Source: Methylomarinovum caldicuralii (GTDB taxonomy: Bacteria > Pseudomonadota > Gammaproteobacteria > Methylococcales > Methylothermaceae). Taken from it: a stretch of DNA of 64,000 nt. Below, piece by piece: positions 1 through 64,000 of the stretch. The DNA is taken from NCBI RefSeq assembly GCF_033126985.1, contig NZ_AP024714.1, positions 806,001 through 870,000 on the forward strand, read 5' to 3'. The notes beneath the pieces were generated by a model, which worked only from the letters and a program-made list of their open reading frames with translations, was not told where the DNA came from and did not search any database. The translations under genes and the position numbers were made by a program. Each line of letters opens with the position of its first letter. Within the stretch, counting starts at the first letter, position 1.

Positions 1-970
1 GGCGCTGGGCCTCCACCAGCTTGCCGTCGCGGCGCAGTTCCTCCAGGCGCTGCTGCAGTTCGGCCTTGATGGCGTCCACGGCCCTGAGCAGGGTCTGGCG
101 CGGGGTGACGTAGTGGGTCTTGGGATAGACGGTGTAGCGCGCCACCGGACTTAGCACCTCGCCGGTCAGGGGATCGAACAGGCTCAGGCGCTCGACCTCG
201 TCGTCGAACAGCTCCACCCGCAGGGCCTCGGTTTCGGACTCGGCCGGGAAGATGTCGATGACGTCGCCGCGGACCCGGAAGGTGCCGCGCCGAAGCTCCG
301 TGTCATTGCGGGTGTACTGCATTTCCGCCAGACGGCGCAGGATCGAACGCTGGTCGATGAGGTCGCCGCGGCGCAGGTGCAGCACCATCTCGAAGTAGGC
401 CGCCGGCTCGCCCAGGCCGTAGATGGAGGACACGGTGGCGACGATGACCACGTCGCGCCGCTCCAGCAGCGCCTTGGTGGCCGACAGGCGCATCTGCTCG
501 ATGTGTTCGTTGAGGGAGGCGTCCTTCTCGATGTAGGTGTCCGAGGCCGGCAGATACGCCTCCGGCTGGTAGTAGTCGTAGTAGGAGACGAAGTACTCCA
601 CCGCGTTCTCCGGGAAGAACTGCTTCATCTCCCCGTAGAGCTGGGCCGCCAGGGTCTTGTTGGGGGCCAGGATCAGCGCCGGGCGCTGCATCTCGGCGAT
701 GACGTGGGCCATGGTGAAGGTCTTTCCGGAACCCGTCACCCCCAGCAGGGTCTGGTGCAGCTCGCCGTGGCGCAGTCCCGCCACCAGCCGGCGGATCGCC
801 TCGGGCTGGTCGCCGGCGGGCTGGTAGGGGCTGTGGAGTTTGAAGGGCCTGCCGGTTTTGGGATTCAGCACCCGGGCGTCATCGGGTATCATGTTGTCGC
901 TTTGCTCCCGCGTCCGGTCCAGCACCTTGCGATAGACCGAGCGGCGGGAACCGATTTCCGGGGATTTCAT
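1..970 (-). CDS. uvrB: UvrABC system protein B, 5' part (continues beyond window edge)
   Basis: Nucleotide excision repair helicase/damage verifier that loads with UvrA and recruits UvrC. About 323 N-terminal codons are visible and the gene runs off the left edge. Walker A GVTGSGKT lies at about residues 77-84, and the aromatic beta-hairpin [10 protein letters not shown] that inserts between the strands is at about 130-139. The stretch [20 protein letters not shown] matches the usual UvrB N terminus but sits 43 residues in, so the protein either has an N-terminal extension from the ATG at 970 or starts at the in-frame ATG at 892. The divergent aminotransferase starts only 35 bp away, so the two share a short promoter region. 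No clear LexA box was seen. Confidence 0.95.
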
Positions 971-1005
971 CTGTCAACTCCAGTCACGAATTCAGGGCCA
1001 AGCCT

Positions 1006-2190
1006 ATGACCATCCCACTGTCCCAGCGCGTCCAGCGGATCAAGCCGTCACCCACCCTCGCCGTCACCGCCCGCGCCGCCGCCATGCGCGCCGCAGGCCA
1101 TGACGTCATCGGCCTCGGGGCCGGGGAGCCGGACTTCGACACCCCCGAGCACATCAAGCAGGCGGCCATCGAGGCCATCAGGGCGGGGATGACCAAGTAT
1201 ACGCCCGTGGACGGGATTCCCTCTTTGAAACAGGCGGTGATCGCCAAGTTCCGCCGCGACAACGGCCTGGAATACCAGCCGGACCAGATCCTGGTGTCCT
1301 GCGGCGGCAAGCAGAGCTTCTACAACCTGGCCCAGGCGCTGCTGGACGCGGGCGACGAGGTGATCATCCCCGCCCCCTACTGGGTGTCCTATCCCGACAT
1401 GGTGCTGCTGGCCGACGCCAAGCCGGTGATCGTCGCCGCAGGACAGGACCAGAAATTCAAGATCACCCCCGCCCAGCTGGAGGCGGCCATCACCCCCCGG
1501 ACCAAACTGTTCGTCCTCAACAGCCCCTCCAATCCCACGGGGCAGGCCTACAGCCGCGAGGAGCTGGCCGGATTGGCCGAGGTGCTGCTGAAGCATCCCC
1601 AGGTGGTCATCGCCAGCGACGACATGTACGAGCACATCGTCTGGGAGGCGGGCGGTTTCTGCAACATCCTCAACGTCTGCCCCGAGCTGTACGACCGCAC
1701 CCTGGTGCTCAACGGCGTCTCCAAGGCCTATTCCATGACCGGCTGGCGCATCGGTTACGCCGGGGGACCCAAGGAAGTCATCCAGGCGATGAAGAAGATC
1801 CAGTCCCAGAGCACCTCCAATCCCACCTCCATCTCCCAAGCCGCCGCCCAGGCGGCCTTGGAGGGGGACCAGTCCTGCATCGCCGAAATGCTCAAGGCCT
1901 TCAAACAGCGCCACGACTTCGTGGTGGAACGGCTCAACCGCATCCCCGGCATCGACTGCCTGGCCACCGACGGCACCTTCTACGTCTTTCCCAATGTGGA
2001 AGGCATGATCGCCGCTCTCGATGGCATCGACGACGACGTGGCCCTGGCGGAATACCTGATCGAGAAGGCGGGCGTGGCCCTGGTGCCCGGCTCGGCCTTC
2101 GGCGCCCCTGGACACGTGCGCATTTCCATCGCCACCAGCATGGAGAATCTGCAACAGGCGCTGGAGCGGATTGTGACAGTGGCAGGCTGA
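1006..2190 (+). CDS. Pyridoxal-phosphate aspartate/aromatic aminotransferase (class I, subgroup Ib)
   Basis: PLP-dependent transaminase of 394 residues, the normal length for the thermostable Ib aspartate aminotransferases (Thermus/Bacillus type). Seen: GAGEPDFDTP near residue 39, the substrate-loop NSPSNPTG at 172-179, D206/Y208 that hold the pyridine ring, and the Schiff-base lysine K240 in the SKAYSMTGWR context. The likely reaction is L-aspartate plus 2-oxoglutarate to oxaloacetate plus glutamate; prephenate or aromatic activity is possible in this subgroup and cannot be excluded. It stands alone, divergent from uvrB. The start ATG follows the uvrB start region closely. Family assignment is sure; substrate is inference. 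Confidence 0.92.
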   Translation: MTIPLSQRVQRIKPSPTLAVTARAAAMRAAGHDVIGLGAGEPDFDTPEHIKQAAIEAIRAGMTKYTPVDGIPSLKQAVIAKFRRDNGLEYQPDQILVSCGGKQSFYNLAQALLDAGDEVIIPAPYWVSYPDMVLLADAKPVIVAAGQDQKFKITPAQLEAAITPRTKLFVLNSPSNPTGQAYSREELAGLAEVLLKHPQVVIASDDMYEHIVWEAGGFCNILNVCPELYDRTLVLNGVSKAYSMTGWRIGYAGGPKEVIQAMKKIQSQSTSNPTSISQAAAQAALEGDQSCIAEMLKAFKQRHDFVVERLNRIPGIDCLATDGTFYVFPNVEGMIAALDGIDDDVALAEYLIEKAGVALVPGSAFGAPGHVRISIATSMENLQQALERIVTVAG

Positions 2191-2398
2191 GGGCTTTTCA
2201 GCCGGCGGCGGATCTCATCTCGGCCGTTTCCTGCCCTTGCAGCAGGCGGGCGAGGGCCGCGTCGCGTTCCTGGGCTTCCGCGCCCCGGCGTTGAAACTCT
2301 CGGGATTGCAAACATCAGTATCCAAACCCGGGGGATGTTAAAGGACAGCAGACAGGACGGAGGTTTGATCTTGGCGGCGTCCGCGACGTGGCAGCGGC
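2191..2398. other. Intergenic stretch with a possible gene-end relic
   Basis: 208 bp between two convergent genes. On the minus strand one frame stays open for about 37 codons and ends with TGA at about 2197; it reads like the charged C-terminal tail of a protein (REFQRRGAEAQERD...), but no start or upstream body remains. It may be the last trace of a deleted gene. No terminator hairpin with a T-run was seen. Confidence 0.3.
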
Positions 2399-3766
2399 TC
2401 AGTTGCGCAGGGCGTGGATCGGCGCCGGGATGCGCCCGCCGAGGCGGATGAAGCCCTCGCCGCCGGCGCGCACCGGCATCACCGGCGCCTCGCCGAACAG
2501 GCCGCCGAACACCGCCACCTCCCCCGGCCCCTTGCCGGGGACCGGGATCAGGCGGCAGGCGGTGGTCTTGTGGTTCATGACCCCGATGGCGCATTCGTCG
2601 GCGATGATCCCGGCGAGGGTCTCGGCGGCGGTGTCGCCGGGGATGCACACCATGTCCAGCCCCACCGAGCAGATGGCGGTCATGGCCTCCAGTTTCTCGA
2701 TGGCCAGATGGCCGGCGGCGGCCGCCTGGGCCAGCACCGTGTCCTCGCTCACCGGAATGAAGGCCCCCGACAGCCCGCCCACCGACGAGGAGGCGAAGGC
2801 CCCGCCCTTCTTGACCGCATCGGTCAAAAGGGCCAGGGCGGCGGTGGAGCCGGCGGCGCCGATGTTTTCGATTCCCATGGCCTGGAGGATCTCCCCCACC
2901 GAGTCGCCGATCTTGGGAGTCGGCGCCAGGGACAGATCGACGATACCGAAGGGTACCCCCAGGCGCTGGGCCAGGGCGGTGCCGATCAGCTCGCCGATGC
3001 GGGTGACGCGGAAGGCGGTGTGCTTGATCTCCTCGGCGATTTCCCCCAGATCGGGGTGCGCGGTATGCGCCCGCAGCCGCTCCACCGCCCGCTTGACCAC
3101 GCCGGGACCGGAGACGCCGACGTTGATGACGCATTCCGGCTCCCCGGCCCCGTGCAGGGACCCGGCCATGAAGGGATTGTCGTCGGGGACGTTGGCGAAC
3201 ACCACCAGCTTGGCGCAGCCGAAGCCGTCGGCCTCGGCGGTGCGCCGGGCCAGTTCCAGAAGCGAGCGGCTGACCGCCAGGATCGCGTCCATGTTGATGC
3301 CGGCGCGGGAGGAGGCCACGTTGACCGAGCCGCACACCCGCAAGGTGTCTCCCAGGGCCTCGGGAAGGGCGGCGATGAGGCGGCGGTCGGCCTCGGTTTC
3401 CCCCTTTTCCACCAGGGCGGAGAAGCCGCCGATGAAATCGACGCCGCTGTCCGCCGCCGCCTGGTCCAGCGTCCGGGCGATGCGCACCAGCCCGTCGTGG
3501 TCGTGACCGGCGGCCCACCAGGCCACCGGGGTGACGGCGATGCGGTAGTTGACGATGGGGATGCCGTAGCGGTCCGAGACCGCCCGTCCCTCCGTCACCA
3601 GCCGGCCGGCGAGGCGATGGATCTTGTCCCGCACCTTGCCGCAGCAGGCGGCCAGGTCGGGATCGGCGCAGTCCATCAGGTTGACCCCCAGGGTCACGGT
3701 GCGCACGTCGCAGTTCTCGTCCTGGAACATGCGCAGGGTCATGAGGATGTCCTCGATGCGCATCAT
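2399..3766 (-). CDS. PFL-like protein, UPF0210/DUF711 family
   Basis: 455-residue protein of the UPF0210 (DUF711) family, structurally related to pyruvate formate-lyase but without a demonstrated reaction. It shows the long glycine/alanine-rich family core (NVASSRAGINMDA, FANVPDDNPFM, CSVGLDMVCIPGDT near the C terminus) and full family length. It is the last gene of a minus-strand operon: its ATG overlaps the stop of the ACT-domain gene by 4 bp. A UPF0237 ACT protein next to a UPF0210 protein is a conserved pairing in streptococci and elsewhere, suggesting amino-acid-sensing control of this enzyme-like protein. Function remains unknown. Confidence 0.9.
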   Translation of the reverse strand: MMRIEDILMTLRMFQDENCDVRTVTLGVNLMDCADPDLAACCGKVRDKIHRLAGRLVTEGRAVSDRYGIPIVNYRIAVTPVAWWAAGHDHDGLVRIARTLDQAAADSGVDFIGGFSALVEKGETEADRRLIAALPEALGDTLRVCGSVNVASSRAGINMDAILAVSRSLLELARRTAEADGFGCAKLVVFANVPDDNPFMAGSLHGAGEPECVINVGVSGPGVVKRAVERLRAHTAHPDLGEIAEEIKHTAFRVTRIGELIGTALAQRLGVPFGIVDLSLAPTPKIGDSVGEILQAMGIENIGAAGSTAALALLTDAVKKGGAFASSSVGGLSGAFIPVSEDTVLAQAAAAGHLAIEKLEAMTAICSVGLDMVCIPGDTAAETLAGIIADECAIGVMNHKTTACRLIPVPGKGPGEVAVFGGLFGEAPVMPVRAGGEGFIRLGGRIPAPIHALRN

Positions 3767-4338
3767 GGCTGCACCAGGCGGCGGATGGCGCCCACCTCGC
3801 TGGTGGTGCGGAGGATGTCCCGGTGGAGCAGGTGGAGATCGACGCCGAGCCTTTCCGCCAGTGCCGGCAACCCGGTGCGCAGGCCCTCAAGGGCAGCGGC
3901 ATTGCGGGGATGGACCTGAAAGATCATGGTGATGTTCCCTGCCTCGCTGCGGGTGTAGAGATCCTCGATGTTGACGTCATGCCCGGCCAGAAACCGGGTG
4001 ACCGCGGCGATCAGCCCCGGCCGGTCCGGTCCCTGGACGGTGAGGAAGTGGACCTGGGCGCCCTCTGCCGGCTGGAACAGCGGTTCGGGCCGATAGCGGC
4101 GCACGTGGACCGCAAGTCCCAGTTCCGGGCGGGCCTGTTCCACGGCCTGCTTGATGCGGGCCGGGTCCAGCCCCGCCGGCAGGTCGGCGCGCAGGATCAG
4201 GGTGAAGTAGCCGCCCATCACCGTCTGGCTCAGCTCGGTGACGTTGCCGCCCAGCGCGAACACCGCTTCGGTGATGGCGGCGATGATGCCGGGACGGTCC
4301 CTGGCGGTGACGGCGAGAACGAAGGCTTCGGTCTTCAT
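3763..4338 (-). CDS. Double ACT-domain regulatory protein (UPF0237/GcvR-like)
   Basis: 191 residues containing two ACT repeats: residues about 5-85 (TARDRPGIIAAITEAVFALGGN) and about 98-170 (GPDRPGLIAAVTRFLAGHDVNIED). Each carries the DRPG turn typical of ligand-binding ACT domains. I chose the ATG at 4338 because the ACT fold begins there; upstream in-frame codons belong to the neighbouring gene's region. The start overlaps the stop of the coiled-coil gene by 4 bp and its stop overlaps the UPF0210 start by 4 bp, so all three are translationally coupled. Streptococcal partners have one ACT domain; the doubled form resembles GcvR. Probably a small-molecule sensor for its partner. Confidence 0.88.
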   Translation of the reverse strand: MKTEAFVLAVTARDRPGIIAAITEAVFALGGNVTELSQTVMGGYFTLILRADLPAGLDPARIKQAVEQARPELGLAVHVRRYRPEPLFQPAEGAQVHFLTVQGPDRPGLIAAVTRFLAGHDVNIEDLYTRSEAGNITMIFQVHPRNAAALEGLRTGLPALAERLGVDLHLLHRDILRTTSEVGAIRRLVQP

Positions 4339-4994
4339 TTCGGCCACACCCGCCACAGCAGCAGCAAAATGGCGCCGAACTGGGAGATCCAGAACAGGAA
4401 GCTCCATTTGAGCCAGGTGAGCTGGGCCCGGGAGATATCGGAATTCAAATCCACCCGCAGCCGGGCGATTTCCACCTTGAGTTCGGATCTCACCTTTTCG
4501 GTTTCCAGCCGGAGGTTTTCGATTTCCTTGGTGAGATCGGTGCGAACCTGCTCAATCTCCACTTTGAGATCGGCCCGCACTTGTTCGATCTCTTTGGTGA
4601 GATCGGCGCGAACCTGTTCGATTTCCTTGGTGAGATCGGCGCGGACTTTCTCGATCTCTTTGGTAAGGTCGGTACGGACTTGTTCGATTTCCACCTTGAG
4701 ACCGGCGCGGACCTGCCCGATTTCCTTAGTGAGATCGGCCCGGACCTGCTCGATTTCCACCCGGAGTTCCGCCCTGATCTGCTCGATTTCCTTGCGAACC
4801 TGCTCGATCTCCCTGAGCAGCTTCAATTCGGTTTCCCGCAGATCCCGGCGGGTGGCCATGTCCCCCAGGTTGGGATAGCGTTCCTCCAGCGCCTCGAACG
4901 CCTCGGCGATGATCTTGGCGCGGGTTTTGTCGTCCGGCGCGGTGGCAAGGCGCTCGTAAAGATCGATGACGGAAGGCATGACGGTCGCTGCCAT
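4335..4994 (-). CDS. Coiled-coil protein with 11-residue repeats and C-terminal membrane anchor (DUF1640-like)
   Basis: About 219 residues. After a short helical N-terminal part (LYERLATAP, AFEALEERY) come about ten copies of an 11-residue unit close to KEIEQVRADLT (residues about 60-170), i.e. a hendecad coiled coil, then a hydrophobic C-terminal segment (LKWSFLFWISQFGAILLLLW, about 195-214) that should anchor it in the inner membrane. The layout resembles DUF1640/CCDC90-like bacterial proteins, which are uncharacterised. Start could be the ATG at 4994 or at 4979. First gene of the operon with the ACT and UPF0210 genes; divergent from the Wadjet operon across about 100 bp. Function unknown. 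Confidence 0.8.
   Translation of the reverse strand: MAATVMPSVIDLYERLATAPDDKTRAKIIAEAFEALEERYPNLGDMATRRDLRETELKLLREIEQVRKEIEQIRAELRVEIEQVRADLTKEIGQVRAGLKVEIEQVRTDLTKEIEKVRADLTKEIEQVRADLTKEIEQVRADLKVEIEQVRTDLTKEIENLRLETEKVRSELKVEIARLRVDLNSDISRAQLTWLKWSFLFWISQFGAILLLLWRVWPK
4555..4800 (-). repeat. 33-bp tandem repeats encoding hendecad coiled coil
   Basis: Imperfect tandem 33-bp units inside the coiled-coil gene, each encoding one KEIEQVRADLT-like hendecad. Several units are nearly identical at DNA level (e.g. around 4590-4690), so copy number could vary by slippage or recombination while keeping frame. Confidence 0.8.
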
Positions 4995-5093
4995 TCTTTG
5001 GGATTTGACTCCGTATGGTAGCACAAGGGCGAGCTGTCGCCCGGCAGGGGATTCGGGTAGAATGCCGATTTCATCCGTTTCAGCGCTCCGTCT

Positions 5094-6554
5094 TTGGCAT
5101 CCGATTCCAGCCGTTTTCCCGATTACCATGACCTGGTCTTGCTGCGCCAGCAGCATCCGGCCTGGCGCCTGTTGGCCGCCGCCCATGCGCCTTTGGTGCT
5201 CACCTTGCTGCATACTGCCTTCATCGCTCCCAACCGCCGTGCTCTGCCCCGCCAGCAGTTGATCGCCCTCCTCGACGACCTGCTTTTCGACCTGCGCCAG
5301 CAGGTGGGCGGGGACGCCTTTCCCAAAGCGGCGGCCGCCTATCTGGACGACTGGGCCGGGGACGACAAGGGCTGGCTGCGTAAGTACTATCCCGAGGACA
5401 GCGACGAGCCCCACTACGATCTGACCCCGGCGGCGGTGCAGGCGTTGGAGTGGGTGGCCGGGTTGCAGCGGCGCGAGTTCGTCGGCACCGAATCGCGTCT
5501 GCTGCTGGTCTTCGAGCTGCTGCGGCAGATGGCCGAGGGCAGCGAGACCGACCCCGAAGCCCGCATCGCCGAGCTGGAACGCCGCCGGGGCGAGATCGAC
5601 GCCGAGATCGAACGCATCCGCAGCGGCCAGCTGGAACTGATGGACCCAACCCGCCTGCGCGACCGTTTCCTGCAGATGCAGGACACCGCCCGTCGCCTGC
5701 TGGCCGATTTCCGCGCCGTGGAACAGAACTTCCGCGAACTCGACCGCCGCGTGCGCGAGCGCATCGCCACCTGGGAGGGCGGCAAGGGGGAGTTGCTGGC
5801 GGAAGTGTTCGGCCATACCGACGCCATCGCCGATTCCGACGAAGGCCGCAGCTTCCGCGCCTTCTGGGATTTCCTCATGGACCCGCGGCGCCAGGAGACG
5901 CTGACCGGCTTGCTGGAAAAGATCCTGGCGCTGGAACCGATCCGCCAGCTCCGCCCCGACCCGCGCCTGCGCCGTATCCACTACGACTGGCTCGAGGCCG
6001 GCGAGGCCACCCAGCGCACCGTCGCCCGGCTGTCCCAGCAGCTGCGGCGCTGGCTCGACGACCAGACCTGGCTGGAGAACCGCCGCATCATGGCCCTGCT
6101 GCGCGACATCGAGCAGCACGCCATCGCCGTCCGCGAGTGCCCGCCGCCGGGGGATTTCATGACCGTGGACGCCGCCGCCCCGGCCATCGAACTGGTGATG
6201 GAGCGCCCCCTGTTCCAGCCTTCCGCCCGCATCCGCATCGAGGACCGGGTGGTGGTGGAAGGGGAGGCGGGGACGCTTGACGAGGCCCTGTTCAAGCAGC
6301 GCTTCGTCGACCGCGAGGCGCTGGCGGACCACATCCGCCGCCTGCTGCGCTCCCAGTCCCGGGTGTCCCTGGCCCAGGTGGTGGCGGCCCGCCCCCTGGC
6401 GGAAGGGTTGGCGGAACTGCTGACCTATCTGGAGCTGGCCGAGGCCGACCCCAGGGCGGTGGTGGACGACGGCCGCAGCGAAACCATCGACTGGACCGGC
6501 GGCGACGGCGTCGTCCGCCGCGCCCGTGTGCCCCTGATTCTGTACTGCCGCTGA
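5094..6554 (+). CDS. jetA: Wadjet component JetA (DUF3375)
   Basis: 486-residue DUF3375 protein, the kleisin-like subunit of type I Wadjet, an SMC-type complex that recognises and cuts closed circular plasmids. The N-terminal LLRQQHPAWRLL followed by long helical segments (residues about 150-260, RIAELERRRGEIDAEIERI) fits the family. The reading frame begins at TTG 5094; no in-frame ATG lies close upstream, and the ATG at 5062 is out of frame, so a TTG start is likely. First of four tightly spaced genes: jetB starts 8 bp downstream. Confidence 0.93.
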   Translation: MASDSSRFPDYHDLVLLRQQHPAWRLLAAAHAPLVLTLLHTAFIAPNRRALPRQQLIALLDDLLFDLRQQVGGDAFPKAAAAYLDDWAGDDKGWLRKYYPEDSDEPHYDLTPAAVQALEWVAGLQRREFVGTESRLLLVFELLRQMAEGSETDPEARIAELERRRGEIDAEIERIRSGQLELMDPTRLRDRFLQMQDTARRLLADFRAVEQNFRELDRRVRERIATWEGGKGELLAEVFGHTDAIADSDEGRSFRAFWDFLMDPRRQETLTGLLEKILALEPIRQLRPDPRLRRIHYDWLEAGEATQRTVARLSQQLRRWLDDQTWLENRRIMALLRDIEQHAIAVRECPPPGDFMTVDAAAPAIELVMERPLFQPSARIRIEDRVVVEGEAGTLDEALFKQRFVDREALADHIRRLLRSQSRVSLAQVVAARPLAEGLAELLTYLELAEADPRAVVDDGRSETIDWTGGDGVVRRARVPLILYCR

Positions 6555-6562
6555 GGAACCGA

Positions 6563-7135
6563 ATGGAAGACCCGTTGCCCCAGGTGCTGATTCCGCTGCT
6601 CAAAGGGGTGGTTTATGCCGAGGCCGACCCGCCCCGCTGGCAGAAGCTTTTGGACCTGCAGGCGAGGATCCGCGAGGTGACGGGCCTCATGGGCCTGGAG
6701 CTGATCATCGACGAGGCCGAAGGCCACGCTTTCCTGCGCCAGCGGGAATTCGTCGCGGAGGAAACGCCGTTGCCGCGGCTGGTGCCGCGCCGCCCCCTGA
6801 GCTTTCCGGTGAGCCTGCTGCTGGCGCTGCTGCGCCGCCGCCTGCTGGAATTCGACCAGAGCGGCGCAGACACCCGCCTGGTGCTGCACCGCGACGACAT
6901 CGCCGAAATGGTGCGGGTGTTCCTGCCCGAATCCAGCAACGAGGCCAAATTGCTCGACCGCCTCGACCGCGACCTCAAGCGCATCGAGGAATTGGGCTTC
7001 CTGCGCCGCCTCAAGGGGCAGGAACACCTGTTCGAGGTGCAGCGGATTCTCAAGAGCTTCGTCGACGCCCAGTGGCTGGGGGAATTCAACGAACGGCTGG
7101 CGGCGTATCGCAAGCATTTGGAAGAGGAAGACTGA
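6563..7135 (+). CDS. jetB: Wadjet component JetB (DUF4194)
   Basis: 190-residue DUF4194 protein, the MukE/KITE-like winged-helix subunit of type I Wadjet that pairs with JetA on the JetC motor. Recognisable pieces are the LIPLLKGVVY-like N terminus, the PRRPLSFPVSLLLALLRRRL segment at about 75-95, and the C-terminal LDRDLKRIEELGFLRRL winged-helix region. It sits between jetA and jetC with one base before the jetC start, so coupled translation is expected. Assignment rests on family features plus the four-gene order. Confidence 0.92.
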   Translation: MEDPLPQVLIPLLKGVVYAEADPPRWQKLLDLQARIREVTGLMGLELIIDEAEGHAFLRQREFVAEETPLPRLVPRRPLSFPVSLLLALLRRRLLEFDQSGADTRLVLHRDDIAEMVRVFLPESSNEAKLLDRLDRDLKRIEELGFLRRLKGQEHLFEVQRILKSFVDAQWLGEFNERLAAYRKHLEEED

Positions 7136-7136
7136 C

Positions 7137-10100
7137 ATGGCCGCTCAAATCGAACTTCTCCCCTTCGCTGCCGGCGACCGCCCCGGTTTCCGGCTCCATC
7201 GTCTGGAAGTGCGCAACTGGGGCACCTTCCACGACAAGGTCTGGAAACTGGAACCGAGCGGGGCCGATCTGCTGCTCACCGGCGACATCGGTTCCGGCAA
7301 GTCCACCCTGGTGGACGCCCTGACCACCCTGCTGGTGCCGCCCCAGAAGCTGGCCTACAACCGCGCCGCCGGGGCCGAGGCCAGGGAGCGCGATTTTCGA
7401 AGCTACGTGCTCGGCTACTACAAGTCGGCCCGCAGCGAGGAGGCGGCGGGCGTCAGGGGGGCCAAACCGGTTTCGCTGCGCGACCCCGGTTGCTGCAGCG
7501 TCATTCTCGCCCACTTCCGCAGCGAGGATCTGGACCAGGATCTCACTCTGGCGCAGGTGTTCTGGTTCCGCGACCCGGCGGGCCAGCCGGCGCGTTTCTA
7601 TGTCCTGGCCGAGCGGGCGCTCGCCATCGCCGCACATTTCGGCGGTTTCGGCGGCGAGATCGGCCGTCTCAAGAAGCGCCTGCGCCAGTCCGGCTGCGAG
7701 CTGTTCGACAGCTTCAGCGCCTATGGGGCGGCTTTCCGCCGCCGCCTCGGCATCCCCTCGGAACTGGCCCTGGAGCTGTTCCACCAGACCGTGTCGATGA
7801 AGTCGGTGGGCAACCTGACCGACTTCGTCCGCCGCCACATGCTGGAGCCGCCCCAGGTGCAGCGTCGCATCGAGGCTTTGGTCGCCCACTTCGACGACCT
7901 TACCCGCGCCCACCAGGCCATCCTCAAGGCCCGGGACCAGATCGAACGCCTCAAACCCCTGGTGGCCGACTGCGACCGCCACCAGCAGCTGGAAGCCGAG
8001 GCCGGCCGACTGCGCCGGGCCCGCGAGGCGCTGGGTTTCCATTTCGCCGCCCTCAAGCGCGAGCTGTTGGCAAAGCGCCTGGAGAAACTGGCGGTCGAGC
8101 GCGACCGGGGCCAGGCGCAACTGGCGGCGCTCGACCGTCGCCGCGGCGAATTGCAGGCCCAGCGCGACGAACTGCGCCACGCCATCGCCGAACAGGGCGG
8201 CGACCGGCTGGCGCGCCTGGAACACAACATCGGCCAGAAAGACCGGGAATGCCAACAGCGCCGCAGGCAGTCCGAACGCTACGCCGAGCTGGCCGCCGCC
8301 CTGGGACTCCCGTCCCGGCCGGATGCGGCCACTTTCGTCGCCAACCGCAGGGCTGTCGCGGCCGAGCGCGAAGCGCTGGAGGACCGCCGCGCCGAATTGC
8401 AGAACCGCTACACCGACGCCAGCGTCGAATTCCGCCGTCTCAACGAGCGCCACCGGGAGCTGAGCGCGGAGATCGAATCCCTGGAACAGCGCCGCTCCAA
8501 CATCCCTGCGCAGATGCAGCGGCTGCGTCAGGCGTTGTGCCAGGCCCTGGAACTGGCGGAAGAGGAACTGCCTTTCGCCGGCGAGTTGCTCCAGGTGCGC
8601 GAGGACGAGCGCGCCTGGGAGGGGGCCGCCGAGCGCCTGCTGCACCCGTTCGGCCTTTCCCTGCTGGTGCCCGATGCCCATTATGCGGCGGTCAGCGCCT
8701 GGGTGGACCGTACCCACCTCGGCGGCCGCCTGGTCTATTACCGGGTGCGGGATCAGGTCGCCCCCCGCAAACGGACCCAGCCCGACAGTCTGGTGGACAA
8801 GCTGGAGATCAAACCCGACTCAGCTTTCTATCCGTGGCTGGAGCGGGAGTTGTCCCACCGTTTCGACTACCGCTGCTGCGACGATCTGGCGGACTTCCGC
8901 CGCGCCGACCGCGCCGTCACTGCCAGCGGTCAGGTCAAGAGCGGCGGCGACCGCCACGAGAAGGACGACCGCCACCCCATCGGCGACCGCCGCCACTACG
9001 TCCTGGGCTGGAGCAACGCCGCCAAGCTCGCCGCCCTGCGTCAGGACCGTGAGGCCCTGGAAGTACAGATCCACCGGGCCGCCGAGACCATCGCCGCCCT
9101 GGAGAAGGAACGGCGTGACCTGGAGACGCGCCAGGACACCTTGACCCGGCTGGCCCAGTTCGACGACTTCCAGCTTCTGGACTGGCAGCCCCTGGCCCTG
9201 GAGCTCGAGGCGCTGCAACGCCAGTTCGAGGCTTTGAAGGCAGCCTCCGACGTGCTCCGCACCCTCCAGGCCCAGCTGGAAGCGCTGGAAGCGGAACTGA
9301 AGGCGGTGGAGAAGCAGCGCGACGACTGCCTCGGCGACATCCAGGCCAAGGCAGTGCAGATCGACCAGTGCCGGGCGCAGCAGGCCGAGTGCGAGACGCT
9401 GCTGGCCGACCGCCCCGCGGAAACCGAGGCCGCCCTGGCTGACCTGCGCCAGTGGCAGGCCGAGGCCCTGGGAGACGCCCGCCTAATCCTGGAAACCTGC
9501 GATGCCCGCGAGCGCGACTACCGTGCCTGGCTCGGGGCCGCCATCGACCGTCTCGACAAGCAGATCGGCCGCTTGCGCGAACGCATCGTCCGCGCCATGA
9601 CCGACTACCGCCACGCCTATCCCGCCGACACCCGGGAAGTGGACGCCGACCCGGCCGCCGCCGGCGACTACCGCGCCATGCTGGAAGCCCTGGAACGGGA
9701 CGACCTGCCGCGCTTCGAGGCCCGTTTCCGCGCCCTGCTCAACGAGAACACCCTGCGCGAGGTGGCCAACTTCCAGGCCCATCTGCACCAGGAGCGCCAG
9801 GCCATCGGCGAGCGCATCGATGCCATCAATCAGGCCCTCCGCGGTATCGACTACAATCCCGGCCGCTACATCCGTCTCGAGGCCCGCGACAATGTCGATC
9901 CCGACATCCGCGGCTTCCGCCACGAGCTGCGCCTGTGCACCGAAGGGGCCCTCATCTCCGGCGACGATCCCGCCGAGGCCGAGGCGCGTTTCCTCCGGGT
10001 CAAGGCCCTGATCGAACGCTTCCGCGGGCGCGAGGGCAGCGCCGAGAGCGACCGCCGCTGGACCGCCCAGGTCACCGACGTGCGCAACTGGTTCCTGTTC

Positions 10101-10517
10101 GCCGCCTCCGAGTGCTGGCGCGAGGACGACAGCGAGCACGAGCACTACGCCGACTCCAGCGGCAAGTCCGGCGGTCAGAAGGAAAAGCTCGCCTACACCG
10201 TCCTCGCCGCCAGCCTCGCCTACCAGTTCGGTCTGGCCACCGCTCCCCACCGCCCCCGCAGTTTCCGCCTGGTGGTCATCGACGAGGCCTTCGGCCGCGG
10301 ATCCGACGACTCGGCCCGCTACGGCCTGGAGCTGTTCCAGCGTCTCGGGCTGCAGCTTCTGATCGTCACCCCGCTGCAGAAGATCCACGTCATCGAACCC
10401 TACGTGGCGGCGGTGGGTTTCGTCTTCAACCGCGAGGGCCGCCAGTCGCTGCTGCGCCAATTGACGGTGGAGACCTACCGGGCCGAGCGTGACGCCCGGC
10501 AATCGCTAGAAGAATGA
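7137..10517 (+). CDS. jetC: Wadjet component JetC, SMC/MukB-like ATPase
   Basis: 1126-residue condensin-type ATPase and DNA-extruding motor of type I Wadjet. Walker A GDIGSGKST is at residues 49-57; two long coiled-coil arms (about 240-480 and 640-780) flank a hinge around 520-600; the C-terminal head carries SGGQKEKLAYT (signature) and the Walker B strand LVVIDEAF, followed by a D-loop region GRGSDDSARYG. Length and architecture match JetC. Its stop overlaps the jetD start by 4 bp (ATGA). ATP hydrolysis should drive loop extrusion on small circles until JetD cleaves. Confidence 0.95.
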   Translation: MAAQIELLPFAAGDRPGFRLHRLEVRNWGTFHDKVWKLEPSGADLLLTGDIGSGKSTLVDALTTLLVPPQKLAYNRAAGAEARERDFRSYVLGYYKSARSEEAAGVRGAKPVSLRDPGCCSVILAHFRSEDLDQDLTLAQVFWFRDPAGQPARFYVLAERALAIAAHFGGFGGEIGRLKKRLRQSGCELFDSFSAYGAAFRRRLGIPSELALELFHQTVSMKSVGNLTDFVRRHMLEPPQVQRRIEALVAHFDDLTRAHQAILKARDQIERLKPLVADCDRHQQLEAEAGRLRRAREALGFHFAALKRELLAKRLEKLAVERDRGQAQLAALDRRRGELQAQRDELRHAIAEQGGDRLARLEHNIGQKDRECQQRRRQSERYAELAAALGLPSRPDAATFVANRRAVAAEREALEDRRAELQNRYTDASVEFRRLNERHRELSAEIESLEQRRSNIPAQMQRLRQALCQALELAEEELPFAGELLQVREDERAWEGAAERLLHPFGLSLLVPDAHYAAVSAWVDRTHLGGRLVYYRVRDQVAPRKRTQPDSLVDKLEIKPDSAFYPWLERELSHRFDYRCCDDLADFRRADRAVTASGQVKSGGDRHEKDDRHPIGDRRHYVLGWSNAAKLAALRQDREALEVQIHRAAETIAALEKERRDLETRQDTLTRLAQFDDFQLLDWQPLALELEALQRQFEALKAASDVLRTLQAQLEALEAELKAVEKQRDDCLGDIQAKAVQIDQCRAQQAECETLLADRPAETEAALADLRQWQAEALGDARLILETCDARERDYRAWLGAAIDRLDKQIGRLRERIVRAMTDYRHAYPADTREVDADPAAAGDYRAMLEALERDDLPRFEARFRALLNENTLREVANFQAHLHQERQAIGERIDAINQALRGIDYNPGRYIRLEARDNVDPDIRGFRHELRLCTEGALISGDDPAEAEARFLRVKALIERFRGREGSAESDRRWTAQVTDVRNWFLFAASECWREDDSEHEHYADSSGKSGGQKEKLAYTVLAASLAYQFGLATAPHRPRSFRLVVIDEAFGRGSDDSARYGLELFQRLGLQLLIVTPLQKIHVIEPYVAAVGFVFNREGRQSLLRQLTVETYRAERDARQSLEE

Positions 10518-11680
10518 CGGCGGCGACCTGGACCACCCCCGCCGATCTGCGCCGGCGCCTGCAAAAACGCTGGCGGCGGGGGGATTTTCTTACCGGCGCG
10601 GTGGCCTTCCCCCTGCGCCTGCCCCTGAAAGGGCCGACGGCGGCGGCGGTGACCGGACGGTTCGAGGCGGTGCGCGCCTGGGTGCGGGACTGGCAGGCGC
10701 AGGAAGGGCGCCTGGAACTGGAATGGCGCAGCGTCCGGGCCGCCATCGGCAGCCAAAGGCTGCCGGCGGCGGTGGTGTTCGCCGACCGGGCGCGGCTGCT
10801 GCGCTTTCTGGGACGACAGGCGGCGCAGGACGCCCGCCGTTTCGAGGTCTTGGAGGCCGAAACCCTGGAGCGTTTCCCCGAACTGGCCGACTGGCTCCAA
10901 CGCCATCCGTTAACTGTTCTGAAAAAGGCGGCGCACTGGGACAAAGTGCTCGCCGTCCTCGACTGGTTCAAGGACCATCCCCGCAGCGGCCTGTACCTGC
11001 GCCAGCTCGACATCCCCGGAGTGGACACCAAGTTCATCGAATCCCGCAGGAAGCTGTTTGCGGACCTGCTCGACCGGGTGCTGCCGCCGGAAGCCATCGA
11101 TGCCACCCAGCGCGGCGCCGCAGGCTTCGAGGCCCGCTACGGCCTGCGTCCCAAGCCGGTCCTGATCCGGTTCCGGTTGCTGGATCCGGGGTTGTATTTG
11201 CACGGCCTGACCGATCTGTCCGTGCCCCTGGCGGAGTTCGCCCGGCTGGAACCTCAGGCGGAACGGCTCTTCGTCACCGAGAACGAGGTCAACTTTCTCG
11301 CCTTTCCGCCGGTCGCGCGGGGGCTGGTGATCTTCGGTCGCGGCTTCAACGTCTCGGTGCTGGGGGAGATCGGATGGCTGCAGCAGCGGGACATCCATTA
11401 CTGGGGCGACATCGACACCCACGGCTTTGCCATCCTCTCACGGCTGCGCGCCCACCTGCCGCGAGTCCACAGCCTGCTCATGGACCGCGCCACCCTGCTG
11501 GTCCACCGCCACGCCTGGGTCGAGGAGCCGTCCCCCACGGCTGCGGATCTCTCCCGGCTGACGCCGGAGGAACGCGCCCTCTACGGCGATCTGCGCCGCG
11601 ACCGTCTCGGCGAGCGGGTGCGGCTGGAGCAGGAGCGGGTGGGGTACGGCTGGGTGCGGCGTTATCTCGAGGCCCTCTGA
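10514..11680 (+). CDS. jetD: Wadjet component JetD, Toprim nuclease (DUF3322/DUF2220)
   Basis: 388-residue nuclease subunit of Wadjet. The N-terminal half is DUF3322; the C-terminal half is a topoisomerase-VI-A-like Toprim domain (DUF2220) with the conserved acidic set visible: E256/E258 in VTENEVNF and D299/D301 in WGDIDTHG. These should coordinate the metal that cleaves the captured plasmid. All four Jet genes are intact with no frameshift, so the system is probably functional. A 72-bp gap separates it from ppk, which likely has its own promoter. Confidence 0.95.
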   Translation: MTAATWTTPADLRRRLQKRWRRGDFLTGAVAFPLRLPLKGPTAAAVTGRFEAVRAWVRDWQAQEGRLELEWRSVRAAIGSQRLPAAVVFADRARLLRFLGRQAAQDARRFEVLEAETLERFPELADWLQRHPLTVLKKAAHWDKVLAVLDWFKDHPRSGLYLRQLDIPGVDTKFIESRRKLFADLLDRVLPPEAIDATQRGAAGFEARYGLRPKPVLIRFRLLDPGLYLHGLTDLSVPLAEFARLEPQAERLFVTENEVNFLAFPPVARGLVIFGRGFNVSVLGEIGWLQQRDIHYWGDIDTHGFAILSRLRAHLPRVHSLLMDRATLLVHRHAWVEEPSPTAADLSRLTPEERALYGDLRRDRLGERVRLEQERVGYGWVRRYLEAL

Positions 11681-11752
11681 GGGCGCAGGGTAACGGCGAG
11701 GTTCGCCAACATCGGTTAAACTTGGCACCGTCAACCGCAACCGGGAGCCCCG

Positions 11753-13807
11753 ATGTCCGAACCCCGCTATCTCAACCGCGAACTGAGCCTGCTGGCTTTC
11801 CACCGCCGGGTGCTGGCGATGGCCGAGGATGAGTCCCTGCCGCTGCTGGAGCGGTTGCGCTTTCTGTGCATCTCCAGTTCCAATCTGGACGAGTTCTTCG
11901 AGGTGCGGGTGGCTGCGGTAAAGCAGAAGATCGCGCTCAGGGTGCGCGAGACCGGCGTGGACAAGGCCGATCCGGTCGCCCTGCTGCAAGCATTGCGGCA
12001 GCGGGTGCGGGCGATGATCGACGACCAGTACCGCCTGCTCAACGCGGATTTGATTCCCGCCCTGGCCGGCGAGGGCATTTACTTCCTGCGCCGGGACCAC
12101 TGGAACGCGCGGCAGCGCGCCTGGCTGGCCGATTACATGCGCCAGTGGGTGTTGCCGGTGGTGACGCCCCTGAGCATCGATCCGGCCCATCCGTTCCCGC
12201 GCATCGCCAACAAAAATCTGCACTTCATCGTCAGCCTCCACGGCAAGGACGCCTTCGGGCGCAGCCACCGCTATGCCCTGATTCCCATTCCCCGCACCCT
12301 GCCGCGGCTGGTGAAGCTGCCGGATGAGGTGGCTGGGGAGGGCGTCGCCTTCGTGTTCCTTTCCTCGGTGATCCACGCCTTCGTCGGCGACTTGTTTCCG
12401 GGGCTGACGGTGGAGGGTTGCTATCAGTTCCGCGTCACCCGCGACACCGAGCTCTACATCGACGAGGAGGAAATGGAGGACCTCAAGCGCGAGCTCCAGG
12501 GCCGGCTGGAACAGCAGCGCCGCTTCGGCCGCGCGGTGCGCCTGGAGGTGTCGGACAACTGTCCCGAGGCCGTGGCGGAATACCTGTGCCGTCAGCTGCA
12601 GGTGGAAGCGGAGGACCTGTACCGGGTCAACGGGCCGGTCAATCTGCACCGGCTGGAATCGGTCTATGACGACGTTTCCCGTCCCGATCTCAAGTTTCCC
12701 GATTTCACCCCGGTGCTGCCGGCGCGGCTGGAAGACGCGGAGGACTATTTCGCCGTCCTGCGCCGCGGCGAGGTGCTGCTGCACCATCCTTACGACGCCT
12801 TCACCCCGGTGGTGGATCTGGTGCGCCAGGCGGCCGCCGATCCCGACGTGCTCGCCATTCGCCAGACCCTCTACCGCACCGCCTCGCGCTCGGCTATCGC
12901 CGACGCGCTGGTGCAGGCGGCCCGGAACGGCAAGGAAGTGACCGCGGTGATCGAGCTGCGGGCCCGCTTTGACGAGGCCGACAACATCCGTCTCGCCGAG
13001 CGGCTGTATCAGGCCGGCGTCCACGTGGTTTACGGGGTGGTGGGGTACAAGACCCACGCCAAGATGCTGCTGATCGTCCGCCGCGAGGGGAAGGGGGTGC
13101 GCCGTTACGTCCATTTGGGCACCGGCAACTACCACGAGATCACCGCCCGTTTCTACACCGACATCGGCCTGCTCAGCGCCGATCCGGTGCTGGCCGAGGA
13201 CGTACAGCGGGTGTTCCTCCAGCTCACCGGCCTGGGCCACGCGGTGGCGCTCAACAAGCTGGTCCAGGCGCCTTTCGGCCTCCACTGCTTCCTCCTCGAC
13301 CGCATCCAGCGCGAGACGGAACTGGCGCGCCAGGGCCGCAAGGGGCGCATCATCGCCCGCATGAACGGGTTGGAGGATCCGGAGATCATCGACGCCCTCT
13401 ACGCCGCCTCCCAGGCGGGGGTGCGGATCGACCTCATCGTCCGCGGCATCTGTTGCCTGCGGCCCGGCGTCGAGGGACTGTCGGAGAACATCCGGGTGCG
13501 CTCGGTCCTGGGACGGTTTTTGGAGCACAGCCGGGTGTTCTACTTCGGCAACGACGGCGACCCGGTGGTGTACGGATCCAGCGCCGACTGGCTGATCCGC
13601 AACCTGCACCGCCGGGTCGAGGTGGCCTTCCCCATCCAGCCCCGCCCCCTCAAGCGCCAGGCGATCCGCGAGGCGCTGCGCTATTACCTGCGCGATACCG
13701 CCGGCGCCTGGGAGCTGCGTTCTGATGGCGAATACCGCCGGGTGCGGCGCCGGGGCAGGCCGTTCTCGGCCCAGGCGCAGCTGCTGGCGGATCGGCAGCC
13801 TCAGTGA
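11753..13807 (+). CDS. ppk1: Polyphosphate kinase 1
   Basis: 684-residue PPK1 making polyphosphate from ATP (reversible). Seen in order: N-terminal domain (YLNRELSLLAFHRRVL, SSNLDEFFEVRV), the head domain, and the two phospholipase-D-like catalytic domains. The autophosphorylated histidine is in GYKTHAKMLLI at about residue 434; the second conserved histidine is in LEHSRVFYF at about 591. Full family length, intact. Its last codons overlap tail-to-tail by 7 bp with the pentapeptide-repeat gene on the other strand. No phosphate-regulon (PhoB) box was recognised upstream. Confidence 0.97.
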   Translation: MSEPRYLNRELSLLAFHRRVLAMAEDESLPLLERLRFLCISSSNLDEFFEVRVAAVKQKIALRVRETGVDKADPVALLQALRQRVRAMIDDQYRLLNADLIPALAGEGIYFLRRDHWNARQRAWLADYMRQWVLPVVTPLSIDPAHPFPRIANKNLHFIVSLHGKDAFGRSHRYALIPIPRTLPRLVKLPDEVAGEGVAFVFLSSVIHAFVGDLFPGLTVEGCYQFRVTRDTELYIDEEEMEDLKRELQGRLEQQRRFGRAVRLEVSDNCPEAVAEYLCRQLQVEAEDLYRVNGPVNLHRLESVYDDVSRPDLKFPDFTPVLPARLEDAEDYFAVLRRGEVLLHHPYDAFTPVVDLVRQAAADPDVLAIRQTLYRTASRSAIADALVQAARNGKEVTAVIELRARFDEADNIRLAERLYQAGVHVVYGVVGYKTHAKMLLIVRREGKGVRRYVHLGTGNYHEITARFYTDIGLLSADPVLAEDVQRVFLQLTGLGHAVALNKLVQAPFGLHCFLLDRIQRETELARQGRKGRIIARMNGLEDPEIIDALYAASQAGVRIDLIVRGICCLRPGVEGLSENIRVRSVLGRFLEHSRVFYFGNDGDPVVYGSSADWLIRNLHRRVEVAFPIQPRPLKRQAIREALRYYLRDTAGAWELRSDGEYRRVRRRGRPFSAQAQLLADRQPQ

Positions 13808-14568
13808 ATCACGATTTTCGGAAACGGTCGCTTCAGGCCGACGGCGCTGTCCAGCCCCAAGGCGCCGTCGAGTCCGGCGCCGCGCAGATCGGCCCCGGTG
13901 AAGTCGGCGTTGTCCAGATGGGCCTCGCGCAGGTCGGCGTTTTTGAGCTTGGCCTGGCGCAGGCTGGCACCGGATAGGTCAGCCCGGTACAGATTGATGT
14001 TCTCCAGATTGGCCTTGTCCAGTTTGGCAAACCGCAGCAGCACCCGGTTGAAGTCGGCGTTTTTGAGATGGGCGCCGGTGAAATCCGCCTTGTTGCAGCT
14101 GGCCCGCATCAGGCCCATGCTCTGGTTCTTCATGTCGGCGCCCCAGTAGGCGTTTTCGAGGTCCGCCCCTGCCAGCTTGGCCCGGTCGAGAGTGGCGACG
14201 ACCCGAGTGTTCCTCAGGTTGGCCCCGGTAAGGTCGGCGTCGATCATGATGACGCCGAAGATGCTCGCCCCTTCCAGATTGGCTCCCACCAGCTTGGCGC
14301 CGCGCATCACCGTCAGATCCAGATTCTGGCCCTGGAGGTTGGTGTGGGACAGATCGGCGTAACGCAGGTCGGCCCCCCACAGATCGGCACGGCGCAAATC
14401 CAGGCCGGAAAGGTCGACGTGCTTGAGATCCTTGCGCCGCAGATCCGCCGGTTTGTCGGGCGTGGCCTGGTGCAGCAGCGCGATGACCTGCTGACGGGTC
14501 AGATCGGCGGCCTCGAGCGCCGGGCTCAGCAAAATAAGCAGCAGCGGGAACAGTCGCCAGATGCGCAT
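13801..14568 (-). CDS. Exported pentapeptide-repeat protein
   Basis: 255 residues. A signal peptide (residues 1-20, LFPLLLILLSPALEAA) is followed by a helical spacer (TRQQVIALLHQATPDKPADLR) and then about 30 pentapeptide units of the A(D/N)LXX form (residues about 45-235), which should fold as a right-handed quadrilateral beta-helix. Unlike Qnr/MfpA gyrase-protecting proteins it is exported, so a periplasmic binding or scaffold role is more likely. It converges on ppk1 with a 7-bp overlap and is divergent from yebC over 72 bp. Ligand unknown. Confidence 0.85.
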   Translation of the reverse strand: MRIWRLFPLLLILLSPALEAADLTRQQVIALLHQATPDKPADLRRKDLKHVDLSGLDLRRADLWGADLRYADLSHTNLQGQNLDLTVMRGAKLVGANLEGASIFGVIMIDADLTGANLRNTRVVATLDRAKLAGADLENAYWGADMKNQSMGLMRASCNKADFTGAHLKNADFNRVLLRFAKLDKANLENINLYRADLSGASLRQAKLKNADLREAHLDNADFTGADLRGAGLDGALGLDSAVGLKRPFPKIVIH

Positions 14569-14640
14569 CGTGGTCTCCTTCGCGTGGACATCTTACAGGC
14601 GGGTATAATAGGCCAATCCAACCAACCGTGACGAGAGACT

Positions 14641-15387
14641 ATGGCAGGACACAGTAAATGGGCGAACATTCGCCATCGCAAGAGCGCGCAGGACGCCAAG
14701 CGCGGCAAGATCTTCACCAAGCTGATCCGCGAGCTGACCGTGGCCGCCCGCATGGGCGGGGGCGATCCGGCCAACAACCCGCGCCTTCGCGCCGCCATCG
14801 ACAAGGCCCTGTCCCACAACATGCCCAAGGACACCATCCAGCGGGCCATCAACAAGGGCACGGGCGCCGGTGACGACAGCAACTACGAAGAAGTCCGCTA
14901 CGAGGGCTACGGGCCCGGCGGGGTGGCGGTGATGGTCGATTGTCTCACCGACAACCGCAACCGCACCGTGGCCGAGGTGCGCCACGCCTTCACCAAGGCG
15001 GGCGGCAACCTGGGCACCGACGGCTCGGTGGCCTACCTGTTCAGCAAGGCCGGGGTGATCAACTTCCCCGCCGGCAGCGACGAGGACGCCATCATGGAAG
15101 CGGCGCTGGAGGCCGGGGCTGAGGATGTCGTCGTTCACGACGACGGCAGCATCGAGGTGCTGACCGCGCCGGAGGACTTCGAGGCGGTCAAGAAAGCCCT
15201 GGAGGATGCCGGTCTGAAGCCGGAGTCGGCGGAAGTGACCATGCGCGCCAGCACCACCGTCAGCCTCGGCGCGGGGGATGCGGAGAAGATGATCCGTCTG
15301 CTGGAGCGGCTGGAGGATCTGGACGACGTGCAGCAGGTCTATTCCAATGCCGACATCAGCGAGGACGTGCTGGAAAAGATCGCCTAG
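14641..15387 (+). CDS. yebC: YebC/PmpR-family transcription/translation factor
   Basis: 248-residue YebC protein with the invariant start [14 protein letters not shown] and the three-domain family layout; [26 protein letters not shown] is the central signature. YebC-type proteins have been described both as DNA-binding regulators and as ribosome-associated factors helping translation of difficult sequences. First gene of the ruv/tol operon: ruvC starts immediately after its stop. In many gammaproteobacteria yebC precedes ruvCAB exactly as here. Confidence 0.96.
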
Positions 15388-15885
15388 ATGGTGCGGATTC
15401 TCGGTGTCGATCCCGGCTCCCGGATCACCGGCTACGGCATCGTCGACGCCGAAGGCGCCCGGCTGCAATTGGTGGAGGCAGGGTGTGTGGCCACCGCGTC
15501 CAGGCATTTTCCCGCCCGCCTCAAGGCGATCTACGACGGCATCCTGGCCGTGGTGGAAACCTGGCGGCCGGAGGTGCTGGCGGTGGAGCAGGTCTTCATG
15601 CACAAGAACGCCGATTCCGCCCTGAAGCTGGGTCAGGCCCGCGGGGCGGCCATCTGCGCCGGTCTGGCGCGGGATCTGCCGGTGCACGAATACGCCACCC
15701 GCCAGGTCAAGCAGGCGGTGGTGGGCAGGGGCGGGGCGGACAAGCAGCAGGTGCAGTACATGGTGAAGCTGCTGCTCAACTTCCGGGGCGAACTGGCCCT
15801 GGATGCCAGCGACGCTCTGGCCGTGGCCCTGTGCCACGCCCATTATCAACAGACCCGGCAGCGGCTGGCGGTGTCGGCACGATGA
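15388..15885 (+). CDS. ruvC: Holliday junction resolvase RuvC
   Basis: 165-residue endonuclease that cuts four-way junctions in the RuvABC resolvasome. Acidic active site visible: D8 (GVDPGSR), the glutamate in LAVEQVF (about residue 68), and the C-terminal pair in [15 protein letters not shown]. Start ATG directly abuts the yebC stop. A 130-bp gap separates it from ruvA, unusually long for this operon, and is filled by an inverted-repeat element. Confidence 0.97.
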
Positions 15886-15894
15886 GGAAAGGCA

Positions 15895-15992
15895 GAGGGG
15901 ATGTCCAGCTTCCGGGACGCTGCCAGTACGTCCCTGTAAGCTCGATACCCGGCCATCCAGGCCGGGTACGCCCTGCAGCTGGACATCCCCTC
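15895..15992. repeat. Folded inverted-repeat element between ruvC and ruvA
   Basis: A perfect 16-bp inverted repeat (15895-15910 with 15977-15992, core ATGTCCAGCT/AGCTGGACAT) encloses two smaller hairpins: GGGAC/GTCCC at 15914-15934 and a 9-bp stem TACCCGGCC/GGCCGGGTA at 15946-15968. The whole thus folds as a three-way junction and is followed by TCCACCTTTTTT. It is transcribed within the ruv operon mRNA, so it may attenuate or protect the transcript, or be a mobile intergenic repeat (REP/MITE type). Only one copy is in the window. Confidence 0.75.
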
Positions 15993-16015
15993 CACCTTTT
16001 TTGGAGCCCATCCCC

Positions 16016-16602
16016 ATGATCGGTTTCCTCCGCGGCCGTCTGGCTCTCAAGCAACCGCCCTCCCTGCTGCTCGACGTGGGCGGCGTGGGTTACGAGGTGG
16101 ATGCTCCCATGTCCACCTTCTACCAGCTGCCGGAAACCGGCGAAGAGGTGATGCTCTACACCCATCTGGTGGTGCGCGAGGACGCCCACACCCTGTTCGG
16201 TTTCGCCACCGAGGCCGAACGCGCCCTGTTCCGCGCCCTGATCCGGGTCAACGGTGTGGGCGCCAAGATGGCCCTGGCGATCCTCTCCGGTTTGAGCTGC
16301 GAGGACTTCCACCGTTGCATCGAATTCGGCGACGCCGCCACCCTCCAGCGCCTTCCCGGCATCGGCAAGAAGACCGCCGAGCGCCTCATCGTCGAGATGC
16401 GCGACCGTCTCCCGCAACCGTCCGACGCCACCGTCACCCTGCCCGCCGGGACAGCCGCCGATCCTGTGGGTGAGGCTGCCGAGGCGCTGGTGGCCCTCGG
16501 CTTCAAACCCGCCGAAGCCGGGCGGCTGTTGAAGCAGGTGGCAGACGAGGCCGATTCGGTGGAGGAACTGATCCGGCTGGCGTTGAAGCAGGTGGGGAGC
16601 CG

Positions 16603-16606
<4 letters not shown>
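16016..16606 (+). CDS. ruvA: Holliday junction DNA helicase subunit RuvA
   Basis: 196 residues; binds four-way junctions and loads RuvB. Start chosen at the ATG giving the canonical [10 protein letters not shown] terminus; an upstream in-frame extension crosses ruvC and the repeat element and is not real. Helix-hairpin-helix motifs are visible ([13 protein letters not shown] about 78-90, [13 protein letters not shown] about 113-125), then a flexible linker and the RuvB-binding C-terminal domain ([16 protein letters not shown]). The stop overlaps the ruvB start by 4 bp. Confidence 0.96.
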
Positions 16607-17623
<1,017 letters not shown>

Positions 17624-17631
<8 letters not shown>

Positions 17632-18322
17632 GATCCTTCCCTCCCTGATTTGCGCCGATCCCAACCGCCGCTCCGATGCGGTCCGGGAACTGGAATCCCT
17701 CGGGGTGGACGGCCTGCACGTGGACATTCTCGACGGCCACTTCAGTCCTTCGCTGCCGCTGGGGATCGAGGCGGTCAGACAGCTGCGGCGGGAGACCGAA
17801 CTGCCGTTCGACGTCCACCTGATGGTGGCCGACCATGACTATTTCATCGACGCCCTGCTCAACTGCGGGGTGCAGCGCCTGTGCTTCCATCTGGAAGCCG
17901 AACCCCACATCGACCGCCGCTTGCAGACGATTCAGGCGGCCGGGGTCGCGCCCGGCGTGGCGCTGAAGCCGGCCACCCCGCTGGGGGTGCTGGAATACTG
18001 CCTCGAGCGCATCAATTTCGTCCTGCTGATGCTCATCAACCCCGGCTTTGCCGGTCACAAGGGGGAGGCCCAGGTGCCCTACGCCCGGCGCAAGGTGGCC
18101 GCCTGCCGCCGTTTTCTCGACAAGCGCGGGGCAGGCCACGTCGCCATCGAGATCGACGGCCGGGTCGGGTTCGACAATCTGGCCGATCTGGTGGCGGCCG
18201 GGGCCGACCGGCTGGTGGCCGGCACCCGCAGCCTGTTCCACCCCGAGGGCGGCCCGGCGGACAACCTGGCCAGGATGCGGCGTCTGGCCGCCGAGGGACT
18301 GCAAAGGAGGCAGGATGGCTGA
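17624..18322 (+). CDS. Ribulose-phosphate 3-epimerase-like TIM-barrel protein
   Basis: 232 residues of the RPE family. Metal ligands and catalytic acids are kept ([16 protein letters not shown], and D in EIDGRV), but several signature residues differ from housekeeping Rpe: LSAD is ICAD, NPGFGGQ is NPGFAGH, and DGGV is DGRV. It therefore may act on another ketose phosphate or be a specialised paralog. It lies inside the ruv-tol operon (8-bp overlaps with ruvB and ybgC), not with Calvin or pentose-phosphate genes. Family certain, substrate open. Confidence 0.8.
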
Positions 18323-18716
18323 ATTTACCTGGCCGGTGCGGGTCTATTACGAGGACACCGACGCCGGCGGCGTGGTCTATTACGCCAATTACCTGAAATT
18401 CTTCGAGCGGGCGCGGACGGAATTTTTGCGCGCCCTGGGGTTCGAACAGGATGAACTGCTCGCGCGGGAGGGGATTTTGTTTGTGGTGCGCTCGGTGCAG
18501 GCCGATTACCGCCGTCCGGCCCGCTTCAACGACCTTTTGACGGTGAGCTGCGAGGTCACCGAGGTCAAACGCGCCAGCCTGGCGTTTTCCCAGCAGGTGC
18601 GGCGCGGCGATACGGTATTGTGCGAGGCGGCGGTGCGGATCGCCTGTCTCGACGCCCGCAGTTTCCGCCCCAGGCCGATTCCCCCCACGCTGATACAAAG
18701 GATTATTGATGGGTAG
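18315..18716 (+). CDS. ybgC: Acyl-CoA thioesterase YbgC (Tol-Pal associated)
   Basis: 133-residue hot-dog thioesterase; [27 protein letters not shown]-type N terminus holds the catalytic aspartate (YEDTDAGG, about residue 15). Start chosen at the ATG at 18315 because a strong AAAGGAGG lies 5 bp upstream; it overlaps the preceding stop. YbgC hydrolyses short acyl-CoAs and is the usual first gene of the tol-pal operon. Its stop overlaps the tolQ start region. Confidence 0.95.
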
Positions 18717-19380
18717 CAATTCGATTCTGGATCTGATCACCGGCGCCAGCCCGGTGGTGCAGGCGGTGATGGCGCTGCTTTTGACCGCCTCGCTGGCCTC
18801 GTGGGCGCTGATCTTCCGCAAGTCGCGCCAGCTGGGCGAGGCGGGACGAGCGGCGGAGGCGTTCGAGGCGCGGTTCTGGTCCGGCATCGATCTGGCGGAC
18901 CTTTACCGCCAGCTGGCCAAGCGCGAGGAGGTGGCCGGGATGGAGGCGGTGTTCTTCGCCGGCTACCGGGAGTTCGCCCGCCTGTTCCGGCAGAACGCCC
19001 CGGCGGGATTGCTGGCGGAGAACGTCGAACGCGCCATGGGGGTGGCCATCGGCCGCGAGCTGGACCGCCTCGACCAGCATCTGCCCCTGCTGGCCACGGT
19101 CGGTTCCACCAGTCCCTACGTGGGCCTGTTCGGCACCGTGTGGGGGATCATGAACGCCTTCCGCGCCCTGGGCCACGTGCAGCAGGCCACCCTGGCGCTG
19201 GTGGCGCCTGGCATCGCCGAGGCCCTGGTGGCCACGGCCATGGGGCTGTTCGCCGCCATTCCGGCGGTGATCGCCTACAACCGCTACACCAGCCGCATCG
19301 ACCGCCTGGAACGCCGCTACGAACGTTTCGCCGACGAGTTCCTCTGCCTGTTGCAGCGCAAGGCTCTGGAAAAACCATGA
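18709..19380 (+). CDS. tolQ: Tol-Pal proton channel subunit TolQ
   Basis: 223-residue inner-membrane protein, homologous to ExbB/MotA, that with TolR converts proton flow into force on TolA. Three membrane segments: about 15-35 ([21 protein letters not shown]), about 128-150 ([19 protein letters not shown], the conserved MotA/TolQ/ExbB region) and about 160-185 ([23 protein letters not shown]). The ATG at 18709 gives the family-like N terminus and overlaps the ybgC end; the TTG one codon earlier is less likely. Confidence 0.96.
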
Positions 19381-19796
19381 AATCCCGCACGCCGCGCCGC
19401 CGACCGCTGGCGGACATCAACGTGGTTCCCTACATCGACGTCACCCTGGTGCTGCTGATCATCTTCATGGTCACCGCCCCGTTGCTGCAGAACGGCGTGG
19501 ACGTAAACCTGCCCCAGGCGGCCGCCAAGCCGGTTCCGCCCGCGGACACCCCGCCGCTGATCGTCACCGTCGGGGCCGATGGTGGTTTCCGGGTCGATCT
19601 GGGCGGAGAGCGGGAAACCGTGGACGTCAAGACCCTGCTGGCCAAGGTGCAGGCGGTGCGGAAATACAAGCCCGGCACCAAGATTCTGGTGGCCGGCGAC
19701 GACAAGGTGGCCTACGGCCGGGTGGTCCAGGTGATGGCGGTGCTGCAGCGGGCCGGCGTGGAACAGGTGGGACTGCTGACCCGGCCGCCGTCATGA
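19377..19796 (+). CDS. tolR: Tol-Pal proton channel subunit TolR
   Basis: 139 residues. A short cytoplasmic start (RRRPLADINVVPYIDVTLVL) leads into a single membrane helix (about 18-38) carrying the proton-binding aspartate in YIDVTLVLLIIFMV, then a periplasmic domain ending AGVEQVGLLT. Starts within the tolQ stop (4-bp overlap), ends within the tolA start. Paralogous to ExbD; the downstream tolAB-pal context decides for TolR. Confidence 0.96.
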   Translation: MKSRTPRRRPLADINVVPYIDVTLVLLIIFMVTAPLLQNGVDVNLPQAAAKPVPPADTPPLIVTVGADGGFRVDLGGERETVDVKTLLAKVQAVRKYKPGTKILVAGDDKVAYGRVVQVMAVLQRAGVEQVGLLTRPPS

Positions 19797-20761
19797 GGGA
19801 CTGGCTGATTCCCTGGCTCAAGTCCCTGGGACTGCACGGCGTGCTGCTGGCGGTGCTGCTGCTGAGCTGGCGGTCGGCGCCGACACCGCCCCCGGCCCCG
19901 CCGCAGCCGCCGGAAATCATCGAGGCGGTGGCGGTGGACGAGACCGCGGTCCAGGAACAACTCCAGCGTCTCAAAGCCAGGGAACAGGCCGAAGTCCAGC
20001 GCCGCGAGCAGCTCAGACGCCAGCGTCTGGCCGAGGAGCGGCGGCTGCAACAGCTGCGCCGCCGCCAGCAGGAGGAACGCCGGCGCCTCAAAGCGCTGGC
20101 CGAGGCCAAACGCCGCAAGGCGGAAGCTGAAGCCCGGCGTCTGGCGGAACTGAAGCAACGCCAGCGCGAGGAGGCCGAGCGCCTCAAGCGCCTGGAGGAA
20201 GCACGCAAGGCGGCGGAGCGCAGGCGTCTGGAGGAACAGAAACGCCGGGAGGCGGAAAGGAAGCGCCAGGCCGAGGAAGCCCGCCGCCGGGCCGAGGCGG
20301 AGAAAAAACGCCAGGCCGAGGAAGCCCGCCGCCGGGCCGAGGCGGAGAAAAAACGCCAGGCCGAGGAAGCCCGCCGCCGGGCCGAGGCGGAGAAAAAACG
20401 CCAGGCCGAAGAAGCCCGCCGCAAGGCCCTCGAGGCCAAGCGCCGGGCGGAGCAGGAAAAGCGCCGCCAGGAAGTGGACAGGCAGGTCAGTCAGACCATG
20501 GCCCGGATCGCCCGGGCAGTGGAACGGGTGTGGCTGCGGCCGCCGGGTTTCCATCCCGGGCTTTCCTGTACAATTCGGGTTCAGGTGGCGCCGGGCGGCC
20601 GGGTGACCGGGGCGCGGGTGGTCAAGTCCAGCGGCGATCCCCGTTTCGACCGCAGCGCCGAGGTGGCGGTGCGCAAGGCCTCGCCGCTGCCGATCCCGGA
20701 CGACGCCGAGGTGGCCGGACAATTCCGGGAATTCAATTTAGTGTTCAATCCGATAGGATAA
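19793..20761 (+). CDS. tolA: Cell-envelope integrity protein TolA
   Basis: 322 residues. One N-terminal membrane helix (about 10-25), a proline-rich stretch, a very long lysine/arginine/glutamate/alanine helix (about 50-225) that spans the periplasm, and a C-terminal TonB/TolA-like domain (SCTIRVQVAPGGRVTGARVVKSSGDPRFDRSAE). It links the TolQR motor to TolB/Pal at the outer membrane during constriction. The central helix holds a near-perfect triple 45-bp repeat. Confidence 0.94.
   Translation: MRDWLIPWLKSLGLHGVLLAVLLLSWRSAPTPPPAPPQPPEIIEAVAVDETAVQEQLQRLKAREQAEVQRREQLRRQRLAEERRLQQLRRRQQEERRRLKALAEAKRRKAEAEARRLAELKQRQREEAERLKRLEEARKAAERRRLEEQKRREAERKRQAEEARRRAEAEKKRQAEEARRRAEAEKKRQAEEARRRAEAEKKRQAEEARRKALEAKRRAEQEKRRQEVDRQVSQTMARIARAVERVWLRPPGFHPGLSCTIRVQVAPGGRVTGARVVKSSGDPRFDRSAEVAVRKASPLPIPDDAEVAGQFREFNLVFNPIG
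20261..20395 (+). repeat. Triple 45-bp tandem repeat in tolA
   Basis: Three almost identical 45-bp units encoding (K)RQAEEARRRAEAEK, followed by a diverging partial fourth unit. Each unit is a whole number of codons, so gain or loss changes the length of the TolA periplasmic helix without a frameshift. Confidence 0.9.
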
Positions 20762-20767
20762 CCTTCC

Positions 20768-22057
20768 ATGCGACGCAGATTCTTGGCTTCGTGGCTGGGT
20801 CTGGCGCTGTTGCTGTGCAGCGCCGTCCGTGCCGAACTGACCATCGAGATCACCCGCGGCATCGAAGGGGCCATTCCCATCGCCGTGGCGCCCTTCGCCT
20901 GGACGGGGCCCACGCCCCCGCCGGTGGACGTGGCGGCGGTGATACGGGCCGATCTGGCCCGCAGCGGTCAGTTCCGCCCCCTCCCGCCCCGGGAAATGCT
21001 CACCCGTCCCGCCGCTGTCCCCGAGGCGGTCAACTGGCGGGTGTGGCAGACCCTGGGACAGGATTATCTGGTCATCGGCCGGGTGGAATCCCCCAGCCCG
21101 GAACGTTACGAAGTCCAGTTCCACCTGCTCGATGTTTACCGCAAGGAGGCGCTGGCGGGCTACCGTCTGCCGGCAAAATCCACCGGCCTGCGCAAGACCG
21201 CCCACCGCATCGCCGATCTCATCTACGAGAAGATCACCGGCAGGCCGGGGGCCTTCGCCACCCGCATCGCCTACGTCACCGTCACCGAGGAGGACGGCCG
21301 CCGCATCTACCGGCTGCAGATCGCCGATGCCGATGGTTACAACCCGCGCACGGTGGTGATTTCCCCGGAACCCTTGATGTCGCCGGCATGGTCGCCGGAC
21401 GGGCAGCAGATCGCCTACGTGTCCTTCGAGCGCCGCCGTCCGGCCATCTATGTGCAGACCCTGGCCACCGGGGCGCGGGAGAAGATCGCCGCCTTCCCCG
21501 GCATCAACGGCGCGCCGGCGTGGTCACCGGACGGCGGCAGGCTGGCGCTGACCCTTTCCAAGGACGGCAGTCCTGACATCTATGTGCTCGATCTGGCCAG
21601 CCGCCGCCTGCGGCGCCTGACCCACAGCTTCGCCATCGACACCGAGCCGGCGTGGTCGCCGGATGGCAAGACCCTGGTGTTCACTTCCGACCGGGGCGGC
21701 AGCCCGCAAATCTATACCATCCCCGCCAAGGGCGGGGCGGTGCGGCGCCTGACCTTCCAGGGCAATTACAACGCCCGCGCCACCTTCTCCCCGGACGGCG
21801 GCAAACTGGCTCTGGTCCACGGGGGAGAGGGCTATCGCATTGCCGTGCTCGATCTGGCCAGCGGCCGGCTGCAGGTCCTCACCGACGGCCCCCTGGACGA
21901 ATCTCCCAGTTTCGCCCCCAATGGCAGTATGATTCTCTATGCCACCCAGGCGGGTGGCCGCGGCCAGTTGGCGGCGGTGTCGGTGGACGGCCGGGTCCGG
22001 CAGCGGCTCGGGACCGAGAAAGGGGACGTGCGCGAACCGGCGTGGTCGCCGTTTTGA
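20768..22057 (+). CDS. tolB: Tol-Pal periplasmic beta-propeller TolB
   Basis: 429 residues. Signal peptide 1-20 (WLGLALLLCSAVRA), N-terminal TolB domain (LTIEITRGIEGAIPIAVAPF), then a six-blade propeller with repeated WSPDG turns (SPAWSPDGQQIAYVS, PAWSPDGGRLALT, PAWSPDGKTLVFTSDR, ATFSPDGGKLAL). Binds Pal and TolA. Six base pairs after tolA. Intact, normal length. Confidence 0.96.
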   Translation: MRRRFLASWLGLALLLCSAVRAELTIEITRGIEGAIPIAVAPFAWTGPTPPPVDVAAVIRADLARSGQFRPLPPREMLTRPAAVPEAVNWRVWQTLGQDYLVIGRVESPSPERYEVQFHLLDVYRKEALAGYRLPAKSTGLRKTAHRIADLIYEKITGRPGAFATRIAYVTVTEEDGRRIYRLQIADADGYNPRTVVISPEPLMSPAWSPDGQQIAYVSFERRRPAIYVQTLATGAREKIAAFPGINGAPAWSPDGGRLALTLSKDGSPDIYVLDLASRRLRRLTHSFAIDTEPAWSPDGKTLVFTSDRGGSPQIYTIPAKGGAVRRLTFQGNYNARATFSPDGGKLALVHGGEGYRIAVLDLASGRLQVLTDGPLDESPSFAPNGSMILYATQAGGRGQLAAVSVDGRVRQRLGTEKGDVREPAWSPF

Positions 22058-22073
22058 AGCGGAGGATAAAACG

Positions 22074-22625
22074 ATGAAACGATGGTTGGGACTCGGATTG
22101 GTGTTGGCCCTGGCAGGTTGCAAGACCCTGACTGGGAGCGATCAGGAATCCCGGGCGGGCGCCCGGGCGGCGGGGGCGCAGGCCGAGGCGGCGCGCACCC
22201 AGGGGCTGGCCGGTGAGGAAGGGGCGACTCTCTACGAGGTGCAGCGCGGCGTTTCCGAAGACGCAGGGCCCGGCGCCGATGCCGGCGCCCTGCTGCAGCG
22301 CCGTACCCTGTACTTCGACTTCGACAGCGCCCAGGTGCGGCCGGAGGACGTGCCGGTGGTGCAGGCCCACGCCCGCTATCTGGTCGATCACCCGCAGTTG
22401 CAGGTCACTCTGGAAGGGCATACCGACGAACGCGGTTCGCGCGAATACAACGTCGCCCTGGGCGAGGCCCGGGCCAAGGCGGTGGCGCGGCTGCTGGAGT
22501 TGAACGGCGTGCCGGCCCGGCGCATCCACGTCGTTTCCTACGGTGAGGAAAAGCCGGTGGCCCTGGGCCACGACGAGACCGCCTGGGCCAAGAACCGGCG
22601 GGTGGAGATCGTCTATGGCCGTTAA
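22074..22625 (+). CDS. pal: Peptidoglycan-associated lipoprotein Pal
   Basis: 183 residues. Lipobox LALAGC with the acylated cysteine at C16; then a spacer and an OmpA-like peptidoglycan-binding domain (LYFDFDSAQVRPED, LEGHTDERGSREYN, KNRRVEIVY). Start chosen so that the lipoprotein signal is complete; GGAGG precedes the ATG. Its stop overlaps the cpoB start. Confidence 0.96.
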   Translation: MKRWLGLGLVLALAGCKTLTGSDQESRAGARAAGAQAEAARTQGLAGEEGATLYEVQRGVSEDAGPGADAGALLQRRTLYFDFDSAQVRPEDVPVVQAHARYLVDHPQLQVTLEGHTDERGSREYNVALGEARAKAVARLLELNGVPARRIHVVSYGEEKPVALGHDETAWAKNRRVEIVYGR

Positions 22626-23343
22626 GCGCGCGGTTTTGGCGCTGGGGCTGGCGGCGGCGTTTCCGGCCCTGGCCGGGGACGAGGACCTGGAACGCCGGGT
22701 CCGGCTGCTGGAGCAGCGCCTGTCCAGCCAGGCGCTGATGGACATGCTGCAGCGGGTCGATACCCTGCAGCGGGAGGTCCAGGCTCTGCGCGGCCAGGTG
22801 GAAGCGCTGCAGCACGAGGTGGAGCGGCTGCGTCAGGCTGCCCCTGCCGGGGCAGCCCCGGCGACCGTGACGTCCGCGCCGGAGGCGCCGCCTGTGCCTC
22901 CCGCCGCGGCGGCATCGCCCCCGGCCGTTGAGGAACAGGCCCAGCCGGCCGATCCCGAGGCGATCCGGCAGGCCTACCGCCAGGCCTTCGACCTGCTTCA
23001 GGCCGGGCATTACGATGCCGCCATCGACGCCTTTTCCACCTTCCTGCAGCGTCATCCCGATGCTCCCCTGGCTCCCAACGCTTACTACTGGCTCGGCGAG
23101 GCCTATTACGTCAAGCGGGATTTCCGCGCCGCCGCCGATGCCTTCCGCCAGGTGGTGGAACACTTCCCGGACAGCGCCAAGGTGCCGGACGCCCTGCTCA
23201 AGCTCGGTTACATCGCTGAAGCCCAAGGGGACCGACAGGCGGCCAGGCGCTATCTGGAGAAGGTGCGCGACACCTGGCCCACCGCCCACGCCGCCCAACT
23301 GGCCGCCGAACGCCTGGCGCGGATGGAACAAGCGCGTCCTTGA
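22615..23343 (+). CDS. cpoB: Cell division coordinator CpoB (YbgF)
   Basis: 242 residues. Signal peptide about 1-20, a trimerising coiled coil (about 25-72, LEQRLSSQALMDMLQRVDTLQREVQ), an Ala/Pro linker, then TPR repeats (AFDLLQAGHYDAAIDAFSTFL; YYWLGEAYYVKRDFRAAADAF; ALLKLGYIAEAQGDRQAARRYL). Links peptidoglycan synthesis to Tol-Pal constriction. The ATG lies inside the pal stop region, giving an 11-bp overlap. Confidence 0.93.
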   Translation: MAVKRAVLALGLAAAFPALAGDEDLERRVRLLEQRLSSQALMDMLQRVDTLQREVQALRGQVEALQHEVERLRQAAPAGAAPATVTSAPEAPPVPPAAAASPPAVEEQAQPADPEAIRQAYRQAFDLLQAGHYDAAIDAFSTFLQRHPDAPLAPNAYYWLGEAYYVKRDFRAAADAFRQVVEHFPDSAKVPDALLKLGYIAEAQGDRQAARRYLEKVRDTWPTAHAAQLAAERLARMEQARP

Positions 23344-23347
23344 GTCT

Positions 23348-23992
23348 GTGAGCGAAACCCTGAAGATCAAGGAAATCTTCCTCTCGATTCAGGGGGAGGC
23401 GGACACGGCCGGCTGGCCGACAGTGTTCGTGCGCCTGAGCGGCTGTCCGCTGCGCTGCCGTTGGTGCGACACCGCCTATGCCTTTCAGGGCGGCGAGCGC
23501 CTGAGTCTTGAGGCCGTCGTCGCCCGGGTCGGTGATTATGGGGTCCGCCATGTCACCGTCACCGGCGGTGAGCCGCTGGCCCAGCCCGCCTGCTTGGCGC
23601 TGCTGACCCGGCTGGCCGACGCTGGTTTTGCCGTGTCCCTGGAAACCAGCGGGGCGCTGGACGTTTCCGGGGTCGATCCGCGGGTGGTCAAGGTCATGGA
23701 TCTGAAGCCGCCCGCCTCCGGCGAGGCGGCGCGCAACCGCTGGGAGAATCTGGCTTTCCTGCAGCCGGCCGACCAGGTCAAGTTCGTCATCGCCGACCGC
23801 GGTGACTACGAGTGGTCCCGGGAACAGGTGGCGCGTCACGCCCTGGCCGGGCGCTGTCAGGTGCTGTTCTCGCCGGTGGCGGGAGAACTTCCGCCGCGGC
23901 GATTGGCCGAATGGATTCTGGAAGACCGCCTGCCGGTGCGGTTCCAGTTACAGCTTCACAAACTGTTATGGGGCGATCAGCCCGGACGGTGA
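23348..23992 (+). CDS. queE: 7-carboxy-7-deazaguanine synthase QueE
   Basis: 214-residue radical SAM enzyme of queuosine synthesis converting 6-carboxytetrahydropterin to CDG. The cluster cysteines are C33, C37 and C40 (CX3CX2C), preceded by KIKEIFLSIQGEADTAG; the glycine-rich SAM loop is TVTGGEPLAQ. Start is GTG 23348, 4 bp after the cpoB stop. Partners queC (next plus-strand gene) and queD (32993) are in the window. Confidence 0.95.
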   Translation: MSETLKIKEIFLSIQGEADTAGWPTVFVRLSGCPLRCRWCDTAYAFQGGERLSLEAVVARVGDYGVRHVTVTGGEPLAQPACLALLTRLADAGFAVSLETSGALDVSGVDPRVVKVMDLKPPASGEAARNRWENLAFLQPADQVKFVIADRGDYEWSREQVARHALAGRCQVLFSPVAGELPPRRLAEWILEDRLPVRFQLQLHKLLWGDQPGR

Positions 23993-24000
23993 GGGAAGGT

Positions 24001-24561
24001 TCAGGGCCAGAGCCGCTGCAGGTCGATCTTCACAGCACAGGGGGCAAGATCGAGGGTCAGTACGGCGGTGGCGGGAGGGTGTTCCTGGTAATCCCGGCCT
24101 GTCAGTTCGAGCACCCTGAGGCGGCGTTCGGCGGGATCGACGATGAGATAGAAACGCACGCCCTGCTTGGCGTAGAGTCGGCGCTTGAGTTGTTCATCCT
24201 TGCTGCGGGTCGCCGGGGACAAAACCTCGACGATCAGCCGGGGAGGGTGGGTCAGGTAGTCCTCGCTGACCGGTTCGCAGGTCACCAGGATGTCCGGCTT
24301 GACCACGGTGTCATCGCTTACGATCCAATCGGTTTCGTAAACTGCGATGCAGTCGGGGCAGGATTCCAGAGCAGTTTCGATCTGCACGAACAGGCGTCCG
24401 GCGATGCGTTGGTGGAGGAAAGAAGGACTGGGTACCATAGCGTAGGGGATGCCCTCGATCAGTTCCCAGTCGCCTTCCCACTTGCGATAGTCGGTGACAG
24501 TATAGTGGGGAAGATATTCCGGTTTCAGCATCGGCTTTGTCACAACGCAGCAGTCAGACAA
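24001..24561 (-). CDS. Uma2-family putative endonuclease (DUF820)
   Basis: 186 residues (or 176 from the ATG at 24531) of the Uma2/DUF820 family, a PD-(D/E)XK-fold group abundant in cyanobacteria and some gammaproteobacteria. Core motifs: [28 protein letters not shown] (catalytic D) and [10 protein letters not shown] (catalytic E) with the tail [19 protein letters not shown]. Inserted on the minus strand between queE and queC, overlapping neither functional start. Role unknown; family often occurs near mobile DNA. Confidence 0.85.
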
Positions 24562-24566
24562 GATTC

Positions 24567-25247
24567 ATGGTAGCACGCAAAAAAGCCGTCGTCCTCCTCT
24601 CCGGAGGGCTCGATTCCATGACCACCCTGCTCATCGCCAAAGCGCAGGGATTCGAATGCCACGCCCTCAGCTTCGACTACGGCCAGCGGCAGCGGGCCGA
24701 GCTGGAGGCGGCCCGGCGCATCGCCCAAAGGTACGGCGCCGCGGCCCACAAGGTCGTCCGCATCGGCCTCGACGATATCGGCGGTTCGGCGCTGACGGAC
24801 GCCGCCATCGCCGTGCCGGAAACCCCCAGCGAAGGGATTCCAGTGACCTACGTGCCGGCCCGCAACACCGTGTTTCTCGCCTTCGCCCTGGGATACGCGG
24901 AGGTGTTGGGGGCGTTCGACATTTTCATCGGCGTCAACGCCGTGGACTACTCCGGTTATCCCGACTGCCGCCCCGAGTACATCGAGGCCTTCGAGCGGCT
25001 GGCTAATCTGGCCACCAAGGCCGGGGTGGAAGGCGGGCGCTTTGCCATCCACGCGCCGCTGATCCGGCTCAGCAAGGCCGAGATCATCCGCAAAGGCATC
25101 GAACTGGGGGCCGACTACAGTCTGGCGGTGTCGTGCTATGCCGCCGACGCCGAGGGCCGGGCCTGCGGCAAGTGCGACGCCTGCCGCTTCCGCGCCGAGG
25201 GTTTCCGCGCCGCCGGGGTGGCGGATCCGACCCGCTACCAGGATTGA
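24567..25247 (+). CDS. queC: 7-cyano-7-deazaguanine synthase QueC
   Basis: 226 residues (start ATG 24567; longer upstream frame not needed). ATP-pyrophosphatase loop SGGLDS at about 12-17; four zinc cysteines at the C terminus ([19 protein letters not shown]). Converts CDG to preQ0 for queuosine tRNA modification. The queE-queC pair is normally adjacent; here a Uma2 gene on the other strand has come between them. Confidence 0.95.
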
Positions 25248-25262
25248 GAACTCTCTCCTGCC

Positions 25263-25400
25263 TCAGCGCCGCCAGACGGCCACCAGGCGGAGGCATTCCC
25301 GGCGCAGCGGGCAGTTGCGCTTGCGGCAGAAGTAGCGTTCGTCGCTGCGAAAGCACAGCGGTTTGCGCGGGGGCGGGAGATTCTTGATCGCGGTCTGCAT
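25263..25400 (-). CDS. Very small Cys-rich protein
   Basis: 45-residue frame beginning MQTAIKNLPPPRKPLCFRSD and ending LVAVWRR. It has four cysteines in a CFRSDERYFCRKRNCPLRREC arrangement, suggesting a small metal-binding knuckle. A good AGGAG lies 8 bp before the ATG. It is convergent with queC. I do not recognise a characterised family. Confidence 0.5.
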   Translation of the reverse strand: MQTAIKNLPPPRKPLCFRSDERYFCRKRNCPLRRECLRLVAVWRR

Positions 25401-25546
25401 GGCGATGCTCCTGTCCACAGGTGGGGATAGATTCCCAAGCGGGAACCGTGCCAGGATTCATGCCATACAGATCAAGGACTTGCTTCGGCTGTGGGAGAGG
25501 CGCTGGGGCTTTTGCCGCAGCCGTGCGGCTTTTGCCGGAAAGCGGG

Positions 25547-26116
25547 TCAGATCTCGGTCTGGAAGACGGCTTCCAGGGTCACGCTCAGGCCGTCCAGCAC
25601 TTTCGGGGTCACGGTGCCCTCGCCGCTGGCGAAGCTGACCGAAGCGTAGGCGCCGCCGTCCAGCCCCAGCACGTCCACTGCCCGGTTGCCCGGGTCCATC
25701 AGTCAGTATTCCCGCACCCCGAAGCGTTCGTACAAGCGCTGCTTGAGGGCGTAGTCGCGGTGGACCGAAGACGGGGAGACGATCTCCACTACCAGGTCGG
25801 GCGGGCCGAAGATGCCCCGTTCCTGGATGATGTCGCGGCGCTGCCGGGCGACGAACAGGATGTCCGGCTGGACGACGTTTTCGGGACTGAGGATGACGTC
25901 GATGGGAGCGTGGAAGACGTATCCCAGCTTGCGCTCCCGCACGAACTCGAACAGCAGCACTTCCAGATTGCGGGAGTACCATTGGTGAAACGAGGAAGGC
26001 GCGGGAACCATCAGCAGTTCTCCTGCGATGATCTCGTAACGGCGCTCATCGTCCAGCGCCAGATAATCCTCGTAGGTCCAGCGGCGGGTCTCCCGGGGCA
26101 GGGCGGCGGTGGGCAT
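25547..26116 (-). pseudogene. Uma2-family gene interrupted by in-frame TGA
   Basis: Second Uma2/DUF820 gene. The reading frame is intact for 137 codons (MPTAALPRETRRWTYEDYLA, VQPDILFV, DLVVEIVSPSS, ERFGVREY), then hits TGA at 25703-25705 exactly where Uma2 proteins have Trp in EYWLMDP. The same frame continues for 51 more codons (LMDPGNRAVDVL to EAVFQTEI) and stops at 25547, giving a full-length 189-residue family protein if TGA is read through. A single G-to-A change in TGG explains it. Probably a recent pseudogene; catalytic D and E precede the stop, so residual activity is conceivable. Confidence 0.75.
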
Positions 26117-26169
26117 GGCGAATCCTCGTAAGGAGTCTTCATCGACATTTTACCTTTCGGGAGGGGGCT

Positions 26170-26230
26170 GGGAAGGACCCGCCGGACCGAAATTCGTCCG
26201 TAAATTTAGGTCCGGGGCGGCCTTCCCCCC
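26170..26230. repeat. REP-like hairpin repeat, copy 1 (btuB downstream side)
   Basis: Imperfect palindrome centred on GGACCGAAATTCGTCCG / AAATTTAGGTCC with GC-rich arms ending GGAAGG/CCTTCC. A near-identical core occurs at 28441-28500 on the other side of btuB. Located between the Uma2 pseudogene start and the btuB stop, so it could also end btuB transcription. Confidence 0.75.
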
Positions 26231-26264
26231 GACGCAAGTTGAATAACAACTGCCGAGGCGCGCC

Positions 26265-28133
26265 TCAGAAGGTCAGCCGGAATCCCCCGTATCCCGCCAC
26301 CCGGCTGGTGCCGTAGCCGGGCACTTCCTCGTATTCCTGGTCGAAGGCGTTGTCGATGCGGCCGTACAGGGTCAGCCAGCGGTTGATCCGGTAGTCGCCG
26401 GCCAGGTTGACCACCACGTAGCCCGGCAGCTTGCGCTTGATGCTGAAGGCGCTGAAACGGCGGCTGCCCACCGTCAGGACGTTGACGTGGAAGTGGGCCG
26501 CCTCGGTCAGGGTCAGGTCGGCGTCGAAACTGCCCTTGTGGCGGGGGCGGCGCAGCAACTGCTGCTCCTGGTCGTCCTCGGTGTTGGTGTAGGTGTAGGT
26601 GCCGCGCAGGGTTAGAAAATCCAGCGGCCGGATTTCCGCATAGGTTTCCAGCCCGGCGCTGCGGGCGCTGGCAACGTTGACGTAGCCGGTGCCGAACTGG
26701 AAGTCGATCAGGTTGCTGAACTGGTTGTGGAACCAGGTCGCCCCGAAAAGAATCCGTTCGTCCCAGAAGCTCTGGTCCACCCCCACCTCCCAGCCGCGGC
26801 TGCGCTCCGGTTCCAGGTCGCGGTTGCCGACAGGGCCGAAGGCTCCGGCCGGGGCGAACAGCTGATACAGGCTCGGGGCCTTGAAGCCCTTGCCGTAGCT
26901 GCCGCGCAGCTTGGTGCCGGTTTCCGGTATCAGCACCGCCTGGGTGACGCGCCAGGTGACCTTGTCGCCGGCGTGTTCGTGATCGTCGAAGCGGACCCCG
27001 GCGCTGGTGACGAAACGCTCCAGCCACTTGACCCGGTTCTCGCCGTAATAGCCGTTGATGGTGGCCGAGTGGGTGGGGAGGGTGTCGGCGTTCATCCATT
27101 CGGTTTCGCTGGTGACGCCGAACACCAGGGTATCCCAGTCGGTGGGGGTGACGGTGTTCTGCCAGTCGAGCTTGAACTTTTCGCCGCGGAAGGCGCTGTT
27201 GTCGACGAAGGTGTCGGCCGGATCGGGGCGGTCGCGGGTGTGGCGTTCGGTGCGGCTGTAGGACAGGCGCAGCTGCTGGCGCCACAGGTGGTCGAACAAA
27301 TCCAGGGTACCCTGGGTGCGGGCGAAGACCTGATCGCTGTCCTGACGGTAGTTGGGATCGTCGCAGCCGGGGCCGCCGCAGTTGTCGAGATCGGCCTCGC
27401 TGTGATGGAAACGCACCACCGCATCCAGGCTCAGATTGTCCAGCGCCTGCCAGTCGGCGCGGGCCGAGACGGTGGTGTTCTTGTAACCGTCGTCCTCGTG
27501 GTTGCCCAGGCGGCTGTCGGCGGCGGAAAAACCGTCGCTGTGCAGTTGGCTGGCGGCGATGCTGTAACCCAGGCGGTCGTATCCGCCGCTGGCGTTACCG
27601 CCCAGCTTCCAAGTGCCGTAACTGCCGCCTTCGGCATTGAAACCGAAGCGGGGTTGGCCTCGGCCCTGTTTGGTGAAGATCTGGATCACGCCGCCGATGG
27701 CGTCACCGCCGTACAGAGTGCTCTGGGGGCCGCGGAGGATTTCGATGCGTTCGATGTTATCCACGGTCAGATGGGCGAAATCGAAACCGGCGCCGGGACT
27801 GGCCGGGTCGTTGACCTCGATGCCGTCGATCAGCACCAGGGTGTGCTGGGAATTGGCGCCGCGCAGGAACACCGAGGTGGTCCTGCCCAGGCCGCCGTTC
27901 TGGACCACGTCGAGGCCGGGCACACTGCGCAGCAGGTCGGCGACGGTGAAGACCTTGCGCGCGGCGATGTCTTCGGCGGTGATGATGGTGATGCTGCTAC
28001 CGCTCTCACGCACCGGGACCGGGATCCGGCTGGCGGTGACGGTCAGGGTGTCGAGGCGGCTGGGGGGAGGATCGGCGGCCAGGGCCGCGGTTGCCGGCAG
28101 GGCCAGCAGCAGTGTACGAAGTTTGCAAGTCAT
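26265..28133 (-). CDS. btuB: TonB-dependent vitamin B12 outer-membrane receptor BtuB
   Basis: 622-residue beta-barrel receptor. Signal peptide about 1-20 (LLLALPATAALAA); TonB box region DTLTVTAS at about 27-34; plug domain with ILRGPQSTLYGGDAIGGVI; barrel ending in GGFRLTF with terminal Phe for BAM assembly. Start at ATG 28133 has GGGAGA upstream; the 25 earlier in-frame codons fall inside the 5' leader. A cobalamin riboswitch in that leader fixes the ligand as B12/cobamide. TonB-ExbBD themselves are not in the window. Confidence 0.95.
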   Translation of the reverse strand: MTCKLRTLLLALPATAALAADPPPSRLDTLTVTASRIPVPVRESGSSITIITAEDIAARKVFTVADLLRSVPGLDVVQNGGLGRTTSVFLRGANSQHTLVLIDGIEVNDPASPGAGFDFAHLTVDNIERIEILRGPQSTLYGGDAIGGVIQIFTKQGRGQPRFGFNAEGGSYGTWKLGGNASGGYDRLGYSIAASQLHSDGFSAADSRLGNHEDDGYKNTTVSARADWQALDNLSLDAVVRFHHSEADLDNCGGPGCDDPNYRQDSDQVFARTQGTLDLFDHLWRQQLRLSYSRTERHTRDRPDPADTFVDNSAFRGEKFKLDWQNTVTPTDWDTLVFGVTSETEWMNADTLPTHSATINGYYGENRVKWLERFVTSAGVRFDDHEHAGDKVTWRVTQAVLIPETGTKLRGSYGKGFKAPSLYQLFAPAGAFGPVGNRDLEPERSRGWEVGVDQSFWDERILFGATWFHNQFSNLIDFQFGTGYVNVASARSAGLETYAEIRPLDFLTLRGTYTYTNTEDDQEQQLLRRPRHKGSFDADLTLTEAAHFHVNVLTVGSRRFSAFSIKRKLPGYVVVNLAGDYRINRWLTLYGRIDNAFDQEYEEVPGYGTSRVAGYGGFRLTF

Positions 28134-28210
28134 GGCATGTCTCCCAGCGGGCGTGCCCACCGCACGCCCCAAGGTGGATCGACACGGCGCCGGCGGCGCC
28201 GCACCCACCT

Positions 28211-28390
28211 ACCAGGCCGGTCTCCGGGCTCGTGAGTGCCGCTTGGGCCGGCGGACCGCCTTCCCGGGTCTCCCTGACCCGGTGGCATCTTGGCCGCCTT
28301 GACTCACCTACCGTTGCGGGGGCAGCGCCGGACTTCGACCGGCTTCCCGTTTCACCCTTTGCAGAGCACCTGGCAGGGGCGCCTATTGTA
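28211..28390 (-). promoter_or_regulatory. Cobalamin riboswitch of btuB
   Basis: Read on the minus strand the leader contains the hallmark core GCTGCCCCCGCAACGGTA, the upstream AAAGGGTGAAACGGGAA segment, and the B12 box AGCCCGGAGACCGGCC shortly before the btuB ribosome-binding site. Length about 180 nt fits the class. Binding of adenosylcobalamin or another cobalamin should repress btuB expression, probably by hiding the ribosome-binding site or terminating. Confidence 0.95.
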
Positions 28391-28440
28391 GGGGGTGGCG
28401 GGAGAAATGCAACTCAGGACCCTGTTACCTCTGGGGTCGG

Positions 28441-28500
28441 GGAAGGGTCTGCCGGACCGAAATTCATCCGTGAATTTAGGCCCGGCGCGGCCCTCCCTGG
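28441..28500. repeat. REP-like hairpin repeat, copy 2 (upstream of btuB)
   Basis: Same core as the 26170-26230 element with four or five substitutions (GGACCGAAATTCATCCG / GAATTTAGGCCC). It lies between the btuB riboswitch promoter and the end of the BtuM-like gene. Confidence 0.75.
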
Positions 28501-28549
28501 CCGCTGACAGACCCTTCTCCCGCCCCCTTGGGCAGAAGTGACAGATGAG

Positions 28550-29131
28550 TCAGGGTGTGGTTGGCGCGGTTGCGCTGCTACGCCAATGGCGCACAGCCCA
28601 GCGCCCGGCGAGCGCCAGGCCGGTATAGGCCAGGGTGGTGCCCAGGTAGGATGGCAGGTAGCGGGCGACCCGGATGGCGTATTCCGTCAGGCTCATCTCC
28701 CCGAAGCGCCCCGAGAATCCGTAGAAGCCGAGGTTGGAGATCACGAAGGCGAGGGTGGTGGCGGCGGTCGCCGCCAGCAGAGTCGCTGCGACGGCGGCGG
28801 CGTTGTCCGGGGACAGGCGCCGGCACCCGTATCCGGCCAGCCACTGGACGCCGTAGGCGGGAATCAGGAACAGGTAGGCGGGGGTGACGCACCAGCCGCT
28901 GACGCCGCCGTAGCGGATGGCGATGAAGTCGATGAGGCCGGCTTCCAGCAGCAGCACGGCGAAGAAAGTCGGGCGGGAGATAAACAGCCCGGCGAGGAAG
29001 AACACCGCCAGGGAGGCGTCGGGCAGGGTCTGAAAGTCACCGAAGTGGTGGAAACGGGTCGCGGCCATCAGCCCCATGAGGGCGACGGCGGAGAGGGAAA
29101 ACGTTCTGTTTGCGGTCATAGTGAACTCCAT
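28550..29131 (-). CDS. btuM: BtuM-like cobalamin transporter membrane protein
   Basis: 193 residues from ATG 29131 (189 from ATG 29119), with five to six hydrophobic segments and little else. Size, topology and the single cysteine at about position 77-81 (GGVSGWCVTPAYLF) match BtuM, the solitary ECF-S-type B12 transporter whose Thiobacillus denitrificans member uses Cys80 to coordinate and decyanate cobalamin. Location next to riboswitch-controlled btuB supports B12 transport across the inner membrane. No ECF ATPase genes are nearby, as for solitary BtuM. The assignment rests on pattern, context and remembered family features; no search was run. Confidence 0.7.
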   Translation of the reverse strand: MEFTMTANRTFSLSAVALMGLMAATRFHHFGDFQTLPDASLAVFFLAGLFISRPTFFAVLLLEAGLIDFIAIRYGGVSGWCVTPAYLFLIPAYGVQWLAGYGCRRLSPDNAAAVAATLLAATAATTLAFVISNLGFYGFSGRFGEMSLTEYAIRVARYLPSYLGTTLAYTGLALAGRWAVRHWRSSATAPTTP

Positions 29132-29183
29132 CGGCGCTGAATTTGGGATAAGGTTAAAGGAAAACCCCGCACGAGGTCGAGCG

Positions 29184-29966
29184 ATGACGAAAATTTGGAT
29201 GCTGGCGCTGTTGCTGTGGTTCCCGCCGCTGCAGGCGGCGACGGTGACGATACCGGTTTCCCACCGCCCGCCTGCCGAGCTGGCGCGCATCTTGGCGCCG
29301 CTGCTGGAACGGGACGAGGCGGTGGTGCCGGTTCCCGACGCCCTGGTGGTCAAGGCGCCGGAAGGGCGGGTCGGGGAGATCCGCCGGTTGGTGAAGCAGC
29401 TGGACCGGCCGCTCAGAACCCTGACCATCCGGGTGATCCAGAGCGACCGCCTGACCCGGGACGAACTGGAGGCCGGCGGCGGGTTTTCGGCTACCCTCAC
29501 CGAGGGGCCGATCCGCGCCCGCGGCCACGTTTACCGCACCGAGTCCGACCGCGGTGTGGCCGAAGCCCAGCATCTCAAGGTACTCGAGGGCCAGCCGGCG
29601 TTCATCGCCGTGGGCGAGGAGCGTCCGGTCCCCAGGATCTGGGTCGGGGGCCAGCCGCCGGCGGTAATGGGCGGTATCGCCTACAAGCCGGTCACCAGCG
29701 GCTTCAGGGTCGTGCCCCGGGTGGTCGGCTGCCGGGTGCGGCTGGAGATCGCCCCCTGGTCGCAGCGGGCGGGAGATCTGGGGGACGCCCGCATCGAGGT
29801 GCGGTCGGCGGCCACCGTGGTGGAAGTGCCCGCGGGCCGCTGGATCGAACTGGGCGGCAGCGACCGGGCGGGGACGGTGGCCGGCGGCGGGATCGGTTTG
29901 CGGCAGACCACCGAGCGCCGGCACCAGCGGATCTTTCTCAGGGTCGATCCTCCGGAGGGCTGCTGA
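29184..29966 (+). CDS. Solitary secretin-like periplasmic protein
   Basis: 260 residues, ATG 29184. Signal peptide about 1-18 (MLALLLWFPPLQAA). Residues about 20-85 resemble the secretin short N domain (ELARILAPLLERDEAVVPVPDALVVKAPEGRVGEIRRLVKQLD, in pieces). The second half (ITYKPVTSGFRVVPRV-like, VRLEIAPW) resembles the start of a secretin gate but is too short for a full channel. No pilus or type II secretion genes are near. Divergent from the BtuM-like gene by about 50 bp; its end overlaps the Nudix gene tail-to-tail. Function unknown. Confidence 0.65.
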   Translation: MTKIWMLALLLWFPPLQAATVTIPVSHRPPAELARILAPLLERDEAVVPVPDALVVKAPEGRVGEIRRLVKQLDRPLRTLTIRVIQSDRLTRDELEAGGGFSATLTEGPIRARGHVYRTESDRGVAEAQHLKVLEGQPAFIAVGEERPVPRIWVGGQPPAVMGGIAYKPVTSGFRVVPRVVGCRVRLEIAPWSQRAGDLGDARIEVRSAATVVEVPAGRWIELGGSDRAGTVAGGGIGLRQTTERRHQRIFLRVDPPEGC

Positions 29967-30552
29967 GGGCGCGCAGCCGCTCCCGGTGCAGGGCCAGCCA
30001 CTGGAGGGCGAGGATGGGAATGGCTGAGTCGATCTCGCCGTCTTCCACCTTGGCGTAGGCGGCCTCGAAGGGCAGCACGTGGACGCGGATGTCCTCGTCC
30101 TCGCAACTCAGGCCGTGGATGCCGCCGGCCTGAGCGGCCTCGACGTCGGCCCAGAACAGGGTGATCTTCTCCGAGGAGCCGCCGGGGCTGGTGTAGAACT
30201 CGGTGATGCGGGTCATGGCGCGCGCCCGGCAGCCGCACTCCTCCTGCAGTTCGCGCCAGGCGACCGCCTCCGGGGTTTCCCCGGGCTCGATGGCGCCGGC
30301 GACGATCTCCAGCATCCAGGCGGGGTCGCCGTTTTTCAGTGGTCCGACCCGGAACTGTTCCACCAGGAGCACTTCGTCGCGGCGGGGATCGTAGGGCAGC
30401 ACGGCGACGCAATTGCCGCGCTGGAACAGTTCCCGCACCAGCACCCGGCTCCAGCCGCCGCGGAACAGCCGGTGGCGCAGCTTCAGCCGCAGCAGGTTGA
30501 AAAAACCGCGGTAGGCCACTTCCTCTTCGAGGATCTCGTATTCGTAACGCAT
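29938..30552 (-). CDS. nudF: ADP-ribose pyrophosphatase (Nudix hydrolase)
   Basis: 204 residues with a complete Nudix box, G-x5-E-x7-REL-x-EECG (GAIEPGETPEAVAWRELQEE...). The N-terminal FRGGWSRVLVRELFQRG and VLLVEQFRVGP match the NudF/ADP-ribose branch, which yields AMP plus ribose-5-phosphate. In many gammaproteobacteria nudF sits upstream of genes related to tolC/parE; here it stands between a secretin-like gene and a sensor kinase. Convergent 29-bp overlap with the secretin-like gene. Confidence 0.9.
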   Translation of the reverse strand: MRYEYEILEEEVAYRGFFNLLRLKLRHRLFRGGWSRVLVRELFQRGNCVAVLPYDPRRDEVLLVEQFRVGPLKNGDPAWMLEIVAGAIEPGETPEAVAWRELQEECGCRARAMTRITEFYTSPGGSSEKITLFWADVEAAQAGGIHGLSCEDEDIRVHVLPFEAAYAKVEDGEIDSAIPILALQWLALHRERLRALSSPPEDRP

Positions 30553-30564
30553 TTTCCTTCACCT

Positions 30565-31899
30565 TCAGCTTGAAACCGGCAGCCGGATTTCCCAGCCGGC
30601 TCCGCTCCAGGGGCTGGCATGGTAGCGCAGGGTGCCGCCGTGGAGCCGCACCAGTTCGTTGACCACCGCCAGGCCGATGCCGTGGCCGTGGGTGGACTGG
30701 TCGGCGCGCACGCCCCGTTCGAGCACCGCCTGGCGCATTTGTGGGGGGATGCCGTGGCCGTCGTCCTCGATGCACAGACGGATCTCCCCGCCGCTGGCAT
30801 CCGCTGCGACCCGCACCCGGTGGCGGCACCACTTGTAGGCGTTGTCGAGCAGGTTGCCCAGCAGCTCGTACAGATCGCCCTCGTCCAGCGGGAGGCGGAG
30901 TTCGGCGTCGCAGTCCAGCGTCAGGGTCACGCCCTTGTCGCGATAGACCTTGTCCAGACTGGCGCAGATCCGTTCCAGCACGGGACGCAGCCGCACCGAT
31001 CGCAGCGGGGAGGCGGCACCCTGGGCGGCCGCCTTCTGCAGCTGATAGTCCACCAGACGCTGCATCCGCGCCACCTGGTCGGCGAGGGTGCGGCGGGCGT
31101 CCGCCGGCAGCGCCTCGCGCTCCAGGCCGCGGAGGACGGCCAGCGGGGTCTTGAGGCTGTGGGCAAGGTCGGCGAGGGTGTTGCGGTAACGGGTCAGGTG
31201 GGCGCGTTCGCTGTGGAGCAGGGCGTTGAGGTTGGCGGCCAGGCGTTGCAGTTCCCGGGGATAGCGGCCTTCGAGGCGCTGCTTGCGGCCGGCCTCGATG
31301 GCGCTCAGGTCGCCGGCGATGGTGCGCAGGGGTTTGAGGCTCCAGCGCAGGATGGCGATCTGCGTCCCCAGCAGCAGCACCCCCAGTCCGCCCAGCCAGA
31401 CCCACAGGGTGCGGCGGAAATCGTTGACCTCGGCGACCAGGGTGGCGGCATCGGTGGCCACGGCGATCACCAGGGGAACCGGATGGCCGCGCTCGGTTTC
31501 CCAGGTGATCCCTTGATACAGCACCCACAGGGAGGGGCTGCCATCCAGACGGGTGAAGAAACGCCGCCCGCCGCTGAGGCGGACGGAAGGCACGGAGATT
31601 CCCAGGGCGGAGGGGGACTGCCACAGCACCTCGTCGTAGAGGAAGATGAAGCCGTAGAGTCCGGAGCCCGGGGTGGAAAAACGCCGGTCGAGGCGGCGGG
31701 TTTCCATGGTCACCCGTCCGCCCGGATCGATCTCGAAGGTGGCCAGCAGGGTGTAGATGTAGGCCTGCAGGCGTTCTTCGGTAGCCTTCTCGGCGGCTTC
31801 CCGGAAGGCGCGTTCCAAGGCGATGCCGGCCAGCCCCAGGAACGCGATCAGGATCGCCCCGGCGGCGATGCCGAGGCGGGCGTGCAGCGACAGGGTCAT
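30565..31899 (-). CDS. Sensor histidine kinase, PhoQ-like
   Basis: 444 residues. Two membrane helices (about 8-28 and 165-188) bracket a periplasmic sensor domain of about 135 residues; then HAMP-like linker, DHp with H at about 246 (LAHSLKTPLAVL), and the ATPase with N box (LGNLLDNAYKWC), G1 (EDDGHGIP) and G2 (HGHGIGLAVV). The periplasmic part lacks an obvious acidic patch visible by eye. Start at ATG 31899, overlapping the regulator stop by 4 bp. Sensed signal cannot be told from sequence; divalent cations are the PhoQ precedent. Confidence 0.88.
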   Translation of the reverse strand: MTLSLHARLGIAAGAILIAFLGLAGIALERAFREAAEKATEERLQAYIYTLLATFEIDPGGRVTMETRRLDRRFSTPGSGLYGFIFLYDEVLWQSPSALGISVPSVRLSGGRRFFTRLDGSPSLWVLYQGITWETERGHPVPLVIAVATDAATLVAEVNDFRRTLWVWLGGLGVLLLGTQIAILRWSLKPLRTIAGDLSAIEAGRKQRLEGRYPRELQRLAANLNALLHSERAHLTRYRNTLADLAHSLKTPLAVLRGLEREALPADARRTLADQVARMQRLVDYQLQKAAAQGAASPLRSVRLRPVLERICASLDKVYRDKGVTLTLDCDAELRLPLDEGDLYELLGNLLDNAYKWCRHRVRVAADASGGEIRLCIEDDGHGIPPQMRQAVLERGVRADQSTHGHGIGLAVVNELVRLHGGTLRYHASPWSGAGWEIRLPVSS

Positions 31900-32576
31900 C
31901 GGCGTTCGGCGAGCGTCCAGCGGTAGCCGCGGCCGCGCAGGGTCTCGATGGGCTGGAGGGTGCCGTCGGGATCGAGCTTGCGGCGCAGCCGGCCGACGAA
32001 GACCTCCAGCACGTTGCTGTCGCGTTCGAAGTCCTGGTCGTAAAGATGCTCGGTCAGCTCCGCCTTGGAGACCACCTTGCCCGGATGCAGCATCAGGTAT
32101 TCCAGCACCTTGTATTCGAAGGCGGTCAGGGCGACCGGCTCGCCGTCGCGGGTGACGGTCTGGGCGGCGGTGTCGAGGGTGATGGGGCCGTGCTTTACCT
32201 GCGGCCGGGCCTGGCCGGCGGCGCGGCGGATGAGGGCGTTGATGCGGGCCCACACCTCCTCGAAGTGAAACGGCTTGACCAGGTAATCGTCGGCCCCCGC
32301 CTCCAGTCCTTCCACCTTCTCCTGCCAGCGCCCCCGGGCGGTGAGGATCAGGATGGGGAAATCGCGCCCGGCGGCACGCCACCTGCGGATCAGCTCAAGA
32401 CCGGAAATGTCCGGCAGCCCCAGATCGACGATGGCGACGTCGACGGGATACTCCTCCCCCAGATACTGGCCTTCCCGGGCATTGGCGGCGGCGTCCACCG
32501 CATAGCCCTTGGCGGCGAAAAAGTCCCGCAGCTGCGCCAGCAGCGGCGCTTCGTCTTCGACGATGAGAATACGCAT
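31896..32576 (-). CDS. OmpR/PhoP-family response regulator
   Basis: 226 residues. Receiver domain with phospho-acceptor D51 (VAIVDLGLPD), switch threonine (LTARG) and K101 region (DDYLVKPF); C-terminal winged helix (ALTAFEYKVLEYLMLHPGKVVSK, split in the sequence at about 150-200) ending RGRGYRWTL. Start at ATG 32576 rather than ten codons upstream because MRILIVEDE is the family N terminus. Pairs with the overlapping sensor kinase downstream. Confidence 0.93.
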   Translation of the reverse strand: MRILIVEDEAPLLAQLRDFFAAKGYAVDAAANAREGQYLGEEYPVDVAIVDLGLPDISGLELIRRWRAAGRDFPILILTARGRWQEKVEGLEAGADDYLVKPFHFEEVWARINALIRRAAGQARPQVKHGPITLDTAAQTVTRDGEPVALTAFEYKVLEYLMLHPGKVVSKAELTEHLYDQDFERDSNVLEVFVGRLRRKLDPDGTLQPIETLRGRGYRWTLAERR

Positions 32577-32688
32577 GACCGTTCTCCGTGACAGAAGCCT
32601 CAACATAGCAGATTTGGCGGCTGTTGGGCAGTCGCCGTTGGGCTATGATGAAAGCTGGACTGTAGCAACTTCCCCACGAGGTTTCGCC

Positions 32689-32982
32689 ATGCTCGACCAC
32701 GGAGAAAGACGCCGGTTTATCCGCATGGAAGCCCGGTGTAAAATGCATTGCCGGATTCCTCAAAGCGACGAGGAATTCACCGCCACCTGCCACAATCTCA
32801 GCGGCGCGGGGGTGCTGTTCACCACCGACCGTGCCGTCGAAGTCGGCAAAGCGCTGGAAATCCGCATCGAACCGGAAAGTGCGGTGACGCCGCCGCTGGA
32901 GGCGTTCGTGGAGGTGCTGCGGGTGGAAAAGCGCGACGGCGAATACGCGGTGGCGGCGGAAATCAAAGGCATCAAGGGCTGA
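32689..32982 (+). CDS. PilZ-domain c-di-GMP-binding protein
   Basis: 97 residues, essentially one PilZ domain. Both ligand motifs are present: RRRFIRMEA (RxxxR) near residue 8 and NLSGAGVLF ((D/N)xSxxG) near residue 36. Such single-domain proteins relay c-di-GMP to motility or surface targets. Divergent from the response regulator (112 bp) and 10 bp ahead of queD, so possibly cotranscribed with it. Start ATG 32689 was chosen as the first codon before the domain. Confidence 0.85.
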   Translation: MLDHGERRRFIRMEARCKMHCRIPQSDEEFTATCHNLSGAGVLFTTDRAVEVGKALEIRIEPESAVTPPLEAFVEVLRVEKRDGEYAVAAEIKGIKG

Positions 32983-32992
32983 CAAAGCGAAC

Positions 32993-33397
32993 ATGAGTTA
33001 TTCGGTCACCAAGGAAATCCGGTTCTGTTACGGACACCGGCTCATGAACCATCCGGGCAAGTGCCGCCACCTGCACGGCCACAGCGTGCGGGCGGCGGTG
33101 ACGGTGTCCGCCGCCGCGCTGGACGCACAGGGGATGGTGTGCGATTTCGCCGATCTGAAACGCGCGGTCGCCGGATACGTCCAGGAAACCCTGGATCACA
33201 ACCTGCTGCTCCATGAGGCCGATCCGCTGGTGCCGCTGCTGCGGGACGCCGGCGAGCGCTTTCTGACGCTGGCCGAACATCCGACCGCGGAGGTGCTGGC
33301 GCGGCTGATCTTCGAACACCTCGAGGCGCAGGGCTATCCGGTCACGGAGGTCGCGCTGTGGGAGACCGACACCAGCTGCGCGCGTTACCGGCGCTGA
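32993..33397 (+). CDS. queD: 6-carboxy-5,6,7,8-tetrahydropterin synthase QueD
   Basis: 134 residues of the PTPS fold. Zinc histidines H15 (CYGHRL), H28 and H30 (HLHGHS) are visible; the C-terminal WETDTSCARY segment carries the substrate glutamate. A cysteine at residue 12 (FCYGH) is shifted relative to the usual CxxxHGH catalytic cysteine (CRHLHGH, C24 present), so the queuosine-type motif is complete. Makes CPH4 for QueE. The gene is 9 kb away from queE/queC. Confidence 0.92.
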   Translation: MSYSVTKEIRFCYGHRLMNHPGKCRHLHGHSVRAAVTVSAAALDAQGMVCDFADLKRAVAGYVQETLDHNLLLHEADPLVPLLRDAGERFLTLAEHPTAEVLARLIFEHLEAQGYPVTEVALWETDTSCARYRR

Positions 33398-33402
33398 AAC
33401 CG

Positions 33403-33855
33403 ATGCCCAGTCTGAAACCCATCCATCCGCTCCGCACCCTGCAGGATCTGTGCGAGTCGAACTACCGCAAGCTGCGCCGCCTCATTCCCGGCCTCCGGCA
33501 GCTGGAAAGCGGGGCGGTCGCCTTGCAGAACGGCCAGCCGGCGTTGCACGTCAGGCTGCTGGAGAAGGCGCCCTTCACCCTGACCCTGGAGCTGAGCTAC
33601 TGCTTCGATCACGGGCCGCAGCCGCTGTTCGAACCGGCCCTCAGGCTGCGGGTCTATCTCGATGCCGGCATGGTGGAGGTGCTGGAAGATGCCGAACGCC
33701 CGCCGCTGCGGATCCGGGGGCCGGTGGACCGGCAGGTGCTCGAGCACAAGTGGCAGATGAACTATTTTCTCGACAAGTGGCTGGACCATTGCCTCCAACG
33801 TGGGTATCGTTTTAGCGCCGACGACCGCCCCAAGGCTGCCACTGCCAATCTTTGA
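33403..33855 (+). CDS. DUF1249 (YqiB-like) protein
   Basis: 150 residues matching DUF1249: CESNYRKLRRLIPGL near residue 20, LELSYCFDHG, the V(Y/F)xDAxMVEV strand, and the tail EHKWQMNYFLDKWLDHCLQRGY. Family members are conserved in gammaproteobacteria but have no assigned biochemistry; in enterobacteria yqiB lies beside cpdA and nudF. Here a nudF gene is 3 kb upstream. Starts 5 bp after queD, likely same operon. ATG 33403 chosen; upstream in-frame codons overlap queD. Confidence 0.88.
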   Translation: MPSLKPIHPLRTLQDLCESNYRKLRRLIPGLRQLESGAVALQNGQPALHVRLLEKAPFTLTLELSYCFDHGPQPLFEPALRLRVYLDAGMVEVLEDAERPPLRIRGPVDRQVLEHKWQMNYFLDKWLDHCLQRGYRFSADDRPKAATANL

Positions 33856-33871
33856 CACCAAGGAGCGCGTT

Positions 33872-34954
33872 ATGCAGCGACGTCGTTTTCTGCGCCGACT
33901 GGGAACCGGTGCCCTCGCCGCCGGGGCGACCCTGGCCGCCCCCTCGGTGGCAGTGGCGAAAAAGACCTTCCGCTGGAAGATGGTCACCGCCTGGCCCAAG
34001 AACTTTCCCGGCCTCGGGACCGGCGCCAACCGCCTGGCGGAACGCATCACCGCCATGAGCGGCGGCCGCATCCGGCTCAAGGTCTATGGCGCCGGCGAGC
34101 TGGTGCCGGCCTTCGAGGTCTTCGACGCGGTTTCCCGCGGCACCGCCCAGATGGGCCACGCCGGGGCCTATTACTGGAAGGGCAAGGGGGAGGTGTTCCA
34201 GTTCTTCTCCGCGGTGCCGTTCGGCTTCACCCCCCAGGAGGTCAACGCCTGGCTCTATTACGGCGGCGGCATGGCGCTGTGGCGCGAGCTGTACGCCAAC
34301 TTCGGCCTGGTGCCCACCGCCGCCGGCAACACCGGCACCCAGATGGCCGGCTGGTTCCGCAAGGAAATCAAGTCCCTCGATGACCTCAAGGGACTGAAGA
34401 TGCGGATTCCGGGACTGGGGGGCGAAGTGCTCAAGCGTGCCGGCGGCACCCCGGTCAACATTCCCGGCGGCGAGCTGTTCACCGCCCTGCAGTCAGGCAC
34501 CATCGACGCCACCGAATGGGTCGGTCCCTACAACGACCTGGCCTTCGGGCTCTACAAGGCGGCCAAGTACTACTACTATCCCGGCTGGCACGAGCCCGGC
34601 TCGGTGATCGAGTGCTTCATCAACAAGGCCGCGTTCGAGACGCTGCCCAAGGATCTGCGTCAGATCGTTCTGGCTGCCTGCCAGGCCGCCAACCTCGACA
34701 TGCTGGCGGAGATGACCGCCCGCAACCAGCAGGCGCTGGAGACCCTGGTGAAAGAACACGGGGTCCAGGTGAAGGCGCTGCCGGACGAGGTGCTCAGGAC
34801 CCTGCACCGGTTGGCGGATCAGGTGGTGGAGGAGATCGCCGCCGGCGACCCCTTCGCCCGCAAAGTGTACGATTCCTACCGTAGCTTCCACCGCCAGGTG
34901 TCGGCGTGGTCGGGCATCGCCGAATACGCCTTCATGCGGGCGCGCAGCCTGTAG
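33872..34954 (+). CDS. TRAP transporter solute-binding protein, DctP family
   Basis: 360 residues. Twin-arginine signal RRRFLRRLG at 3-11 followed by AAGATLAAPSVAVA, so export folded by Tat is likely. Mature part is a DctP/TakP-type periplasmic binding protein: FRWKMVTAWPKNFP, GRIRLKVYGAGELVPAFE, KGLKMRIPGLGGEV, ATEWVGPYND. The TakP-like features (GPYND, tryptophan/aromatic site) point to 2-oxoacids, perhaps as calcium salts. The membrane subunits DctQM are absent from the next 5 kb, so it is an orphan in this window. 16 bp after DUF1249. Confidence 0.9.
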   Translation: MQRRRFLRRLGTGALAAGATLAAPSVAVAKKTFRWKMVTAWPKNFPGLGTGANRLAERITAMSGGRIRLKVYGAGELVPAFEVFDAVSRGTAQMGHAGAYYWKGKGEVFQFFSAVPFGFTPQEVNAWLYYGGGMALWRELYANFGLVPTAAGNTGTQMAGWFRKEIKSLDDLKGLKMRIPGLGGEVLKRAGGTPVNIPGGELFTALQSGTIDATEWVGPYNDLAFGLYKAAKYYYYPGWHEPGSVIECFINKAAFETLPKDLRQIVLAACQAANLDMLAEMTARNQQALETLVKEHGVQVKALPDEVLRTLHRLADQVVEEIAAGDPFARKVYDSYRSFHRQVSAWSGIAEYAFMRARSL

Positions 34955-34956
34955 GC

Positions 34957-35133
34957 TCAGGCCGTCTTGAGCTGGGTCAGCGCCTTTTCCAGGGCGGCCT
35001 TCTTCTCTTTGAGCCGCTCGCGGAAGTCGGCCGAGTCGGTGTCGGCGATTTCGTAACGCAGGTCGGACAGATAGCTTTCCAGGGCCTCTATGAGGTGGTT
35101 TCTTTCTTTTTCGCTGAGGTCGAGCTGGATCAT
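34957..35133 (-). CDS. Small charged helical protein
   Basis: 58 residues: MIQLDLSEKERNHLIEALES at the start and ALEKALTQLKTA at the end. Predominantly helical, rich in K/E/L, no membrane segment. Convergent with the TRAP binding protein, two bases after its stop. Similar short conserved hypotheticals occur in other proteobacteria; no function can be proposed. Confidence 0.55.
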   Translation of the reverse strand: MIQLDLSEKERNHLIEALESYLSDLRYEIADTDSADFRERLKEKKAALEKALTQLKTA

Positions 35134-35199
35134 GGCGCGGATTCCCCCGGTTGAAGTTCCGCTAACGTTTTACTCCCCCGCTTGAGAGGCGTCAACACG

Positions 35200-35862
35200 A
35201 TGCAGGATTCCTCCCTGGAAGCGGTCGTGGTGGAAACCGGTCCCGATCCCGACGCCTGCATCGTCTGGCTGCACGGGCTGGGGGCCGACGGCCACGACTT
35301 CGAGCCCATCGCCGCGGAGCTGAACTTGCCCGGGGCGGTCCGTTTTATCTTTCCCCATGCGCCGGTGCGGCCGGTGACCATCAACGGCGGCATGGCGATG
35401 CGGGCCTGGTACGACATCGCCAGCCCCGACCTGCGTCTCCGGGTGGACGCGGCGGGCATCCGCCGGTCCCAGGCGTCGATCGACCGTCTGCTCGACACCC
35501 AGATCGCCGCCGGCATCCCGCCGGGGCGGATCGTCCTCGGCGGTTTCTCCCAGGGCGGGGTGATCGCCCTGGAAACCGGGGTGCGCCGCCGCCCGCCCCT
35601 GGCCGGGATCGTCGCCCTGTCAACCTACGTCGCCCTGGCGGACGAATTCCCCCCGGCGCCGCCGGATGCGGCCCCCATCCTGATGATGCACGGCAGCCTC
35701 GATCCCATCGTGCCGCCGGCCTTGGCAGAGGACAGCCGCCGCCTGCTGGAGGCGCTGGGTTATCCCGTGGAATGGCACGTCTTCCCCATGGCCCATTCGG
35801 TATGCGCCGAGGAGCTCGCCATCCTGCGCCGCTGGCTGCTGGCGCGCTTCGGTTGGAATTAG
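35200..35862 (+). CDS. Carboxylesterase/acyl-protein thioesterase (alpha/beta hydrolase)
   Basis: 220 residues of the phospholipase/carboxylesterase family (Pfam Abhydrolase_2). Oxyanion HGLGADGHDF, nucleophile serine in GGFSQGG (about residue 114), catalytic Asp in HGSLDPIVP and His in FPMAHSV. Hydrolyses short-chain esters or acyl-thioesters; the natural substrate is not deducible. ATG 35200 gives the family start; six upstream codons from 35182 have no ribosome site. It ends within 4 bp of the convergent adenylate cyclase end. Confidence 0.9.
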   Translation: MQDSSLEAVVVETGPDPDACIVWLHGLGADGHDFEPIAAELNLPGAVRFIFPHAPVRPVTINGGMAMRAWYDIASPDLRLRVDAAGIRRSQASIDRLLDTQIAAGIPPGRIVLGGFSQGGVIALETGVRRRPPLAGIVALSTYVALADEFPPAPPDAAPILMMHGSLDPIVPPALAEDSRRLLEALGYPVEWHVFPMAHSVCAEELAILRRWLLARFGWN

Positions 35863-37877
35863 TCCGCCGGGTACCAGACCAGACGTCCCTGCCGCTGCTG
35901 AAAGCGGTAAAGCCGGCCGGCGGCGGTGAGCTCGGCAGGATGCCCGGCCGGCAGATCTTCCTTCAGCTGCTGGTAGCAGGCCGTTATCCGCCGGGCCAGC
36001 GTCGGGGCGGAAAAGCAGAAGGATTGCAACGTCAGCGCCTCCCCGCCCTGTTGATACAGGCGGCAGAGGGCGTCGAGCCAGCCTTCCAGTTCCTGATAGC
36101 GGTGGCTTTCCCATTCCCCCCAGGTGTTGAGGGTGAGGATTTCCAGGGTCTGGAGCAGGCATTGGCGTTCGGCGCCGTAGTCGAGCGGATCGAAGCGGGC
36201 GCTGGCGATCTCGAAATCCCCGCGCCGGGGGCGGGTGGGACGGCCCAGATTGGCGGCCAGCAAGGCCCGCTGCAGTCTTGCCGGCCGTGCGAAGGCGTCC
36301 AGTTCCGGTTCCCCGGCGGCCTCGAGAAAACACCGGAGTTCGCGGTTGAGGGCGGCCAGTTCCGCCGCCGTCACCGGGGTCTCGGGCGGCAGTTGCCAGC
36401 GGGTGGCGGGGACGGCGAGCCGGTTGACCCAGCTCCAGGCCAGGGCGCCGAGAAGGGTGTCGGCCTGATGCAACGGCGTCGGTGATTCGCCGGGAAGGGC
36501 GATCTGCCACCGTTCGGTTTCCGGATCCCGGGACAGCTGCAGCCACGGTTCCGGATCGGCGCGCAGGCGCAGGACCGGAACCTTGCCCGGGCGACTGCCG
36601 AGCACCGCCTGCAGGCGCCGGGTCAGCAGCTGCATGTCCGCCGTGGGAGTCTCCGGTTCTCCGGCGAGGCGGCGGATCGTGGCGTAGGCGTTCTCCAGGG
36701 CGTCGGTCAGCGCCTGCCATTCCTCCAGCGCCTGGGTGATCGTCAGCGTGCCGCGACGGCGGGGTGGCGGCAGTTCGCCGCGTTGTACCAGGGTCGCCGC
36801 CAGGCGGCGGTAGTCCGGATGCCGCTCGGTGTCGCCGATCTTGAGGGCGAAGCAGTGGCGGGTGAGCTGCACCAGTGCTGGCGCTCCCGTCCGCTGGGCG
36901 GCCTCGGTGGCGCGGCGGTACAGCAGCAGATACGGATCGAGGGCGAAGGGATCGGGGGTGCCTGCGTGCACCGCGGCCTTGATGGTGGTGGCGAGCCAGC
37001 GCGGCCGCGGGTGGTCGGCGGCGTAGTCGAGCAGCAGCAGCAGCTTGAGCAGGGCCTTGTGGGGGGCGTCGAGGGCCTTGTGCAGATGCCACAGGCCGGC
37101 GCTGACCAGTTCCTGCGTCGGCAGCCGTTCCAGGCCGCCGAGGTCGATGAGGCCGCCGGGATCGATGAAACGCTTGCCGAGGAGAAAATCGGCGTATTCA
37201 CGGTAACGCCCTTCCCATTCCGGCGGCACCAGCCACCACAACGGCCGCTGCCCGGCCAGATGGATGGCGGTGCGGTAGAACTCCTCCAGCAGCAGGATGT
37301 GCAGGGTACTGCCGGCGCTTTCCTTGGACAGCGCGGGCGGGATCCCCCGGCGCAATGCCTCCGGCGACACCAGGAAGCAGTGCAGCTCCAGCCCGAAACC
37401 GGCCATCCAGTCCTCGATGGCGCGGCATTTGGCCTGCAGGGCCGCCAGATCGCCGACCTCCAGATCGCTGCGGTGGCAGATCCACAGATCCAGGTCGCTG
37501 CCGCGGGAAAACGCGATGCTGCCGACGCTGCCCATCAGAAACAGCGCCAGCAGCGGGGCTTCGGAATGGCCGCGGAGGCGGTGGTCGAGGCCGGGAAAGT
37601 GGCGTCTGGCCGCCCGGCGCATGAAGGGATCGGGACGATAGTCGCGGATGCCGGCGGGAGCCGGGCCGAGATCGTAGCCGGGCAGGGCGGGATGGTGCTG
37701 GTGCAGCAGCAGCGGCAGCAGTGCCAGGGCGTCGCGCTGGCGGGGGCTGAAGGTGTTCGCCAGCAGCTGCAGCCGCTGGCGGTGGAAATGGAGGAAGCGC
37801 CGGATCAGGTGGTTGAGATCGCGGCGGCTGATTTCTCCGCCCGGCGCCGCCAGACGGATGGCGCGTGCCCGGTTCAA
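35859..37877 (-). CDS. cyaA: Class I adenylate cyclase, short form
   Basis: About 672 residues from a probable TTG start at 37877 (no ATG near the family N terminus). It follows E. coli CyaA throughout: MGSVGSIAFSRGSDLDLW (residues 115-132, nucleotidyltransferase GS..SDLD), LLLEEFYRTAIHLAGQR, WLDLGGL-type IDLGGLERL, LDPYLLLYRR, and the C-terminal QSFCFSAPTLARRI. E. coli CyaA has 848 residues; the glucose-responsive C-terminal part is shortened here. It begins 8 bp after the GGDEF gene's stop, so the two are one transcript. Makes cAMP. Confidence 0.88.
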   Translation of the reverse strand: MNRARAIRLAAPGGEISRRDLNHLIRRFLHFHRQRLQLLANTFSPRQRDALALLPLLLHQHHPALPGYDLGPAPAGIRDYRPDPFMRRAARRHFPGLDHRLRGHSEAPLLALFLMGSVGSIAFSRGSDLDLWICHRSDLEVGDLAALQAKCRAIEDWMAGFGLELHCFLVSPEALRRGIPPALSKESAGSTLHILLLEEFYRTAIHLAGQRPLWWLVPPEWEGRYREYADFLLGKRFIDPGGLIDLGGLERLPTQELVSAGLWHLHKALDAPHKALLKLLLLLDYAADHPRPRWLATTIKAAVHAGTPDPFALDPYLLLYRRATEAAQRTGAPALVQLTRHCFALKIGDTERHPDYRRLAATLVQRGELPPPRRRGTLTITQALEEWQALTDALENAYATIRRLAGEPETPTADMQLLTRRLQAVLGSRPGKVPVLRLRADPEPWLQLSRDPETERWQIALPGESPTPLHQADTLLGALAWSWVNRLAVPATRWQLPPETPVTAAELAALNRELRCFLEAAGEPELDAFARPARLQRALLAANLGRPTRPRRGDFEIASARFDPLDYGAERQCLLQTLEILTLNTWGEWESHRYQELEGWLDALCRLYQQGGEALTLQSFCFSAPTLARRITACYQQLKEDLPAGHPAELTAAGRLYRFQQRQGRLVWYPAD

Positions 37878-37884
37878 GTTGCGC

Positions 37885-38664
37885 TCAGGACAGCAAGGCG
37901 CTGAGGTCGATTTCCTGATCCTGGGACACCCGCTTGAGCAGCTTGCCCAGATCGTCTCCCTTGTTCCAGGCGGCGACGCCGTAGCGGATCTTGCCTTCGC
38001 CGTCCTGGAGCTGGACGGCGGCGCGGTCGCTGAGGAGCTTGACCGCCAGCTCGCGGGCATCCTCCAGGCCGGTTTCCGGCAGCACCAGCAGGAAGGTGTT
38101 GTCGTCCAGGAGGCCGATTTCGTCGGCCCAGCGGAGTTTGTCCTTGAGCGCCTGGCTCAGCGTCCGCATCAGCTCCCGGCGCCGGGCCTCGTCGCTGTCG
38201 ATCTCGAGACTGAGGCGGATGACCGCCAGCGGGTTCTCGTAACGGCGGCTGCGGCTGATCTGACGGTCCAGCTCCCGCAGGATGGCGCGGCGGTTCTGCA
38301 GCCCGGTGACCGGATCGCGGGTTTCCAGGGTTTCGAGGCGTTGCCGCAGCGCTTCAAGCTCGTCGATCATGCGCCGCTGCTCGGTGACGTCGGCGAAATA
38401 ATGCGCTTCCCCTTCGGGAAGCGCATGGACGGAGTGGCGCTGGAACCAGCGGATCCCGTCGGGCGTGGCGACCTCCACCAGATCCTCCCGCCACAGACTC
38501 AGCGGCGTGTCCGCCAAGGGGCGGCCGATGAATTCCCCTTTGGGGCGGCCGGCCAGATCGGCCAGGGTCTGATTGAGCCAGGCGATCCGGTTCTGGCGGA
38601 CGATGAGGACAGCCAAGGGGGCCTTGTCGAGCGCGACGCTCAGGTCATCTTGGGTGACGATCAT
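37885..38664 (-). CDS. PAS plus degenerate GGDEF domain protein
   Basis: 259 residues. PAS domain about 10-95 (PLAVLIVRQNRIAWLNQTLADLAG; DVTEQRRMIDELEALRQ linker), then a GGDEF domain about 110-250 beginning RDPVTGLQNRRAILREL. The catalytic loop that should read GG(D/E)EF is LLDDNTF (185-191), so diguanylate cyclase activity is very unlikely. It probably senses a cofactor or GTP/c-di-GMP and passes the signal to its partner. Start at ATG 38664; cotranscribed with the adenylate cyclase downstream. Confidence 0.85.
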   Translation of the reverse strand: MIVTQDDLSVALDKAPLAVLIVRQNRIAWLNQTLADLAGRPKGEFIGRPLADTPLSLWREDLVEVATPDGIRWFQRHSVHALPEGEAHYFADVTEQRRMIDELEALRQRLETLETRDPVTGLQNRRAILRELDRQISRSRRYENPLAVIRLSLEIDSDEARRRELMRTLSQALKDKLRWADEIGLLDDNTFLLVLPETGLEDARELAVKLLSDRAAVQLQDGEGKIRYGVAAWNKGDDLGKLLKRVSQDQEIDLSALLS

Positions 38665-38724
38665 GAGGAGTTTCCCATAGATGCGGATGATTCTGACAGT
38701 ATGGCACAACTGCTCAGATAGGGG

Positions 38725-40140
38725 TCAAGTCCCGTGCGGGGGCTTGCCGCCCGGCAGCTGTGCCAACCGCGCCCGTGCTTCCTCGACCGCCTGCCGCACC
38801 CGCTCCGGGGCGGTGCCGCCGTAATGACGGCGGGCGGCGACCGAGCCTTCCAGGGTCAGCACTTCATAAACGTCCTCCCCGATGGCCGGACACAGCGCCT
38901 GCAGCGCCGCCAGCGGCAGCTCGGCCAGATCGCAGCCTGCTTCCATCGCCTGCCGTACCGCCTTGCCGACGATTTCGTGGGCGTCGCGGAAGGGCACGCC
39001 CTTGCGCACCAGGTAATCGGCCAGATCGGTGGCGGTGGCGAACCCCTGGCGGGCGGCGGCCTTCATCCGCTCGCGCTTGGGGCGGACGTGGGGCATCATG
39101 TCGGCGAAGGCGCGCAGGCAGGCACGCACCGTGTCGACGGCGTCGAACAGCGGTTCCTTGTCCTCCTGGTTGTCCTTGTTGTAGGCCAGCGGCTGGGCCT
39201 TCATCAGCGTCAAAAGTCCCATCAGGTGACCGAACACCCGCCCGCTCTTGCCGCGCACCAGTTCCGGCACGTCTGGGTTCTTCTTCTGCGGCATGATCGA
39301 GGAGCCGGTGCAGAAGGCGTCGGGCAGCTCGACGAAATCGAACTGGGCCGAGGTCCACAGCACCAGTTCCTCGGAGAAGCGCGACAGGTGCATGAGGATC
39401 AGGGAGGCGCAGGCTGCAAATTCGATGGCGAAGTCGCGGTCGGAGACGGCATCAAGGGAGTTGGCCGCCGGCCGCTCGAAGCCCAGCAGCCCGGCGGTGT
39501 AGAAACGGTCGATGGGGTAGGGGGTGCCGGCCAGGGCGGCGGCGCCCAGGGGCATGACGTTGACCCGGCGGCGGCAGTCGAGAAGGCGCTCGCGGTCGCG
39601 CTGGAGCATCTCGAACCAGGCCAGGAGGTGATGGCCGAAGGTGACCGGCTGGGCCACCTGCAGATGGGTAAAGCCGGGCATGATGGTGTCGGCCTCGCGT
39701 TCGGCCAGGTCCAGCAGGGCGGTCTGCAGCCGCGTCAACTCGGCCAGGATCCGGTCGATCTCGTCGCGCAGCCACAGGCGGATGTCGGTGGCCACCTGGT
39801 CGTTGCGGGAACGGGCGGTGTGGAGCTTCTTGCCGGCATCGCCGATCAGCTCGGTCAGGCGCGCCTCGATGTTCATGTGGACGTCCTCCAAGGCCACCGA
39901 CCACTGGAATTCCCCCCCCTCGATCTCGTCCAATATCCGCTGCAGCCCGGAAACGATGGCCCGGCATTCCGCCTCCGTGAGCACGCCGATCTTGTGCAGC
40001 ATCCGGGCGTGGGCGATGGAGCCCTGAATGTCGTAGGGGGCCAGGCGCTGGTCGAAAGAGACCGAGGCGGTGAATTCCTCGACGAATTTGTCGGTGGGCT
40101 GGCTGAAACGGCCGCCCCAGGGTTTGTCCTGCGTGGTCAT
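38725..40140 (-). CDS. argH: Argininosuccinate lyase
   Basis: 471 residues; last step of arginine synthesis (argininosuccinate to arginine and fumarate). [19 protein letters not shown] start, [18 protein letters not shown]-equivalent [16 protein letters not shown], and the fumarase/lyase signature [12 protein letters not shown] with the catalytic serine are all present. Intact. Divergent from the HAD phosphatase gene (about 40 bp plus leader); upstream of the GGDEF/cyclase pair but separated by 60 bp. Confidence 0.97.
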
Positions 40141-40218
40141 GAGGATCTCCTTGTGGCTTGGGCGGGACGATTATAGCGAAGTATGATAGTGCGATCTGAA
40201 TCGGGAGAAAGCAATCAC

Positions 40219-41043
40219 GTGGATAAGAAACGACCTTTGGCGGGCGCGCGCGCCCTCATCATCGACATGGACGGGGTGCTGTGGCACGGCAGTCAGCCGC
40301 TGCCCGGCATCCGGGAATTCTTCGCCGCCCTGCGGGCGCGGCGGCTGCCCTTCGTCCTGGCCACCAACAACGCCAGTTCCACCCCGGCGCAGTACGTGGC
40401 CAAGCTGGCCGGCATGGGCGTCGAGGTGAGCGAGGATGAAATCCTCACCTCCGGCATCGCCACCGCCGCGTGGCTGGCCCAGCGCCGCGATCCCGCCTCC
40501 ACCCGGGTCTATGCCATCGGCGAGGCGGGGCTGACCGAGCCGCTGCGGCAGGAAGGCTTCACTTTGGCCTGCAGCCACAAGGAAGGCGAGGACTGGCAGG
40601 CCGACGTGGTGGTGGTGGGCAAGGACGAAACCCTGACCTGGGACAAGCTCGCCACCGCCACCCTCAACCTCAACCGCGGCGCCGAGTTCATCGGCACCAA
40701 TGCCGACGTCACCCTGCCGATGGAGCTGGGCATCAGCCACGGCAACGGCGCCATCCTCGCCGCCCTCACCGCCGCCACCGGCCGTGAGCCCACCATCATC
40801 GGCAAGCCGGAACCGGAACTGTACCGTCAGGCGTTGCGACGCCTCGAAGCCGCGCTGGAGGACGTGGTGGCCATCGGCGACCGGCTGGAGACCGACATCC
40901 TCGGCGCGGTGCGGGCCGGCATCCGCAGCCTGATGGTGCTGACCGGCGTCTCCAGGGAAGCCGACCTGGCCCAGGTGGACTACCGGCCCGACTGGATTCT
41001 GGCCGACATCCGCGAGGTTACCCGGGTTCTGGAGGAAGGTTGA
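40219..41043 (+). CDS. HAD-IIA family sugar/nucleotide phosphatase (NagD/PGP-like)
   Basis: 274 residues from GTG 40219. HAD motif I DMDGVLW (nucleophile and acid aspartates), motif II TNNAS, motif III lysine in IGKPEPELY, motif IV GDRLETDI. The C2 cap between motifs II and III is the NagD/phosphoglycolate phosphatase type. GTG 40219 has GGGAGA at -11; the ATG at 40183 overlaps a TATGAT -10-like box and lacks a ribosome site, so it was not chosen. Substrate not assignable. Confidence 0.87.
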   Translation: MDKKRPLAGARALIIDMDGVLWHGSQPLPGIREFFAALRARRLPFVLATNNASSTPAQYVAKLAGMGVEVSEDEILTSGIATAAWLAQRRDPASTRVYAIGEAGLTEPLRQEGFTLACSHKEGEDWQADVVVVGKDETLTWDKLATATLNLNRGAEFIGTNADVTLPMELGISHGNGAILAALTAATGREPTIIGKPEPELYRQALRRLEAALEDVVAIGDRLETDILGAVRAGIRSLMVLTGVSREADLAQVDYRPDWILADIREVTRVLEEG

Positions 41044-41093
41044 TATAGGAAGGATTACAATGGCGGGACGATCATTGCAAGAGGAGGGGAACC

Positions 41094-41297
41094 ATGACCA
41101 TCGACCGTATCGTTCTCGCTGTCGCCGGCAGCCTGATCCTGATCTCCGTGCTGCTGGCGGTGTTTCACGACCAGCGCTGGCTGTGGCTGACGGCCTTCGT
41201 CGGCGCCAACATGCTGCAGTCGGCCTTCACCGGTTTCTGCCCGCTGGCGATCCTGCTCAAAAAGCTGGGCAAGCGGCCGGGGCCGGCGTTCGAATAA
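41094..41297 (+). CDS. DUF2892 small membrane protein (YgaP C-terminal-like)
   Basis: 67 residues with two hydrophobic helices and the family core IDRIVLAVAGSLILIS and FTGFCPLAILLKKLG. In some bacteria this domain is fused to a rhodanese (YgaP); here it is alone. AGGAGGGG precedes the ATG. The conserved cysteine in TGFCP is present. Situated between the HAD phosphatase and dhaK, 16 bp before dhaK. Confidence 0.88.
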   Translation: MTIDRIVLAVAGSLILISVLLAVFHDQRWLWLTAFVGANMLQSAFTGFCPLAILLKKLGKRPGPAFE

Positions 41298-41313
41298 ATC
41301 CAAGGGAGGCGAC

Positions 41314-42321
41314 ATGAAAAAATTCATCAACCACGTCGATACCCTGCTCGACGAGAGCCTGCGGGGCTTCGCCAAGGCCCATGCCGATCTGGTGGAGGTC
41401 AGCTTCAGTCCGCGTTTCGTGCGCCGCAAGGAGGTAGCCCCGGGTAAGGTGGCGCTGATTTCCGGGGGTGGGGCCGGCCACGAACCGCTCCACACCGGTT
41501 TCGTCGGCAGGGGGATGCTCGACGCCGCCTGTCCGGGGCAGGTCTTCACCTCGCCCACCCCGGACCAGATGCTTGCCGCCGCCGAGGCGGTCGCCGGCGA
41601 TCAGGGGGTGCTGTTCATCGTCAAGAACTATGCCGGCGATGTGATGAACTTCGAGATGGCGGCGGAAATGCTCGACTGTCCCAGCCGCACGGTGCTGGTG
41701 CAGGACGACATCGCCCTACCCAAGGAGCACGAAATCGGCCGCCGCGGGGTGGCCGGCACCACCATCGTCGAGAAGATCGTCGGCGCTGCCGCTGAGGAAG
41801 GCCGCTCCCTCGACGACCTCAAGACCCTCGGCGACCGGGTGGCGGAAAACACAGCCAGCATCGGCGTGGCCCTGAGCGGCTGTCACGTACCGGCCTTGGG
41901 CGGCCCCACCTTCGAGCTGCCGCCGGACAAGATCGAATTCGGCGTCGGCATCCACGGCGAGCACGGCCGCGAGATCGCCGAATTCGCCAGCGCCACCGAG
42001 ATCGTCAAGCGCATGGTGGAGGCCATCAACGAGGAACTGCAGCCGAAACGGGGCGACAAGGTCCTGCTCCACGTCAACGGCCTCGGTGCCACCACCCTGA
42101 TGGAGCTGTACCTGGTCTATGAACTGGCCCACGAATTCTGGCACCAGGAAGGCGTGGAAATCGCCCGCTCCCTGGTGGGCAACTATACCACCGCCCTGGA
42201 CATGGCCGGATGCTCCGTCACCCTCACCCGCCTTGACGACGAGATGATCCGCCTGTGGGATGCGCCGGTGCATACGGCGGCGTTGCGCTGGGGATATGAT
42301 CACACGGGACCCAACAGCTAA
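41314..42321 (+). CDS. dhaK: Dihydroxyacetone kinase subunit DhaK
   Basis: 335 residues. Binds dihydroxyacetone covalently through the histidine of the GVGIHGEHGRE segment (about residue 212-215); GGGAGHEPLHTGFVG near residue 52 and the NYAGDVMNFEMA stretch are family hallmarks. Strong AAGGGAGG before the ATG. The partner DhaL is on the opposite strand, convergent, 111 bp away; no PTS-type DhaM was found. Feeds DHA into glycolysis as DHAP. Confidence 0.95.
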   Translation: MKKFINHVDTLLDESLRGFAKAHADLVEVSFSPRFVRRKEVAPGKVALISGGGAGHEPLHTGFVGRGMLDAACPGQVFTSPTPDQMLAAAEAVAGDQGVLFIVKNYAGDVMNFEMAAEMLDCPSRTVLVQDDIALPKEHEIGRRGVAGTTIVEKIVGAAAEEGRSLDDLKTLGDRVAENTASIGVALSGCHVPALGGPTFELPPDKIEFGVGIHGEHGREIAEFASATEIVKRMVEAINEELQPKRGDKVLLHVNGLGATTLMELYLVYELAHEFWHQEGVEIARSLVGNYTTALDMAGCSVTLTRLDDEMIRLWDAPVHTAALRWGYDHTGPNS

Positions 42322-42432
42322 CAAGTGGGTCAACATGGACTGGCAATTCCGCTGCGCTTCATTGCCAGCCAGTTATCCCTGTCGGTAAGCAGACCGGGAC
42401 GGGCCCGCTTAACGCAGAGCCGAGCGACGGCT

Positions 42433-43065
42433 TCAGCGCGTCATCTCTTCCGCCAGCCTGTCCGCAACCGCGCAAATCATCAGCTGGCCGGTCCGTGCCC
42501 CGGCATCGACGATACCGCGGGCGCGTTCGCCCAGATAGGAGGCCCGCCCCTTGGTGGCCAGCATGTCGCGGGTCGATTCCATCCCTTCGGTGGCCACCGC
42601 TTTGACTTCCTCCAATACTTGGTTGAGGTCCTTGCCCTCCCCGGCGGCCCGTTTCAGATAGGCGGCCACGGGAACCAGGGTGTCCAACATGGTCTTTTCC
42701 CCCACATCGGAGCGGCCGCGCTGTTTCATGGCCTCGACCCCAGCTTCGAGGGCTTCGGCGAAGTTGGCTAGATTCATCTCCTTGCCCTTCAGCTGTTTCG
42801 CCAGGGTCATGAACAGGGTGGCGTAGAGGGAGCCGGATGCGCCGCCGATCTGGCTCATGAGGGTCATGGCCATCTTTTGCAGCGCCTGACTCCAGTCGTC
42901 CAGCGCGGCCAGTTCGTCGCTTTGCGCCAGTAGGGCTTTGAGGCCCCGCTGCAGGTTGGTGACGTGGTCGCCGTCGCCCAGGGTTTTGTCCAGTTCGGTG
43001 ACCTCCTCGGCGTGGGCGTCGATGGCCGCCAGTGCGGCCTGGATGAGTTCCGGAATTGCGGGCAT
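42433..43065 (-). CDS. dhaL: Dihydroxyacetone kinase subunit DhaL
   Basis: 210 residues; the nucleotide-binding kinase subunit. Metal-binding acidic motif DKTLGDGDHVTNLQRG (about 27-42), SQIGGASGSLYATLF, GRSDVGEKTMLDTLVP and the C-terminal TKGRASYLGERARG all match DhaL. Start ATG 43065 gives the family N terminus. Gene orientation opposite to dhaK is unusual; the usual order is dhaKL(M) in one operon. Divergent from the SNF2 helicase by 78 bp. Confidence 0.95.
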   Translation of the reverse strand: MPAIPELIQAALAAIDAHAEEVTELDKTLGDGDHVTNLQRGLKALLAQSDELAALDDWSQALQKMAMTLMSQIGGASGSLYATLFMTLAKQLKGKEMNLANFAEALEAGVEAMKQRGRSDVGEKTMLDTLVPVAAYLKRAAGEGKDLNQVLEEVKAVATEGMESTRDMLATKGRASYLGERARGIVDAGARTGQLMICAVADRLAEEMTR

Positions 43066-43143
43066 GGATGTCCTTCTGTCTCGTTTGTGGGAGAATTGAA
43101 AAAATTTACCGGTCAAACCACCGGGCAAGCGATAACCATCATC

Positions 43144-46100
43144 ATGCCATTGAACCTCACATATACCAAGATCCGCCGCCTCTGTGATGATCTTTATTTC
43201 GAGCGCGGGCGGGACTACTACCAACAGGGCCGGGTCATCTCCCTCGAGGTCGAACGGGAAGCGGACAATCTGATCGTGTTCCGCGCCCAGGTGCGTGGCA
43301 GCGGCGGGCGCGTTTACGGCCAGTTCGTCCGTATCCAGGAGCGCTACGGCAGTCTGGCGCTGAAGGGCGAGTGTTCCTGCCCGGTGGGCTACAACTGCAA
43401 GCACGTGGTCGCCGCCTGTTTCCGTTATCTGAATCTGTACGGCGATCGCCCCCGGTTGACGCTCGATCTGCTCCGTTCCCCCCAATCCGTGGGCGGGCCC
43501 GGGCAGCCGGGGGAGACGGTGCTGTTTTACCGCATCACCCTGGACCGGGAGCAAGCGGCGCCGCTGGTGGAGTTGTGTTACGCGCGTATCCGCAAGAACG
43601 GCCAGCCCGGCGCCTTGCGGCCGGCCAAAGCCGGGATGATGTCCGATCCCTACTACGGCAGCCGGTACCATTTCCCCGATTACGTCAATCCGGAGGACCG
43701 CCCCATCGTGCATCTGATCGACGCGCTGCGGGAGGAATTCTCCCTGCCGCTGCTGAAGGGCCGTCTGGGCTGTCTGGCGTTGCGGCAGATGATCGACACC
43801 GGCCGTTGTTTCGTCGGGGGTGTGGACCGACCGCTGCGTTTGACCGAGGAAGTCCGTCCGGTGCGGTTCCAATGGCGCCCGGTGTCCGGCGGCAAGATTC
43901 TGGAGGCAATCGCCGAACCGGAAGCCCGGGTGATTCCCACCGACCCGCCGTTGTGGCTCGACCTGGAACGGGGCGAGGCAGGGCCGCTGGCGCAGGTGCC
44001 CCGGCCGGAACTTCTGACCGCCCCCTTCCTGCCGGAGACGGACATCCCCCGTTTCACCTCCCAGTTGCTGCTGGAATTCCCCGAGCTGCCGGTGCCGCCG
44101 CCGGTGGAGCTGCCGCTGGAGGAGATCCAGGGACAGACGCCGGTCCCGGAACTGACGTTGGCGCTGCACGGGGAAGGCGATCTGCCCTACCGCCTGCGGC
44201 TGGGTTTTGACTATCAGGGAATCCGCGTGATGGCAGGCGGCGCGGCGGTAGGGCTGTTTCGCGGCAAGGACAAACTGATCCGCTTCCGCCGGGACGAAGC
44301 CGCCGAGACGGCGGCCCTGGGCCGTCTGGAGACGGCCGGTTTCGTGCTTGAGCAGGAGGGAGTGCTGGTTCCCGCCGACGCGGATGCCGGTCGGCTGCGG
44401 CATTTCGTCGAGGAGGTTTTGCCCTGCCTGGAGGCGGAGGGCTGGCGGATCGAACGCGAGGCCGGTTTCAATCCTCGCTTCCTCGACGAGGACCAGCTGG
44501 AGGCCAGCACAGAGGAGGACGAGGCCGGCTGGTTCGATCTGCGCTTCGATCTGGACCTGGACGGCCAGAAGGTCCCGGTGCTGCCGCTGCTGGTGCCGCT
44601 GCTCGAGCGTTACGACCGTCCCGAGGACCTGCCGGAGACCGTCACTGTGCCTCTGGGGGAACAGCGTTTTCTGACCCTGCGGGCCGAGAAGCTGCGGCCG
44701 TTTTTGGAGATCCTCTACGAGTTGTACGACCGCGAGTCCGACTCGCTCCAGTTGTCCCGTTACGACGCTGCCCGCCTGGCGGAGCTGGAGGACGCCAGCC
44801 TGCGCCTGAAGGGAGCGGAAAAACTGCGCGAGCTGGGCCGCCGGCTGCGGGATTTCCAGGGACTGGCGCCGGTTTCCCCGCCGCGGGGACTGCGCTGCGA
44901 GCTGCGTCCCTACCAGGCGTTCGGCTTGAGCTGGCTGCAGTTCCTGCGCGAATACGAGCTGGGCGGCATCCTCGCCGACGACATGGGGCTGGGGAAGACA
45001 GTCCAGACCCTGGCCCACCTGCTGCTGGAGAAGGAGCAGGGGCGTCTGGACCGGCCGGCCCTGGTGGTCGCTCCCACCAGCCTGATGAGCAACTGGCGCC
45101 GCGAGGCGGAACGCTTCGCCCCGGATCTGAAGGTGCTGGTGCTCCACGGCCCCCAGCGCCACGAACATTTCTCCCGGATCGGAGAGCACGACTTGGTGCT
45201 GACCACCTATCCGCTGCTGCCCCGCGACGAGGAAGTGCTGAAGGCCCAGGCGTGGTCGTTTCTGATTCTGGACGAGGCCCAGACGGTCAAGAACCCGCGC
45301 ACCCAAGCCGCCCGCATCGTGCGCCGCCTGCAGGCCCGTCACCGCCTGTGCCTGACCGGCACCCCGCTGGAAAACCACTTGGGGGAGCTGTGGGCCCAAT
45401 TCGACTTCCTCATGCCCGGATTTCTCGGCGACCTGGAACAGTTCACCCGTCTCTACCGTACCCCGATCGAGAAGCACGGCGACGAGGACTGCCGCCGGCG
45501 TCTGGCGCGCCGGGTCGCGCCCTTTCTGCTGCGCCGCACCAAGGCCGAGGTGGAAAAGGATCTGCCGCCCAAGACCGAGATGGTCCGCAGCGTTGCGCTG
45601 CACCCCAAGCAGGCGGCGGTCTACGAGAGCATTCGGGTGGCGATGGAGAGCCAGGTGCGCCAGGCCATCGAAACCAAGGGACTGGCCCGCAGCCAGATCG
45701 CCATCCTCGACGCCCTGCTGAAGCTGCGTCAGGTGTGCTGCGATCCCCGGTTGGTGAAACTGGACAAGGCCAAGGTGGTCCCTTCGGCCAAGCTCGACCT
45801 GCTGGCCGAAATGCTGCCGGAGCTTTTGGCCGAGGGCCGGCGGGTGCTGCTGTTCTCCCAGTTCACCTCGATGCTGGGGCGGATCGAGGAGGCGATTCTC
45901 AAGCCCCAAGGCATCCCCTATGCCAAGCTCACCGGCCAGACCCGCAAGCGCGACGAGGCCATCGAGCGCTTCAAGCGTGGCGACGTCGATCTGTTCCTGA
46001 TTTCCCTCAAGGCCGGGGGCGTCGGCCTCAATCTCACCGAGGCCGACACCGTCATCCTCTACGATCCCTGGTGGAACCCCGCGGTCGAAGCCCAGGCCAC

Positions 46101-46299
46101 CGACCGCGCCCACCGCATCGGCCAGGACAAGCCGGTGTTCGTCTACAAGCTCCTCACCGAAGGGACGGTGGAGGAACGCATCCTCAAGCTACAGGCCCGC
46201 AAACAGGCATTGGCACAGGGAATCTACGGCAGGAAGGCCAAAACCGCCCCTACGCTGACGGCGGAGGATCTGCAAGTGCTGTTGGCACCGCTGGGCTAG
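43144..46299 (+). CDS. SWIM zinc finger plus SNF2/RapA-family helicase
   Basis: 1051 residues. N-terminal SWIM zinc finger CSCPVGYNCKH (about 75-85); a long middle region (DUF3670-like, about 150-580); SNF2 ATPase with Walker A DDMGLGKTVQT (about 610-620), LILDEAQ box II, TGTPLEN motif III; helicase C-terminal domain with SQFTSMLGRIEEA, GGVGLNLTEADTVIL and DRAHRIGQ. ATP-driven nucleic-acid translocase; bacterial members are linked to transcription or DNA-protein remodelling. Start ATG 43144 is the first after dhaL's divergent start. Its stop overlaps the RelE-type gene end by 4 bp. Confidence 0.92.
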   Translation: MPLNLTYTKIRRLCDDLYFERGRDYYQQGRVISLEVEREADNLIVFRAQVRGSGGRVYGQFVRIQERYGSLALKGECSCPVGYNCKHVVAACFRYLNLYGDRPRLTLDLLRSPQSVGGPGQPGETVLFYRITLDREQAAPLVELCYARIRKNGQPGALRPAKAGMMSDPYYGSRYHFPDYVNPEDRPIVHLIDALREEFSLPLLKGRLGCLALRQMIDTGRCFVGGVDRPLRLTEEVRPVRFQWRPVSGGKILEAIAEPEARVIPTDPPLWLDLERGEAGPLAQVPRPELLTAPFLPETDIPRFTSQLLLEFPELPVPPPVELPLEEIQGQTPVPELTLALHGEGDLPYRLRLGFDYQGIRVMAGGAAVGLFRGKDKLIRFRRDEAAETAALGRLETAGFVLEQEGVLVPADADAGRLRHFVEEVLPCLEAEGWRIEREAGFNPRFLDEDQLEASTEEDEAGWFDLRFDLDLDGQKVPVLPLLVPLLERYDRPEDLPETVTVPLGEQRFLTLRAEKLRPFLEILYELYDRESDSLQLSRYDAARLAELEDASLRLKGAEKLRELGRRLRDFQGLAPVSPPRGLRCELRPYQAFGLSWLQFLREYELGGILADDMGLGKTVQTLAHLLLEKEQGRLDRPALVVAPTSLMSNWRREAERFAPDLKVLVLHGPQRHEHFSRIGEHDLVLTTYPLLPRDEEVLKAQAWSFLILDEAQTVKNPRTQAARIVRRLQARHRLCLTGTPLENHLGELWAQFDFLMPGFLGDLEQFTRLYRTPIEKHGDEDCRRRLARRVAPFLLRRTKAEVEKDLPPKTEMVRSVALHPKQAAVYESIRVAMESQVRQAIETKGLARSQIAILDALLKLRQVCCDPRLVKLDKAKVVPSAKLDLLAEMLPELLAEGRRVLLFSQFTSMLGRIEEAILKPQGIPYAKLTGQTRKRDEAIERFKRGDVDLFLISLKAGGVGLNLTEADTVILYDPWWNPAVEAQATDRAHRIGQDKPVFVYKLLTEGTVEERILKLQARKQALAQGIYGRKAKTAPTLTAEDLQVLLAPLG

Positions 46300-46550
46300 C
46301 GGTACACTTCCCGTCGGTGTCCAATCTTTACGATCAACACGAGCAGGCGGTCGTCCTGGATGTGGTAGATGATTCGGTAATGACCAACGCGGATGCGGTA
46401 CAGGTCCGCCCCTGTCAGCTTGATGGCTCCAGGCGACCTGGGTGTCTGTGACAGGTTGTCGATGGCAACGGCAAGGTGCTTCTGAATGTCTTTTGGCAGC
46501 TTGTCCAAGGTTTTCTTGGCCGAGGCTGTCAACCTGATCTTATAGGCCAT
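46296..46550 (-). CDS. RelE/ParE-superfamily toxin
   Basis: 84 residues with the RelE-type core: KIRLTASAKKTLDKLPKD at the start, LTGADLYRIRVGHYRIIYHIQDD in the middle and the basic end KIGHRREVYR, which fits ribosome-dependent mRNA interferases. Overlaps the antitoxin end by 11 bp; the antitoxin is upstream, the classic order. Convergent with the helicase gene by 4 bp. Confidence 0.88.
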   Translation of the reverse strand: MAYKIRLTASAKKTLDKLPKDIQKHLAVAIDNLSQTPRSPGAIKLTGADLYRIRVGHYRIIYHIQDDRLLVLIVKIGHRREVYR

Positions 46551-46761
46551 ATTCAGCCTTTACATCGTCCCAGGGAATGGTTTCTTCCTCCCCTTGCTCG
46601 ACCCGCCGTAAGAGCTCCCCGGCTTCCTCGATATCCTCCTGGCGCTCCTGCCGCTGTCTGGCTTTCAGAAATTCGGCGAAATCCAACACCTCGAGGGCTT
46701 CCTCCTCAGGCAGGTCTTTTACCGCTTCGAGGATACGTCTGGCAGTCACTTCAGTGCACAT
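46540..46761 (-). CDS. Antitoxin (DUF2281-like) of the RelE-type pair
   Basis: 73 residues, acidic. N-terminal ILEAVKDLPEEEALEVLDFAEFLKAR resembles DUF2281/antitoxin N domains; the C-terminal EEETIPWDDVKAEYGL is the usual toxin-wrapping tail. It starts 11 bp before the toxin and should be cotranscribed. The N-terminal helices probably bind the operator. Together with the toxin it forms a complete type II module. Confidence 0.85.
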   Translation of the reverse strand: MCTEVTARRILEAVKDLPEEEALEVLDFAEFLKARQRQERQEDIEEAGELLRRVEQGEEETIPWDDVKAEYGL

Positions 46762-46807
46762 AAGTCCCTCCTCATCGTCTGCCCGGTGCTATCCCGAATA
46801 GATATAC

Positions 46808-46832
46808 AAAAAAGCCCGCTTGATGCGGGCTC
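46808..46832 (-). terminator. Rho-independent terminator after tRNA-Ser
   Basis: Read on the minus strand: AGCCCGC-ATCAA-GCGGGCT stem-loop followed by TTTTTT, 12 bp after the tRNA 3' end. Confidence 0.9.
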
Positions 46833-46843
46833 GAGAGGTTATT

Positions 46844-46934
46844 TGGCGGAGAGGGAGGGATTCGAACCCTCGACACCCGGTTAGGGTGTACACGAGTTCC
46901 AGTCGTGCGCCTTCGACCACTCGGCCACCTCTCC
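46844..46934 (-). tRNA. tRNA-Ser(GGA)
   Basis: 91 nt with CCA encoded. Acceptor GGAGAGG/CCTCTCC, anticodon loop CTGGAAC with anticodon GGA on a CACGA/TCGTG stem, a long variable arm (ACACCCTAACCGGGTGT region) typical of serine tRNAs, and T loop GGTTCGAATCC. Reads UCC and UCU codons. Followed by a strong terminator. Confidence 0.97.
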
Positions 46935-46953
46935 AAGGAAGCTGAATATTCTA

Positions 46954-47862
46954 TCAGCTCCGAAGCAGGGTTTCCACATGAGCGGCGACGCTGGCGGCAA
47001 GGGCTTGCAGATGGTAGCCGCCTTCCAGGGCGGAGACGACGGGGACCTCAAAATCCAGCAGGCGGCGGGTGATCCAGCGGTAATCCTCCTCTTCCAGTTC
47101 CAGCATTCCCAGAGGATCGAGGCGGTGGGCGTCGAAGCCGGCGGAAACCAAGAGCAGTTGCGGCCGGAAGCGGGCGAGGGCGGGTAGGATGCGGTCCTCC
47201 ACCGCCTTGCGGAAGGCAGGGCCGTCGGTGCCGGCGGGCAGGGGGACGCTGACGATGTTGCCGACGCCGGTTTCCGTCTCCGCCCCGGTGCCGGGATACC
47301 AGGGATACTGGTGAGTGGAGCAGTACAGTACCCTCGGCTCCCGCTCGAAGGCGGCCTGGGTGCCGTTGCCGTGGTGGACGTCGAAATCGACGATGGCGAC
47401 CCGTTCCAGACCCAGGTTAATGGCATGGCGGGCGGCGATGGCGACGTTGTTGAACAGGCAGAAGCCCATGGCCCGGCGGGGTTCGGCGTGGTGTCCGGGC
47501 GGGCGGACAGCGCAGAAGGCGCTTTGGGCCTCTTTTCCGAGCACGGCGTCGATGGCGTCACACACGGCGCCCGCGGCCCGCCGGGCCGCCTCGCCGGAGC
47601 CGGGGGAGACCACGGTGTCCGGGTCGAGCCAGGCGTGTCCCTGTTTGGGAATACCGGCGAACACGGTTTCGATGTGGTCGTCGGTGTGGACCAGGCGCAG
47701 TAGCCCGTCATCGGCCCGCGGGGCCTCGCGGCGGATCAACGCCTGAAACCGGGGGGCATCCAGCGCCCGCAAAATCGCCTCCAGACGGGCGCGGCGCTCC
47801 GGATGGCCGGGGCCGGTGTCGTGTTCCAGACAGGCGGGGTGGGTGTAGAGCAGGCAAGTCAT
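46954..47862 (-). CDS. Histone deacetylase-family metallo-amidohydrolase
   Basis: 302 residues of the class II HDAC/acetylpolyamine amidohydrolase type. Active-site motifs: RPPGHHAE (tandem histidines), GFCLFNNVAIAA, zinc ligands in VDFDVHHGNGTQ, SAGFDAH, and C-terminal EGGYHL with the catalytic tyrosine. Deacetylates acetyl-lysine or acetyl-polyamine substrates in bacteria; true substrate unknown. Downstream end is 20 bp before the tRNA, same strand. Confidence 0.93.
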   Translation of the reverse strand: MTCLLYTHPACLEHDTGPGHPERRARLEAILRALDAPRFQALIRREAPRADDGLLRLVHTDDHIETVFAGIPKQGHAWLDPDTVVSPGSGEAARRAAGAVCDAIDAVLGKEAQSAFCAVRPPGHHAEPRRAMGFCLFNNVAIAARHAINLGLERVAIVDFDVHHGNGTQAAFEREPRVLYCSTHQYPWYPGTGAETETGVGNIVSVPLPAGTDGPAFRKAVEDRILPALARFRPQLLLVSAGFDAHRLDPLGMLELEEEDYRWITRRLLDFEVPVVSALEGGYHLQALAASVAAHVETLLRS

Positions 47863-47928
47863 GGCATCGCCTCCTGGAAAGCCCTATCATGGTTTTCCGC
47901 ATTGTAACCACTTACGAGGGAGAAACGA

Positions 47929-48423
47929 ATGAGCGAGGTGTCGTCGCCGGTGAGCGAACTGCTGGAACGGGAAGGCATCGCGTATGAATGGGTGGAGATT
48001 CCGTTGGACCCGGAGCGCAAGCCGATCCGCAGCCTGGAGGAACTGGTCGAGGCCCGCGGCCTGAGCCCGGCCCAGATCGTCCGCAGCCTGGTGTTCCGCA
48101 CCGGCAGCGGCGGCTTCCTGCTGCTGGCCGCACCCGCCACCGCGCGGGCCGACTGGGGCAAGCTGCGCAAGCACACGGGCGAACGCCGTCTGACCATGGC
48201 GGAATCCGAACAGGTGCTGGCGGCCACCGGCTATCCCGTGGGCGCGGTGCCGCCCGTCGCCCTACCCGAGGATCTCAGGGTTCTGGTGGACGAGGGCATC
48301 TTCGCCCACGAGCGGGTGTTCATCGGCGCCGGGGTGCTGGGCTGGTCGCTGTCGCTGCGCAGCGCCGATCTGCGCCGCCTGCTGGCGCGGGCGGAGCTGG
48401 GGGCTTTCACCAAGGCGGCATGA
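47929..48423 (+). CDS. YbaK/EbsC-family aminoacyl-tRNA deacylase
   Basis: 164 residues with the YbaK fold: IVRSLVFRTGSGGFLLLAAP and ERRLTMAESEQVLAATGYPVGAVPPVALP, including the GxxPP turn that shapes the editing pocket. Family members clear mischarged Cys-tRNA(Pro) or Ala-tRNA(Pro). Divergent from the HDAC-like gene over 66 bp. Its stop overlaps the next gene's ATG by 4 bp. Confidence 0.9.
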   Translation: MSEVSSPVSELLEREGIAYEWVEIPLDPERKPIRSLEELVEARGLSPAQIVRSLVFRTGSGGFLLLAAPATARADWGKLRKHTGERRLTMAESEQVLAATGYPVGAVPPVALPEDLRVLVDEGIFAHERVFIGAGVLGWSLSLRSADLRRLLARAELGAFTKAA

Positions 48424-49211
48424 GCGATCCGCGCCATTTCCAGATCCTGATTCTGGCCGGGCTGCTGCTTTATGGCCTGGGATGGCGCGATTTTCCAGGA
48501 CCGCTCTGGATCTACGCCGTCTATCCACTGACGGCGCTCACGGCTCAGGGGCTTTTCTGCCGTACCCTGGGACTGCCCTTCGACTTCCGCAGTCCGCTGA
48601 TCACGTCGCTGTCCCTGGGGCTTTTGTTGCACACCCAGGCGCTGCCGTGGGCGGTGACGGCGGCGGCTGTCGCCATTGCCGGCAAGTTCCTGCTCCGCAT
48701 CGACGGTCGCCACGTCTTCAATCCCGCCAATCTGGGCATCGTGGCCGCGATTTCGCTGACCGACCGGGCCTGGGTGTCGCCGGGGCAGTGGGGGCTGGGG
48801 GCGTTTCTGGCCCTTGCGGCGGTGCTGGGCGGGCTGATGGTGCTGCGCCGCACCCGCAGGAGCGATGCCACTTGGGCGTTTCTGGCCTCCTGGGCCGCTC
48901 TGGTGTTCGGCCGCGCCCTGTGGCTCGGCGATCCACCCGCCATCCCCTGGCTGCAGCTGCAGAACGTCGCCCTGCTGATCTTCGCCTTCTTCATGCTCTC
49001 CGATCCCATGACCCTGCCGGACCGGCGCGCCGCCCGCATCGCCTTCGCGGTGGTCGTGGCGGCGGCCGGTTATGTGTTTCAATACCATCTGTACGTCAAC
49101 GAGGGCCTGTTCTACGCCCTGGCTCTGGCCGCGCCGCTGGCGCCGCTGCTCAACCGCCGGTTGCCGGGCGTGCGCTATCGCTGGCCCCGGAGCGTTCCCT
49201 CCAGGAGGTGA
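48420..49211 (+). CDS. RnfD/NqrB-like multi-spanning membrane protein
   Basis: 263 residues, about eight to nine hydrophobic segments. KFLLRIDGRHVFNPANLGIV and the MLSDPMTLPDRRAARIAF segment resemble the RnfD/NqrB/RnfE family, whose members carry a covalent flavin on a threonine (SDP(M/L)T). The aligned S-D-P-M-T is present here. No other Rnf subunits are near, so it may serve in a solitary flavin/quinone role rather than a full pump. Overlaps the deacylase by 4 bp and precedes DUF2330 by 3 bp. Confidence 0.75.
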   Translation: MSDPRHFQILILAGLLLYGLGWRDFPGPLWIYAVYPLTALTAQGLFCRTLGLPFDFRSPLITSLSLGLLLHTQALPWAVTAAAVAIAGKFLLRIDGRHVFNPANLGIVAAISLTDRAWVSPGQWGLGAFLALAAVLGGLMVLRRTRRSDATWAFLASWAALVFGRALWLGDPPAIPWLQLQNVALLIFAFFMLSDPMTLPDRRAARIAFAVVVAAAGYVFQYHLYVNEGLFYALALAAPLAPLLNRRLPGVRYRWPRSVPSRR

Positions 49212-49214
49212 TCC

Positions 49215-50540
49215 ATGCGTATCCTGCTGCTGTTTCTGCTGTCGCTGCCGACCCTGGTCCAGGCCTTCTGCGGCTTCTACGTGGCCCGCGCCGGGACCGG
49301 TCTGTTCAACCGTTCCTCCAAGGTGGTGCTGGTGCGCGACGGCGAGCGCACGGTGCTGACCATGGCCAACGACTTCCAGGGCGACGTCAAGGACTTTGCC
49401 GTGGTGGTGCCGGTGCCCACTTTCATCGAGCGGGAGCAGATCCACGTGGGCTCCTCGGCGGTGATCGATCATCTCGACGCCTACACCGCACCGCGCCTGG
49501 TGGAGTATTTCGATCCCAATCCCTGCCAGCGGCTCTACCGCCTGGAAATGAAGGCCATGAGCGCGGCGGCGGACAAAGGCGCGGCGGCCCGCGCCAGGGC
49601 CCTGGGGGTGACCATCGAGGCCCGCTACACCGTGGGCGAATACGACATCCTGATCCTGTCCGCCCAGGAGAGCGCCGGCCTGATCACCTGGCTCAAGGAG
49701 AACGGTTACCGCCTGCCGCAGGGGGCGGAACCGGTGGTGAACAGCTACATCAGGCAGGGAATGCGCTTCTTCGTCGCCAGGGTCAACCTGGAGGCATTCG
49801 AAAAGACCGGCTTCAACTACCTGCGTCCCCTGCAGGTGGCCTACGAGAGCCCCAAGTTCATGCTGCCGATCCGTCTGGGGACCCTCAACGCCCGCGGCAA
49901 ACAGGAGCTGTTCCTCTGGACCCTGACCCGCAGCGGCCGGGTGGAGACCGCCAACTACCCGACGGTGAAGATCCCTTCCGGGCAGGAAATCCCGCTGTAC
50001 GTCAAGGACCGTTTCGCCGACTTCTACCGCGACCTGTTCGCCCGTCAGGTGGAAAAGCACGGCGGCCGGGCGGTGTTCACCGAATACGCCTGGGACATGG
50101 GTTGGTGCGATCCCTGCGCCGCCCAGCCCCTGAGCCGCAGCGAGCTGCGCGAGCTGGGGGTGATGTGGCTGGCCGAAGAACCGCCCATCCGTCCCCTGCC
50201 GCGCGCCAAGCCCCAGATAATACCGCCACGGCCGGTGGATGTTTTCGTCACCCGCCTGCACCTGCAGTATGACGCCGAAACCTTCCCCGACGACCTGCGC
50301 CTGCATCAGACCGGCGACCGCGGCAACTTCCAGGCCCGCTACGTGCTACGCCACCCCTGGGATGGCAGCGACGACTGCCCCGAGGCCAGGCGGTACCGCG
50401 GCGAGATCCTGCCCCAGCGCCTGCGCCGGCAGGCGGAGAACCTCCACGAACTGACCGGCTGGCCGCTGGCGGAAATCTACCGGGAGATGGGGTTGAAGAA
50501 CCCGCCCGAACCCTGGTGGAAACGCCTGTGGCCGAACTGA
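49215..50540 (+). CDS. Exported DUF2330 protein
   Basis: 441 residues. Signal peptide about 1-17 (ILLLFLLSLPTLVQA), then CGFYVARAGTGLFNRSSKVVLVRDGERTVLTM, the typical DUF2330 start, and VVVPVPTFI; the WDMGWCDPC and EYFDPNPC motifs carry paired cysteines that may form disulfides. Periplasmic or secreted; function unknown. It follows the RnfD-like gene with 3 bp spacing, so the two are coexpressed; the family commonly neighbours RnfD/NqrB-like membrane proteins, an association worth noting. Confidence 0.85.
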   Translation: MRILLLFLLSLPTLVQAFCGFYVARAGTGLFNRSSKVVLVRDGERTVLTMANDFQGDVKDFAVVVPVPTFIEREQIHVGSSAVIDHLDAYTAPRLVEYFDPNPCQRLYRLEMKAMSAAADKGAAARARALGVTIEARYTVGEYDILILSAQESAGLITWLKENGYRLPQGAEPVVNSYIRQGMRFFVARVNLEAFEKTGFNYLRPLQVAYESPKFMLPIRLGTLNARGKQELFLWTLTRSGRVETANYPTVKIPSGQEIPLYVKDRFADFYRDLFARQVEKHGGRAVFTEYAWDMGWCDPCAAQPLSRSELRELGVMWLAEEPPIRPLPRAKPQIIPPRPVDVFVTRLHLQYDAETFPDDLRLHQTGDRGNFQARYVLRHPWDGSDDCPEARRYRGEILPQRLRRQAENLHELTGWPLAEIYREMGLKNPPEPWWKRLWPN

Positions 50541-50545
50541 AGCGC

Positions 50546-51874
50546 ATGGACTGGCACCGGCTGCTGTCCACCCGGCGCCTGGGCAAAGCGTCCACCGCCC
50601 CGGGCGGCCAGCCGCCGCGGACCGAGTTCGCCCGTGACTACGACCGCCTGATCTTCTCCTCCGCCTTCCGCCGCCTCCAGGACAAGACCCAGGTCTTTCC
50701 CCTGGCCAAGAGCGACTACGTCCGCACCCGCCTGACCCACAGCCTGGAGGTGGCCAGCGTCGGCCGCTCCCTGGGGATGCTCGCCGCCGAGGTGATCCGC
50801 CGCCGCGAGCCGGACCTGCGGGACACAGTCGTGCCCCAGGACGTGGGCACCCTGGTGGCCGCCGCCTGCCTGGCCCACGACATCGGCAATCCGCCTTTCG
50901 GCCACGCCGGCGAGGACGCCATCCGCGAGTGGTTCGCCGCCTGGCCGGGGTTGAAAACGCTGGGGGCGGGCGAACGGGAAGATCTGCTCCGCTTCGAGGG
51001 AAACGCCCAGGGCTTCCGCATCCTGACGGTGCTGCAGAACCCCGGCCAGCCCGGCGGCCTGCAGATGACCTGCGCCATGCTGGCGGTGATGGCCAAGTAT
51101 CCCCGCGCCTCGGTGGTCGATCCAGCCCAAGCGCAAGGAGCCGGCGGACGCAAGTTCGGTTTCTTCCAGAGCGAGGTCGGGCTGTTCCGCGAGGTGGCCG
51201 AAACCGTCGGCCTGCCGCCCAAACCCGGCGGCGGTCTGGCCTGGCACCGTCATCCGCTGGCCTTCCTGCTCGAGGCCGCCGACGACATCTGCTATCACGT
51301 CATCGACATCGAGGACGGCTTCAAGGCCGGCGTGGTGGATTTCGCCACCCTTTACCAACTGCACCATCCCTTTCTCGAACAGCGCCACCGCCAGCGTCTC
51401 GAACGTCTGGACGACCCCGCCCAGCGGGCCAGCTACTGCCGCTCGGTCACCATCGACCGGGTGATCCGCCAGGCCGTTGCGGTGTTCGAGCGCCGTTACG
51501 ACGAGGTCCTCACCGGCCGCTTCGACGCCCCGCTGCTCGACCACATCGACCAGGCCGCCGCTTTCGCCGCCTTCAAACAGGTGGCCGAATCCCGGGTCTA
51601 TTACGCCCGCCCGGTAGTGGAAGTGAAAGCCTGCGGTTTCGAGGTCATCGCCGGCCTGCTCGATGCCTTCGTCCACGCCATCGAGGACGCCGCCGGCGGC
51701 AGCCCCTCCTCCCGCAGCCGCACCCTGCTGCAGCTCATGCCCCGGCCGCTGGCCGACCCAGCCGGACTGCCGCTTTACCAGCGCCTGCTGCTCGCCACCG
51801 ACTTCATCGCCGGCATGACCGACTCCTACGCGGTGGAGCTGTATCAGCGTATTCGGGGGATTGCGTTGCCATAA
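50546..51874 (+). CDS. dgt: Deoxyguanosine triphosphate triphosphohydrolase
   Basis: 442 residues from ATG 50546 (GTG starts at 50516 and 50528 are possible but less family-like than MDWHRLLSTRRLG). HD-domain motifs: RLTHSLEVASVGR (H), ACLAHDIGNPPFGHAGE (HD), and EAADDICYHVIDIED (D). Cuts dGTP to deoxyguanosine and triphosphate. A diverged, broken copy of its 3' half occurs at 63273-63662. It marks the left edge of the iron gene block. Confidence 0.95.
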   Translation: MDWHRLLSTRRLGKASTAPGGQPPRTEFARDYDRLIFSSAFRRLQDKTQVFPLAKSDYVRTRLTHSLEVASVGRSLGMLAAEVIRRREPDLRDTVVPQDVGTLVAAACLAHDIGNPPFGHAGEDAIREWFAAWPGLKTLGAGEREDLLRFEGNAQGFRILTVLQNPGQPGGLQMTCAMLAVMAKYPRASVVDPAQAQGAGGRKFGFFQSEVGLFREVAETVGLPPKPGGGLAWHRHPLAFLLEAADDICYHVIDIEDGFKAGVVDFATLYQLHHPFLEQRHRQRLERLDDPAQRASYCRSVTIDRVIRQAVAVFERRYDEVLTGRFDAPLLDHIDQAAAFAAFKQVAESRVYYARPVVEVKACGFEVIAGLLDAFVHAIEDAAGGSPSSRSRTLLQLMPRPLADPAGLPLYQRLLLATDFIAGMTDSYAVELYQRIRGIALP

Positions 51875-52098
51875 GTTGAACTGCCGGTTGTTCCGCGCAA
51901 CCCCAGGCACCTTGACGGCCAGGTGTAAGGGGTTCTGCCAAACACGGTCTGAGATGTTGTGGCCAGGATGTGCAGGGGCCATCATTCCCAGTGCCCCCAT
52001 GGGGACTCAGAATCGCATATTCTCGTGACGGCAGCACCTAGAATTCAGGCCCTCAACCCGGAGCTGCAGCAAAAATGTCACGACTGCCTGCCGGCACG
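51875..52098. other. Intergenic stretch between dgt and bfd
   Basis: 224 bp, no credible reading frame, tRNA or clear hairpin. Base composition is lower in GC towards bfd. This is where a junction of the inserted block would be expected, but no direct repeat or integrase was recognised. Confidence 0.5.
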
Positions 52099-52320
52099 CT
52101 ATGTGGTATGAAACCGGCAGCCGATGCGGGCCTCAGTGGCCATCCGGTCGTTGATCTCCGCTAAAGCCAAATCGCGAACTTGCCGGACATGGGCCACACA
52201 TTTGCCACACTGGGTACCACAACCCACCCGTTTGCACAGCTTCGACATCGTGGTCGCCCCTTGATGGACTGATTGCCTGATATCCCTGTCCGTCACCCCA
52301 TGGCAAAGGCATACATACAT
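52099..52320 (-). CDS. bfd: Bacterioferritin-associated ferredoxin
   Basis: 73 residues from the in-frame ATG at 52320 that gives MYVCLCHG as in E. coli Bfd; ATG 52335 is the alternative. [2Fe-2S] ligands C4, C6, C38, C41. Delivers electrons to bacterioferritin heme to release stored iron. Divergent from bfr with a Fur-box-like palindrome 44 bp upstream, so induced under iron shortage. Confidence 0.92.
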   Translation of the reverse strand: MYVCLCHGVTDRDIRQSVHQGATTMSKLCKRVGCGTQCGKCVAHVRQVRDLALAEINDRMATEARIGCRFHTT

Positions 52321-52363
52321 GATTCGTTTCGACATGATTTGACTGTATTAGTGTATTAATAGT

Positions 52364-52382
52364 GCAAATGAGAATCATTGTC
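52364..52382. promoter_or_regulatory. Fur box in the bfd-bfr intergenic region
   Basis: GCAAATGAGAATCATTGTC matches the 19-bp Fur consensus at 15 of 19 positions by eye. It lies 44 bp before bfd, within an AT-rich promoter region. Confidence 0.8.
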
Positions 52383-52572
52383 AAATGCATTTGAGGCGGC
52401 AATTCAAATGCATATGATAACTGTTTGTATTCAAAGCAATTTATGGCCATTTTTGCTTTTCCCGGTTTGGCGGATGGAGTATCTTACAAACAGGCGCGTT
52501 TTCAATGCTGGGGAACGGCCTTTCGCATTTCCCGGTATTCAAGCTTTTGCAACTTAGACGGAGTATAGAACG

Positions 52573-53037
52573 ATGCAAGGCAACAGCGAAGTCATCAAAT
52601 ATCTCAATGGCGCACTGAAAAACGAACTGACTGCAATCAACCAGTATTTTCTTCATGCCCGTATGTTCAAGAACTGGGGGTTTTCGGAGCTCAACGAGCA
52701 CACCTACAAGGAATCGATCGAAGAAATGAAGCACGCCGATGCGCTGATTGAAAGGATTCTGTTTCTCGAAGGACTGCCCAATCTCCAGGATTTGGGCAAG
52801 CTGATGGTCGGTGAGAACGTCAAGGAGATGCTGGAAAACGATCTTGAGATGGAACGGTCCTCTCACGATTATTTCCAGGAGGCGATCGCCTGCTGTGAGT
52901 CGGTGCGCGATTACGTGACCCGGGATCTGCTGGCGCATATGCTCCATGAAGAGGAGGAGCACATCGATTGGCTGGAGACCCAACTGGATCTCATCGACAA
53001 GGTGGGTCTGCAGAATTATCTGCAATCCCAGATGTAG
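52573..53037 (+). CDS. bfr: Bacterioferritin
   Basis: 154 residues. Complete ferroxidase site (E18, E51, H54, E94, E127, H130) and the heme-binding methionine M52 all at canonical numbers. Forms the 24-subunit iron-storage shell with heme between subunits. ATG preceded by CGGAG. Ends 4 bp before a convergent hypothetical gene. Confidence 0.97.
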
Positions 53038-53041
53038 CGAG

Positions 53042-53449
53042 CTACCAATCCTGCCAGGCGGTGACCCTGCCGTTGCGCAGATAGACGTACTGGCCATAGA
53101 ACGGGCTGGGATAGATCCACTGTTCATGGAGGCCCCAGCTACGTTTTGCCCGCCTGACCAGCATCGGTCTGCCGTAGGCGCAGGCCAACACCTCTTTGCG
53201 TATCCCCACCTGGATCATCCGCTGCTGGATCAGATACCACTCCCAGCGGTCGAACCGGCCCAGTTTTTTGACCGTCGCGTCCAGATCGGACTTTCCAGGT
53301 CCGGCGCGGTAATAGGCAAAGCAGGCTTCAAGGACATATGGCTGGCTATCAACAAGGGCTCCATCCGTCTTGCGCGTATCGTCCGAAGCGGATGCCGCCA
53401 CCCCCAGAAACGAAACGATCAACAGTATCGACCATCGGATTTGCTTCAT
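53042..53449 (-). CDS. Hypothetical exported protein
   Basis: 135 residues. Signal peptide about 1-21 (WSILLIVSFLGVAASA). The mature part (CFAYYRAGPGKSDLDATVKKLG, WEWYLIQQRMIQVGI, SPFYGQYVYLRNGRVTAWQDW in short pieces) has two cysteines and many aromatic residues. I do not recognise a family. Downstream of hmuV on the same strand, separated by 87 bp, so it may be part of the iron block. Confidence 0.6.
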   Translation of the reverse strand: MKQIRWSILLIVSFLGVAASASDDTRKTDGALVDSQPYVLEACFAYYRAGPGKSDLDATVKKLGRFDRWEWYLIQQRMIQVGIRKEVLACAYGRPMLVRRAKRSWGLHEQWIYPSPFYGQYVYLRNGRVTAWQDW

Positions 53450-53536
53450 AAGCCGCCGCTGCCCCCAACACCAAGAATTATTTTGAATTTGGACAAATTT
53501 GTTTCCGAATCGTGCCCGAATCGGCCGGCGGAACTT

Positions 53537-54310
53537 TCAGGCGACCACCACCAAAGGCCGGTTTTCGGCCAGGGGATGGGGCAGCACTTTGACCGGCCAG
53601 GCGAACACTTCCGACAACAACGGTTCCTGTAAGACTTCGGCGGGTGCGCCTTCTGCCACCTTGCGGCCGGCGGCGAGAATCATGATTCTGTCACTGTAGG
53701 CGGCGGCCAGATTGAGGTCGTGAAGCACGATCAGTATTCCCACCCGGTGACGGCGCGCGAAGTGGCGGAGGGAGGCAAGGATGCGATGCTGATGGGCCAG
53801 GTCGAGCGGAGCGGTCGGCTCATCGAGGAACAACCAGCGGGGGCCGTTATCGTTCCAGATCTGTGCCAGCACCCGTGCCAACTGGACCCGTTGGCGCTCA
53901 CCCCCCGACAGGGTGGGGTACTGCCGCATGGCCAACGCCTGAATGTCCGTGAGAGCCATGGCGGTCCGGGCCACCGCCAAATTGTAGTCGCCGGGTGTTG
54001 TATGGGGGATGCGCCCCATCAGCACCACTTCCAGGGCGGTGAAGGAGAACTGGAGATCACTGCGTTGCGGCAGCACCGCCCGCCGTCGGGCCAAGGCCCT
54101 GGGAGTCCACCGTTGCAACAGGGTGTCCGCCAGCCACACACGGCCTGCGCTGGGCGACCATTCGCCACTGAGCACTTTCAACAGGGTGGATTTGCCCGCG
54201 CCGTTGGGGCCGGCTACCACCATCACCTCACCGGCGGTCAAATGAACCGAGATCTCCTGCAGCAAGGGTCGGCCCCCCCGAACGACGCTGATCCCGTCCG
54301 CCTTCAGCAC
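53537..54310 (-). CDS. hmuV: Hemin ABC transporter ATP-binding protein
   Basis: 257 residues: Walker A GPNGAGKST, Q-loop VLPQRSDLQFSF, signature LSGGERQRVQLARV, Walker B WLFLDEPTAPLD, H-loop VLHDLN. The insertion ARVLAQIWNDNGPRWLFL between signature and Walker B is typical for HmuV/HemV. Overlaps hmuU by 7 bp; energises heme import. Confidence 0.95.
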   Translation of the reverse strand: MLKADGISVVRGGRPLLQEISVHLTAGEVMVVAGPNGAGKSTLLKVLSGEWSPSAGRVWLADTLLQRWTPRALARRRAVLPQRSDLQFSFTALEVVLMGRIPHTTPGDYNLAVARTAMALTDIQALAMRQYPTLSGGERQRVQLARVLAQIWNDNGPRWLFLDEPTAPLDLAHQHRILASLRHFARRHRVGILIVLHDLNLAAAYSDRIMILAAGRKVAEGAPAEVLQEPLLSEVFAWPVKVLPHPLAENRPLVVVA

Positions 54311-55356
54311 TCCATCCGCCCCCGGCCGCTACGGTACAGGAGCCACAAAAAGAACGGCCCACCCAGCAATCCGGTCAGAATGCCGATGGGCAGTTCCGCC
54401 GGCGCCTCCAGGGTGCGGGCGCCCAGGTCGGCCAGCAGCAACAGGGCGGCACCCGTCAACGCCGCCCCGGGCAAAAGGCTGCGATGATCAGGCCCCAGCC
54501 ACAGGCGCACCAGGTGTGGGGCCACCAGACCGATAAAACCGATGATCCCGGTCAGGGCCACCGCCGCTCCCACCCCCAGCGCGACCAAGGCCACCAGGGT
54601 TCGCCTGAGCCGTTGAACCGCAAAGCCCAGATGGCCGGCTTCGGCCTCTCCCAGCAACAGGGCGTTGAGGGCCTTGGACCAGCAAGGCAGCAGGATCACG
54701 ACGGCGAGCAACAGCGGCAGCCCAACTCGCAACTGCGTCCAGGTGACACCGCCCAGGCTGCCCATGCTCCAGAAAGTCAGGGCCCGCAGCTGCTGGTCGT
54801 CGGCCAGATAGGTAAACAGACCGGTGACCGCTCCGCCCAGGGCATTGACGGCGATGCCGGCCAGCAGCAGTCCGGCGGTGTCGCCGGGACGGGTAATGCT
54901 GGCGAAGAACTGAACCAGCCGGGTCGCGCCCAGGCCGCCAGCGAAAGCGGCCAGAGAGACCGTGGCCGGGCCGAAACGGTGCCAATCCAGTACGATGGCG
55001 GCCACTGCGCCCAAAGCCGCACCGGCAGAAATACCGATCAAGGCCGGATCGGCCAACGGGTTGCGGAACAGCCCCTGCATGACGGCGCCACTGAGAGCCA
55101 GGACGGCGCCGACGGCCAACCCCAGGATCACCCGCGGCAACCGAACCAGCAATACGACGTTTGTCGCAAAATCACCGTTGTCCACCCCCGCCAACGCTTT
55201 GGATAGGATGGCCGACACCTGCCGCGGGGCGATCGGCACCGCGCCCACCCCCAGGGAAACCAGAACGATCAGCGCCACCATCAGTATCAGACCGCCCAAC
55301 ATCCAAACCGGGCGGCGCGGCATTGCCCTCCGGCTGGAAAGCACCGAACTGCTCAT
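54304..55356 (-). CDS. hmuU: Hemin ABC transporter permease
   Basis: 350-residue FecCD-family permease with about ten helices. Recognisable stretches are LALSGAVMQGLFRNPLADPALIGISAGAALGA, VTWTQLRVGLPLLLAV, and GIIGFIGLVAPHLVRLW. Forms the inner-membrane channel with HmuV. Start overlaps hmuT stop by 4 bp. Confidence 0.95.
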   Translation of the reverse strand: MSSSVLSSRRAMPRRPVWMLGGLILMVALIVLVSLGVGAVPIAPRQVSAILSKALAGVDNGDFATNVVLLVRLPRVILGLAVGAVLALSGAVMQGLFRNPLADPALIGISAGAALGAVAAIVLDWHRFGPATVSLAAFAGGLGATRLVQFFASITRPGDTAGLLLAGIAVNALGGAVTGLFTYLADDQQLRALTFWSMGSLGGVTWTQLRVGLPLLLAVVILLPCWSKALNALLLGEAEAGHLGFAVQRLRRTLVALVALGVGAAVALTGIIGFIGLVAPHLVRLWLGPDHRSLLPGAALTGAALLLLADLGARTLEAPAELPIGILTGLLGGPFFLWLLYRSGRGRMEC

Positions 55357-56216
55357 GGTTTTGGCGGATGAAGTTTTTCCAGCAGTTCCAGAGCGGCCTG
55401 CGGCGTCCTGGGTCCGAAGCCCAGCAGATACAGGCTGTCCCTGACCACGAGCCGACGGGACAGGTGGGCTGGCGTCAGCGCCAGTCCGGGCAATTGCCAG
55501 ACTGTCTCCGGATCGCCCAGGGCTTCGGCCATCTGTTCGCTGATGACCACCACTTCGGGGGCAGCGGCGATCATCGCTTCAGTGGAAACCGGCCGGTACC
55601 CCCGGTGCGTCAGGGCGTTGACGCCGCCGGCCTGGACGATCATCCGGTCCGCCGCCGTATCCTTGCCCGCCGCCAGAGGGGAACCCCGGACCAAATGCAA
55701 CAGAAACACGACACGCGGACGGCGGTCGATCGCCGCCAGACGCCGCGCCAGGGTGGCGAAACCCTCGGCCACCCGGCGTTTCAGTCTTTCCCCTTCGGCT
55801 TCACGCCCCAGGATGGCCGCCACCTGGGCGATCTTGTCCAGGACACCTTTGGGGGAGTGGTCTTCGCTCAACTGGATCACCTTTACTCCTGCCGCACGCA
55901 GCTGATCCAGCACCTGGGGCGGTCCGGCCGCCTCGGTGGTGAGCACCAGGTCCGGCCGCAGCGACAGAACGCCTTCGGTCGACAGATTGCGCAGATAGCC
56001 CACCTGGGGCAGTCGCGCCGCCTGGGGCGGATAACGGCTGGTACTGTCGACCCCCACCAGCCGGTCTTCGGCGCCCAGGGCATAGACGATTTCGGTCAGG
56101 GCGCCACCGGCGACGACGATCCGTTCATAGCCCAGGGCGGGAAGCCCGAACAGCACCAGAAAAAGCACCCTGCTCACCTGCAGGGCCCGGTGAGCGACGC
56201 CCGGATGCGCCATCAT
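55353..56216 (-). CDS. hmuT: Periplasmic hemin-binding protein
   Basis: 287 residues of the class III binding-protein fold with a long backbone helix. Signal peptide within residues about 1-29 (VLFLVLFGLPALG). Mature N terminus RIVVAGGALTEIVYALGAEDRLVGVDSTSRYP is typical of HmuT/HemT; heme is usually held by Tyr/His, candidates in STSRYPP and GYRPVSTEA. Overlaps HugZ stop and hmuU start by 4 bp each. Confidence 0.93.
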   Translation of the reverse strand: MMAHPGVAHRALQVSRVLFLVLFGLPALGYERIVVAGGALTEIVYALGAEDRLVGVDSTSRYPPQAARLPQVGYLRNLSTEGVLSLRPDLVLTTEAAGPPQVLDQLRAAGVKVIQLSEDHSPKGVLDKIAQVAAILGREAEGERLKRRVAEGFATLARRLAAIDRRPRVVFLLHLVRGSPLAAGKDTAADRMIVQAGGVNALTHRGYRPVSTEAMIAAAPEVVVISEQMAEALGDPETVWQLPGLALTPAHLSRRLVVRDSLYLLGFGPRTPQAALELLEKLHPPKP

Positions 56217-56752
56217 AAGGCGGCTGGATCAGGCAGAGGCTGTCCATCCCGGCGCCGATGCCCCTGGCCGGTCAGATGGCGGATCTCGCTCAATCCCACG
56301 CCTTCCAGGGCGAAAGCCAGGCCGAAGCCTTTGACGTACAGTCCCCGGATGGGATGCAGGCAGAACAGATGGAAATCGGCCAATTCCTCCAGCGGTTTGA
56401 AATACTTGCCGAAGCTTTCATGAAAACAGCGCACCACCTGCCGATGCGGCTCCGTTCCATGAGGGATCTCTTCGGCCTGGCATTGAAAACTCAGCCGTCG
56501 GCGGGCGAAGGGATTGACGGTGTCGCGCTCGTCATCGGCGAACAGGATGCCGGCACGGCCGGTGTCCATGAAGTTGCGGGTCCGCTGCACCGTGTCACTG
56601 ATATACACGTAATAGTCGCCGTCGAAGGCGACAAAGGGCGCATAGCTGGCATGGGGCATCCCTTCGCGGTCCACGCTGGCGATGAACAGGGTGCGAAAGT
56701 GGCCTGGATAGGCCAGGGCTTCGCGGCGGATTGCTTCAGGATCAATGGTCAT
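56213..56752 (-). CDS. hugZ: Heme-utilisation protein, HugZ/HutZ type
   Basis: 179 residues of the split-barrel FMN/PNPOx fold (FIASVDREGMPHASYAPFVAFDGDYYVYISD). HugZ/HutZ proteins break down imported heme to release iron. The C-terminal PIRGLYVKGFGLAFAL region includes the heme-proximal segment seen in the family. Placed between the heme receptor and transporter genes, which supports the call over a pyridoxamine oxidase. Sits 12 bp after the small hypothetical gene. Confidence 0.9.
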   Translation of the reverse strand: MTIDPEAIRREALAYPGHFRTLFIASVDREGMPHASYAPFVAFDGDYYVYISDTVQRTRNFMDTGRAGILFADDERDTVNPFARRRLSFQCQAEEIPHGTEPHRQVVRCFHESFGKYFKPLEELADFHLFCLHPIRGLYVKGFGLAFALEGVGLSEIRHLTGQGHRRRDGQPLPDPAAL

Positions 56753-56764
56753 GGTATGGCCTCC

Positions 56765-57049
56765 TTACGATGTGTTGATTCGGGCTTTGAAGTCACAACG
56801 GGCCTGCTCCCGGCGGGCCAGGCATTGCCAGTACAGGACCTGGTGGCGGTAATGGCACCAGGTGACGGCATCGGTGTGAAAATCCGGATGCAGGCACAAC
56901 AACCGATAGAGGGCGGCGATGGTGCCTGCCAATCGTGGATCCGGTGCGCTGCGGTAGTCCTGGATCAAACGCTGAACCCGGTCTTCCAGGATGGCAGGCC
57001 GCAGGTGGGCTAAGGGATGTTCGCGCCAGAAAGGGTGGGGAGCCATCAT
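56765..57049 (-). CDS. Small hypothetical protein in heme operon
   Basis: 94 residues, helical, rich in His/Arg/Cys (LLCLHPDFHTDAVTWCHYRHQVLYWQCLARR in short pieces). Three bp after the heme receptor gene and 12 bp before hugZ, so it is part of the operon. Not recognised; the clustered His/Cys could bind heme or metal. ATG 57049 with an adjacent second ATG. Confidence 0.6.
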   Translation of the reverse strand: MMAPHPFWREHPLAHLRPAILEDRVQRLIQDYRSAPDPRLAGTIAALYRLLCLHPDFHTDAVTWCHYRHQVLYWQCLARREQARCDFKARINTS

Positions 57050-57052
57050 GGG

Positions 57053-59092
57053 TCAGAACCGATAGGACAGGTTGATCTTGAAATTGCGGCCCGGGGACTT
57101 GAGCAATGACAGGTGTTCGCGGTAGTCCCGGTCACCCAGATTGTCGATGGCGAAATCGGCCCGCAGGCCGGCCAGTGCCTTATGGCGCGGCTGCCAGGAC
57201 AGACGCAGATCGTGCACGGTGAACCCCGGCGTGTCTTCGATGCCGGCCGGCACCCGGTCCTGGTCTTCGACGATCCGGGTCCGCCAGCCCAGGGACAAAC
57301 CCAGCTCGGGATGACGCAGGCCGGCCTGGATCACCCACTCGTCCGGGGCCACATTGGCCAGCGGCCGGTGCTCGGTTTTGTCCCGCCCGCGGGTCTGGGA
57401 ATAGGCGAATCCCAGCCAGGCGTAGCGCTGTTGGTAGTTCAGCTCGGCTTCGAACCCTTCCAGCTCGGCGTCACGAACGTTGCGGTGCGTGGTGAAGCCG
57501 CCCGGCCCCGGATTGAGCGGCGGCATGGGGCGGGGCGAGAATACCACGATGGTATCGATGAAATCGTCCACCTGATTGCGAAAGAAACTGGCCCGAATTC
57601 GCAGGCGGTCGTCCGCGAACCACAATCCGTTTTTTTTGATCCGCAAGCCCACCTCTTTGTTGTGGGCCTTCTCCGGGTCAAGGTTGGGGTTGGGAAGGAA
57701 ACGGTTGGCACACCCGGGCCCGCAGGTGAAGTGGGTGCCGGAAACGAACAGTTCATTGAGATCCGGGGATCGGAAGGCTTCGTTGTAGGCGAGGCTCAAG
57801 CCCAGCCAGTCGGTGAGCCACCACAGCGCGCCCGCCCGGAAAGTGACCTCGCCGGCGCTCCGCTCCAGGTCTCCCCTTTGGCTCTGGCGCTGGTAATAAT
57901 CCCAGCGTACCCCGCCGAACAGGGTGAGGGGGTCGAAAATCCGCATCTCATCCTGAAGGTAGATCCCAGCCACATCGGATTCGGCATCCGGGAAGCTGGA
58001 ACGCGGCTCGCCGTTTCGGTCCGCCTTGCCCTGGTCGTGGTAGTAGTCGATGCCGTAGGTCAGGCGCTGGGATACGGCGCCCCACTGTCCCAGGTCAGAG
58101 CGGTTGAGCAGGTTGACGCCGGTGGTGGTGAAATCGGTCTCGTCACGCCGGCGGTTCGCCCTTCGGGTTTTTTCCCGGATGAAAACCTGGTTGTGATAGG
58201 CGGTCATGTTGAGATCGAGCCAGGGATGCTGCGGTTGAAAACGATAGTTGAAAATGAAATTGTGCTGTTGGGTTTCCCGGTCCACCAGGGGATTCCCGCT
58301 CCCGTCCCGGGACTGGGGGTTGAAGGGCACCTGCTGGTTTTGCCCCAGGCTCTGGGCGGAAAAACTCAGGGAGTGGTCCGGATGGGGGCTGAAACGGAAT
58401 TTAGCCAGGCCGGAATAGGCATCGAAGCCGGAATGTTCCAGGCGTCCTCGCCCAAGCTGGATGTCCTCGCTGCCCCGGAAGGCAAAATGGAACAGATAAT
58501 CGAACCGCTCACCCAAGAGTCCATAGACGGCCGCACTGCCCAACCCCTGGTCACTGACGCTTTGAAAGCCGCCTTTGACCTTTGCCCCGAAGCGCTGACC
58601 GGGCGCCACCAGATCGACGGCGTCCTTGGTCTGCAAGGAGACCACGCCGCCGATGGCACCGCTGCCCCACAGGGCGGAAACCGGCCCGCGTACGACTTCG
58701 ACCCGCTTGAGCAGATCGGGATCGATGAACATTCGGCTGTTGTGGCCCCGGACGAAGTTCTGCCGGGCACCATCGAGCAGGTATAAGACCCGTTCGTCAC
58801 CGATACCCCGGATCACCGTGCGTTGGCCGACATTTCTCGGTCCACCGGCAATGTCGACATTGGGCAGTTCCAGCAGCAGGTCACCGAGATCACCAGCCTG
58901 CTCACGCTGGATGGCTTCGCCATCGAGCACTGTGGCCGATTCGGGCAGATCGAGCACGTCATAAGCACCCCGGCTGGCCGTCACCACCATGCCTTCCAGT
59001 TGAATCACGTTGGCCGGGGTCTCCGCCCGGGCGGGCCAGGACAGGCCGAGCAGTATCGCCGCTGCCGCACTTTTTTGGTGTATTGGCTTCAT
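57053..59092 (-). CDS. TonB-dependent heme receptor
   Basis: 679 residues from ATG 59092 (upstream codons to 59137 read through the Fur-box leader). Signal peptide about 1-24; TonB box EGMVVTAS; plug domain with RVEVVRGPVSALWGSGAIGG; receptor barrel with FRAP-like FRSPDLNELFVSG and NPNLDPEKAHNKEVGLR, the FRAP/NPNL heme-receptor region; ends LSYRF. HmuR/PhuR/HutA class. Precedes the hugZ-hmuTUV genes in one operon. Confidence 0.93.
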   Translation of the reverse strand: MKPIHQKSAAAAILLGLSWPARAETPANVIQLEGMVVTASRGAYDVLDLPESATVLDGEAIQREQAGDLGDLLLELPNVDIAGGPRNVGQRTVIRGIGDERVLYLLDGARQNFVRGHNSRMFIDPDLLKRVEVVRGPVSALWGSGAIGGVVSLQTKDAVDLVAPGQRFGAKVKGGFQSVSDQGLGSAAVYGLLGERFDYLFHFAFRGSEDIQLGRGRLEHSGFDAYSGLAKFRFSPHPDHSLSFSAQSLGQNQQVPFNPQSRDGSGNPLVDRETQQHNFIFNYRFQPQHPWLDLNMTAYHNQVFIREKTRRANRRRDETDFTTTGVNLLNRSDLGQWGAVSQRLTYGIDYYHDQGKADRNGEPRSSFPDAESDVAGIYLQDEMRIFDPLTLFGGVRWDYYQRQSQRGDLERSAGEVTFRAGALWWLTDWLGLSLAYNEAFRSPDLNELFVSGTHFTCGPGCANRFLPNPNLDPEKAHNKEVGLRIKKNGLWFADDRLRIRASFFRNQVDDFIDTIVVFSPRPMPPLNPGPGGFTTHRNVRDAELEGFEAELNYQQRYAWLGFAYSQTRGRDKTEHRPLANVAPDEWVIQAGLRHPELGLSLGWRTRIVEDQDRVPAGIEDTPGFTVHDLRLSWQPRHKALAGLRADFAIDNLGDRDYREHLSLLKSPGRNFKINLSYRF

Positions 59093-59139
59093 GATCGCTT
59101 CACCCGAGATCAGCATGCCTTGTTGAAAGGCAAACATAA

Positions 59140-59454
59140 TTACAAAAGCTTATGATAATCATTACTATTCCAATGAATATCCCCTACGGGCACCTTCGCG
59201 GCCTGCCGCCGCAACCGCTCGTGGTCGAGCGTCGCCAAACGCTGCCATTGTTCCCGCAGTTTGCCGATGGCGCCCCTCCAATCACCCAGCGCCTCCCGAT
59301 AGGGCGGACTCAGGATCACACCCAGGTGATAGGCCACTTTTCTGGCCAGTACCGGGCAGGGCCGAAGGGTGTAGCAGGTCATCAAATGTTGGGTGACGGT
59401 CATCAGGGCGGTAAAGTCCGGCGCCTGATCCGATTTTGCCGGTGACTGGCTCAT
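59140..59454 (-). CDS. Hypothetical protein upstream of heme receptor
   Basis: 104 residues, no signal peptide. TQHLMTCYTLRPCPVLARKVAYHLGVILSP, read in pieces, has two cysteines. Strong CAGGAGGGG 6 bp before the ATG. Not recognised. Its end lies just downstream of the second Fur box and 47 bp before the heme receptor start, suggesting co-regulation. Confidence 0.65.
   Translation of the reverse strand: MSQSPAKSDQAPDFTALMTVTQHLMTCYTLRPCPVLARKVAYHLGVILSPPYREALGDWRGAIGKLREQWQRLATLDHERLRRQAAKVPVGDIHWNSNDYHKLL
59148..59166. promoter_or_regulatory. Fur box upstream of heme receptor
   Basis: Core ATGATAATCAT (59152-59162) is identical to the centre of the Fur consensus; about 15 of 19 positions match by eye. 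It lies 56-74 bp before the receptor ATG and overlaps the 3' end of the small hypothetical gene. Confidence 0.85.
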
Positions 59455-59689
59455 GTTTCCCCTCCTGTGACAAAGATCCCGGCCCCTGCCGCAGGGACTG
59501 GGAACAGGCTTTCAGCAACAGTGTTCTGACCCGGCGGTGGGTTTCGCGATCGAGACAGCGGAAATCGGCCGCATGCAGCCGACCTTCCCGCAACAACCGC
59601 AACACCGTGGCCGGGGACAGTTCCAGTTTCAATCCCGGCTCGACGGTCACGTTTACGGGCGCAGCTATGAAATCGAGACGGCGCGCCAC
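59282..59689 (-). CDS. Possible ORF, heavily overlapped
   Basis: From GTG 59689 the frame reads ARRLDFIAAPVNVTVEPGLK, then LELSPATVLRLLREGRLHAADFRCLDRETHRRVR in pieces: a plausible protein sequence for about 75 codons. It then runs 170 bp out of frame over the better-supported 59140-59454 gene, so its true end was probably lost by a frameshift near 59470. In another frame a TGA overlaps the downstream ATG (ATGA), as expected for the original stop. Treat as a doubtful or damaged gene. Confidence 0.4.
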   Translation of the reverse strand: MARRLDFIAAPVNVTVEPGLKLELSPATVLRLLREGRLHAADFRCLDRETHRRVRTLLLKACSQSLRQGPGSLSQEGKHEPVTGKIGSGAGLYRPDDRHPTFDDLLHPSALPGTGQKSGLSPGCDPESALSGGAG

Positions 59690-60182
59690 GACGACACCTC
59701 GGCGGTGGATTTCCCGGCCAGTGCCTGCAATCCCTGTACGAAGGCGCTCAGGCTCGAGCGGGGCAGCAACAGGCAGGGCTTGCCGTGATGGCGGCACTCC
59801 CGTTTGAGGCGGTGGACCGCGTCATGACTGACCCGATCCAGGGGGCACAGGATCCAGTCGGCCTGGGCCACCAGCTCCCTCAGCAAGATGCGGTTGTCCT
59901 CCTGACCGCCGTCGTGGTCGATCAATTCCCCCTGCCAGCGCTGAACCAGCCGGCGCAGATTGGCCAGGTGACTTTTGAGGCCGCCGACATACAAAATCCG
60001 CCGCCCCTGCAGACTGACCTGCCGTTCTCCTTCCGCCTGGGCGTTCAGTATCCATTCCAGCGCCTGACGTTCCCGCTGTTCCTGCTCTAACCGGGCCTGC
60101 AGGGCACGCGCCTTCGCCTGATGTTCCTCCAGGGTCTGTTGCGCCGCCTCCAGACGCAACGTCAGCCGTTCATTGCGCCAGG
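59665..60182 (-). pseudogene. DUF2325 gene, 3' part (separated by group II intron)
   Basis: Carries a coiled coil (RLTLRLEAAQQTLEEHQAK...) and a full DUF2325 domain: ILYVGGLKSHLANLRRLV, GELIDHDGG, ADWILCPLDRVSHDA, VKR-type LKRECRHHGKPCLLLPRSSLSAF. It has no start of its own apart from a methionine-free junction; the 5' part lies beyond the intron at 62155-62890. Joining the parts at about 60182/62155 restores one frame (RW-P-AWRNER). The domain is therefore cut from its promoter. Confidence 0.85.
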
Positions 60183-60765
60183 CCAAGCCTGGAGAAGGAG
60201 GAAGTTATGTAGAAGGAAAGACATCGCTGAAACCTTCAGAGCGACCTGACAGGTGCAAGTCCTGTCCGGCCAAGGCTGGCCACCAGCCGGAACCGAGTGT
60301 TGCGTGGTCGAGGAGCGATCCCGACTGCGAAGCGTACACAGGGGGCCTGTAGGCCGCGTGATGGAGCCTCGAAAGTACGGAATGCGGAGCCGACGTTGTT
60401 GAACGGACGGAAGGCAACAGGGGTGGTGCTGTACTGGCCTGGCATCATCCCTCCGCCGGGGTCGAAGAGCGGGGCATGCAGGGCAAGGGTCGCCCAGGAA
60501 CCTGGGAGGGCTCGAACACTCCCTGCGGGAAGAGCGGTGCGGGCGCCGTGTGAGAAAAGGTCCAGGCCCATCGGAGCGGTGTCCGGCCGATGGGAGCGAA
60601 CGGGACACGAAGCAGGGTACCGGCGCGCGAAGGCGACGAAGCGCGCTGGGAAGGTGATCGAGCAATCGGAGCCTGCCGATAGTACCTGGGAAGTCGGGGA
60701 ACCTGCCCCAAGGGACCCGATGGAGGGAAGCGGCAGGTCGGACGATGGGGCTTTCGGAGGGACAG

Positions 60766-62079
60766 ATGGCCGGGACATCGAGCCAGGAGAACATCTCAAC
60801 ACGACAACGGAAGCTAGCGGAACTGGCCCGGATCGAACCGAAGCTGGAACTGACCACGATTGCCCACCACATCGACGTGGTGTGGCTGGAAGAAGCCTGG
60901 CGGCGCACCCGCAAGGACGGGGCCGCCGGGGTGGACGGCGTGACTGCATCCCAATACGCAGCCGACTTAGAGGAGAACCTGACGCGCCTGCTGGAACGGT
61001 TCAAGACCGGCCGGTATCGGGCGCCTGCGGTACGGCGCGTCCACCTGCCCAAGCCGGGAACGGGAAAGACCCGCCCGATCGGCATTCCCACGCTGGAAGA
61101 CAAGGTGCTGCAACGGGCGGTGCTGATGGCGCTGGAACCCATCTTCGAGCAGGACTTTCTCGACTGCGCCTACGGGTTCCGGCCCGGACGCAGTGCCCAC
61201 CAGGCCCTGGAGAGGCTATGGGGCGGGCTGATGGCCATGGGCGGTGGCTGGGTCATCGACCTGGACATCCAAAACTTCTTCGACGACGTGGACCGGGACC
61301 GGCTGCGGAACTTTCTGGGGCAGAGGGTGCGCGACGGCGTGATCTGCCGCGCGATTGGTAAATGGCTGAATGCCGGCGTCATGGAGAGCGGACAGCTTCA
61401 CTACCCCGAACAAGGGACACCGCAAGGTGGGGTGATCTCCCCACTGCTGGCCAACCTCTACCTGCATCACGTGCTCGACCTGTGGTTCGAGCAGACGGTC
61501 AAACCGCGACTGCAAGGCAGCGCCTTCGAAGTCCGGTTCGCCGACGATGCGGTCCTGGTGTTCGAACGGGAAGAAGACGCCCGGCGGGTATTGGCCGTTC
61601 TGGGCAAGCGCCTGGCCAAATACGGCCTGCGCCTGCACCCGGACAAAACCCGCCTGCTCGACTTCAGAAAACCCGGACGGAAAGGCCAGAGCTTCCAATA
61701 CCTGGGATTCACCCACTACTGGGGACGCTCAGGGAAAGGGCGTTGGGTCGTCAAACGCAAGACCGCCCAAGCCCGGCTCAGCCGCTCCCTGCAGGCGATC
61801 AACCACTGGTGCCGGATGCACCGCCACTGGCCGGTTGCAGACCAACAAGCGGCCCTGAGCCGCAAACTCAAGGGGCATTATGCCTACTATGGGATCGTCG
61901 GCAACAGCCAATCGCTGGCCCGCTTCCTGTACGAGGTCAGACGGCGCTGGTACAAATGGTTGTCCCGCCGCAACCGGGAACGGATGAACTGGGACCATTT
62001 TGGGCGGCTGTACAAACGATACCCACTCCCCCCACCGCGCGTGGTTCACGGAATTGCCCGTTGCGTAGCGACGCCATAG
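60766..62079 (+). CDS. ltrA: Group II intron reverse transcriptase/maturase
   Basis: 437 residues from ATG 60766, which has CGGAGGG 4 bp upstream (ATG 60745 is an alternative). RT domains in order: AGVDGVT (RT1), RPIGIPTLEDKVLQRAV, YGFRPGRSAHQAL, DLDIQNFFDDVD, QGTPQGGVISPLLANLYL, and the catalytic FADD box near residue 258 (Phe replaces the usual Tyr), GLRLHPDKT, LGF. Then the maturase X domain (WLSRRNRERMNWDHF). No HNH endonuclease follows, so it is an En-minus type. Intact frame. Confidence 0.95.
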   Translation: MAGTSSQENISTRQRKLAELARIEPKLELTTIAHHIDVVWLEEAWRRTRKDGAAGVDGVTASQYAADLEENLTRLLERFKTGRYRAPAVRRVHLPKPGTGKTRPIGIPTLEDKVLQRAVLMALEPIFEQDFLDCAYGFRPGRSAHQALERLWGGLMAMGGGWVIDLDIQNFFDDVDRDRLRNFLGQRVRDGVICRAIGKWLNAGVMESGQLHYPEQGTPQGGVISPLLANLYLHHVLDLWFEQTVKPRLQGSAFEVRFADDAVLVFEREEDARRVLAVLGKRLAKYGLRLHPDKTRLLDFRKPGRKGQSFQYLGFTHYWGRSGKGRWVVKRKTAQARLSRSLQAINHWCRMHRHWPVADQQAALSRKLKGHYAYYGIVGNSQSLARFLYEVRRRWYKWLSRRNRERMNWDHFGRLYKRYPLPPPRVVHGIARCVATP

Positions 62080-62085
62080 TCCGAG

Positions 62086-62120
62086 GAGCCGGATGCCTTA
62101 ATGGGGCACGTCCGGATCTG
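62086..62120 (+). ncRNA. Group II intron catalytic domain V
   Basis: 35-nt hairpin GAGCCGGATGCC-TTAA-TGGGGCACGTCCGGATCTG (described in parts) with the AGC catalytic triad and distal bulge. It begins 6 nt after the maturase stop and is followed by the domain VI stem CCGCGGG/CCCGCGG. Confidence 0.9.
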
Positions 62121-62154
62121 TGGGAACCGCGGGTGAGCAATCGCCCGCGGTCAC

Positions 62155-62890
62155 CCGGCCAGCGGGCAGCCAAGCGGTGGCAGTCAGCGAGGGCTTCGTC
62201 GAGGCGTTTTTGCAGGCGGGCGTGCGCCTCTCCGGTTTCCACGTTACGCAACCGCTGTTCCGTCGCCTGGAGGCGGTGGCTCAATGCCGCCAAATCCCGG
62301 AGTTGATGCCGGAGTTCCATGAGTTCCTTTTCTTTCGCCTGCAGACGACGCTGGGCGTCGCTGCGGGTTTTGTGCAACTCCCGTTGCAGACGGGGCACCA
62401 AATGTCGGTAGCGGTTGAAGCGTTCCATATCGATGCGCAGACTGGCACCTTGCAGGTGCGACAGCATGTGCACATCCCCGAACAAGCGGAACATCAACGC
62501 CTCATCCGCGCAAGGATGGGTAATGCCGGCCCAGAACGCACCAGGGATCTCCCCGGCGGCAAAAGCCGCCTGCCACATTTCGGCCAGCGCCTGAACGTCC
62601 TTGGCTTGGCGAAAACGCTTCAGTTCATTGGCATATTTGCGGTCCAGATGTTTCTGCGTCAGCTTGGCCAAGGGCCCCGGTTGGGAGATGGCGGTCACGA
62701 AGGCGCAATGCAGTTGATAGTCGCTGAAATCGGCCGGCACCGTCATGCGCGCTTTGTGACAAAGCTGTATCAATTCATCCAGGGTCATGCAGGTGCCAGC
62801 CACGCTGCAATGAAATCGGTGTTCCAGTTGCCAGATTTTGCGCCGGTGAGCACGGTCAGTTTTGATGTGGGTTGCCGTAACCAGAGTCAT
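62155..62890 (-). pseudogene. DUF2325 gene, 5' part (intron-disrupted)
   Basis: About 245 codons from ATG 62890, with AAGGAGGAG just upstream. The sequence is helical, DUF2325-associated: HRRKIWQLEHRFHCSVAGTC, MTVPADFSDYQLHCAFVTAI, LDRKYANELKRFRQAKDV, HMLSHLQGASLRIDMERFNRY, then a coiled coil up to the intron. Heme-operon neighbours and the Fur palindrome just upstream suggest iron regulation. Past about 62155 the frame enters antisense intron sequence and ends at 61937. Probably inactive unless the truncated N-terminal protein has a role. Confidence 0.85.
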
Positions 62891-62916
62891 GATGGGTCTC
62901 CTCCTTGCTTTTGAAT

Positions 62917-62941
62917 GTTAATGATAATGGTTATCATTAAC
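62917..62941. promoter_or_regulatory. Fur box, perfect 25-bp palindrome
   Basis: GTTAATGATAA-TGG-TTATCATTAAC: 11-bp perfect arms containing back-to-back GATAAT-type hexamers, 27 bp before the DUF2325 ATG. The strongest Fur site in the window. Confidence 0.9.
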
Positions 62942-62944
62942 ATG

Positions 62945-63272
62945 TCAAACCAAATTTCAATAAGCAAGCGATGCTCAACTGTGACAGCCTGACTCAGGAA
63001 CACTGGTTCCCAAGGTTTCGCACGCACTGGCCCAAACTGAGGTTGCAGGTCTGATGCGGCTGCAGTCGCCAGTAGGGGATGCGGAGGCTGGCCGTATCAG
63101 GCGCCTTTTCTGGCTGCGGCATTCGCACTCGCGATACTCAGGCGCCTGTCTTGCTGCTTTTTGGGGTGGTTGTCTCTCTCGATTTGGTTTCGAATACGGT
63201 ATTTTGGATTCCAAGGACAGGCCCTTCTTGACGGGATCCGTCGCCGTACTAATTGGAAGGAACGTCCATCTG
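62945..63272. other. Gene-free stretch between the iron block and the dgt relic
   Basis: About 330 bp. Short frames exist on both strands but none has a ribosome site, codon use or motif that supports a gene. The repeated GGCGCCT / AGGCGCC around 63100-63150 is a weak inverted repeat. It may be decayed coding DNA, perhaps the lost 5' half of the dgt copy, but I could not align it. Confidence 0.5.
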
Positions 63273-63662
63273 TGGGTTTGCCGCCTGGTCGGGCCTGGAC
63301 ACCCTGTCCGAGGGTGTACGCCAGAATCTGCTGTGCTTTGAGGACTACGCCCGGGTCTTTCTTACCCTGACAGTGCTGCAGAATTTGGCCATCCCGGCCG
63401 CCTGCAAATGACTTGTGCCATGCTGGCGGTGATGGCCAAGTATTTGCGCGCCTCGCCGTTCTATCCACCCCCAGGCCAGCAGGGGCAGCAGCGCCGGTAA
63501 CCGCGGCCGCACCCTGCTGCAACTGATGCCCCGTCCCTTGCCAGACCCAGCCATCCTCTCGCCGTATCAACATGCACTCCTTGCCAGCGACTTCATCGCC
63601 GGCATGACCGATTCCTACGCGGTGGAACTGTATCAGCGGATTCGGGGGCTTGCGTTGCCGTG
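63273..63662 (+). pseudogene. Decayed 3' half of a second dgt
   Basis: Translates in pieces as a diverged dGTPase: FAAWSGLDTL, NLLCFEDYA, LTVLQN, then after a frameshift QMTCAMLAVMAKYLRAS, a deletion of about 0.55 kb relative to the intact gene, then RTLLQLMPRPLPDPA and DFIAGMTDSYAVELYQRIRG with the same TGA-ended tail (LALP). DNA identity to the intact dgt at 50546-51874 is high at the 3' end and lower upstream. Not functional. It marks the right edge of the iron block. Confidence 0.9.
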
Positions 63663-63687
63663 ATCTGTTCCGGGGGGAAAGGGCTCA

Positions 63688-64000
63688 GTGCGACGTGAAG
63701 TCGTGTAAGTGATTGTTTTGCTTGCAAAAGGAAGTGCATGACAAAACCCGATGTGCTCCCATCGGTTCCCTAGGGACACGGGCGGGATCGGCAACGATCC
63801 GGTCCGAAGCTGTCCCGACAATGCACCCCATCCCGAAAGGGTGAAGCGGACCCCGTGAGGGAGAAGCGGAGCTGCGAGCATCACGTGGCAGGGGGCTAGG
63901 GACGGAGAGTATGGCGAACGAAAGTGAAGCATCGCTGGAACGCTCGTGAATCCCGAACAGCCAAAGATGCTGAAAGGCTGTAGCTGTCAAGCCCCGTGAG
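63688..64000 (+). mobile_element. Probable group II intron, 5' part (runs off window)
   Basis: Begins GTGCGACG at 63688, the group II 5' consensus, 26 bp after the dgt relic's stop, followed by more than 300 nt of hairpin-rich, ORF-poor sequence such as GGGCGGGATCGGCAACGATC and a run up to AGCCCCGTGAG. No frame on either strand looks coding. It resembles an intron domain I leader; the expected reverse transcriptase would lie beyond the window. It differs from the first intron's leader, so it would be another type. Confidence 0.5.

Follow-up and report, generated by a model that had tools for sequence, protein, structure and literature searches.

The window analysed here, a stretch of 64,000 nucleotides from the genome of Methylomarinovum caldicuralii, carries on its minus strand a gene for a protein with a PAS-like domain and a degenerate GGDEF domain (P0001), directly followed by cyaA. 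A first-pass annotation of positions 35859-38664 had described this pair, and both genes are confirmed, as is their spacing, with exactly 7 bases between the TGA of the PAS-GGDEF gene and the TTG of cyaA. The locus comprises the following features:

35859..35862, no strand: overlap between the end of cyaA and the end of a convergent carboxylesterase-like gene (35182-35862, plus strand)
35859..37877, minus strand: class I adenylyl cyclase CyaA, 672 amino acids, with a TTG start and a short C-terminus (Pfam and alignment with E. coli CyaA)
37482..37532, minus strand: catalytic nucleotidyltransferase-type motif GSVGSIAFSRGSDLDLW, intact (alignment with E. coli CyaA)
37885..38664, minus strand: PAS and degenerate GGDEF protein P0001, 259 amino acids, proposed here to be a receptor for c-di-GMP with a link to cAMP signalling
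37921..38319, minus strand: GGDEF-fold domain, about residues 116-248 (Pfam, alignment to solved cyclases, AlphaFold and structure matches)
38038..38040, minus strand: K209, presumed third inhibitory-site position, basic (Lys or Arg) in 123 of the 128 rows of the family alignment
38092..38106, minus strand: DDNTF, residues 187-191, where GG[DE]EF is expected (alignment to other GGDEF domains)
38122..38133, minus strand: RWAD, residues 178-181, RxxD primary inhibitory site, with R, W and D unchanged in all 128 rows
38239..38250, minus strand: SRRY, residues 139-142, with R141 and Y142 likewise unchanged in all 128 rows
38386..38652, minus strand: N-terminal PAS-like domain, residues 5-93, boundaries approximate (weak, sub-cut-off Pfam PAS matches and AlphaFold secondary structure)
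38725..40140, minus strand: argH, argininosuccinate lyase, the upstream gene (named by similarity seen by eye)

P0001 matches the Pfam GGDEF model at 46.6 bits (cut-off 23.8) and PAS_4 at 22.9 bits, slightly under the cut-off of 23.1. Its AlphaFold model (26 sequences, pLDDT 85.6, pTM 0.58) shows two domains, and the best structure matches of this model are PAS-GGDEF and GGDEF structures, several of them with c-di-GMP; similarity of a predicted fold would by itself be no demonstration of c-di-GMP binding. Relative to the sister species, dN/dS is 0.12 for the PAS-GGDEF gene, 0.11 for argH and 0.25 for cyaA, and the PAS-GGDEF gene evolves under strong constraint. The M. caldicuralii genome encodes 22 GGDEF domains elsewhere, which suggests that c-di-GMP signalling is present in this organism.

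The window CyaA contains both Adenyl_cycl_N (207.7 bits) and Adenylate_cycl (177.1 bits; Pfam cut-off 27 each), covers the Pfam model only to position 429 of 601, and retains the class I motif GSxxS...SD[LIM]D as GSxGS...SDLDLW. We take this motif, which was derived from the alignment with E. coli CyaA, to be catalytic in class I cyclases. The alignment extends through residue 701 of the 848 in the E. coli protein; about 150 tail residues are absent, and no tail is found up to the convergent carboxylesterase-like gene, in line with the initial observation that the long E. coli tail is missing. Membership in class I stands despite the short C-terminus, because shorter forms exist in the family. 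The TTG start is real and not odd, being shared with cyaA of E. coli K-12 and of eight of nine genus relatives (judged by the nearest start codon; for G009 a far upstream ATG was taken). With the window cyclase as query, phmmer found nothing in the PDB at E values up to 1.

Active-site loss and inhibitory-site conservation

The family alignment consists of 128 rows, P0001 and 127 loci; L203, a locus of G465 with in-frame stops, gave no family match and stands outside it. Seven columns are invariant (R141, Y142, R178, W179, D181, E197 and T198), in rows collected by a profile that already held the conserved columns or, for L124, by a pattern with LRWAD, so that invariance is somewhat favoured. 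In alignment with solved cyclases, R178 and D181 fall on the RxxD inhibitory site. R141 is presumably placed at the secondary inhibitory-site Arg (WspR R198, PleD R313), and K209 is taken, by count, to match PleD R390.

The active site, on the other hand, has decayed. Columns 187-190, which correspond to the active-site motif, vary among the 128 rows with an entropy of 2.4-3.4 bits, and a GGEF-like string occurs in five rows. The aligned motif of P0001 is DDNTF, and the degenerate LLDDNTF first reported for the protein is the same motif with two preceding residues added. Asp is not among the eight commonest residues in the column of the metal-binding first Asp, and the K, N and D of D.D.FK..ND fall in gaps in 95, 83 and 69 of the 128 rows, respectively. 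An active diguanylate cyclase with an odd motif was considered and rejected, because the metal and GTP ligands are lost besides the GGDEF letters.

As controls we used 16 GGDEF domains from the same genome, which were chosen for a GG[DE]EF-like string and whose motif conservation is thus by construction; the remaining six of the 22, which may be degenerate, are outside this set. The D.D.FK..ND residues are kept in 15-16 of the 16 controls, and the counterparts of R178, D181 and R141 are present in 15, 15 and 14 of them. The inhibitory residues alone do not distinguish the family, but their survival despite the decay of the active site does; R178, D181 and R141 may partly serve the fold. The label of a 'dead' GGDEF domain given in the first-pass annotation is apt for the lost catalytic residues, but overlooks the invariant residues of the c-di-GMP inhibitory site.

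Distribution of the GGDEF gene and adenylyl cyclases

The pairing is conserved in relatives of M. caldicuralii, and linkage of the GGDEF gene to cAMP genes extends across the class. In all ten genus genomes cyaA is directly preceded by the GGDEF gene in the same orientation, with argH upstream of the pair in nine and immediately so in seven (G009 and G002 have gaps of 2.2 and 0.9 kb, and the contig of G006 stops before the argH position). Four genus genomes (G000, G009, G007 and G003) encode a short cyclase of 669-672 amino acids, and the other six encode a long cyclase of 867-933 amino acids together with the same upstream GGDEF gene. Since tailed cyclases accompany the same gene, the pairing is probably older than the loss of the tail. 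The pair, present in all ten, is old, and the gene comparison is most simply explained if the cyclase tail was lost in one subgroup that already held it.

Within the order sample (151 genomes searched with each protein, 60 stretches examined), the GGDEF-cyaA arrangement is also found in numerous genomes of the f4 and f6 families and in a single f7 genome. Genomes of f8, methanotrophs that are among the class I cyclase genomes lacking the GGDEF gene, gave weak GGDEF matches at best, none of them adjoining cyaA in the loci examined. Seven order-sample genomes (G010, G017, G013, G018, G072, G110 and G069) hold the GGDEF gene without a class I cyclase match. Six of these have a class III cyclase, and G017 (92% complete) gave neither a class I nor a class III cyclase and no Crp-family match. 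Neighbours common to the E. coli cyaA region, as named by eye, are hemCD-like at locus L054 and lysA-dapF-DUF484-like at L201.

For the class as a whole, a family profile built from 28 sequences was applied to 369 gammaproteobacterial genomes at E <= 1e-34, with class I cyclases scored by PF12633 and class III cyclases by PF00211. Most profile matches with E from 1e-34 to 1e-20 are left uncounted; the six that were examined all keep RWxD. This search identified 83 genomes that carry the family, a wider spread that led us to reject a methanotroph-only family. A class I cyclase is present in 71 of the 83 carriers versus 36 of the 286 other genomes (Fisher odds ratio 41, p 5e-36, phylogeny ignored), and in 77 of 89 versus 30 of 280 when the six checked weaker members are added. 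In 53 of the 71, spanning 28 families, the GGDEF gene and the class I cyclase lie within 3 kb of each other, divergently in 34 and in tandem in 19, and 51 of these 53 adjoining cyclases have open frames of at least 913 codons. The pairing is far above chance by statistics that ignore phylogeny.

The coupling of the GGDEF gene and the class I cyclase is not strict. At the cut-off, 36 of the 107 genomes with a class I cyclase have no GGDEF gene (30 when the six weaker members are counted), and in family f106 two genomes (G248 and G465) have the GGDEF gene without a class I cyclase while G367 shows the reverse. Because 12 of the 83 carriers are without a class I cyclase, class III cyclases and CRP were also checked. 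A class III cyclase is present in every one of the 12, as it is in 132 of the 250 genomes that have neither a class I cyclase nor the GGDEF gene, and some adenylyl cyclase of class I or III is found in 83 of 83 carriers versus 168 of 286 others. With the seven from the order sample, 19 genomes keep the GGDEF gene without a class I cyclase, so that CyaA is not always the partner, and the idea of CyaA as a strict partner was dropped.

Proposed role and rival explanations

The persistence of the GGDEF gene beside cAMP genes in many relatives suggests that c-di-GMP and cAMP signalling are connected. In the reading that we favour, with a probability of about 0.5, the GGDEF-like protein serves as a receptor for c-di-GMP without synthesizing this messenger, and feeds into the cAMP-CRP pathway, most likely via the adjoining CyaA. 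Here c-di-GMP would bind the conserved inhibitory site formed by R178-x-x-D181 together with R141 and K209, and the PAS domain would supply a second input. From the protein the signal would then reach the cAMP-CRP pathway, most likely through a contact that alters the output of the adjoining adenylyl cyclase. A receptor role is proposed by analogy with PelD, whose dead GGDEF domain, as described for B. cereus in the available excerpt of PMC7112168, binds c-di-GMP through RxxD and one more Arg. The loss of the active site, the invariance of the inhibitory site and the class-wide linkage to cyaA or crp are seen in the alignments and loci, whereas c-di-GMP binding, direct contact with CyaA and the sign of the effect are what we infer from them. 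As a tentative extension, receptors of this kind throughout the class might gate class I adenylyl cyclase directly, with CRP as a further target in one group, and so form a post-translational bridge between the messengers.

The main rival target to CyaA is CRP. The direct target could be CRP itself or CRP-dependent promoters, the adjacency to cyaA reflecting only a shared pathway, an explanation that we consider unlikely. Eighteen carriers have a class I cyclase with the GGDEF gene away from cyaA, and in 12 of them the gene adjoins an osmC-like gene and crp. The other six have no crp neighbour: G444 and G418 (in both of which argH adjoins), G225, G352, G183 (at a contig end) and G308, in which a second copy of the GGDEF gene adjoins cyaA. 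With lower-scoring members included, a crp-type neighbour is found at 16 of the 128 loci; 14 of the 16, with osmC-crp, make up one group among the cyaA-linked sequences (SH-aLRT 94, not starred) in a quick tree that gave long-branch warnings and whose clade counts are rough. At L209 and L210 the GGDEF gene lies beside a different crp-type gene, and the nearest PDB matches of the crp product of L182 are Vfr and E. coli CRP. These neighbourhoods point to CRP, as does its presence, as a close homologue, in 80 of 83 carriers (versus 109 of 286 others), more than the 71 that have a class I cyclase; action on CRP would also account for genomes with the GGDEF gene but without cyaA. However, cyaA is the neighbour in 53 of the 83 class-sample carriers, and the GGDEF gene tracks the class I cyclase even among CRP-positive genomes, where this cyclase occurs in 69 of 80 carriers versus 29 of 109 non-carriers.

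Gene adjacency could also be inherited gene order, and the gene might be a positional passenger of an old argH-cyaA neighbourhood with a function of its own, such as a c-di-GMP output unrelated to cAMP. For example, argH is a frequent neighbour of the GGDEF gene in relatives and stays beside it in several genomes without cyaA, and some loci (L054 and L201, by eye) resemble the cyaA region of E. coli in additional neighbouring genes. The linkage, however, persists where the orientation has changed and also, in one group and an additional pair, where the gene has moved to crp. The occurrence of two different neighbours from one pathway argues against pure inheritance of gene order, and all 83 class-sample carriers have an adenylyl cyclase, which together make a passenger improbable.

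It is similarly doubtful that the protein is a pseudo-enzyme scaffold which binds no c-di-GMP, with RWxD and SRRY kept for the fold or a protein interface and PAS acting as the sensor. We know of no c-di-GMP contacts for the invariant W179, Y142, E197 and T198, and R178 and D181 are common too in the control domains that bear GG[DE]EF, as such a scaffold would lead one to expect. On the other hand, RxxD is found in 44-57% of GGDEF domains generally, according to the available excerpt of PMC3974145, and is thus dispensable for the fold, but it is present in 128 of 128 family rows. Finally, the first-pass suggestion that the dead GGDEF protein substitutes for the missing regulatory tail of the window CyaA fits a short cyclase with this gene 7 bp upstream, but it is rejected as very improbable because six of the ten genus genomes, and 51 of the 53 class-sample genomes where the two genes adjoin, combine a long cyclase with the same gene.

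To our knowledge, few regulators have been described for the class I adenylyl cyclases of non-enteric bacteria. Conserved beside cyaA or crp in many families of Gammaproteobacteria, and with its predicted c-di-GMP site intact, the GGDEF-like protein is a candidate for a direct link between the messengers, and it yields testable predictions for the single residues R178, D181, R141 and K209. If the receptor reading is true, a family for which an ordinary domain search offers no more than the label GGDEF would also gain a function.

Comparison with known systems

Dead-GGDEF receptors for c-di-GMP are already known, and the available excerpt of PMC3974145 lists PelD, PopA, CdgA of Bdellovibrio and SgmT as degenerate-GGDEF receptors; a family linked to cyaA or crp was not found in the literature searched, where no listed title or abstract opening describes such a pair and which covers few subscription papers or preprints. 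PelD-type receptors and the window family are alike in having lost GG[DE]EF while keeping RxxD and, if R141 and K209 are matched correctly to the known inhibitory sites, a further basic residue. The window family differs in its PAS-GGDEF architecture, its linkage to cyaA or crp and the invariant W of R-W-x-D. With the active enzymes PleD, WspR, SiaD and DgcR, the window protein shares the fold and the inhibitory-site residues; unlike them, it is without the conserved metal-binding Asp, the GTP-binding Asn/Asp and GG[DE]EF.

The window CyaA and E. coli CyaA have in common both Pfam domains, the catalytic motif and the TTG start. They are 30% identical over aligned columns, the window protein stopping where residue 701 of the 848-residue E. 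coli protein aligns, and in contrast to the window, E. coli K-12 has no GGDEF gene adjoining cyaA. Cross-regulation between cAMP and c-di-GMP is described as 'extremely limited' in the available excerpt of a 2024 review (PMC11139211), in which the examples are transcriptional. In Pseudomonas putida, FleQ controls cyaA transcription (PMC11139211). As in our proposal, c-di-GMP there acts on cAMP synthesis, but it does so at the level of transcription and through another protein.

Paired, interrupted and CRP-linked GGDEF genes

In G011, a genome of the methanotroph order, locus L058 has GGDEF and cyaA genes paired in divergent orientation, as in the class-wide type; the genome also carries a GGDEF gene linked to argH (L057). 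The estimated contamination of this genome is 5%, and the L058 pair may have originated by transfer or contamination.

In-frame stops interrupt three members of the GGDEF family (L203 in G465, L175 in G248 and L170 in G171), which are perhaps decaying copies or reflect sequence errors; a class I cyclase is absent from G465 and G248 and present in G171. At L209 and L210, the gene that comes after the GGDEF gene is a CRP-family member of a second kind, and both loci are separate from the osmC-crp group, in which family members lie beside an osmC-like gene and crp.

A degenerate cyclase beside a GGDEF gene

The class I cyclase of L052 (4844-6766; genome G001) has lost its catalytic residues, with SELQVW instead of SDLDLW and GTAAG instead of GSVGS, and an internal stretch is also absent. 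Its GGDEF neighbour retains the conserved motifs SRRY and RWAD.

Genes flanking cyaA

Among genomes without a GGDEF neighbour, a histidine-phosphatase-like gene, named by eye, occupies the argH-cyaA gap in 8 of the 12 gaps examined:

L083, L090, L091, L092, L094, L097, L099, L100

A gene likewise named by eye as histidine-phosphatase-like precedes cyaA at L086 and sits between argH and the GGDEF gene at L054.

On its other side, the window cyaA meets a convergent gene where its tail would have been:

35859-35862, stop-codon overlap of cyaA (reverse strand) and a carboxylesterase-like gene
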